This document shows positions 1-35,310 of a DNA stretch of 35,310 nt, in pieces. The translations under genes and the position numbers were made by a program. Positions within the stretch are counted from its first letter, which is position 1. Every line of letters starts with the position of its first letter. Where the stretch lies: assembly GCA_020724505.1 (NCBI GenBank), contig DYGV01000001.1, forward strand, positions 30,107-65,416, in the 5' to 3' direction. The notes under the pieces were generated by a model. The model saw only the letters and a program-made list of their open reading frames with translations, did not search any database and was not told where the DNA came from. The DNA comes from Anaerolinea thermophila. Its GTDB lineage: Bacteria; Chloroflexota; Anaerolineae; Anaerolineales; UBA4823.

Positions 1-466
1 TGTAATACCACAACGCAGCAAACAACAGCAATCCGCCCAACATGAGAGTCGAAAGCCGCGATCGGTTAAGGACGACGCTGATCATCACAATCGCGACGAT
101 GCAGATCTCCAACATCGTCATCCAAACCGCGCGCGCCGTATTGTAGTCCGGGATTAAAGCAAATGGGCCAAAGACAAAGATGGAGTAGAAGGGGTAAACA
201 AAAAGAACCTGATCTTCATCTGCCCGCGCCGGCCTTCCATAGAACATGCGTTGAATTTCCGCTGTGGTTTCCGCGCTATACGGGCTTATCCCTTCCATAA
301 GGAACTTGCGGGCGCCAACCCAACGTGGCAGAAAATCGCTCCCCCCGGGATTCTGAACGCAGTAGCGATAATTCGCCAGATAGAGAAAAAATATCACCAG
401 ACCCGCCAGGATTGCGAGTCCGGCGAACATCCATTGAGGATTACGCCTTCGTAAGCCTGTTTGCAT
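1..466 (-). CDS. GT87/DUF2029-like membrane glycosyltransferase, N-terminal part
   Basis: The reading frame starts at an ATG (464-466) and stays open to the left edge, so only the first 155 residues are present. A basic N-terminus (MQTGLRRR) leads into a first membrane helix. A polar stretch follows with GSDFLPRW and GISPYS, then two or more hydrophobic segments. The order TM1, short loop with G-S-D-F, G-A-R-K, G-x-S-P-Y and a later Y-P-F motif resembles the DUF2029/GT87 family of polyprenol-phosphate-sugar dependent mannosyltransferases. In that family the loop acid after TM1 is thought to be catalytic. It is divergent to the GT4 gene at 634 and shares a 167 bp intergenic region with it. No clear Shine-Dalgarno is present. 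Another GT-C membrane protein is possible; the glycosyltransferase neighbourhood supports the class. Confidence 0.6.
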   Translation of the reverse strand, partial: MQTGLRRRNPQWMFAGLAILAGLVIFFLYLANYRYCVQNPGGSDFLPRWVGARKFLMEGISPYSAETTAEIQRMFYGRPARADEDQVLFVYPFYSIFVFGPFALIPDYNTARAVWMTMLEICIVAIVMISVVLNRSRLSTLMLGGLLLFAALWYY

Positions 467-618
467 GTTCCAGTTTATTTCAATGTCAGCATAAACGCCA
501 AAATGAATTAAGCTGCGATGATCCGCAGGAAATCGTTTGAAAAATTGCAATTTCAGTGAATTTTACCCTAAACTTTGTCCAGAAGACGAACTCTCTGGCA
601 ACGCCTTTTATCTTCCAA

Positions 619-627
619 TGTTATAAT
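619..627 (+). promoter_or_regulatory. Extended -10 box directly before the GT4 start codon
   Basis: TGTTATAAT is a perfect extended -10 (TGn-TATAAT). Only six bases separate it from the ATG at 634, so the expected transcription start falls on the start codon. No good -35 is visible and there is no Shine-Dalgarno. This is one of four such arrangements in the window and implies a leaderless mRNA. Confidence 0.6.
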
Positions 628-633
628 TTTTAA

Positions 634-1710
634 ATGATCAGGTGCACTGCTCCTGACCGATCTATACCGCGTTTTATTATCAACGGTCGTTATCAATTCG
701 CCCCCCTCACCGGCGTACAACGCTATGCGCAAGAAACAACCCGTTGCCTGGGACCCCGCGCGCAGGTGATCTCGCCGCCACTCAATTTCGGTCGGCTGGG
801 GAATAACCTGTGGGAGCAGGCGATTCTGCCGCAAAGTATACGCTCCAACGATGTGCTTTGGTCCCCGGCGAACACCGGTCCTTTGTCTGTCGCCAATCAG
901 GTAGTGACGCTGCACGACACAGCCGCGCTGGAGCGCCCGGAATGGTATCAGGCGTCCTTCGCAGCCTGGTATCGCTTTTTACTCCCGCGCCTTGCCTGGC
1001 GCGTCCGGCGTATCTTGACTGTTTCAAATTATGCAAAAGGGCGTCTTCTGGAGTGTTTATCGCTTCCCGAAGAAAAAATCACGGTCATCTATCCAGGTGT
1101 GAGCTGCCAGTTTCGCTCTGCAGACCCACACGCTTGCGAAGGCGTGCGTATAAAATTCCAACTGCCCGATCAGTATTTTTTATTCGTCGGAGCGCTTGAA
1201 CCACGCAAGAACCTGCCGCGTTTATTGAAAGCCTTTGAACAGATCCATTCGACCGATCCAAATATTGGTTTGGTATTGGCAGGCGCGACAGGAAGGGCGT
1301 TTCGAGACCCGCGCCTCGCCATCCAACAGCCAGGTGTCCTGTTTCTGTGTGCAGTCAACGACTCGGACTTGCCGCCGCTCTACACCAGCGCGCTGGCGTT
1401 AGTCATTCCCTCTCTGATGGAAGGTTTTGGCCTGCCAGCGTTGGAGAGCATGGCTTGCGGAACTCCGGTTATTGCCTCTAAAGGCGGCGCTTTGGAAGAA
1501 ATTGTTGGGAACGCAGGGCTACTCTGCGACCCCCTAAAAATTGATGAAATCAGCGAGGCGATGTGGCGCGTCCTCCTTGATGAATCGTTGCGCCATAGAT
1601 TGAGCATCTTAAGTCTGGAGCGCGCGGCTCAATTTTCCTGGCAAAAAACCGCAGATCAGGTTCTTCAAACTTTGCAGCAAGTTGGCGAGGAAATTAACTC
1701 CAAAACATGA
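634..1710 (+). CDS. Glycosyltransferase family 4 (GT-B fold)
   Basis: This is a 358-residue cytoplasmic sugar transferase of the GT4 type, without membrane segments, expected to move a sugar from a nucleotide donor to a glycolipid or polysaccharide acceptor. The N-terminal acceptor domain begins with FIINGRYQFAPLTGVQRYA, the usual opening of this subgroup. The C-terminal donor domain carries GALEPRKNL and, near residue 265, GFGLPALESMACGTPVIAS, the E-x7-E type motif of GT4 enzymes. The start at 634 is supported by the extended -10 six bases upstream and by the absence of a later Met before the conserved start of the domain. Its last codons overlap the next GT4 gene by ATGA, so the two are translationally coupled and likely work in one glycan pathway. 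The substrate cannot be told. Confidence 0.9.
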   Translation: MIRCTAPDRSIPRFIINGRYQFAPLTGVQRYAQETTRCLGPRAQVISPPLNFGRLGNNLWEQAILPQSIRSNDVLWSPANTGPLSVANQVVTLHDTAALERPEWYQASFAAWYRFLLPRLAWRVRRILTVSNYAKGRLLECLSLPEEKITVIYPGVSCQFRSADPHACEGVRIKFQLPDQYFLFVGALEPRKNLPRLLKAFEQIHSTDPNIGLVLAGATGRAFRDPRLAIQQPGVLFLCAVNDSDLPPLYTSALALVIPSLMEGFGLPALESMACGTPVIASKGGALEEIVGNAGLLCDPLKIDEISEAMWRVLLDESLRHRLSILSLERAAQFSWQKTADQVLQTLQQVGEEINSKT

Positions 1711-2828
1711 ATCAACAGCCAAGAATTGCAATTATCCACGATTGGTTAATCACCCAGGGCGGGGCAGAACAGGTGCTGAAATCGCTCTTGGAGATCTGGC
1801 CACAGGCGCCCATTTATACGCTGTTATACGATCCTGAAGGGGCTTGCGGAGAGTGGACTGCCAATCGCCAAATCATCACCTCTTTTCTACAACGCTTACC
1901 CGCTTCTCGCAAGCGTCACAGATTATTTCTTCCTTTGATGCCCCTGGCAATCGAGCAACTCGACCTAGAACAGTATGACATCCTGCTCTCCTCCAGCTAC
2001 GCCGTCGCCAAAGGCATCCTGACGCGCCCCAATCAACTGCATATCTCCTATGTCCACACACCGATGCGCTACGCCTGGGATTTGCAGAACCTTTATTTGC
2101 GCCAAACGGGTCTGGATCGGAAAATGATCGGGTTCTTGGCGCGCCTCATCTTGCATTACATGCGCCTTTGGGATCAAGCCAGCGCCAATCGGGTGGACAT
2201 TTTCTTGGCGAACTCGCGCCACACCGCTGGCCGCATTTGGAAAACGTACCGACGCGAGGCGGAAGTTATATACCCGCCTGTGGACACGGAATATTTTACC
2301 CCAGCCAATCAAGGAGGCGAGTATTATTTGACGATTTCGCGCCTGGTGCCTTACAAACGGATAGATCTGATTGTGCAGGCGTTTTCGGAAATGCCCGATA
2401 AAAAGCTGGTAGTGATTGGCGATGGCCCCGATTGTAGAAAGTTACGCGCCCAGGCCGGAAAGAATGTGACCTTTCTCGGCTATCAACCAAAGGAAACCCT
2501 GCGCCAGTACATGCAAAATGCAAAAGCATTCGTCTTCGCCGCCCTGGAGGATTTCGGCATCACGCCGGTCGAAGCCCAGGCATGCGGCAAGCCTGTGATC
2601 GCTTATCGTGGCGGCGGCGCCCTGGAGACTGTCGTCGAGGGCGTGAGTGGCATCTTTTTCCCTGAACAGAGCGTTGAAAGTCTCCGCTTTGCTGTGCAGG
2701 ATTTCGAAACGCGTCAGCATCAATTTGACTCTGTCACCATTCGCCAGAACGCTGAGCGTTTTCGCAAGAATCGCTTTATCGAAGAGATTAAAGAAGCAGT
2801 GGAAAAAGCCTGGGAGAAGTTCATTTAG
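1707..2828 (+). CDS. Glycosyltransferase family 4, second gene of the pair
   Basis: This 373-residue GT4 enzyme starts inside the stop of the preceding gene (ATGA). The N-terminus (IAIIHDWLITQGGAEQVL) and the phrase YVHTPMRYAWD are characteristic of a mannosyl/rhamnosyl-type GT4 subgroup found in O-antigen and exopolysaccharide clusters. The donor domain contains SRLVPYKRIDL and, near residue 283, FGITPVEAQACGKPVIAYRGG, the family's nucleotide-sugar binding motif. No signal peptide or membrane helix is visible, so it should act at the cytoplasmic face of the membrane. Its 3' end is convergent with the membrane glycosyltransferase at 2873, with a 44 bp gap. The exact sugar is not predictable from sequence alone. 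Confidence 0.9.
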   Translation: MNQQPRIAIIHDWLITQGGAEQVLKSLLEIWPQAPIYTLLYDPEGACGEWTANRQIITSFLQRLPASRKRHRLFLPLMPLAIEQLDLEQYDILLSSSYAVAKGILTRPNQLHISYVHTPMRYAWDLQNLYLRQTGLDRKMIGFLARLILHYMRLWDQASANRVDIFLANSRHTAGRIWKTYRREAEVIYPPVDTEYFTPANQGGEYYLTISRLVPYKRIDLIVQAFSEMPDKKLVVIGDGPDCRKLRAQAGKNVTFLGYQPKETLRQYMQNAKAFVFAALEDFGITPVEAQACGKPVIAYRGGGALETVVEGVSGIFFPEQSVESLRFAVQDFETRQHQFDSVTIRQNAERFRKNRFIEEIKEAVEKAWEKFI

Positions 2829-2872
2829 ACATTACTTCCGCCTCTGCACACCCTTTGAAACATAAACTTCGA

Positions 2873-4498
2873 TCAGTCACCCGCAGTTAGGCCTAAACCA
2901 ATTTCCTCCGGCCTGACCGGGCGGGATAGCCCATAAAATATCTGATAATCGCCAATACGCTCCTCTTTCCAGGATACGCCCAGTTGATGAAATTTCTGCC
3001 GTAAATACGCCTCCAATTCCGGATGATTGGTGCAAATATAGGCTGTTCGCTCGCTCTGGGCGACGACATCATCGTAAGGCGCATAACGGTCATCTCTGGG
3101 AGTGTAGCGGAAGTCCAGGTGATAGGGCAGCCGTGGAACGAAGATAATCTTTTCTTGAGAGAGAAACGCCAGCGGATAAGCCACCCAATAATTGGTATAA
3201 CCGCGCCTCTCGCCATGCTTTTCAAGAAATGCAATCAGGTCGGGCATCCTGCGTTGGTCAACCTGAGACGGCGCGTAGTATTGCGTGGTGATGCCGGGTG
3301 GGAAACGTTGTATGCACTGCAACGTCCCCCACAAGTGAAACACCAGAAGTAAGCCCGCCAGCATGAACGCCCAGTTCCCCCAACGACGACGCAGATGTAA
3401 AATCATCGCCGCAGCAAACAAACTCATTGGCGCAGCCAGAGGCAAGAAATAACGCCCCGACGGATCGGCGCCAAAGGGTGTGCCAATCATCCCCAACAAT
3501 ACCGTTGCCATCACCCCCAGCAACAATAACCGCTCGGCGCGTCGAGGAAACCCGGAGCGCAAGCCGCGCCAGGTATATCCTGCGGCGGCCGTCCAAAAGA
3601 ACAGGATGAAAGGCGCCAGGGGCAAAGCCAACCAGGAGGCTGTCCAGGGTGGACGTAGCCCCAAGGTGACCGTGCTGCCTAACAAGGACAGGCCTAATAA
3701 ACGACCGCTTACCCGCGCCAGCCATCCCGACGGCTCCACGCTCGCGATAGCCCCTCCACCCAATTCACTGACTAAACGAACAAAGCCATATTTCAGCGCG
3801 TATCCCCACCAGGGCGCGGCACCGATCAAGCCTCCGACGATACTTAGCGCCAGTGGTAAGAGCAGACGATCCACATTTCTGGAAGAGCGGCGCAACTGAA
3901 TGAGCAAGTAGACACCAGCCGGCAAACTGAACACCAGTGTCAGGCCAAAAGCCCATAGCCCCAGACCGACCAGAAAACCCAACCCCAGCCATAACCAGAG
4001 CGTCGCAGAACCGTTTTCGGAGCGGAAACTTTCGGCCAAGCGCATTGCTGCGAGCAAAATCAAATTTCCGATCAGCAACGCTTCCCCATAACCGCCCAAA
4101 GAGACTGTTGTATAAAGTGTGACATTGACGGTTGGGATCGCCAGCAAGATCGCCGCCAGGACGCCGACACTCCAAGAACCGAAGGCGCGTCGCCCGATGC
4201 AAATGGTAGTGCTCAGAAAACCCAGATACAAGACCCCCTGCACCAAACGGATCGCCCAGACGTGCTCCCCGAACCAGGCAAACGCCGCTGCGACCAGGAA
4301 AGCATCCAGGCTGCCCATATACGCCTGGCCATAGAAGAACACCGGCCTGGCGCCGTGCAAGATATGGCGCGCCATTAACGCCACAATAGCTTCATCGGCG
4401 TTGAACGGCGCCCAACCCTTGAGGATAATCCAAAGTTTCAACCCGGCTGCCAGACAAAACGCTACGCCAGCCGTTGTCCACAATTGCCAGGAATTCAT
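2873..4498 (-). CDS. GT39/PMT-like membrane glycosyltransferase
   Basis: This 541-residue polytopic membrane protein has about ten hydrophobic segments. After the first helix comes FNADEAIVALMARHIL, with the D-E pair expected for the catalytic loop of GT-C enzymes of the ArnT/PMT class (PF13231-like), followed by FFYGQAYMGSLDA. A soluble C-terminal part (about 440-541) ends the protein. These enzymes take sugar from a polyprenyl-phosphate donor on the outer face of the membrane. An upstream in-frame Met at 4636 would add 46 residues, but it would run across the promoter and start of the divergent gene at 4610. The Met at 4498 (MNSWQLW) places the first helix correctly. The acceptor is unknown; the neighbours suggest surface glycan or protein glycosylation. 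Confidence 0.8.
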   Translation of the reverse strand: MNSWQLWTTAGVAFCLAAGLKLWIILKGWAPFNADEAIVALMARHILHGARPVFFYGQAYMGSLDAFLVAAAFAWFGEHVWAIRLVQGVLYLGFLSTTICIGRRAFGSWSVGVLAAILLAIPTVNVTLYTTVSLGGYGEALLIGNLILLAAMRLAESFRSENGSATLWLWLGLGFLVGLGLWAFGLTLVFSLPAGVYLLIQLRRSSRNVDRLLLPLALSIVGGLIGAAPWWGYALKYGFVRLVSELGGGAIASVEPSGWLARVSGRLLGLSLLGSTVTLGLRPPWTASWLALPLAPFILFFWTAAAGYTWRGLRSGFPRRAERLLLLGVMATVLLGMIGTPFGADPSGRYFLPLAAPMSLFAAAMILHLRRRWGNWAFMLAGLLLVFHLWGTLQCIQRFPPGITTQYYAPSQVDQRRMPDLIAFLEKHGERRGYTNYWVAYPLAFLSQEKIIFVPRLPYHLDFRYTPRDDRYAPYDDVVAQSERTAYICTNHPELEAYLRQKFHQLGVSWKEERIGDYQIFYGLSRPVRPEEIGLGLTAGD

Positions 4499-4572
4499 TA
4501 GAGTCAATTTTAGCCGTGTTCCCCACCACTCACAAGTCAACGAACAGGAAAAAACCCTGTTGATTTTGTTAG

Positions 4573-4602
4573 TTGACAAAGCACCGCGAAACAACGTATG
4601 AT
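4573..4602 (+). promoter_or_regulatory. Sigma-70 promoter of the GT39-like gene at 4610 (leaderless)
   Basis: TTGACA (4573-4578), an 18 bp spacer and TATGAT (4597-4602) form the best promoter in the window. The predicted transcription start (about 4609-4610) coincides with the ATG at 4610. An in-frame ATG at 4598 lies inside the -10 box and therefore cannot be the start of this transcript. Confidence 0.8.
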
Positions 4603-4609
4603 ACCAACT

Positions 4610-5956
4610 ATGGAATCCGGCGGAATCCAATCCCACCCATCTCGGAAGAGCGGAAAACTACAGTTGCGCCCGTCAGCAGGATTCATCCTCCTCACGACTC
4701 TGGCAACTGTTTTCGCTGTGTGGAGCCTGCCGCTCGTACCCTTTCACCCAGACGAGAGTACCTATATCTTTATGAGCAGTGACTTCGAAGCCTTTTGGAG
4801 ACGACCATTTTCGCTTGCCTGGACGCCAGAAACGAATATTGACCTGCGGATGCACTACCGCAAGATTGACGCTCCATTAGGGCGACTGATCATCGGATTA
4901 GGACGTTTCATCTGGAGAGGCGAAGCGTTAAGTGAAGATTGGGACTGGTCGAAAACATGGGAGGAGAATCGCCAGGCAGGCGCGCTGCCCGATGCAGCAC
5001 TATTGTACATTGCACGTTTGTCCACAACGATGCTGCTTCCTTTCAGCATGTTCTTTCTCTATCTCGTTGGTAGGCAAATGAGTGGAGAATGGGGCGGCAT
5101 ATTCGCCAGTTTATTGCTAGCTGTCAACATGCTGGTCTTGCTGCACGCTCGCCGGGCAATGGGGGAGGGAGCGCTAACTTTTGGCGTTTCCTTTACAATT
5201 TGGAGCCTGTTATACGCCGACCGTCGCCCCTGGCTGGCAGGAATCGGCCTCGCCCTGGCGATTAACGCCAAACATTCGGCGCTTGCCTTGTTGCCCGCCG
5301 CGCTGTTGGCGGTCGCCTGGAAGATTTCGCCCGAGGCAGAACTTCCCTGGAAACAGCGCCTATGGCGACTGATCGCAGTTGAAACGCAAATGTTGGCGGT
5401 TTTAGCTGGCGTCACCCTGGCGCTTAATCCATTTCTGTGGCGGCAACCCCTGGGAGCGATCCGAAGCGCCATCCAGAGCAGGGAAGAGCTACTACAAAAG
5501 CAAGTCGAAGACGCCCGCCTATTCGCGCCAGAAAAGTTGCTCGAAACGCCCGCAGAACGCAGCGCGGCCTTATTAATCAACTTATTCCTTGCGCCGCCTT
5601 CTTTTGCTGAATATGGCAATTACCAGCAAGAAACCGCTCCTGCTGAACAGGCCTATCTGGCAATTCCTCTCCACAACCTGTTGCGCGGCCTGATTGGTGG
5701 ACCCATCCTGTTAGCATGGACGCTCATTGGCGTTCTGTTGGCGTTGCTGCGACTGCGCCGCGTTCACGTCGAACAAGGCAGAATACTGGCGCTCATCTTG
5801 CTGGCGACCGCCTGCCAGTTTATCGGGCTGGCGCTTTTCGTCCCATTGGCCTGGCAACGTTACGTCATGCCTCTGACGCCTTTCGTCAGCCTCTGGGCGG
5901 CTTATCCGTTGGGAGATATTCTCCAACACTTCATCAGCAAGAGCACCACCACCTAA
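4610..5956 (+). CDS. GT39/PMT-like membrane glycosyltransferase
   Basis: This is a 448-residue polytopic membrane protein of the dolichyl/polyprenyl-phosphate-mannose transferase type. After a short basic N-terminus and a first hydrophobic helix it has PFHPDESTYIF, with the D-E pair in the first external loop, and then DAPLGRLIIGLGR, which resembles the D-x-P-P/G-L region of GT39. The C-terminal half is mostly hydrophobic and ends with a membrane segment. The start at 4610 is chosen because the -10 box of a strong promoter covers the alternative ATG at 4598. No Shine-Dalgarno is present, so translation is likely leaderless. It is divergent to the related gene at 2873 and convergent with rpoD. 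Acceptor and sugar are unknown. Confidence 0.8.
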   Translation: MESGGIQSHPSRKSGKLQLRPSAGFILLTTLATVFAVWSLPLVPFHPDESTYIFMSSDFEAFWRRPFSLAWTPETNIDLRMHYRKIDAPLGRLIIGLGRFIWRGEALSEDWDWSKTWEENRQAGALPDAALLYIARLSTTMLLPFSMFFLYLVGRQMSGEWGGIFASLLLAVNMLVLLHARRAMGEGALTFGVSFTIWSLLYADRRPWLAGIGLALAINAKHSALALLPAALLAVAWKISPEAELPWKQRLWRLIAVETQMLAVLAGVTLALNPFLWRQPLGAIRSAIQSREELLQKQVEDARLFAPEKLLETPAERSAALLINLFLAPPSFAEYGNYQQETAPAEQAYLAIPLHNLLRGLIGGPILLAWTLIGVLLALLRLRRVHVEQGRILALILLATACQFIGLALFVPLAWQRYVMPLTPFVSLWAAYPLGDILQHFISKSTTT

Positions 5957-5969
5957 TGTCCACATGAAT

Positions 5970-5990
5970 CGAAAAGGACTGCCCTTTTCG
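5970..5990. terminator. Hairpin between convergent genes
   Basis: CGAAAAGG and CCTTTTCG form an 8 bp stem around a 5-base loop, in the short gap between the convergent GT39-like and rpoD genes. A competing stem TGCCC/GGGCA overlaps it. There is no clear U-tract on either strand, so terminator function is plausible from position only. Confidence 0.35.
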
Positions 5991-6031
5991 GGCAATCCTC
6001 CTCGCTTCAGTTTGCTGATCCAAACAAAAAA

Positions 6032-7252
6032 CTAACCCAGGTATTCTCGCAGTTTACGGCGGATCGCCGGGTGACGCAACCGACTGAGGGCTTGCGCCTC
6101 GATCTGCCGCACCCGCTCGCGAGTAACGCCCATCTTGCGCCCCACCTCTTCCAGGGTGTACGCCTGACCATCCAGCAATCCATAGCGCAATTGTAAGATG
6201 CGCACTTCACGCGGCGGCAGGCCATTGAGCACAGTCTCCAGATGCTCGCGTAGCAAGTTGTATGTGGCAGTCTCATCTGGCGCGGGCACCTCTTCATCTT
6301 GGATAAAATCGCCCAACACCGAATCTTCTTCGTCGTCTGTTGGGGTTTCCAGCGAAAGTGGGCGGCGCGCCACCTGGATCATGTTTTCTACTTTCTGTGG
6401 CGTAACATCCAGGGCTTCCGCCAGTTCCTCCACAGATGGGTCGCGGCCCAGGCGCTGAGTCAGCTGATGTTGGACGCGCAACAGTTTGTTGATCTGATCG
6501 CCCATATGCACCGGAACGCGGATCGTGCGCCCTTGATCGGCAATCGCTCGCGTCACCGCCTGGCGAATCCACCAGGTGGCGTAAGTGCTGAATTTATGCC
6601 CGCGGCGATAATCAAACTTTTTCGCCGCGCGGATCAAGCCAATGTTCCCCTCTTGAATTAAATCCAAAAAGGGTACGCCGCGCCCCATGTATTTCTTCGC
6701 CACGCTGATCACCAGACGGGAGTTGGCGGTGATCAAATGCTCACGAGCAGCCCAACCATCTTCGATCAGGGCCTGTAGCTCCTGGCGACGGCGTGGGCTG
6801 ACATTACCCTTCGCCAATTCCTCGCGCGCCAGCCTGCCACGCTCGATGCGCTGCGCTAGCTCTACTTCCTCTTCCGCCGTTAACAGCGGAACTCGGCCCA
6901 CTTCTTTCAAATACAGACCGATCGTGTCATCGGTGTCTATGTTCGCCAGATAGTTGTCATCAACGCCAAACTCGCGACGAACATCCTCTTCGTTTTCCTC
7001 TTCCTCGATCAGCTCCTCTTCGCTGGGGCCGCCTACGGCGGCTTCATCCAGGTAGGGGATGCCGGCGCTCAGCAGAGCTGCGAACGCCTCCTCAAGCTGG
7101 TCCACGTCTTGCTCAGCGTCTGGGAAAAAGCCCAGAATATCATCAATGGTCACATAAGACTTTTGCCGCCCGAGTTCGATCAGGCGAGCAATGGCAGAGT
7201 GCTCATCGGGTTCCTCAATCCCGGATATTAACTCGTTATCAATCATATTCAT
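6032..7252 (-). CDS. rpoD: RNA polymerase principal sigma factor (sigma-70, RpoD/SigA)
   Basis: This 406-residue protein has the full layout of a group 1 sigma factor. Region 1.1 lies at about 15-70, followed by an acidic linker (77-92). Region 1.2 starts near 108 ([17 protein letters not shown]). Region 2 at about 172-245 contains [20 protein letters not shown] for -10 recognition and melting. Region 3 spans about 246-325. Region 4 at about 335-400 has the helix-turn-helix [20 protein letters not shown] for -35 contact. It directs housekeeping transcription, in line with the TTGACA/TATAAT promoters seen here. The Met at 7252 has an AGGT five bases upstream; Met3 is an alternative. A TTGATT-17-TATTCT promoter lies about 40 bp upstream, so it is probably transcribed separately from the ABC operon before it. 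Confidence 0.97.
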
Positions 7253-7293
7253 TATTACCTGCTCACTCAGAGTTATTGCAGTAAACTAAATCC

Positions 7294-7322
7294 AGAATAC
7301 ACTCATTTTGTCTCAAAATCAA
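7294..7322 (-). promoter_or_regulatory. Candidate rpoD promoter
   Basis: Read on the minus strand, TTGATT (7317-7322), a 17 bp spacer and TATTCT (7294-7299) match the sigma-70 pattern. The expected start near 7287 would give a leader of about 35 bases before the rpoD ATG. Confidence 0.45.
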
Positions 7323-7364
7323 TACCCAATTTCAGCCTTCCGAAAGCGACTTGAGCCACTTTCA

Positions 7365-7976
7365 TCATGGCGTCGCCACAGGCGTCGCCGTCACTTGAGC
7401 GCCGCCATCTCCGGAGGGCGTCTCAACCGCCGCTGTAGGAGTGGGCCTTAATGGCAAGTTGTCTATCAGACCCAGAACCGAATCTAGGCTGAATTTGCTA
7501 ACGATTGAGAGGCGACGATCGCTGCCTTGAACATAATAACCACTACCCGTCGGCGTCTCTTTGCCGATGCTGGCATAGATTTGCTTGCCATTCTTCAGCG
7601 TGATCAGAATACGGTAAGCAGGCGAGGTCAGTCCCATATCCTCCAAAGCTGGTGCTTCCTCCAGCGCGCTCAGAATTGTCATTGAGGCCAACTGACCCAA
7701 AGTGCTATCCAATGAAGCGCTATCTGCATCCAATCCTTCAGGCCAGGTAATCGTCCACTCTCCTTGATCGTTGCGCTTCAGCTCTACAACGCGGTCGCCA
7801 ACGCGCTCCAGGCGCACCGCGGCAATTTGATCGTCAATGGCAAACAGATTCTGCGACGCGCTTTCTTCGGTGGGGGCAGCCTCATCCTCCCGCTGCTGAT
7901 TCCGCTGCCAGATCAGCGCTGCTGTTAAAATGACGATAAAGATCGCCAAAACGATCCAGGTAGTTTTCCGAATCAT
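7365..7976 (-). CDS. DUF4340 domain membrane-anchored protein
   Basis: This 203-residue protein has one N-terminal membrane helix (about 7-24), no lipobox cysteine and an extracytoplasmic domain. The domain has the beta-rich DUF4340 look: VRLERVGDRVVELKRNDQGEW, a helical stretch, then a strand pair reading ILITLKNGKQIYASIGKETPTGSGYYV. The C-terminal 30 residues are Pro/Thr/Ala-rich and probably disordered. It begins 6 bp after the GldG-like gene. DUF4340 genes commonly follow GldA/F/G-type ABC genes, so it is probably an accessory subunit of that exporter-like complex. Its biochemical role is not known. Confidence 0.8.
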   Translation of the reverse strand: MIRKTTWIVLAIFIVILTAALIWQRNQQREDEAAPTEESASQNLFAIDDQIAAVRLERVGDRVVELKRNDQGEWTITWPEGLDADSASLDSTLGQLASMTILSALEEAPALEDMGLTSPAYRILITLKNGKQIYASIGKETPTGSGYYVQGSDRRLSIVSKFSLDSVLGLIDNLPLRPTPTAAVETPSGDGGAQVTATPVATP

Positions 7977-7982
7977 GGGCGC

Positions 7983-9536
7983 TTATCCTCTTCGACGACG
8001 CTGAATAAAAGTCCAAACTCCGCCAACCAGAGCCAACCCAGGCAATACAATTACCGTGCCCAGAAAGATCAGGTTCAAAGTAGTGGTTTGCGGCGGTAAC
8101 ATCATGCGCGGGGTGGCGTTCTTCGGCGTCAGGCTGATCAGTTGCTCTTGCCCAACTGCCCAGTCAATGGCATTGACCAATAAATCGCCGTTTGCATACG
8201 CCGGGAAATTCACATCCACGGCAAAATCGGCGTCGCCAAAGGCAACCACGCGCGATTTCGTTTCAAAGTTTTCGCCTGCCACTGCTAGCGAGATTGGGCC
8301 CGAGGTGTCCTGTCCATCATCGAATTGAATTTGCTGCTGATTATCCTCCAGACCTTTGAGATTGGTCTCTGCCCACGATTGCGGGGCAGTCAACACCAGG
8401 TTCACCAGGCTCACCCCGGCGCCGGCGTTCGCTGCGGCAGTCGCAGAACGAGCAGTTGGGAATTGCGTCGTCGTGCGTTGAATGGGCTGTGTGACTGGAT
8501 GTTGCCCATATTGCGCCGCGAAGGGAGCGAATGGCTGACCAGAGGTCAGATCAACGACGATATTCTCGCCGTATTCGATACCCCAATCTTGCAGCAAGTA
8601 ATCCGCCAACGGGTCGGCGGTTTCGCCGTAATTGGTAAGCGGACGCGGTTCTTCCATCACGACCAGGCCGCGGCCCTTGGAGAGAAAATCCTTTAGCTGT
8701 GAAATTTCCTCTTCCGATAGCACATTACGCGGGCCAACAATAACGATGGCCTTTGCATCTTCTGGAATTTGATGTGTTGCCAACAGGTTGAGTGTCTCAA
8801 CCTTATAGTTTTTGCTCTCCAACGTGCGTTTGACCAATGACATGGATTGATCGCCGCCGACATCTGGAATGTATTCTCCATGACCGGTTAGAAAGTAGAT
8901 GCTCTGGCTTTCCGGGTTCATCAAACGCACTAACCCGCCGGCCAGTTCTTGCTCGCTGGCGTACCGCACAGACTGTTGGCGATCGCCCATAACAAGCACA
9001 ATTGTGCCATCTTGAGTAATCTTTGCCTGCTCAGCAGCAACCGGGTTCTTCTCAGGATCAATGAACTCGTAATCAAACCGACCGTTGCTGTTGAGCTTAA
9101 ACTGTTCCAACAGGCGTTCTGCGCTCTCTTTAGAAGAACGCTGAGAGTAGAATGCTCTGGCGGTGACCTTCTCCGGGAGACTCTGGAGTGTGTTCAGGCT
9201 TTCCGGCGCCAGAGTGTATTGCTTATCTTCCGTCAAATCCCAGCGCTTTGTATTGTGATAAACCAGATAGTTAACCACCACCAGAATACCAACAAACGCC
9301 AGGGTAAGCACCAGGGCATTGCTGCCATACCGCGCCTGCCTGCCCACCAGAAAACGGCGCACGCGCTCGGGATCCAGCAAAGCAAATAACGCCAGGCCGA
9401 TGACAAATAAACCCAGGCTAATTTGGATCGCCAGATTAAATTGGCGCTGAACCACATAGAGGCCGGCGGCAACCAGGATCGCCGCGCCTGATAGATACAA
9501 GCCCAGCGGGGCAAAACGACGCCATTCAGCTTTCAT
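7983..9536 (-). CDS. GldG-like ABC transporter auxiliary protein
   Basis: This 517-residue protein has two N-terminal membrane helices (about 12-60), a third near 75-95 and a C-terminal anchor helix (about 483-507). The large external part between them contains WDLTEDKQYTLAPESLNTLQ, the signature of the ABC_transp_aux/GldG family, and LTGHGEYIPDVGG. In gliding Bacteroidetes GldG works with GldA and GldF; here it is more likely a general envelope ABC complex. The start is set at the ATG at 9536, because the permease's TAA overlaps it (TAATG) and GGAGGTG lies at the right distance. A GTG nine bases upstream is less likely. The third of four genes in an operon. Confidence 0.85.
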   Translation of the reverse strand: MKAEWRRFAPLGLYLSGAAILVAAGLYVVQRQFNLAIQISLGLFVIGLALFALLDPERVRRFLVGRQARYGSNALVLTLAFVGILVVVNYLVYHNTKRWDLTEDKQYTLAPESLNTLQSLPEKVTARAFYSQRSSKESAERLLEQFKLNSNGRFDYEFIDPEKNPVAAEQAKITQDGTIVLVMGDRQQSVRYASEQELAGGLVRLMNPESQSIYFLTGHGEYIPDVGGDQSMSLVKRTLESKNYKVETLNLLATHQIPEDAKAIVIVGPRNVLSEEEISQLKDFLSKGRGLVVMEEPRPLTNYGETADPLADYLLQDWGIEYGENIVVDLTSGQPFAPFAAQYGQHPVTQPIQRTTTQFPTARSATAAANAGAGVSLVNLVLTAPQSWAETNLKGLEDNQQQIQFDDGQDTSGPISLAVAGENFETKSRVVAFGDADFAVDVNFPAYANGDLLVNAIDWAVGQEQLISLTPKNATPRMMLPPQTTTLNLIFLGTVIVLPGLALVGGVWTFIQRRRRG

Positions 9537-10291
9537 TATCCCCACCTCCGTACTTCGATGGACATGGCGCTCAGGAAAAGAGACAGGGCTGTAACGCTCA
9601 AATAATAGACGACATCCCGCAAATCCACAACGCCGCGCAAGAGATTTTCGTAAAAGTGACCGCTATAATCCAGATACCGCGCCAGCTCCGTCGCTCCGCC
9701 CGTCTGGCCGGCCACCTGACCAATGACGCCAATGATCCACCACAGAAAGATCACCACGCCCATTGTCGCAGCGAAGGCTGCAATCTGATTGCTGAACAGC
9801 GAGGAGACAAAAACACCCACCGCCACAGTCGCGGCAGATAGAAGAATTAACCCCAGATAACCGGTCAGTAGCGGTCCTTGATCCACACCCGGAGAGATCA
9901 ACTGGTTCAAGATCATGGGGTAAATTAGACTGACCGCCAGGTAAGTAAGTAGAAGCATAAATGCTCCCAGCCACTTCCCAACCACCAGTTCCCAATCTCG
10001 CACGGGAGCAGTCATCAACAGCTCAATCGTCCCCAAACGACGTTCTTCCGCCAACAAACGGGTGGTCAACGCCGGCGTCAAAAGCACCAGCATCACTGCC
10101 ATCGGCTGCATGGTAATATCCACGCCTGGGACATAGCCTTGCTGCATCCCCATGGCCGAGGAGGCGATTTGAACCGAATACGAGAAGAAAAAGCCCAGTA
10201 CAAGAAATAGAAAGAAGGCGAGCATATACGCCACCGGGCTGGAGAAATAAAGCCTGTATTCACGTTTCGCGATCGTCCATACGTTGATCAT
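9536..10291 (-). CDS. ABC-2 family permease (GldF-like)
   Basis: This 251-residue integral membrane protein has about six hydrophobic helices. It opens with a short cytoplasmic N-terminus, WTIAKREYRLYFSSPVAYMLAFFLF, typical of ABC-2 permeases. A cytoplasmic loop near 75-105 has TPALTTRLLAEERRLGTIELLMTA-type sequence, where E-E-R and G-T-I-E-L-L are the hallmark of this family and mark the contact to the ATPase. It would form the membrane pore with the ATPase encoded 34 bp upstream. It is coupled by TAATG overlap to the GldG-like gene downstream. The substrate is unknown. Confidence 0.9.
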   Translation of the reverse strand: MINVWTIAKREYRLYFSSPVAYMLAFFLFLVLGFFFSYSVQIASSAMGMQQGYVPGVDITMQPMAVMLVLLTPALTTRLLAEERRLGTIELLMTAPVRDWELVVGKWLGAFMLLLTYLAVSLIYPMILNQLISPGVDQGPLLTGYLGLILLSAATVAVGVFVSSLFSNQIAAFAATMGVVIFLWWIIGVIGQVAGQTGGATELARYLDYSGHFYENLLRGVVDLRDVVYYLSVTALSLFLSAMSIEVRRWG

Positions 10292-10325
10292 AAGCGGCTT
10301 TTTCCTTTTACGTTCTGATCGTTGT

Positions 10326-11318
10326 TCACGATTTCAAATTCAGGTCCTTCATATCGGACATTGACTCATCCAACATTTCTTCCTCCGCAGGTTGTGGAGG
10401 CGTTGGTTCATCACGCGTCAATTGCAGGAAGATCTCTTCCAAGCTGACTCCATAAGGGCGCATCTCCAGCAAATCATAGCCGGCCTGGATGATCGCTCGC
10501 GCCACCTCTGCTCGCGGATCCATCCCCGGCACGGTTTCAAATTCCAATCGCCCATCCTCTTTCTCTGTAAGGCGCGCCACTCCCGGCACGGAGGCTACGA
10601 CCGAAGCCAGCCCATCGCCATCGCCGCCCACCTGTACAGAAACACGCCGCGAACCCGTTAAGCGGTCTTGCAGGCGCTCTGGGGTGTCTTCCGCAACAAT
10701 TCGTCCGCGATTGATAATCATGACTCGATTACATACCTGCTGCGCCTCGGACAAAATGTGCGTGGAGAGTAATATCGTATGATCCTTGCCCAATTCTTTA
10801 ATCAAATTTCGCACTTCGATGATTTGGGCGGGGTCCAAACCAATAGTCGGCTCATCCAGGATCAACACCTCCGGGCTATGGACTAAAGCCTGCGCCAGCC
10901 CGACACGTTGGCGCATCCCCTTCGAGAGGTTGGCGATATAGCTCTCCGCTCGATCCAGCAGACCAAGCCGCTCCAACAACTCATCTACTCGATCTTCGGC
11001 ATTTGCCACCTGTCGCAGATCGGCCATGAACTTGAGATAATCAAAAACCGTCATATCTGGATAGAGCGGCACTGTCTCCGGCATGTAACCAACCCGCCGC
11101 CGTACCTCCAGGCTCTGGTCAACTACATCGAACCCAGCCACCTGCGCGGTGCCAGAAGTGGGTGGCATATAACCGGTGAGGATGCGCATCGTCGTGGTCT
11201 TGCCAGCGCCATTGGGCCCCAAGAAGCCGAGGATCTCGCCTTTCTGGGCGTCGAACGTCAAATCTTCGATGGCGCGGCGCAGACCGTAATCTTTGGTCAG
11301 TCCTTCTACACGAATCAT
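10326..11318 (-). CDS. ABC transporter ATP-binding protein (GldA/CcmA-type)
   Basis: This 330-residue protein is an ABC ATPase. The Walker A motif GPNGAGKTT lies near 34-42, the Q-loop near 80-90, the signature LSKGMRQRVGLAQAL at about 134-148 and Walker B VLILDEPTIGLDP at about 155-167, followed by the switch histidine (LLSTHIL). A C-terminal domain of about 100 residues (SVQVGGDGDG onward) is the DUF4162-like regulatory extension common in ABC-2 exporters, ending in an acidic tail. It is the first gene of the four-gene operon. The ATG at 11318 has GGAG seven bases upstream. A small ORF (11315-11413) ends in an ATGA overlap with this start, so coupling to a leader peptide is possible. Confidence 0.93.
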   Translation of the reverse strand: MIRVEGLTKDYGLRRAIEDLTFDAQKGEILGFLGPNGAGKTTTMRILTGYMPPTSGTAQVAGFDVVDQSLEVRRRVGYMPETVPLYPDMTVFDYLKFMADLRQVANAEDRVDELLERLGLLDRAESYIANLSKGMRQRVGLAQALVHSPEVLILDEPTIGLDPAQIIEVRNLIKELGKDHTILLSTHILSEAQQVCNRVMIINRGRIVAEDTPERLQDRLTGSRRVSVQVGGDGDGLASVVASVPGVARLTEKEDGRLEFETVPGMDPRAEVARAIIQAGYDLLEMRPYGVSLEEIFLQLTRDEPTPPQPAEEEMLDESMSDMKDLNLKS

Positions 11319-11413
11319 GGATCAACTCCAACAGGTTTTAAGACTACAAATGACAACAAAAAGCACAGCAGCCGACATCGGCGGCGGTGCTTATGAGGAA
11401 GACCCTGAGTCAT
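11315..11413 (-). CDS. Possible 32-residue leader ORF ahead of the ABC operon
   Basis: An ATG at 11413 opens a 32-codon frame whose TGA overlaps the ABC ATPase start (ATGA). The peptide reads MTQGLPHKHRRRCRLLCFLL and then a hydrophobic tail. A run of basic codons falls in the 5' arm of the terminator-like hairpin at 11362-11391, which is the geometry of a translation-sensing attenuator. The Shine-Dalgarno is poor (GAAGAAA). It may be chance; the stop-start overlap and the hairpin inside it are the only support. Confidence 0.25.
   Translation of the reverse strand: MTQGLPHKHRRRCRLLCFLLSFVVLKPVGVDP
11362..11391 (-). terminator. Terminator-like hairpin in the leader of the ABC operon
   Basis: On the minus strand a 13-14 bp stem (AGCAC...GTGCT outermost, two C-U mismatches) closes a 2-4 base loop and is followed by TTTTTGTTG. 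It sits between the promoter at 11458-11487 and the ATPase start at 11318. It therefore looks like an attenuator, or the end of a roughly 90-base leader RNA. Confidence 0.6.
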
Positions 11414-11457
11414 TTTCTTCGTCGAATGATAGATCTGGATAACAGTATCCGTGTAAG

Positions 11458-11487
11458 TTTATACAATAATAAAACGGGTGAAGTCAA
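11458..11487 (-). promoter_or_regulatory. Sigma-70 promoter of the ABC operon
   Basis: On the minus strand TTGACT (11482-11487), an 18 bp spacer and TATAAA (11458-11463) form a good promoter. The expected start near 11451 leaves an unusually long leader of about 133 bases. Confidence 0.7.
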
Positions 11488-11493
11488 GTAGGT

Positions 11494-11520
11494 TTGCAAT
11501 TTCTAATGAAATGCTAATCT
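11494..11520 (+). promoter_or_regulatory. Candidate promoter of the small RNA
   Basis: TTGCAA (11494-11499) is followed after 15 bp by TAATCT (11515-11520), preceded by TG at 11512-11513 to give an extended -10. The spacer is short but an extended -10 tolerates that. A 7 bp inverted repeat (CTGTATG/CATACAG, 11519-11541) straddles the expected start. Confidence 0.4.
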
Positions 11521-11526
11521 GTATGC

Positions 11527-11658
11527 AATTTTTTCATACAGAACCACAAGGGGATATAGCTCAACTGGCGCGTGTCATGCAACCCGGATTTGGGAGAGCG
11601 TTGAGTGGCTTTAATAAACATCCCTGAGGGTGCTGATCACATCGGCTTGTTTTTTTTT
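11527..11658 (+). ncRNA. Candidate structured small RNA of unknown family
   Basis: An orphan transcription unit of about 130 bases is suggested by a promoter-like element on the left and a clear intrinsic terminator on the right, with no reading frame between. Two nested helices are visible: GGGGAT (11550-11555) with ATCCCT (11620-11625), and CTCAAC (11560-11565) with GTTGAG (11600-11605), enclosing a 34-base loop. The terminator hairpin and U-tract follow at 11632-11658. The next gene at 11751 has its own promoter behind the terminator, so this is more likely a free RNA than a leader, though a riboswitch cannot be excluded. Bases from 11550 resemble the 5' end of a tRNA (GGGGATATAGCTCA), but no matching T-arm or 3' acceptor strand follows. 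I do not recognise it as tmRNA, SRP RNA, 6S RNA or RNase P RNA. Confidence 0.45.
11632..11658 (+). terminator. Intrinsic terminator of the candidate small RNA
   Basis: GCTGAT and ATCGGC pair (one G-U) around the loop CAC, followed at once by TTGTTTTTTTTT. No protein gene on the plus strand lies upstream for it to terminate. Confidence 0.7.
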
Positions 11659-11700
11659 AGGGCAGCCGCGAGGCATTGAACATCAAAAATGGTAAAAGGC

Positions 11701-11729
11701 TTGCATCTTTTAAAAGAATAAGGCATACT
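11701..11729 (+). promoter_or_regulatory. Candidate promoter of the large TPR gene
   Basis: TTGCAT (11701-11706), a 17 bp spacer and CATACT (11724-11729) match the sigma-70 layout. A TGGGAG Shine-Dalgarno (11736-11741) follows, nine bases before the ATG at 11751. Confidence 0.5.
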
Positions 11730-11750
11730 AAGAGTTGGGAGTAAATAGCT

Positions 11751-14700
11751 ATGGCCGGGATCCCTTTACGTGAGTATATTCGAGAGATCGAAAAGCAGGT
11801 GGACGGTAAACGTTACGAAGAGGCGATAGCGCACTGCCATCATATTCTCATTTCCTATCCAAAACACGTTGACGTTTACCGATTACTAGGCAAAGCTTTC
11901 CTGGAAAGCCAGCGTTATGGCGATGCAGCAGATATTTTCCAGCGCGTCCTTTCGGCAATTCCAGACGATTTCGTCTCTCATGCTGGTATGAGCATCATCC
12001 GCGAGGATGAAGGCAACATGGATGAGGCAATCTGGCACATGGAGCGCGCTTTTGATGTTCAGCCTTCGAACAGCGCCATTCAAGAAGAACTGCGCCGCAT
12101 GTACGAACGACGCGACAACGTCGAACCGCCCAAAATTCGATTGAGCCGCAGCGCGCTGGCGCGCATGTATTACCGCGGCGAGCTATATCCTCAGGCGATC
12201 GCCGAGACGCGCGCCGCCCTGGCTGAAAACCCGGATCGTTTGGACCTGCAGGCGTTGCTGGCTGAAATCTACTCGAAAGCCGGACAGCGCGCGGAGGCCG
12301 TCGAGGTTGCAAACCAAATCCTGCGCCGATTGCCGTATTGTCTGGTTGCTAATCGCGTGCTCTTTGAGGCACTTTCTGCCAGCGATCAAACATCCGAAGC
12401 TGCAACCTACCATCAGCGCCTGTGCCAGCTCAACCCCTATTATTCATTCGTCGCTGATGCGTCAACCGCAGTAGAAAATGTACCTGATTCCGCGGTGCGT
12501 CTGGATAAGCTGGAATGGAAAGTTGGTCAGGGCCCGGCCGGCAAAGCCGGTCAGCCCATTTGGGCTGCCACGTTGGGGGTGGATTTGGGCGACGCCGGAG
12601 GAGCCAAAGAAGAGCCGTTGCCAGAATGGTTGTCATCGTCCTCGGATGTCTCACAAAGCGGCTTCGAGCCAGGGGAAGTTACCTCCATACCAGCGTTTTC
12701 ATTGGAAGAAAGCGCTGCAATCACTGGTGAACCAGACCTGGATCTCACTGCTCCCACAGAAGAAGATCAATTGCCGGATTGGATGAAAGATTTGGGATGG
12801 ACGCCCGCATCCGGCGTCAGCCACGAGGCTGAAGCCGAACTCGCTTTCACCGACGAAGTCGAAGCGCCGCCCACAGAAGGCGAACTTGCGGAAGCCGAAC
12901 TCCCCGAATGGTTCAAAGAAATTGCGCCGCAAGCAATTGAAACGCCTCTTACTGAGGAACAACAAGCCCCATGGGTCGAGGAAAGCGCAGCAGAGGATGA
13001 GGATCTGGCGCCCTGGCTGGATAAGTTGTTTGCCGGCGGCACTGCGCCTGAAGAAGAGACGCCAATTGCAGAATTAGAGGAAGCCCCCTTTGAAACGCCG
13101 GCAGTGGATAATGTCTCTGTAACATTGGATGAAACGGTTTCTCCCGTCGAAGCGCCAGAAATCGCCGCTGCAGAAGCGCCCGAAGAGCCAATTGCTGCGG
13201 TTGCACCCTCCGTCGAACCCGCCGAAGAAGAACTACCCGAATGGCTATTTGTTGGAGATGAAACTACCGCTCAAGCTCAAGCAGAGCCAGCCGCGCCAGC
13301 AGAAGAAGAACTCCCCTCTTGGCTAGAGGAAGAGCTCCTCTCAGAAGAAACTTCCGAAACCGCACAACAAACGGCGGAAGAAGAAGAATTGCCTTCCTGG
13401 CTATTCAAGAGCGAGGTGGAGGAAGAAACGACTGCGCAAGCCGAGCAAACTCTCACAGAACTTCCCGAATGGCTGCTCGAAGAAGAGGAGGCGCCAGCCG
13501 AAATCCCCGCCGCGGAGGAACAAATCGAATGGCGCGCCGAGGGCCAACCTCTACTAGATGAGGAAACGGCTGAGATGGAAACCAACCTTGAGGCGGTTGA
13601 GTTGCCCGACTGGCTGAAAGCCGAGCTTGGCCCCGAAGAGAAGGTCGAAGCGGAAGCGCCTACCGCAGAGATTCCAGACTGGTTGTTAGAAAGCAGCCAA
13701 GAAGAAGCCATGGCTGAAACTGAAGAAACCATAGAAGAAGCAGGCGGATGGTTGAGCGAAATCGAGACGGCTGCGCAAGATGTAACGAGGCAGAGCGAAG
13801 AAACTGAGCGCGCCGCTGAAATCCCAACATGGTTAGTGGAAGAAGAACCCTCAACTCAAGAAGCTCCGGCGACAGAAATCCCCGACTGGCTCAAAGCTGT
13901 GGAGACCAGCGCCTCGACCGCCGACCTGTCATCCGAATGGTTTGGCGAACAACCGGCGCCCGAAACCGAAGAAACCGAGTTGGAGCAGGCCGAGCTGCCC
14001 GAATGGCTGCTGGAAATGCAAGCTGCTGACGCCGTCCTCGACCAGCAGGCGCTGACCGAGGCGGGTGAAGAAGGCAAACCCGAAGCTGAGCCTGAAACGG
14101 AGCAGCAACCGCTTGCAGAAACGCCCTCCGTTGCGCAGATCGGCGAGACTCAACCCACACCAGCAACGCCGGAGATCGCTCCAGAAGAAGCTGGCATTGT
14201 AGACAAAGAGATGGAAGAAGCACTCGCCTGGCTCAATTTAATGCTTTCGCCGCAAACCCCTCCACCTGCTGCGCCGCCAGAAGAAGCCAAACCCGTCTCA
14301 TCGGTGGAACAATCGCCTGCTGCAGGAATATCGGATGACGAGGCCGCCTTTGCATGGCTGGAAAGCCTGGCAGTGCGACAAGGTGCTCAAGAGGCGTTGC
14401 TGCTTTCACCGGAGGAGCGCCAGGAGACGCCGCCTGAATGGGTGTTGCAAGACCTAGAGCGAGGCGAATCAGAAGCACCGACCGCTGCGTTAGAAGAACC
14501 GCTTGCCTTAGAGCCAGAAAAAGCAACGCAGGAAGAAGAGCGAGAAACCGTTGAAGCTGAAACGGCGCAACCTGCCGTTACGCTGAGCGATGAAGACGCC
14601 GCCTTTGCTTGGCTGGAGAGCCTGGCCGTGCGGCAGGGCGCCCAGGAAGCCTTGTTGCTTTCGCCAGAAGAGCGCCTGGAAACTCCTCCGGACTGGGTGG

Positions 14701-15521
14701 TGGAACAGCAAACACCGCCCCCCGAAACCGCTCCAGAGACGATCGAGAAGATCGCGGAAGAAATTGCTCTACCTACAGAGCAAATTGCTGAAGGCGAAGC
14801 CACAGCGGAAGTTGAAACTGTGATGGAAACCACAACGCCTGAGACGGCAGCGCCAATGGGCGAAACGCCGATAGCAGAAGCGCCCAGCGTCTCGCCTGTC
14901 GAGGAAGTATTGCCTGAACTGCCCGATTGGTTAGTCGAGCCAGGAGTTGAAACGCGCGAAGAACAGCTCGAATGGACGCCGCCCCCAATCACACGGCGAA
15001 AATATGATCTCAACCTGGCGACGCTGGTTGAACTGGAACGTTTGCCAGGAGTGGGTTTCATTATGGCTCAGCAGATCATCGAATATCGGGAGCAACATGG
15101 CCCCTTCCAGCAAGTTGATGACCTGCTTAAAGTGCCCAATTTCACCCCTTATACGCTGGAAGGCATCCGCGATTATTTATTCGTCGCCGCTGCCCCTCAA
15201 CCGTTGGTCGTCTCCGCGGAGCCAAAAGCGCCGGATACCGGACCGGTTATCCTGGCGGAAGGGGCTGGCGTTCCAGATGAAATCCTGAAGGCGCGTGAGC
15301 TCCTCGGGCGCAACGAATTAGAGCTGGCGCTGGCGGCTTATTCTCGCTTGATCGAGCGCGGCGATCATCTTAACTGGGTGATTGATGATCTGGGTCAGGC
15401 CGCCGCTCAGTTCCCATCCCAGATCAGTATCTTGCAAAATCTGGGCGATGCTTATTTGCGAGCGAATCAACTGGCAGAGGCGTTGCGCGCCTATACCCAG
15501 GCGGAGAAACTACTGGCTTAA
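11751..15521 (+). CDS. Giant TPR protein with acidic Trp-motif linker and helix-hairpin-helix domain
   Basis: This 1256-residue soluble protein has no signal peptide. Residues 1-230 are tetratricopeptide repeats (for example YEEAIAHCHHILISYPKHVDVYRLLG). Residues about 285-1065 form a very acidic, Glu/Ala/Pro-rich, probably disordered stretch with 13 copies of [LI]-P-[EDST]-W-[LFM] (typically ELPEWL or EIPDWL) plus further W-L variants. A 37-residue block beginning D-D-E-A-A-F-A-W-L occurs twice in it. Residues about 1085-1145 (YDLNLATLVELERLPGVGFIM onward) are a ComEA-like helix-hairpin-helix, usually a DNA-binding or protein-binding module. Residues about 1178-1256 are TPR-like again. The array of short Trp motifs looks like docking sites for many copies of one partner. 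It has its own promoter and precedes ndk by 92 bp. The function is unknown; a scaffold role is inference. Confidence 0.85.
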   Translation: MAGIPLREYIREIEKQVDGKRYEEAIAHCHHILISYPKHVDVYRLLGKAFLESQRYGDAADIFQRVLSAIPDDFVSHAGMSIIREDEGNMDEAIWHMERAFDVQPSNSAIQEELRRMYERRDNVEPPKIRLSRSALARMYYRGELYPQAIAETRAALAENPDRLDLQALLAEIYSKAGQRAEAVEVANQILRRLPYCLVANRVLFEALSASDQTSEAATYHQRLCQLNPYYSFVADASTAVENVPDSAVRLDKLEWKVGQGPAGKAGQPIWAATLGVDLGDAGGAKEEPLPEWLSSSSDVSQSGFEPGEVTSIPAFSLEESAAITGEPDLDLTAPTEEDQLPDWMKDLGWTPASGVSHEAEAELAFTDEVEAPPTEGELAEAELPEWFKEIAPQAIETPLTEEQQAPWVEESAAEDEDLAPWLDKLFAGGTAPEEETPIAELEEAPFETPAVDNVSVTLDETVSPVEAPEIAAAEAPEEPIAAVAPSVEPAEEELPEWLFVGDETTAQAQAEPAAPAEEELPSWLEEELLSEETSETAQQTAEEEELPSWLFKSEVEEETTAQAEQTLTELPEWLLEEEEAPAEIPAAEEQIEWRAEGQPLLDEETAEMETNLEAVELPDWLKAELGPEEKVEAEAPTAEIPDWLLESSQEEAMAETEETIEEAGGWLSEIETAAQDVTRQSEETERAAEIPTWLVEEEPSTQEAPATEIPDWLKAVETSASTADLSSEWFGEQPAPETEETELEQAELPEWLLEMQAADAVLDQQALTEAGEEGKPEAEPETEQQPLAETPSVAQIGETQPTPATPEIAPEEAGIVDKEMEEALAWLNLMLSPQTPPPAAPPEEAKPVSSVEQSPAAGISDDEAAFAWLESLAVRQGAQEALLLSPEERQETPPEWVLQDLERGESEAPTAALEEPLALEPEKATQEEERETVEAETAQPAVTLSDEDAAFAWLESLAVRQGAQEALLLSPEERLETPPDWVVEQQTPPPETAPETIEKIAEEIALPTEQIAEGEATAEVETVMETTTPETAAPMGETPIAEAPSVSPVEEVLPELPDWLVEPGVETREEQLEWTPPPITRRKYDLNLATLVELERLPGVGFIMAQQIIEYREQHGPFQQVDDLLKVPNFTPYTLEGIRDYLFVAAAPQPLVVSAEPKAPDTGPVILAEGAGVPDEILKARELLGRNELELALAAYSRLIERGDHLNWVIDDLGQAAAQFPSQISILQNLGDAYLRANQLAEALRAYTQAEKLLA
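14334..14444 (+). repeat. 37-codon repeat, copy 1, within the TPR/W-motif gene
   Basis: The copy encodes DDEAAFAWLESLAVRQGAQE, then ALLLSPEERQETPPEWV. It differs from copy 2 at only 4 of 37 residues but at about 18 synonymous sites, so the protein sequence is conserved while the DNA has drifted. Confidence 0.9.
14589..14699 (+). repeat. 37-codon repeat, copy 2, within the TPR/W-motif gene
   Basis: The copy encodes DEDAAFAWLESLAVRQGAQE, then ALLLSPEERLETPPDWV. It lies 255 bp downstream of copy 1, in frame with it. Confidence 0.9.
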
Positions 15522-15558
15522 TCGTCGTATTTTCATGCTGAATGCAAAAGTCAAAATT

Positions 15559-15589
15559 CAGATTGCGGCGGCTTGACCGCCGCAATCTG
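15559..15589. terminator. Perfect 13 bp hairpin between the TPR gene and ndk
   Basis: CAGATTGCGGCGG and its exact complement flank the loop CTTGA. The plus side lacks a U-tract; the minus side continues into a T-rich stretch. It could be a weak terminator, a processing site or an mRNA-stabilising structure separating the TPR gene from ndk. Confidence 0.45.
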
Positions 15590-15613
15590 TGAAAATCAAT
15601 CGTGGAGGACTTT

Positions 15614-16063
15614 GTGGAAAAAACGCTTGTTTTAGTAAAACCGGATGGGGTGCAACGCGGTTTGATCGGAGAAGTGATTTCTCGCCTGGAGCGCCGCGGA
15701 CTGCGCCTGGTCGCAGCCAAGTTTATGCAAGTCAGTCGAGAGCTGGCCGAAACCCATTATGCCATTCACAAAGGCAAAGGGTTCTATGAGGGGCTGATCA
15801 AATACATTACCTCTGCCCCGGTGATGGCGATGGTATGGGAAGGACCCAATGCGGTGGCGGCGGTGCGCCAAACGATGGGCAGCACTCGGCCTACCGATGC
15901 CGCACCCGGTACGCTGCGCCATGATTATGCTCTGGAGGTGGGGCGCAATTTAACCCATGCCTCCGACTCGCCCGAAAATGGCGATAAAGAAGTTGCCTTA
16001 TGGTTTCAACCACATGAACTGGTGCAATGGAACCGCGAGGTAGATCGCTGGATCTTCGAGTAA
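15614..16063 (+). CDS. ndk: Nucleoside diphosphate kinase
   Basis: This 149-residue enzyme transfers the gamma phosphate of ATP to nucleoside diphosphates through a phospho-histidine. The N-terminus EKTLVLVKPDGVQRGLIGEV is typical, and the C-terminal half carries MGSTRPTDAAPGTLRHDYAL (GxTxPxxAxPGTIR). The active site usually reads N-x-x-H-A-S-D, and NLTHASDS is present near 118. The start is taken as the GTG at 15614, because a GGAGG Shine-Dalgarno (15604-15608) lies five bases upstream. A GTG at 15602 would put that Shine-Dalgarno inside the gene. The length then equals the family norm. It is followed by a good intrinsic terminator at 16110-16150. Confidence 0.96.
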   Translation: MEKTLVLVKPDGVQRGLIGEVISRLERRGLRLVAAKFMQVSRELAETHYAIHKGKGFYEGLIKYITSAPVMAMVWEGPNAVAAVRQTMGSTRPTDAAPGTLRHDYALEVGRNLTHASDSPENGDKEVALWFQPHELVQWNREVDRWIFE

Positions 16064-16109
16064 TGCCGCTATTCTCGGCATTCGGATAGATTTATCGCCC
16101 CGTTATAGG

Positions 16110-16150
16110 CGTCCCACAGGTTTCTGTTAGGGTAATCTGTGGGACGTTTT
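16110..16150 (+). terminator. Intrinsic terminator after ndk
   Basis: CGTCCCACAG (16110-16119) pairs perfectly with CTGTGGGACG (16137-16146) and is followed by TTTT. A smaller hairpin AATGCCG/CGGCATT (16062-16082) overlaps the ndk stop codon. Confidence 0.75.
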
Positions 16151-16203
16151 ACGTCGAACAAGAGCAACGTATTCGGACGCTGTGTGTCCGAATAACTTTC
16201 ATC

Positions 16204-16212
16204 TGTTATAAT
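16204..16212 (+). promoter_or_regulatory. Extended -10 promoter of the radical SAM operon
   Basis: TGTTATAAT is a perfect extended -10, identical to the one at 619. It predicts a start near 16219. A 9 bp inverted repeat (TATTCGGAC/GTCCGAATA, 16170-16194) lies in the -20 to -50 interval and may be an operator or a second hairpin. No good -35 is present. Confidence 0.55.
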
Positions 16213-16234
16213 GAATGTTGTCAGAGATAAATAA

Positions 16235-16360
16235 GTGAAACTGCTCGCCTTCCTGCAAGTCATCTGGGCTCGCCTGAGTTATCTGATTGACAAACTGCAG
16301 AATGATTGGCTGAATAGATACAAAGAGGTTTTTAGCGGTGACACATCCAAACGAAATTGA
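16235..16360 (+). CDS. Possible 41-residue small protein
   Basis: A GTG at 16235 opens a 41-codon frame that starts about 16 bases after the predicted transcription start and ends at 16360, overlapping the start of the radical SAM gene. The peptide begins MKLLAFLQVIWARLSYLIDK and continues with an amphipathic, Trp/Lys/Asp-containing helix. Its codon choice (CTG, GCC, ATC, CGC) matches neighbouring genes. The Shine-Dalgarno is poor. It could be a small membrane-associated or regulatory peptide coupled to the downstream gene, or a chance frame in a 119-base leader. Confidence 0.35.
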   Translation: MKLLAFLQVIWARLSYLIDKLQNDWLNRYKEVFSGDTSKRN

Positions 16361-18275
16361 AAAATTTTTAGAACGCGTCTTGCTCAAGGTGCAAAAACCG
16401 GCGCGCTATACTGGCGGCGAGATCAACCAGGTTGTCAAGAAATGGGGCGCTGTTCGCACCCACGTTGCCCTGGTCTTTCCAGACTTGTATGACCTGGGAA
16501 TGTCTAACCTGGGGTTAGCTATACTGTATGATCTGTTGAATCAACGTTCAGATGTATTGGCTGAGCGCGCCTTTGCGCCCTGGTCAGACATGGAAGCTGC
16601 GCTGCGCCAGGCGAAACTTCCTCTATATTCGTTGGAATCCAAACACCCCCTGGCAGATTTCGACATTGTGGGGTTTTCGCTGCCTTATGAAACACTCTAC
16701 ACCAACACACTGAATATTCTGGAATTGGCAGGCATTCCTCTGTTTTCCGCTGAGCGCGAGGAGCGACATCCGTTAGTAATCGCCGGCGGTCATGCGGCGT
16801 TCAACCCTGAACCCATGCATGCTTTCATAGACGCGTTTGTGATCGGCGAAGGTGAAGATGTAATCCAGGAAATCGTGGATGCACATCAATCCTGGAAAGA
16901 CAGCGGCGCAAGCCGCCAGGAGCTGCTGATTTCGCTCTCCCAGATTTGGGGCGTTTACGTGCCATCGTTATACGAAGCCCATTATGAGGAAGACGGGGTT
17001 TTCTCTCACATCGAAAAAAAGCTCAGCGAAGCGCCCCTGCCTGTGGTCAAACGCATCGTTGCCAAGCTACCACCGCCAACCACACGTTTGATTGTGCCGT
17101 ACATTGACACAGTTCACAACCGCATTCCCATCGAAATTATGCGCGGCTGTACGCGCGGCTGCCGTTTCTGCCAAGCAGGAATGATCATGCGGCCGGTTCG
17201 CGAGCGCCCGGTAGAGCAGATCGTTCAAGCCATCGAAGATGGATTGAGAAACACCGGGTTTGAAGAGGTGGGATTGCTTTCGCTATCATCCTCGGACTAC
17301 ACGCATATTCTAGACTTGGTTACCGCGGTCAGCCAGCGCTTCGCGGGGCGAAACTTAGCCATCTCTTTGCCCTCTTTGCGCATCGAATCCTTCTCGGTGG
17401 ATTTGATGGATGCGCTCAAGGATTCACGCCGCAGCGGTTTCACCCTTGCGCCGGAAGCGGCAACAGAACGGATGCGCGAAATTATCAACAAACCGGTGAG
17501 CAGCGAAAAGTTGCTGGAGACAGCCCGGGCGATTTACGCTCGCGGCTGGCACAACATCAAGCTCTATTTCATGATCGGCCATCCATCGGAGACAATCCAG
17601 GATGTGCAAGTTATTGTTGATTTATGCAAAGCGGTCCTGGCTGAAGGTCGTAAAATCATTGGCCGCAGAGCGCAGGTCACCGCCGGCGTCAGCACTTTTA
17701 TCCCCAAACCTCACACCCCTTTCCAATGGGCGGCTTGCGACACAATGGAACAGATCCGCGCCAAACAAGCCTTGCTCAAAAAGAGTTTACGCGGCGATGG
17801 CCTCAAGTTAAATTGGAATTCCCCGGAAGATACCATGCTAGAAGCCTGGCTGTCGCGCGGCGACCGACGAATGGCTGAGGTGATTTATCAAGCCTGGAAG
17901 CGCGGGGCGCGCTTCGATGCCTGGAAAGACCATTTTCGTTACGACCTTTGGCTGGAGGCTTTTTCAGCGGTTGGGTTAGATCCAGCCTTTTATACCCACC
18001 GCGAACGCCCCTTAGACGAACCTTTCCCATGGGACCACATCAGCGCCACCGTGCGTAAGAAATTCCTCGCCGAGGATTATCTGTGGAGTATGCAGGGAAA
18101 GACGCGCATAGATTGCCGACAACGCTGTTTCGCTTGTGGTATCCTGCCCACTTTCGCGGATTTACGTCGCGCCAACCCTGGCGATGTCTGGCAATGCCCG
18201 GAGGTGAAAAGCAAGCGCATCCCAGTCGGCGAAATCGCAGTTGCCTCCGCCGATTCGATCCCAGTCAGCGGTTGA
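16338..18275 (+). CDS. TIGR03960-type B12-binding radical SAM protein
   Basis: This 645-residue protein has an N-terminal cobalamin-binding-like fold (about 30-190, with VFPDLYDLGMSNLGLAILYD and GGHAAFNPEP). A radical SAM domain has its Fe-S cluster motif CTRGCRFC at cysteines 271, 275 and 278. A C-terminal Cys-rich tail reads CRQRCFACG. This matches the TIGR03960 family, whose reaction is unknown and which is usually encoded beside a TIGR03936/DUF2344 partner, as here (21 bp downstream). The classic cobalamin-ligand histidine motif is not obvious. The start is GTG at 16338 with AGAGG upstream. The two proteins probably act as one enzyme, since they are fused in some bacteria; RNA modification is often suggested from gene context but is unproven. 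Confidence 0.92.
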   Translation: MTHPNEIEKFLERVLLKVQKPARYTGGEINQVVKKWGAVRTHVALVFPDLYDLGMSNLGLAILYDLLNQRSDVLAERAFAPWSDMEAALRQAKLPLYSLESKHPLADFDIVGFSLPYETLYTNTLNILELAGIPLFSAEREERHPLVIAGGHAAFNPEPMHAFIDAFVIGEGEDVIQEIVDAHQSWKDSGASRQELLISLSQIWGVYVPSLYEAHYEEDGVFSHIEKKLSEAPLPVVKRIVAKLPPPTTRLIVPYIDTVHNRIPIEIMRGCTRGCRFCQAGMIMRPVRERPVEQIVQAIEDGLRNTGFEEVGLLSLSSSDYTHILDLVTAVSQRFAGRNLAISLPSLRIESFSVDLMDALKDSRRSGFTLAPEAATERMREIINKPVSSEKLLETARAIYARGWHNIKLYFMIGHPSETIQDVQVIVDLCKAVLAEGRKIIGRRAQVTAGVSTFIPKPHTPFQWAACDTMEQIRAKQALLKKSLRGDGLKLNWNSPEDTMLEAWLSRGDRRMAEVIYQAWKRGARFDAWKDHFRYDLWLEAFSAVGLDPAFYTHRERPLDEPFPWDHISATVRKKFLAEDYLWSMQGKTRIDCRQRCFACGILPTFADLRRANPGDVWQCPEVKSKRIPVGEIAVASADSIPVSG

Positions 18276-18296
18276 AGCCGAGGCGATCCATCCGTT

Positions 18297-18926
18297 ATGC
18301 AACGCCTGCGTATCATATTTGCCAAGACATCTGCCATGCGCTTCACCGGGCATTTGGACTTGCACCGCGCCTGGGAGCGCGCTTTTCGCCGCGCCGAATT
18401 GCCCCTGGCTTATTCCCAGGGTTATAACCCACACCCGCGCCTCAATCTGGCTGCGGCGTTGCCTTTGGGGTTTACCAGTCAGGCGGAAATCATGGATGCC
18501 TGGCTGGAGCACACACTTCCGGTCGCCCAGGTGTGGGCTGCGTTGGAGAGCGCTCTGCCTCCTGGTATAAGCCTGTGCCAGATCGAAGAAGCAGCGCTAA
18601 ATCTGCCAGCGCTGCAAACCCAGCTCGAGGCGGCGGAATACTTGGTTACACTCTTGGATGAGCTGCCAGAGATGGCGACTCGCCTGGAAACGCTTATGAA
18701 TAGCGAACATCTGCCTCGTCGGCGACGGGGCAAAGATTATGACCTGCGCCCTTTGATCCTCAAACTGCACTCTCTACCTCCTGAGGCAGACGGATTGCAG
18801 CGGTTATTCATGCGCCTGGTTACGAAAGAAGGCGCTGCCGGACGACCAGATGAGGTCGTTGAAGCGTTGGGCGGCGCGGCAGACGCAGCGCGTGTTCACC
18901 GTCTGAGATTGATCCTATCCAGTTAG
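18297..18926 (+). CDS. TIGR03936/DUF2344 radical SAM-associated protein
   Basis: This 209-residue protein begins with QRLRIIFAKTSAMRFTGHLDLHRAWERAFRRAELPLAYSQGYNPHPR-type sequence (residues 2-48). The phrases F-T-G-H-L-D and S-x-G-x-N-P-H-P-R are the family hallmark. It follows the TIGR03960 radical SAM gene by 21 bp, the standard arrangement, and probably forms its partner subunit, perhaps for substrate binding. The ATG at 18297 lacks a strong Shine-Dalgarno. It ends 29 bp before the PrsW-like gene, so three genes may share one transcript. Confidence 0.9.
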   Translation: MQRLRIIFAKTSAMRFTGHLDLHRAWERAFRRAELPLAYSQGYNPHPRLNLAAALPLGFTSQAEIMDAWLEHTLPVAQVWAALESALPPGISLCQIEEAALNLPALQTQLEAAEYLVTLLDELPEMATRLETLMNSEHLPRRRRGKDYDLRPLILKLHSLPPEADGLQRLFMRLVTKEGAAGRPDEVVEALGGAADAARVHRLRLILSS

Positions 18927-18955
18927 TAATTGCAGAGAAAGGATTCCAGGGGAAT

Positions 18956-19945
18956 ATGGGCCTCTTTCTCTCCCTCTTTTTCGGTTTTATCCCCATGCTC
19001 TTGTTCGCCTGGTTTGTTTACTGGGTGGACCGCTATGAAAAAGAGCCGAAATTCTTATTAGGGGGTGTTTTCTTATGGGGGGCGCTGGTAGCCGCCGGCG
19101 CCGCCTTCCTGGTCAACACTTCAATGGCGTTAGGCATCTACTCAATTACGCATTCACCGGAAGCTACTGAGTTTGCAACCGGTTCGCTGGTAGCGCCCCT
19201 GGTTGAAGAGATACTCAAAGGGATGGCTGTCTTAATCGTGTTCTTGTTCGCCCGTCACGAGTTTGACTCGATCCTGGACGGCGTCATTTATGCCGCGGTT
19301 GTCGCCTTGGGCTTTGCCGCTACCGAAAACACGCTCTATATTTTCCGGGATGGTTATCTGGAATTCGGTTATGCAGGGCTGCTTTCGCTGGTCTTTATTC
19401 GCGTGGTTTTAGTGGGCTGGCAGCACCCATTTTATACCGCCTTTTTCGGCATCGGTTTGGCGGTTGCCCGACTGAGCCGCTCCAACCTGGCGCGACTGGT
19501 AGCAGCCGCCAGCGGACTGACGCTGGCAATTGTTTTTCACGCCTTGCATAATACCTTGAGTCGGTTGCTGGCGGGTTTTGGCGGTTTTATCCTCAGCTCG
19601 TTGTATGATTGGAGCGGCTGGTTCTTCATGTTCCTGTTCGTACTCTGGGCAATCTATCGCGAACAGCAATGGATAGTGCAACAACTGAGCGAAGAAGTGC
19701 AGTTAGGCAATCTCACCGCGCAACAATACCAAACTGCTTGTTCCACCTGGAGACAGAGCCTTGCCCGATTTGGCGCGCTTTTCAGCAGTCGCTTCCGAAC
19801 GACGAGCCGCTTTTATCAACTCTGCGCTGAGCTGGCTTACAAAAAACATCAACGCATGATTCTCGGAGAAGAAGGCAGAAACAGTCAAATCATCCAGGAT
19901 TTGCGCGCCGAGCTGGCGCGCCTTTCACCCCAGGCGTTAGCTTGA
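18956..19945 (+). CDS. PrsW-family intramembrane metalloprotease
   Basis: This 329-residue membrane protein has about eight hydrophobic helices up to residue 245 and a soluble C-terminal tail. The family's motifs are present: E-E-x-x-K (VEEILKG, E84-E85), E-N (ATEN, E124-N125), a helix with WQHPFYTAF (H157) and H-A-L-H-N (H195 to N199). These are the expected metal and catalytic residues of the CPBP/PrsW group. In Bacillus PrsW cleaves an anti-sigma factor, but no anti-sigma gene is nearby, so the substrate here is open. The ATG has a good AGGGGAA Shine-Dalgarno. Last gene of the radical SAM cluster, followed by the tRNA gene. Confidence 0.9.
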   Translation: MGLFLSLFFGFIPMLLFAWFVYWVDRYEKEPKFLLGGVFLWGALVAAGAAFLVNTSMALGIYSITHSPEATEFATGSLVAPLVEEILKGMAVLIVFLFARHEFDSILDGVIYAAVVALGFAATENTLYIFRDGYLEFGYAGLLSLVFIRVVLVGWQHPFYTAFFGIGLAVARLSRSNLARLVAAASGLTLAIVFHALHNTLSRLLAGFGGFILSSLYDWSGWFFMFLFVLWAIYREQQWIVQQLSEEVQLGNLTAQQYQTACSTWRQSLARFGALFSSRFRTTSRFYQLCAELAYKKHQRMILGEEGRNSQIIQDLRAELARLSPQALA

Positions 19946-19957
19946 TCCTTCGAGGGC

Positions 19958-19986
19958 TTGGTGCACCGCTGGGACTGTGGTAAAAT
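19958..19986 (+). promoter_or_regulatory. Promoter of tRNA-Arg
   Basis: TTGGTG (19958-19963), a 17 bp spacer and TAAAAT (19981-19986) lie 12 bp before the mature tRNA 5' end. Confidence 0.55.
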
Positions 19987-19998
19987 CGGGTCGCTATC

Positions 19999-20070
<72 letters not shown>

Positions 20071-20085
20071 CCTGAATTGCCAATA

Positions 20086-20094
20086 TGGTATGAT
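20086..20094 (+). promoter_or_regulatory. Extended -10 directly before the GTG at 20101 (leaderless)
   Basis: TGGTATGAT is an extended -10; six bases separate it from the GTG at 20101. The expected transcription start therefore coincides with the start codon and no Shine-Dalgarno exists. Confidence 0.6.
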
Positions 20095-20100
20095 ACATCC

Positions 20101-22458
20101 GTGAGCCGACGTTGCCTGACTTTTATTTTGGCTTTGGCAGGCTGTATCTGGTTGTCGGGGGTTCTATATAATTCTTCCACGCTGACTTCATCGCCATCTC
20201 TATTTCAATGGGCGTTATCCGACGTACGTGGTCTTGATCCCGCCGATGCGGTTCAGCCCTCCTGGGACTTGTTGAGCGTTTATTTGCGGCGAGAGAAGGA
20301 AACGCTGCGCATCCGCCTGGATCTGCTCGATCACGCTCTCCTGCCGGACTATGAACTCTATATCGCGTTGGATTACGCGCCTGGCGGAAACGTTCATCTA
20401 CCACTGGAGGCGCAAGCTGAGATCAGGTGGGATGCATTGCTGGTCATCCCTGCCAACGGTGAGATGAGCATCCTGGGGACAGACTTGCAGCCCATGCCGG
20501 AGAGCAGTCTGCTGGTGTGGCGCGACCCAACTATGGATGCAATCATGATCCACCTGAATAGCCTCGCACTGACATGGAGTTTGCCCCGCGCTCAGGTCTT
20601 TCTCTGTCCGGCTGGGGAGCGATGGATCGCCGACCAATCTTCGCCCACAGAAGGCGGGCGAAACGCATTCCAGCCGGCGCGTGTACTGATGGCGTTCACT
20701 AATGTCTATCCCGCGTACACTCCGGCAGGCGCCCTGCGCCGCTGGAATGGCGCTCACACCGGCCCGCACGGCGGCAGCCATGGCTTGGCGATCTTGCTCA
20801 GCGCGGCGCAAGCAGAGAATATCCCTGTTGCATTGATGGACCTCAGAGCGCCCGCGGCGCTCTCAGCCCTGGATACGGTCGGCGGTGTTGAGGTCGTCCG
20901 GCAAATGGTTGCTGATGGATTATTGATCTTACCTAAAAGTTCTACCTCTCTCCCCGCCAGCTATCCAGCCTCCAGTGATTTGATTCATCTGGAATCATTT
21001 CAGTCCCAGGATTGGCGGGGTTTTGGGTTGCCAGAGTCACCATTCGAGTTTACCTCCACTGGATCTATCAACCCTCATCGTTCGGCGCCGATCCTCTTTG
21101 CCCCAGACGTATCAGCGATGGACTCAATTGAGCCAACTACACCGACAGAGCTAACTTACACACACCTTCTGCAGTGGGGCAACCAGCGAATACTGCGCCT
21201 CCCGGCGAACGCCGATCCGCAACAGGCAAGCTTGAGCGGTCCGGCAATTTCGGTGAGCCAGGCGCTGATCGAAACGGCGTTGGCGACCAATCAGCCTGGC
21301 GGCGAATCCGCCCTGTTGGTGTTGGGTGGTGAGCTACCCCGTAGTGCTTGGGGCGCAGGCGGCATGGCTCAAGCCACATTCCATTATCTGCGCTCCCGAC
21401 CGTGGATCCATTTCGTGAACGCAGCCGACCTGCAGGCTTTGCCGGTGGGTGCAAGCCCGCCCGAGGCAGGAAAAACCGACCTTCAGATCAAATCGCCGGC
21501 GCCAACAACTCCCTTCCAGCCGGCGCTCAGCGATCAGCAGTTTGCCGAATTGCTCTCAGCTTTGTCCACCGCTCCAGAAAATGCGCTGCGCCAGGCTGCC
21601 TGGCAAGCATATCAAGCATTGTTTGCGCCAGTTTATCCTGCCTCTCCACAACTACCTGCCCTGCGCACGAACTATGTAAGCCTGATTTGGTCGCTGCTAC
21701 GCGCCGCCGATTGGGCGCAAACCCCTACACCGCTGGCTTCCTGCCAGGGCGACCCTGACCAAGACGGCCAAACGGAGTGCATTCTGGCTACCGAGAAATT
21801 CTACGCCCAATTCGAGATCGAGCCGGGCGGGCTGGCGTTCTTATTCAGTCGGGAAACATCGCGAAACTCTTCCATGCTTATCCACCAATGGATTGCCCCG
21901 ACGGCGCAGTTGATTACCGGCTTAAGCGACCCAGCAACCTGGGATCTAACCAGAGGTATCCTCGCCGACTCGGCGGTAATCCCCGGCGCATTCTTCGAGG
22001 CTGGTTTGGGTTACACCGCGGATCTAACGAAAGATCGCCTCTCCTTCATCTCCGCCGATGGTATGACCCAAAAGAGCTATATCCTTGGCGAGGACGGCAT
22101 CCATATTGAATATCACTCCGCCGCGGCGACTTTTCGCCGTTTGCAAGCTTCCTTTGCCCTAGATCCATGGCGCCGATTCCTTCCAGGTTGGGCAGCTCAA
22201 TATAGTTCTTCTCGCCTGGCGTCGGGCTGGCTTCTCAGTCAAACCCCCAGTGGTGAGCCAGGTTTCAACATAGAAATCCGCTGTAACGCGCCGGCAATCC
22301 TGCACAGCTTTAACGACTCGCGCCCCTGGATGAAGCGAGTGGAAGACCCCAATCGGGATTATCCACCTGGGCACTACTTGCCATTCCCTATCCTGCTCTT
22401 AGATTTGCAGATCGAGGGACAATCCAATGTAAAAGTAGATATAATGAGTTCACCTTGA
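20101..22458 (+). CDS. Large exported protein, GH57-like C-terminal region suspected
   Basis: With the GTG at 20101 the protein has 785 residues. It starts MSRRCLTFILALAGCIWLSG: basic residues, a hydrophobic core and L-A-G-C, which could be a lipobox or simply a membrane anchor. An upstream ATG (20062) lies inside the tRNA gene and is rejected. I do not recognise the family with certainty. The middle part (about 190-300) has GPHGGSHGLAILLSAAQAEN and resembles a carbohydrate-active TIM-like or deacetylase-like fold. Near 560 CQGDPDQDGQTECIL is an Asp-rich, calcium-loop-like segment followed by FYAQFEIEPGGLAFLF, a pattern I associate with the beta-sandwich regions behind GH57/GH38-like domains. 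A secreted or surface glycan-active role is inference. The hydrolase gene follows by 18 bp. Confidence 0.6.
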   Translation: MSRRCLTFILALAGCIWLSGVLYNSSTLTSSPSLFQWALSDVRGLDPADAVQPSWDLLSVYLRREKETLRIRLDLLDHALLPDYELYIALDYAPGGNVHLPLEAQAEIRWDALLVIPANGEMSILGTDLQPMPESSLLVWRDPTMDAIMIHLNSLALTWSLPRAQVFLCPAGERWIADQSSPTEGGRNAFQPARVLMAFTNVYPAYTPAGALRRWNGAHTGPHGGSHGLAILLSAAQAENIPVALMDLRAPAALSALDTVGGVEVVRQMVADGLLILPKSSTSLPASYPASSDLIHLESFQSQDWRGFGLPESPFEFTSTGSINPHRSAPILFAPDVSAMDSIEPTTPTELTYTHLLQWGNQRILRLPANADPQQASLSGPAISVSQALIETALATNQPGGESALLVLGGELPRSAWGAGGMAQATFHYLRSRPWIHFVNAADLQALPVGASPPEAGKTDLQIKSPAPTTPFQPALSDQQFAELLSALSTAPENALRQAAWQAYQALFAPVYPASPQLPALRTNYVSLIWSLLRAADWAQTPTPLASCQGDPDQDGQTECILATEKFYAQFEIEPGGLAFLFSRETSRNSSMLIHQWIAPTAQLITGLSDPATWDLTRGILADSAVIPGAFFEAGLGYTADLTKDRLSFISADGMTQKSYILGEDGIHIEYHSAAATFRRLQASFALDPWRRFLPGWAAQYSSSRLASGWLLSQTPSGEPGFNIEIRCNAPAILHSFNDSRPWMKRVEDPNRDYPPGHYLPFPILLLDLQIEGQSNVKVDIMSSP

Positions 22459-22476
22459 ACAACAACGGATTTATTT

Positions 22477-23442
22477 ATGTCAACCGAGGCCTTTGAACGC
22501 CTGTACGAGCAGCTTCAGAAGCTCTATTACAAAGAGGATTACGAAACAGCGCTGAAACTTGCCTCCGAATCGCGCAGCCGCTTTCCCGAACAGCGCGCCG
22601 CTTTGGATTATTGGCGCATGACCATGGCTGCCCGCCTGGGCAAGGCCAAACTCGCCAAACAGATCTTGAGGGAAGCCATCGAACAAGGTGAGTGGTACAG
22701 TGAACTACTCCTGCGCCGCAGCCCATCCTTTCGCTCGCTGCAGGATGACCCCGAATTTGAAAGCCTGGTTTCACGCAATCAGGAGATTGCCGAAAAAGAT
22801 CACAACACGAATTACCCGCTCTATACCTTGCGCCCTGAAAAGCGTTGCCAGAGCGGCGGAACGCCTTGCCCCCTGCTGCTCGGGTTGCATGGCAACGCAA
22901 CCACTGCACAAAGTAGTATCGCATTTTGGGCGCCGGCGGCTACAGCAGGCTGGTTGGTTGCTGCGCCGCAATCCTCGCAGGCGATCTGGAAAGACGCCTA
23001 CGTATGGGACGATCGCCAGAACGCAGGCGCAGAAATCCAGAGGCATTACCAGTCCATCCTGGATCGCTATGCCATTGATGTAAAGCGCACCGTGATCGCC
23101 GGCCACTCCACAGGCGGGGAACTCGCCATCTGGTTGGCGCTAAATCGGTCCTTCAAAGTGCGTGGATTTCTGGCAATCAGCCCGGAAACGACTTTTCTGA
23201 CCGACCCAGATGAATGGAGGCCATTACTGGATCAAGAGGCGTCAGCAGGCCTACGAGGCTGCATCCTGATTGGCGAGAAGGACACTTCGATAAATATAGA
23301 GAGCATACAGATTTTTATCGCTCAATTGGAGCAGGCCAATATACCCTGTCGCTTAGAGGTTATTCCCTTAGCAGGGCGACACTACGACCCCGTATATGAC
23401 TCAGCAGTGCTGAGCGCATTAGCCTTCATCACCGCCGAATAA
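22477..23442 (+). CDS. Alpha/beta hydrolase with helical N-terminal extension
   Basis: This 321-residue protein has a helical N-terminus of about 100 residues that reads like two degenerate TPR units (YEQLQKLYYKEDYETALKLA). An alpha/beta hydrolase domain follows. The oxyanion strand reads LLLGLHGNAT, the nucleophile elbow is GHSTGG (Ser211), and the candidate acid Asp269 (GEKDTS) and His302 (GRHYDP) complete a triad. It is similar to PHB depolymerase/feruloyl-esterase-like and phospholipase/carboxylesterase members. No signal peptide is seen, so it is probably cytoplasmic. It lies 18 bp behind the exported protein and may share its transcript. Its last 24 bp overlap the convergent gene on the other strand. 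The substrate is unknown. Confidence 0.8.
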   Translation: MSTEAFERLYEQLQKLYYKEDYETALKLASESRSRFPEQRAALDYWRMTMAARLGKAKLAKQILREAIEQGEWYSELLLRRSPSFRSLQDDPEFESLVSRNQEIAEKDHNTNYPLYTLRPEKRCQSGGTPCPLLLGLHGNATTAQSSIAFWAPAATAGWLVAAPQSSQAIWKDAYVWDDRQNAGAEIQRHYQSILDRYAIDVKRTVIAGHSTGGELAIWLALNRSFKVRGFLAISPETTFLTDPDEWRPLLDQEASAGLRGCILIGEKDTSINIESIQIFIAQLEQANIPCRLEVIPLAGRHYDPVYDSAVLSALAFITAE

Positions 23443-24381
23443 AGGACCCATTATGCCTGGCGCATCGTCAGCCCGCAGACCTCGATAGAAGATCGGAAAA
23501 ACATCGCCTGCTAATTGTGGCGGGGTGCTTATTAACATGTCGGCTGCTTCTTCAGCCTGGCGGCGCGATTCGCTGAGATTCGCTTCCACCTCATCGGCGG
23601 CGTATTCCACTAGCGACTCGACCACCGCGGCGCGCCCGCTGCGAAGCGCGATCTCTGTCGCTGCTATCCAGGGCTCGAAACCGCCCGATGCTCCGCGCTC
23701 AGCCGCATAATCCAATAATAAGCCCAGAGAACGCGCCTGACCCGCCCGCGCCAAAAAGCCGAATAATTCATAGAAAACCACCCTGCGTTCCAAAAATTCG
23801 TGCAGTTCGTTCGCCAAACGCGCATCGCCCAGATCGAGCATTGCCCAGAGCGCGCCGACGAAATTCTGCTCTGGAAGAGAACGCTGCGCTTGCCGATAAA
23901 ATGTCCAGACCAGCTCGGACCCAGCCTCCCAGTTCGCCAAACCGATAACCACGCAGCCCAGGCTTTTAGCGAAATTGTCCAGATCCTCCCAGCATTGCAT
24001 CAGAGCTAAAACACCGTCGTCGCCTCGCCAGCGCAGTTCCGTGATCAACAGAATATACAGACACTGGCGCATCTCTTCGTCATCCAGCTGAATGATTTGA
24101 CGTAGCGCGCCTACAATTGGCGACAGAGCCTCGTTGCCGAACGCGCGCATGCGCTCATGCCAGGCTTCTTTCGCCAATCCGGTGGCCTGCGGCGAAAGAT
24201 CCAATAAATCTTCCACCGATGGCGCGCGTCGGATTTTAGCAATTTTTGCTCCATCGCGCAGCCGCAGGATGGGCGCCAGACTTTCTTTTGCTCGTCGCAC
24301 CAAATCGTCGGCTGCCCGATCGTACACACGCATTCGAAACAGGGTAGCCGGGCTGGGTTGACCCGAAGCTAATTGGCTCAT
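23419..24381 (-). CDS. Hypothetical alpha-helical repeat protein
   Basis: This protein of about 320 residues is almost entirely helical, with repeated leucine-rich and alanine-rich helices (for example GALRQIIQLDDEEMRQCLYI and ARSLGLLLDYAAERGASGG). It looks like a HEAT- or ankyrin-like solenoid. No catalytic motif, membrane helix or signal peptide is evident and I do not recognise a family. The ATG at 24381 with AAGGAT before it is preferred over a TTG at 24399. It follows nadD by 28 bp and is probably the last gene of obg-nadD. Its end overlaps the convergent hydrolase gene by 24 bp. Confidence 0.65.
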   Translation of the reverse strand: MSQLASGQPSPATLFRMRVYDRAADDLVRRAKESLAPILRLRDGAKIAKIRRAPSVEDLLDLSPQATGLAKEAWHERMRAFGNEALSPIVGALRQIIQLDDEEMRQCLYILLITELRWRGDDGVLALMQCWEDLDNFAKSLGCVVIGLANWEAGSELVWTFYRQAQRSLPEQNFVGALWAMLDLGDARLANELHEFLERRVVFYELFGFLARAGQARSLGLLLDYAAERGASGGFEPWIAATEIALRSGRAAVVESLVEYAADEVEANLSESRRQAEEAADMLISTPPQLAGDVFPIFYRGLRADDAPGIMGPLFGGDEG

Positions 24382-24409
24382 ATCCTTACCTGATGGCAAG
24401 ACCCCACGC

Positions 24410-25033
24410 TCACAACGCCTCGCGGTAGAGGGTCTCTTCTCGAATGATTTGATAGACTGCAGGCGGGAGATAGTACCGATATGGCAATCCTAAGGCAATC
24501 CGACGACGAATTTCCGAGGATGAGATCTCTAGCAGCGGCGCCTGCATAAAACGCAACTTAGCACGGATGCCCGGCAACAAGGTTTCAATTTCATCCAGGT
24601 TGGCTTCCCAACCAGGGCGGAGCATCACTCCAATCTCATCGCAAGCCTGCACAAAGCGGCGCGGCTCGTGCCACGTATGCAACTCAAACAACGAATCGCC
24701 GCCCATCAAATAGACCAAAATGGATTCGGGAAACTCCTGACGCAACAAGAGCATCGTATCAACGGCGTAATGCGGAGGTGAGCGCAAGATGTCTACGGTG
24801 CTCAATTCGAAATCTGGATCGTCGGCAAGGATCGCTTCTAACATGCGCCGCCTTTCGATCAATGGACTAATACACCGATCCGTCTTATGCGGCGGATCGG
24901 GAGTTAGCACCCACAGTACACGATCCAGGTCAAATTGCTGGCGCGCTTCTGCTGCCAAGATGAGGTGGCCAATATGAGGCGGATCAAATGTGCCGCCAAA
25001 AATCCCCAGACGAGGAAGCGTGCCCTGGCGCAT
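24410..25033 (-). CDS. nadD: Nicotinate-nucleotide adenylyltransferase
   Basis: This 207-residue enzyme makes nicotinate adenine dinucleotide from nicotinate mononucleotide and ATP, the penultimate step of NAD synthesis. The N-terminus LGIFGGTFDPPHIGHL (about 9-24) is the nucleotidyltransferase GxFDPxHxGH motif. VLTPDPPHK follows at about 42-50, and the C-terminal LEISSSEIRRRI is the S-S-T/S-x-I-R phosphate-binding motif. The gene lies between obg and the helical-repeat gene on one strand; an obg-nadD link is common in bacteria. The ATG at 25033 has no strong Shine-Dalgarno. Confidence 0.96.
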   Translation of the reverse strand: MRQGTLPRLGIFGGTFDPPHIGHLILAAEARQQFDLDRVLWVLTPDPPHKTDRCISPLIERRRMLEAILADDPDFELSTVDILRSPPHYAVDTMLLLRQEFPESILVYLMGGDSLFELHTWHEPRRFVQACDEIGVMLRPGWEANLDEIETLLPGIRAKLRFMQAPLLEISSSEIRRRIALGLPYRYYLPPAVYQIIREETLYREAL

Positions 25034-25107
25034 TCTTTATTGGTCTGACCTCTCACAGGCTTAGATTCCACGCAATGCGATGGATCTCATCCAAGCGAAC
25101 CCGACGA

Positions 25108-26397
25108 CTAATCTTGCCACTCCAACTCATACTCGCCGATAAACACGGTATCTCCGTTTTGTACGCCGGCTTCTCGCAATGCTTTATCCACACCCAGCGC
25201 CTCCAGCACCTTTTGGAAACGGCGCACCGAATCGTAATGCTCCCAATAGGTCATCTCCGCAGCCCGTTCGATTGCCTTGCCCGAGACGCGCCAGCCTTGC
25301 TCATCTTGCTGGATGGTAAAAGCGCGCGGATCGCTCTCCACGCGATACACCGGCATTTCAACAGGTTGAACCGGCGGTGGGGCCTCTGCCAGTAATTGCG
25401 CCGCCCGATACAACAACCCGCGTACCTCCTTACCGGTCGCCGCAGAAATCGCCCAGGGTTCAGCATCCACCCATGCTTTATCACCCAACTGGCGTATGCG
25501 CTGTCTGAGTTCCTTCTGCAACGTCGGCCAGCGGGCTTGCACTTCCGGCAGGTCAATTTTATTAAGCGCCACCACCTGCGGCTTCTTCATTAGCTGGGGA
25601 TCAAATAATGCCAGTTCGTTGTTGATCTGATCAAAATCCAACACCGGATTGTCGGCTAAACCATCCAGCAGGTGGATCAGAACCCGCGTGCGCTGAATGT
25701 GGCGTAAAAAATCATGCCCCAATCCAACGCCCAGATGCGCCGACTCGATCAGACCTGGAATATCAGCCAGCACCAGAGAGGTTTCATCATCCAATCTGGC
25801 GACACCCAGGTTCGGCTCCACGGTCGTAAAAGGATAGGGGGCAATTTTGGGTTGCGCGTTGGTCGTCGCCGCCAGCAAAGTGGATTTTCCGGCATTGGGG
25901 ACGCCCACAATACCGATATCCGCAATGAGTTTCAACTCCAAACGCAACACACGGCTCTCGCCAGGTTCACCGCGTTCGGCGATACGCGGCGTCTGTCGAA
26001 CCGAGGTGGCGAAGTGAGTGTTGCCTCGTCCGCCGCGCCCGCCCCGCGCCACAACCAGCCGCTGACCGGCTTCTACTAAGTCACCCAGTAGTTCATTCGT
26101 TTTGGCGTCATAAACCATTGTGCCTGGAGGTACATAGATGACCAAATCATCCGCAGAACGCCCGGTCATGTTCTGTTTAGCGCCATTCGCCCCATCACGA
26201 GCGCGAAATTGCTTCTTCTGCTGAAACGCCGCCAGGGTGTTCAAAGTGGGCGACACCTCCAGCACAACATCGCCGCCTTTACCGCCATCGCCGCCATCTG
26301 GGCCGCCGCGAGGCACATATTTTTCGCGACGGAAATGCACCATGCCATCTCCGCCTTTGCCAGATTGAACGTGGATTTCTACTCGGTCAATAAACAT
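25108..26397 (-). CDS. obg: GTPase Obg/CgtA
   Basis: This 429-residue GTPase acts in 50S ribosome assembly and stress control. The glycine-rich Obg domain fills residues 1-158 (GGDGMVHFRREKYVPRGGPD). The G domain has GVPNAGKST (165-173, P-loop), DIPG (212-215) and NKID (about 285). A C-terminal OCT domain (about 350-429) ends in GDTVFIGEYELEW. A perfect TATAAT lies six bases before the ATG with no Shine-Dalgarno, so the mRNA is probably leaderless. It is divergent to rex and heads an obg-nadD-hypothetical transcript. Confidence 0.97.
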   Translation of the reverse strand: MFIDRVEIHVQSGKGGDGMVHFRREKYVPRGGPDGGDGGKGGDVVLEVSPTLNTLAAFQQKKQFRARDGANGAKQNMTGRSADDLVIYVPPGTMVYDAKTNELLGDLVEAGQRLVVARGGRGGRGNTHFATSVRQTPRIAERGEPGESRVLRLELKLIADIGIVGVPNAGKSTLLAATTNAQPKIAPYPFTTVEPNLGVARLDDETSLVLADIPGLIESAHLGVGLGHDFLRHIQRTRVLIHLLDGLADNPVLDFDQINNELALFDPQLMKKPQVVALNKIDLPEVQARWPTLQKELRQRIRQLGDKAWVDAEPWAISAATGKEVRGLLYRAAQLLAEAPPPVQPVEMPVYRVESDPRAFTIQQDEQGWRVSGKAIERAAEMTYWEHYDSVRRFQKVLEALGVDKALREAGVQNGDTVFIGEYELEWQD

Positions 26398-26403
26398 GGA
26401 TTA

Positions 26404-26409
26404 ATTATA
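26404..26409 (-). promoter_or_regulatory. -10 box of obg, six bases before its ATG
   Basis: On the minus strand TATAAT is followed by TAATCC and the obg ATG at 26397. Transcription should start at the start codon. The -35 region is weak (about three of six matches). Confidence 0.6.
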
Positions 26410-26460
26410 ACCTGAGACGATCTGAACTTCTATCACGCAAAAAGAGGGTTTTGTATCTTT

Positions 26461-26480
26461 ATTGTGTGGAATTGCACAAT
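26461..26480. promoter_or_regulatory. Rex operator (autoregulatory)
   Basis: ATTGTGTGGAATTGCACAAT contains the palindrome TTGTG-N8-CACAA, matching the known Rex operator TTGTGA-N6-TCACAA except at the two inner positions. It overlaps the -35 box of rex (26472-26477), so bound Rex would block its own promoter until NADH rises. Confidence 0.85.
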
Positions 26481-26500
26481 TATAAGAATTGTGGTAAATT
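26472..26500 (+). promoter_or_regulatory. Promoter of rex
   Basis: TTGCAC (26472-26477), a 17 bp spacer and TAAATT (26495-26500), preceded by TG at 26492-26493 (extended -10), predict a start near 26507. Confidence 0.6.
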
Positions 26501-26537
26501 CAGAGGCAACGATTCACCGAAGATGGAGGAGGAGTAA

Positions 26538-27158
26538 ATGATGAGCAAGCAGATCCCGGATATCGTCGTCGGACGATTACCCCAATACTTGCGTTCGCTT
26601 CAGCGCATGGCGCGCGAGGGCCGCACAGTAACATCCTCCCAAGAGCTTGGCGAACGCCTGGGAATTTCTGCCGCCCAAATCCGCAAGGACCTGTCCCAAT
26701 TTGGCGAATTTGGCAAACAAGGCACGGGCTACAACATCTCCTATCTGATCGAACAACTCCAGAAGATCCTACACGTGGATCACGAATGGGATGTGGCGGT
26801 GATTGGCGCGGGAGATATTGGCAGCGCAGTAGCCAGATATAAGGGGTTTATCAACCGGGGGTTCAAAGTTCGGATGATTTTTGACAACGATCCCAATAAA
26901 ATTGGGCAGACCATTGGCGATTTCGTCGTACAAGATTACGCCAAACTGAAAGAGAAAATTTCCGAAGCCGGGATTAAGATCGCCATGATTGCCGTGCCGG
27001 CGAACCTGGCGCAGGAAGTCGCCAATCAGTTGGTCGAAGCCGGCGTCAAAGCCATCCTGAATTACGCCCCCATCAGCATCAACGTTCCCGCTGGAGTGCG
27101 CGTTCAGTATATTGACCCCTCCATCCACTTGCAACGCATGACCTACTATCTGGAATGA
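26538..27158 (+). CDS. rex: Redox-sensing transcriptional repressor Rex
   Basis: This 206-residue repressor binds DNA when NADH is low and lets go when NADH binds. The N-terminal winged helix (about 1-80) includes [21 protein letters not shown] and the recognition region [21 protein letters not shown]. The Rossmann domain has [14 protein letters not shown] at about 88-101 (G-x-G-x-x-G), and a domain-swapped C-terminal helix closes the protein. Length is as usual for the family. A very strong Shine-Dalgarno (GGAGGAGGAG) precedes two tandem ATGs; the second (26541) has the better spacing. A Rex operator lies in its promoter, so it is autoregulated. A bidirectional terminator follows at 27197. 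Confidence 0.97.
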
Positions 27159-27196
27159 GCTGAAGACTGACGGAAAAATTCATGCAAGAAAAACAT

Positions 27197-27225
27197 ACGG
27201 CAGCCGCATTGCGACCGCCGTTTTC
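27197..27225. terminator. Bidirectional terminator between rex and mreB
   Basis: ACGGCAGCCGC and GCGACCGCCGT pair over 11 bp (two G-U) around ATT. The plus strand continues TTTTCGTTT and the minus strand ATGTTTTTC, so it can end both rex and the atp-mreB transcript. Confidence 0.8.
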
Positions 27226-27249
27226 GTTTAAGTAGCCTGATCAGCGATA

Positions 27250-28257
27250 TTACACGGTAGGCAGATTGCGTCGAATCAGTGGGTACATCGCCAACGCCCG
27301 CGCCGCGCCCTCAGCGGTACAAAGCGTGGGATTATCCACCCGATACGCCGGGACACCCAGTTCTTTGGTCATGAGCTTATCAATGCCGCGCAAGAGCGCC
27401 CCACCGCCGGTCAAAGCCACACCGCGATCAATTATGTCTGAAACCAGCTCCGGCGGCGTCTTCTCCAGCACGCGCCGCGCGGTTTCAACGATTTCATTCA
27501 AAGGTTCGCGCAACGCCTCTACAACTTCTCCGGTGGTCAACGACACCGGGCGCGGTAGTCCGCTGACTTGATCCTGCCCCTGAATCTCGATGGTTTGCTC
27601 CTCTTCCTGCGGCACAGCAGCGCCGATGCGAATTTTGACTTGCTCGGCGGTCAATTGTCCGATGATCAAACCATACTTTTTTCGCACATATGAAATTATT
27701 GCTTCATCCAACGCGCCGCCGCCCTTGCGCAGAGTCTCCGCTGCTACAATTCCGTACATTGCCATCACCGCCGCCTGTGTCGCGCCCCCGCCCAGGCAAA
27801 TGAGCATATTTCCGGACGGCGTACCGATGGGCAAATCCACACCCAGGGCGGCAGCCAACGGCTGCTGCACCAGATAAGCTTCGCGGCTGCCAGCCTGTAG
27901 CGCCGCCTCATGCACCGCCCGACTTTCCACGCTGGTGACGCCATAGGGTACTGTGATCATCACATGCGGCCCAAAGAAACGTAAGGGGCCAGCAAGTTTC
28001 CGCAGAAGAAAATTGAGCGTCGCTTCGGTGACTTCATAATCCGCAATGACGCCATTAATCAACGGGCGCGTCACTTCCAGCGATTCCGGCACCTTACCCA
28101 ACATATCCTGCGCTTCTTGCCCCCATGCCACCATTTTCTGTTCTTCAACAACAATAGCCGCCACCGTCGGCTCTTGCAGCACGATTTGATTCCCTTCGGC
28201 CACCCTAATATAAGTGGTGCCCAGGTCTATACCCAGCTCGCGGGAAAACAAAGCCAT
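27250..28257 (-). CDS. mreB: Rod-shape determining protein MreB
   Basis: This 335-residue actin homologue polymerises under the membrane and guides wall synthesis in elongated cells. The first phosphate loop is GIDLGTTYIRV (about 9-19). LICLGGGATQAAVM is the second phosphate region and ALTGGGALLRGID the adenosine motif near 285-297. The sequence is close to MreB/Mbl and unlike DnaK or FtsA. The ATG lies 3 bp behind the atpC stop, with GGAGAA inside the atpC end as Shine-Dalgarno, so it is cotranscribed with ATP synthase. The usual partners mreC and mreD are not adjacent. Confidence 0.93.
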   Translation of the reverse strand: MALFSRELGIDLGTTYIRVAEGNQIVLQEPTVAAIVVEEQKMVAWGQEAQDMLGKVPESLEVTRPLINGVIADYEVTEATLNFLLRKLAGPLRFFGPHVMITVPYGVTSVESRAVHEAALQAGSREAYLVQQPLAAALGVDLPIGTPSGNMLICLGGGATQAAVMAMYGIVAAETLRKGGGALDEAIISYVRKKYGLIIGQLTAEQVKIRIGAAVPQEEEQTIEIQGQDQVSGLPRPVSLTTGEVVEALREPLNEIVETARRVLEKTPPELVSDIIDRGVALTGGGALLRGIDKLMTKELGVPAYRVDNPTLCTAEGAARALAMYPLIRRNLPTV

Positions 28258-28260
28258 AGG

Positions 28261-28713
28261 TTATTTGTTTTCTCCGTGCTCAAACTCAGGCAAGCGACGT
28301 GCCGCGCGGCCATAGCGCCGGGCGGCTTCCAGGCGCAGGTTGCTGCGCTTGAGCGCCGCCTCCATTGCCAGATAGGTATCCGTATCCGGCGGCGGCCCAG
28401 CTTTCAAGAATTCTTCCGCGCGCTTGCGGGCCGCTTCTGCACGGGCAATGTCAATCTCTTTCACATTCTCCGCGGCGTCGGCTAGCACGGTGATCAAATC
28501 TGGCTGCACCTCAATCACGCCGCCGGCAATGGTAAAGTGCTCCTCCACTCCCTGGCTGCGTACCGTGAGGATGCCGTACTTCAATGTTGAAAGCAGCGGC
28601 GCATGACGCGGCAGGATGCCCATAATCCCCGATTCGCCAGGCGCAATCACAATATCCGCTTCGCCTTCATAGACCAGGCGATCTTGGGAGACAATCTCGC
28701 ATCGAATAGGCAT
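28261..28713 (-). CDS. atpC: ATP synthase F1 epsilon subunit
   Basis: This 150-residue central-stalk subunit couples rotation and can inhibit ATP hydrolysis. The N-terminal beta-sandwich begins with the typical pattern CEIVSQDRLVYEGEADIVIA and PGESGIMGILPRHAPLLSTL. The C-terminal helical hairpin (IDIARAEAARKRAEEFLKAG) is present. Its length is somewhat above the common 130-140. AGGATAA precedes the ATG. The gene lies 45 bp after atpD and 3 bp before mreB. Confidence 0.95.
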   Translation of the reverse strand: MPIRCEIVSQDRLVYEGEADIVIAPGESGIMGILPRHAPLLSTLKYGILTVRSQGVEEHFTIAGGVIEVQPDLITVLADAAENVKEIDIARAEAARKRAEEFLKAGPPPDTDTYLAMEAALKRSNLRLEAARRYGRAARRLPEFEHGENK

Positions 28714-28758
28714 ACGTTATCCTCAAATCTCAAACGCTCAACGCATCCTGCGCTGAGT

Positions 28759-31063
<2,305 letters not shown>

Positions 31064-31075
31064 TGCCTTACCCTA

Positions 31076-32737
31076 TCATTGCCAGGTGCGGGTGAATTCA
31101 TCCAGGGCGCTGCGTAGAGCAGCCATGGTTTCATCGGTGATGCGCTTCTTTTCAGCGATATCGCGCCCAATTTCAGGATGGCTGGTCTCCATGTAACGCA
31201 ACAAGGCAGTCTCCCAGGCGCGCATTCGATCCAATGGCACTTTGTCGGCATAGCCTTGCGTGCCGGCGAAGATGACCATCACCTGATTCTCTAGCGACAT
31301 GGGTTCATACTGCGGCTGTTTCAGGATTTCTTGTAAGTGCTGACCGCGGTTCAACTGCGCCTGGGTCACTTTATCCAGGTCGGAGCCAAATTGGGCAAAA
31401 GCAGCCAGCTCGCGGAAGGCAGCCATATCCAGGCGTAAGCGCCCCGCAACCTGGCGCATCGCCCGAGTCTGCGCATCGCCGCCGACGCGCGACACCGACA
31501 AACCCACGTTCACCGCCGGACGTATGCCAGCGTAGAACAGGTTATTCTCCAGATAAATCTGACCGTCGGTGATAGAAATCACATTGGTTGGAACGTAAGC
31601 CGATACATCGCCCAGCAATGTTTCGATGATCGGTAAAGCGGTCAAAGAACCGCCGGAGCCTTTGACCTTGACGGATTTATAATCATCCGCATTTTCCATT
31701 GCCTTGCGCGCTTTTTCAGCCAAGTGCAACGCCAAAGGACCATCATAGACTTTGCCATCCACTGCGGCAGAGGCTTCTACCACACTATCCTTGACTTCTT
31801 TCGAAACAATAACATACTTGTCGGCCAGGCGCGCCGCCCGCTCTAATAAGCGTGAGTGCAGGTAAAAAATATCTCCCGGATAGGCTTCGCGACCTGGTGG
31901 GCGGCGCAGCAGTAAGGAAACCTGTCGGTACGCCCAGGCGTGCTTGGAAAGATCATCATACACCACCAATGCGTCGCGGCCGGTTTCCATGAATTCCTCG
32001 CCGATGGCGCAGCCGGAATAGGGGGCGATGTATTGCAGCGCCGCCGGGTCGTCCGCCGAGGCGACGACTACCGTGGTGTAGTCCATTGCGCCATAGCGTT
32101 CCAATATGGCGACGGTGCGCGCCACCGCAGCCTTTTTCTGTCCGATGGCGACGTAGATACAGTACAGGTCTTTGCCTTTTTGGTTAATGATAGTATCTAT
32201 AGCCAAAGCAGTTTTACCTGTTTGTCGGTCGCCGATGATCAATTCACGCTGTCCACGCCCGATGGGCGTCATCGAATCGATGGCTTTCAAGCCGGTCTGC
32301 ACAGGCGTATCCACATCTTTGCGCGCCACCACGCCGGGCGCGATGCGTTCAATGGGGCGATAATGATCGAATTTCAATGGCCCTTTGCCATCCACCGGCT
32401 CACCCAGAGCGTTCACCACACGCCCCACCAACCCATCGCCTACCGGCACTGAGGCGATCCGTCCGGTTGAGCGCACCTCCATGCCTTCTTCAATCCCCGC
32501 GAAATCGCCCATGATGATCACGCCCACATTATCTTTTTCCAGGTTAAATGCGATGCCTCGCACACCGTTGGCGAATTGCACCAATTCTTGGGCGCGCACA
32601 TCTGCCAGGCCGCGCACGCGGGCGATTCCGTCGCCAGCTTCGATGACCGACCCAACATCCCGGACTTCTAATTCTGGTTGAAACGACTCAATTTGGCTCT
32701 TAAGATCGGCGGTTATTTGACTGATCAGATCGGACAT
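31076..32737 (-). CDS. atpA: ATP synthase F1 alpha subunit, with a 40-residue insertion
   Basis: This 553-residue regulatory nucleotide-binding subunit has the P-loop GDRQTGKT at 169-176 and the alpha signature [17 protein letters not shown]. The start is the ATG at 32737 (MSDLISQ) with GGAGG four bases upstream; an upstream frame start at 32809 lies within the promoter/leader. Compared with the common length of about 513, some 40 extra residues lie between [12 protein letters not shown] (K307) and [14 protein letters not shown] (about 358). It is the first gene of the F1 operon. No delta or F0 gene precedes it; proC does. Promoter, Rex-like site and a terminator-like leader hairpin lie upstream. 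Confidence 0.97.
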
Positions 32738-32763
32738 TTTGCCTCCGAGAGGATGTGTGCTTT

Positions 32764-32793
32764 CAAAAACATTCCGCCGCTGCCTTGCGGCGG
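32764..32793 (-). terminator. Terminator-like hairpin in the atp leader
   Basis: On the minus strand CCGCCGC and GCGGCGG form a 7 bp stem around AAGGCA, followed by AATGTTTTTG. It lies between the predicted transcription start (about 32803) and atpA, so it may attenuate the operon. Confidence 0.45.
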
Positions 32794-32809
32794 GAGGAAT
32801 TTCGGTCAA

Positions 32810-32838
32810 ATGATACCTGAAAGAAGTTATCTTGTCTA
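32810..32838 (-). promoter_or_regulatory. Promoter of the atpAGDC-mreB operon
   Basis: On the minus strand TAGACA (32833-32838), a 17 bp spacer and TATCAT (32810-32815) form a sigma-70 promoter with a start near 32803, giving a leader of about 66 bases. Confidence 0.6.
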
Positions 32839-32849
32839 GTTATTCACAA
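32832..32849. promoter_or_regulatory. Candidate Rex operator at the atp promoter
   Basis: TTGTCTAGTTATTCACAA matches the Rex consensus TTGTGA-N6-TCACAA at 10 of 12 informative positions, with one perfect half-site. It covers the -35 box of the atp promoter, the same geometry as the stronger site before rex. Confidence 0.45.
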
Positions 32850-32850
32850 T

Positions 32851-32890
32851 GTTCACAGAGAATACGCCGCACTATGCGGCTCGTGTGAAC
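32851..32890. other. Nested inverted repeat at the end of proC
   Basis: GTTCACA/TGTGAAC (7 bp) encloses GCCGCA/TGCGGC (6 bp). It overlaps the proC stop codon and lacks a U-tract on the minus strand. It may be a weak terminator or 3' stabiliser for the yebC-ruvC-ruvA-proC transcript. Confidence 0.4.
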
Positions 32891-33747
32891 TAACCGCCCG
32901 CGTTATTCTCTGGCGGGCGGCTCTTCCCTCCCTTACCTAACTCTTGTGAACGCACATAGGCTGCCCAAATGGCGCGCGAGATGGCAGTGCGGAACCCCGC
33001 TTTTTCAAGGTAGTACAGCGCCTCAGCAGAGGTGCCGCCCGGAGAAGTTACTTCATTGCGCAAGCGCGCCAGGTGCACCGGGTCTTCGCGACGGGTATAA
33101 TAATCCACCGAGCCACGCACCGTTTGCGCCACCAACTGTTCGGCGATGCGGCGCGGAAAGCCCAGGTGAACTCCAGCATCCACCATTGCCTCCATAAAGA
33201 GGAAAACATAAGCCGGACCTGTGCCAGAAAGGGCAGTCGCCATATCCAGGTAGCTTTCTTCTTCGACGCATATTTCTTCTCCTAAGGCGCCCAAAATGCG
33301 TCGCGTCATTTCGAGTTGCTCATCGGAAACGCCGGTTGAGGCCGTCCACACTGTGATCCCCTCTCCAATTTGGGCTGGGGTGTTCGGCATCGAACGTACA
33401 ACAATGTCATGATCCAGTCCGCGTGATATTTTATCTATGGAAGCGCCGGCCACAATCGAAAGCACCAGGGCTCCGGAGGGCACTGCGCCTTTCAAGCCAT
33501 GCAACACCCGATCCAACCGTTGCGGCTTTACCGATAAGACAATGACATCAGACTGGCGAGCAGCTTGAGCGTTATCGGTGAAGGTCAGGATGCCATAGCG
33601 TTCATGAAGCTGTTGCAATCGCTGCGGATTCGGGCCAGCAGCCAGCAGCGAGGCTGGTTCGGCCACATTTTGCCGAATCAGTCCATGAATCATGGCTTCT
33701 GCCATTGCACCGGGGCCAATAAATGCGATCTTTTTATGGGTAAACAA
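32890..33747 (-). CDS. proC: Pyrroline-5-carboxylate reductase
   Basis: This 285-residue enzyme reduces pyrroline-5-carboxylate to proline with NAD(P)H. The Rossmann motif is IAFIGPGAMAEAMI near the start. The C-terminal domain has SGTGPAYVFLFMEAMVDAGV and EVTSPGGTSAEAL, the conserved dimer and active-site motifs. The start is the TTG at 33747, because AGGAGGAGA lies three bases upstream and the Rossmann strand begins right after. A longer frame from 33783 would put this Shine-Dalgarno inside the gene. It follows ruvA by 65 bp and is the last gene before the atp promoter. Confidence 0.93.
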   Translation of the reverse strand: MFTHKKIAFIGPGAMAEAMIHGLIRQNVAEPASLLAAGPNPQRLQQLHERYGILTFTDNAQAARQSDVIVLSVKPQRLDRVLHGLKGAVPSGALVLSIVAGASIDKISRGLDHDIVVRSMPNTPAQIGEGITVWTASTGVSDEQLEMTRRILGALGEEICVEEESYLDMATALSGTGPAYVFLFMEAMVDAGVHLGFPRRIAEQLVAQTVRGSVDYYTRREDPVHLARLRNEVTSPGGTSAEALYYLEKAGFRTAISRAIWAAYVRSQELGKGGKSRPPENNAGG

Positions 33748-33812
33748 GTCTCTCCTCCTCCAAATTGTGCTGGCGAATATCAACCTGCGTCTCGAATTCC
33801 TTCGGGTCTTCG

Positions 33813-34388
33813 CTAACTGAAATATTGCAATGCCGCTCGCAAGCGGGCTTCAATGTCTGGCGGCGTATCGCGTGGGATGGACTGCAACGCAGCCTGCGCC
33901 TCTACCACGCTATATCCCAGCGCCGTCAAGGCCGCAATCACTTCGGCGTCCTCATCGCCGAGCGCCGCAGAGGGTTCTAATCCGCTGATTGCGGGGATGC
34001 GATCTTGCAATTGAAGGAGGATCTTCTGCGCCGTCTTTTTACCCACGCCAGGTACACGGGTGAATACTTCTGGCTGTTCATGAAAGATTGCCCGCCGGAT
34101 GGCGTCAGGGGATAGCGTAGAAAGCACTGCCAGAGCGGAGCGGGGACCGATGCCATCCACTTGCAAGAATAAGACAAATAGCTCGCGCTCATCGCGCGTT
34201 TCAAAACCATACAAAGTTAGAGCATCTTGCCGTACCGCAAGATAAGTGTGCAAGAAAATATCGTCGCCTGGGTGCAGGCGATCTCGCAGCGGTGCTGGGA
34301 CGAACACCTGCAAACCGATTCCGCCCAGCCCAATAACCACGCTGTCGGGATAGATTTCTAGTACACGACCGTTGACAATCGAGAGCAT
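33813..34388 (-). CDS. ruvA: Holliday junction DNA helicase subunit RuvA
   Basis: This 191-residue protein binds Holliday junctions as a tetramer and loads RuvB. The N-terminal OB fold starts MLSIVNGRVLEIYPDSVVIG. Two helix-hairpin-helix motifs follow (LQVDGIGPRSALAVLS and FTRVPGVGKKTAQKILLQL), and the C-terminal domain III (EVIAALTALGYSVVEAQAAL) is complete. It lies 57 bp downstream of ruvC; ruvB is not in the window. No feature is unusual. Confidence 0.96.
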   Translation of the reverse strand: MLSIVNGRVLEIYPDSVVIGLGGIGLQVFVPAPLRDRLHPGDDIFLHTYLAVRQDALTLYGFETRDERELFVLFLQVDGIGPRSALAVLSTLSPDAIRRAIFHEQPEVFTRVPGVGKKTAQKILLQLQDRIPAISGLEPSAALGDEDAEVIAALTALGYSVVEAQAALQSIPRDTPPDIEARLRAALQYFS

Positions 34389-34445
34389 TGGAGATTACAA
34401 GAATATGACCAAAATCTACATCTCAAACAGCAAGTATTGCGATCC

Positions 34446-34952
34446 TCACGCACTTGGATCGGAATGATACAACGCCCGCGCCTTGAGGCTATGCAAGTGA
34501 CAAATCGCCACAGCCAACGCATCTGCGGCGTCATCCGGCTTGGGGATTTCATCCATATAAAGAAGCGCCCGCACCATTTGTTGCACCTGATTTTTATCGG
34601 CGCCGCCGTAACCAACAATTGCCTGTTTAACTTCCATGGGCGTATATTCGGCTACTTCTAAACCCGCTTGCGCCAGAGCCAACAGGACCACTCCGCGCGC
34701 CTGACCTACGCTGATCGCATTGGTCACATTTTTAGCAAAAAACAACTTCTCCACCGCGCTGCTTGCAGGCTGATGGAGAAGCAGTAATTGGCGTAGTTTT
34801 TGATGTAATTCCAGCAATCGCTGGGGCATTGTAAGGTCGGCAGGGGTTGAAATAACGCCGTATTCCACAAGCGATAAGCTGCCATCCTGGTTTTCTCGCA
34901 CCAAGCCAAAGCCCGTGGTCGCCGTTCCAGGATCAACGCCAAGCACCAGCAT
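34446..34952 (-). CDS. ruvC: Holliday junction resolvase RuvC
   Basis: This endonuclease of 168 residues cuts Holliday junctions symmetrically. The N-terminus LVLGVDPGTATTGFGLV carries the first catalytic Asp. AVEKLFFAKN holds the catalytic Glu, and DDAADALAVAICH near the end the last two acids. YGGADKNQVQQMV is also typical. The ATG at 34952 is chosen over a TTG at 34970, because it lies four bases after the yebC stop and matches the family start. Confidence 0.96.
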   Translation of the reverse strand: MLVLGVDPGTATTGFGLVRENQDGSLSLVEYGVISTPADLTMPQRLLELHQKLRQLLLLHQPASSAVEKLFFAKNVTNAISVGQARGVVLLALAQAGLEVAEYTPMEVKQAIVGYGGADKNQVQQMVRALLYMDEIPKPDDAADALAVAICHLHSLKARALYHSDPSA

Positions 34953-34956
34953 TCCG

Positions 34957-35310
34957 TCAGGCTGCCTCAAGCTGAGCCATGGCGCTATCAGAGATCGAGA
35001 GTGTAGAATAGACGTTTTGAACGTCGTCCAGTTCTTCCAGCGCTTCGATGACGCGATACACCTGAATGGTATCCTCGTCGCTTAGTTCAGTCTCGTTATT
35101 GGGCACATAGCGCAATTCGGCTTCTTCAGGCGTGATATTCATGGCTTTGAGCATGTTGCTAATCTCTTTGAAGGCCTCCACCGGAGCGACGATTTCCACC
35201 CAGTTATCCTCGATGGTCACATCATCTGCCCCAGCTTCCACTGCCATTTCAAAGATTTTATCCGTATCGTTCTTGCCGGGGTTAAAACCAAAATACGCCA
35301 CGCGCTTGAA
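34957..35310 (-). CDS. YebC/TACO1-family protein, C-terminal part
   Basis: The frame is open to the right edge and holds the last 117 codons of a YebC/PmpR family protein. The visible part starts FKRVAYFGFNPGKND and continues with EMAVEAGADDVTIEDNWVEI, VEAFKEISNMLKAMNITPEE and VYRVIEALEELDDVQNVYST, the conserved domains 2 and 3. Members act as transcription regulators or help ribosomes at proline stretches. The codon that could look like a start near 35301 is an internal GTG valine. A yebC-ruvC-ruvA order is common. Confidence 0.94.
   Translation of the reverse strand, partial: FKRVAYFGFNPGKNDTDKIFEMAVEAGADDVTIEDNWVEIVAPVEAFKEISNMLKAMNITPEEAELRYVPNNETELSDEDTIQVYRVIEALEELDDVQNVYSTLSISDSAMAQLEAA

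Follow-up and report, generated by a model that had tools for sequence, protein, structure and literature searches.

Pex5 has a TPR domain and a disordered part that carries several WxxxF/Y motifs, and these motifs dock domains of Pex14 and Pex13; some of the PEX5 WxxxF/Y motifs bind bicelles (PMC8086558). The TPRs of kinesin light chain (KLC) bind Trp-acidic motifs on their concave surface (PMC6224480). In eukaryotes, activation domains can be predicted from clustered acidic and hydrophobic residues, according to one study (PMC10550315). As a kind, multivalent linear-motif scaffolds are already known. The ORF described here lies in a bacterial window (the whole stretch of 35,310 nucleotides that was analysed) and shares with Pex5 the combination of a TPR domain and a long disordered region rich in short Trp motifs, which in Pex5 dock repeated small domains. 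However, the motif core here is PDWL(K/R)xL and not WxxxF/Y, the latter being found at none of the 27 linker Trp residues of the window protein and at 26 of 794 overall, which places the protein outside Pex5. It also differs in being bacterial, in having TPRs at both ends and in that a transport role is without support in the data. The likeness to the KLC system is that the Trp stands in an acidic disordered context, with the TPR as a possible receptor. In KLC ligands an acidic residue comes after the Trp; this arrangement was absent from the window linker and occurred at only 28 of 794 linker Trp residues overall, which separates the motifs from KLC ligands. With eukaryotic acidic activation domains, as the same study describes them (PMC10550315), the protein shares an acidic disordered stretch with exposed Trp/Leu clusters, but it is bacterial, repeats one precise motif with Pro at −2, and has no support for transcription activation. 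The window protein carries a ComEA-like HhH domain (HHH_3) in its C-terminal part; however, it is 1256 aa long, starts straight with a TPR domain and scores 51.5 bits against the NCBIfam comE cut-off of 152.35, which excludes it from the ComEA family, and most orthologues lack the HhH domain.

The ORF matches TPR_19 at 63.9 bits (Pfam cut-off 25), and its N-terminal TPR is the most conserved part of the protein, with ~40-73% identity to orthologues. The linker (residues 261-1076, 816 aa) consists of 26.6% D/E and 2.9% K/R, has a net charge of −193 and contains 26 Trp residues. The acidic linker between TPRs at both ends and the HhH domain, which the first-pass annotation had read from the letters, are confirmed by this composition and by the Pfam matches to TPR_19 and HHH_3. 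The AF2 model of residues 1-420 showed a confident TPR solenoid up to ~residue 230 (pLDDT mostly 72-91), a less certain strand near residue 250 and a pLDDT of 24-40 for residues 261-420, indicating that the start of the linker is predicted to be disordered, as had been supposed. Motifs 1-3 were undocked on the N-terminal TPR in this model, the alignment of which held only three sequences (the window protein and two orthologues); because the AF2 alignments are shallow, the absence of docking is weak evidence. The nearest solved folds to the N-terminal TPR model are generic TPR superhelices, Pex5 and OGT among them. The model of the C-terminal part is confident for its TPR alone.

Table 1. Coordinates of the ORF, its parts and its relevant neighbours in the window.
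Feature	Position	Strand	Basis or remark
Whole ORF, 1256 aa, TPR / Trp-motif linker / HhH / TPR protein	11751..15521	+	ORF reading, Pfam
N-terminal TPR domain, residues 1-256	11751..12518	+	TPR_19 etc.; AF2; orthologue identity
Acidic linker, predicted disordered, residues 260-1080	12528..14990	+	AF2, composition
Motif 1, LPEWL	12618..12632	+	Motif kept here in orthologues, ~20 aa past QPxWAASLG
Motif 2, LPDWM	12771..12785	+	Orthologues: IPDWMRELGW
Motif 3, LPEWF	12900..12914	+	Orthologues: EIPDWLKEISP
Motif 4, LPEWL	13233..13247	+	
Motif 5, LPSWL	13311..13325	+	
Motif 6, LPSWL	13389..13403	+	
Motif 7, LPEWL	13461..13475	+	
Motif 8, LPDWL	13602..13616	+	
Motif 9, IPDWL	13671..13685	+	
Motif 10, IPTWL	13821..13835	+	
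Motif 11, IPDWL	13878..13892	+	
Motif 12, LPEWL	13995..14009	+	
39-aa second module, copy 1 (AAFAWLESLA...PPEWV), residues 860-898	14328..14444	+	
39-aa second module, copy 2, residues 945-983	14583..14699	+	
Motif 13, LPDWL	14919..14933	+	
Helix-hairpin-helix HHH_3, residues 1086-1143, optional domain	15006..15179	+	Pfam E 3.5e-17
C-terminal TPR, conserved phylum-wide	15276..15518	+	Pfam; AF2 pLDDT 67-86
ndk, conserved downstream neighbour	15602..16063	+	PF00334
sigA-type sigma factor with region 1.1	6032..7252	-	Near orthologous ORF in part of the loci, directly upstream in some

The pattern [LI]P[EDST]W[LFM] has exactly 13 matches in the ORF, with codon starts from 12618 to 14919, as the first-pass annotation had counted and placed them, whereas composition-preserving shuffles of the linker contain 0.0135 on average and never more than 1. 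The array is not regular as had been claimed, since its spacing ranges from 19 to 308 residues. Summed over the window protein and 37 orthologues there are 288 matches vs. 0.57 from shuffles; the motif is present in the linker of every one of these proteins, and each exceeds its own shuffle maximum. The Trp-centred profile of the orthologue set reads E/D, E/D, L/I, P, D/E, W, L/M, K/R, E, L/A (consensus [DE][DE][LIV]-P-[DE]-W-[LM]-[KR]-x-[LIA]), and L, M, F, I or V follows the Trp at 654 of all 794 linker Trp residues counted. The window linker also holds the further Trp variants APW, SEW and GGW, together with two copies of a second module of 39 residues (consensus [DE]DAAFAWLESLAxxQGAxEExLLxxPEERxETPPDWV), which is shared with 26 of the 37 other orthologues.

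In a comparison of four congeneric orthologues, each of the 15 Trp columns in the linker was invariant, vs. 142 identical columns among the 571 of the linker (25%; hypergeometric p about 5e-10). To judge from these alignments, the linker Trp residues are under strong purifying selection. Across families, most orthologues carry the same series behind the N-terminal TPR, namely QPxWAASLG, LPDWL, IPDWM(R/K)(E/D)(L/A)GW and (G/A)EIPDWLKE(I/L)(S/A)P. The leading three or four motifs retain their place there. Thus, the first motifs appear to be individually positioned, and the later array to consist of interchangeable copies. The number of copies varies from 2 to about 22 per orthologue when looser patterns are counted. 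The first-pass annotation had named inconstant motif number and spacing as grounds for giving up its docking proposal; number and spacing do vary among orthologues, yet conservation extends to the Trp residues and to the places of the leading motifs. Seven near-identical motif units in L055 are a plain tandem duplication, and units are also tandemly duplicated in L131; the flanks between motifs are mostly non-repetitive. Comparison of the window protein with L045 is unreliable because of an apparent frameshift in the L045 linker. The HhH domain, earlier listed as part of the combination, was rejected as a defining element, because it is found in the window protein and in only 10 of the 37 orthologues.

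A census of the window's genome with a degenerate DNA pattern of the motif matched the known ORF and one other place, on contig C29 (two matches), which answers the earlier suggestion to look for other proteins with the same Trp motif. The product of the C29 locus is a zinc-ribbon protein that shares the acidic LPDWL linker and has a membrane-anchored domain at its end, the membrane segments being recognised by eye. A search of the same genome for a second paralogue of the TPR protein gave none. Of seven second motif clusters read in six further genomes, six have the zinc-ribbon/membrane architecture, and the remaining one (L094) corresponds to the 3' part of the TPR protein. Among the matches listed, 19 of 20 motif clusters fall in the TPR or the zinc-ribbon family. 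The twentieth, a motif pair in a large unrelated protein (G022:C245), was rejected as arising by chance. The two families are non-homologous and their motif profiles are practically the same; the zinc-ribbon family has no TPR. The zinc-ribbon gene stands in a conserved cluster of five genes, in the order DUF6754, membrane protein, zinc-ribbon/Trp protein, membrane protein and MutL-like PF13941.

The TPR/Trp-motif protein was found in 52 of the 61 genomes searched (its own included) and in 32 of the 33 with at least 90% completeness and at most 5% contamination. It is close to universal in this Chloroflexota order. The two public records in which it was found come from one Anaerolineales bacterium and one Chloroflexi bacterium, which makes Anaerolineales the most likely identity of the order. 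The ndk gene lies directly downstream in 31 of the 37 orthologous loci (31 of the 33 testable); four of the six loci where it was not seen stop at a contig end, and the other two come from one family. G217 and G248, which have no detectable copy of the TPR/Trp-motif protein, lack ndk too. The sigA gene is within the upstream flank in 10 of the 37 loci, directly upstream in L044, L050, L143, L202 and L203, and most loci have no sigA in the flank read. Relatives of the N-terminal TPR occur in 114 of 301 Chloroflexota genomes. Twenty distant relatives, read fully or partly, usually follow the plan TPR-acidic linker-TPR, and ndk is downstream in 14 of them. The arrayed motif on that frame is lineage-specific: LPDWLxxL in the orthologues of this order, PEMTPFSLTDLGLSAEEIA (PFSLxDLGL-type) in L130, L131, L133, L134 and L138, and EEPDWMKQI in L132. 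A query with the PFSLxDLGL array for another protein bearing it gave clear matches solely in the TPR protein. Four of the 20 distant members contain a sigma-70 region 1.1 segment, which is absent from all orthologues examined. Two of these segments tested alone pass the Pfam cut-off, a genome search placed all four above it, and every other region 1.1 match in the same four genomes lies in an ORF about as long as a sigma factor (388-598 aa).

The protein shows two features of a multivalent short-linear-motif scaffold, namely several conserved motif copies in a predicted disordered region and recurrence of the motif in an otherwise unrelated protein of the same cell, the one of the zinc-ribbon/membrane family. 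With moderate confidence, we interpret the ORF as a putative cytoplasmic scaffold of this type, with motifs that would all dock the same folded partner. With Pro-Asp as its cap, each motif would fold into an amphipathic helix of one to two turns that places Trp and Leu in a hydrophobic groove of the partner, and the acidic flanks would keep the aromatic residues soluble and exposed. The array would provide avidity and local concentration, with fixed roles for the first three or four motifs and the remainder serving as interchangeable stickers. The TPR ends may bind other clients or one another. Because a second, unrelated protein bears an indistinguishable motif array, the two motif-bearing proteins probably recruit one shared putative partner, which the zinc-ribbon protein would bring to the membrane. 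By analogy, the scaffold logic would resemble that of Pex5, although the protein is not a Pex5 member. The earlier proposal of docking motifs for a shared partner gains from the predicted disorder of the linker, from the selection on Trp and from the second protein with the same array, but the partner or its pocket was not found. Against the scaffold stand the variable motif number and spacing, the partial origin of arrays by tandem duplication (L055) and the distant lineage G215, in which the TPR protein is almost without the motif and the membrane family has 18; the two arrays are therefore not obligatorily linked.

An unlikely alternative is that the partner is the protein's own TPR, the concave groove of which would be occupied by the motifs in cis or in trans, much as this surface takes Trp-acidic motifs in the KLC system (PMC6224480); the protein would then be autoinhibited or would self-associate into a network. 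The strong conservation of the N-terminal TPR, including the polar/basic residues R7, H28, R65, H96, R121 and R133, which could complement an acidic Trp peptide, is consistent with such binding. However, both the zinc-ribbon family and reduced relatives of the TPR protein carry the motif without this domain, D/E seldom follows the Trp in the KLC manner, and the AF2 model, with its three-sequence alignment, left the motifs undocked. We consider it very unlikely that the motifs are Trp-Leu amphipathic helices entering the membrane surface. The motif is plausible as a Trp-bearing helix of this kind, some Pex5 Trp motifs bind bicelles (PMC8086558) and the second family is membrane-anchored, but the dense acidic flanks should repel anionic membranes, and the fixed Pro-Asp ahead of the Trp points to a specific pocket and not to lipid binding. 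That the linker is a low-complexity spacer of no specific function, through which PDWL units spread by slippage, is highly improbable: the duplications in L055 and L131 and the variable copy number would fit, but the flanks are mostly non-repetitive, no Trp column of the linker varies whereas 75% of all linker columns do, and the motif occurs in two unrelated families.

A link to transcription, in which the acidic Trp/Leu arrays would work much as eukaryotic acidic activation domains do and dock on RNA polymerase, sigma or an associated factor, is quite unlikely, although several observations taken together suggest a transcription-linked role, each of them partial. These are the sigA gene in the upstream flank of some loci, the region 1.1 segments of the four distant homologues, in genomes where otherwise only sigma-factor-size ORFs match, the HhH domain of some members and the downstream ndk, which relates to NTP supply; the activation-domain study (PMC10550315) adds the predictive value of acidic and hydrophobic clusters. 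Region 1.1 is nevertheless confined to those four of 20 distant members and to none of the orthologues, sigA is missing from the flank read in most loci, and the second motif family is a membrane protein with no transcription-type neighbours in the cluster read. A wider version appears distinctly unlikely: a Chloroflexota-wide hub, linked to transcription or nucleotides, in which lineage-specific acidic aromatic arrays (PDWLxxL, PFSLxDLGL) would bring together many RNA polymerase, sigma or NDK molecules. Such a hub would be the bacterial equivalent of acidic activation domains, and a membrane-anchored protein bearing the same motif would compete with it. Its setting is the position of the TPR scaffold genes, which have ndk as a neighbour and at some loci sigA as well.

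The libraries searched hold no assigned function for the TPR/Trp-motif protein, and in the open-access literature no description was found of the motif, of two families sharing it or of the exchange of motif types on a constant TPR-linker-TPR frame. Near-universal occurrence in a large, poorly cultured order, phylum-wide homologues and a near-fixed ndk neighbour make a basic role likely. If the scaffold interpretation is correct, bacteria would offer, in the Trp-motif arrays that a soluble scaffold and a membrane protein share, an unusually clear example of multivalent organisation through motifs, and a motif peptide (EELPDWLKELEE) would be a direct handle on the partner.

G331 and G349 are genome-reduced relatives. 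Between sigA and ndk they encode a protein of 179-239 residues with a single PDWL or PEWL motif, in which the N-terminal TPR is gone and the C-terminal part resembles, by eye, the C-terminal TPR. Because the motif and the C-terminal part are what these genomes keep between sigA and ndk, the comparison suggests that the two form the irreducible core of the protein.

The 39-aa module that occurs twice in the acidic linker of the scaffold is conserved in most scaffold orthologues and is modeled as helices by AF2, with low confidence. The motif count of the same-genus orthologue (L045) is too low because the reading frame appears to be shifted in its linker. The distant TPR scaffold homologues of L130, L131, L133 and L134 (1500-2100 aa) have an embedded Sigma-70 region 1.1 domain, and the homologue in L131 (L131:4266-9500) contains ~20 near-identical units of 34 residues each (AEPELKPFSLEELGLSPEEIAQLEAAQQQAQPAD).

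The ABC transporter set is divergent from the scaffold gene and resembles gliding-type ABC transporter components in domain content. The radical SAM and DUF2344 pair is conserved: 14-17 of the 37 orthologous loci carry it 3' of ndk.

The five-gene cluster around the zinc-ribbon/Trp-motif membrane protein gene is kept phylum-wide (L087, L093-L099 and L180-L194). In the window's own genome, an in-frame stop at about 7499-7501 divides this gene (L087:6911-9352, contig C29) in two; the relatives read through at that position. The break may be genuine, or a sequencing error may account for it.

Coordinates of the features in the window and at L087
Feature	Position	Strand	Content
39-aa module, two copies	window 14328-14444, 14583-14699		AFAWLESLA...PEER...PPDWV
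ABC transporter set	window 7365-11318	-	ATPase, permease, ABC_transp_aux, DUF4340
Radical SAM pair	window 16338-18926		B12-binding-type radical SAM protein, then DUF2344
Five-gene cluster	L087:5544-11788		DUF6754 / membrane / zinc-ribbon-Trp / membrane / MutL-like (PF13941)
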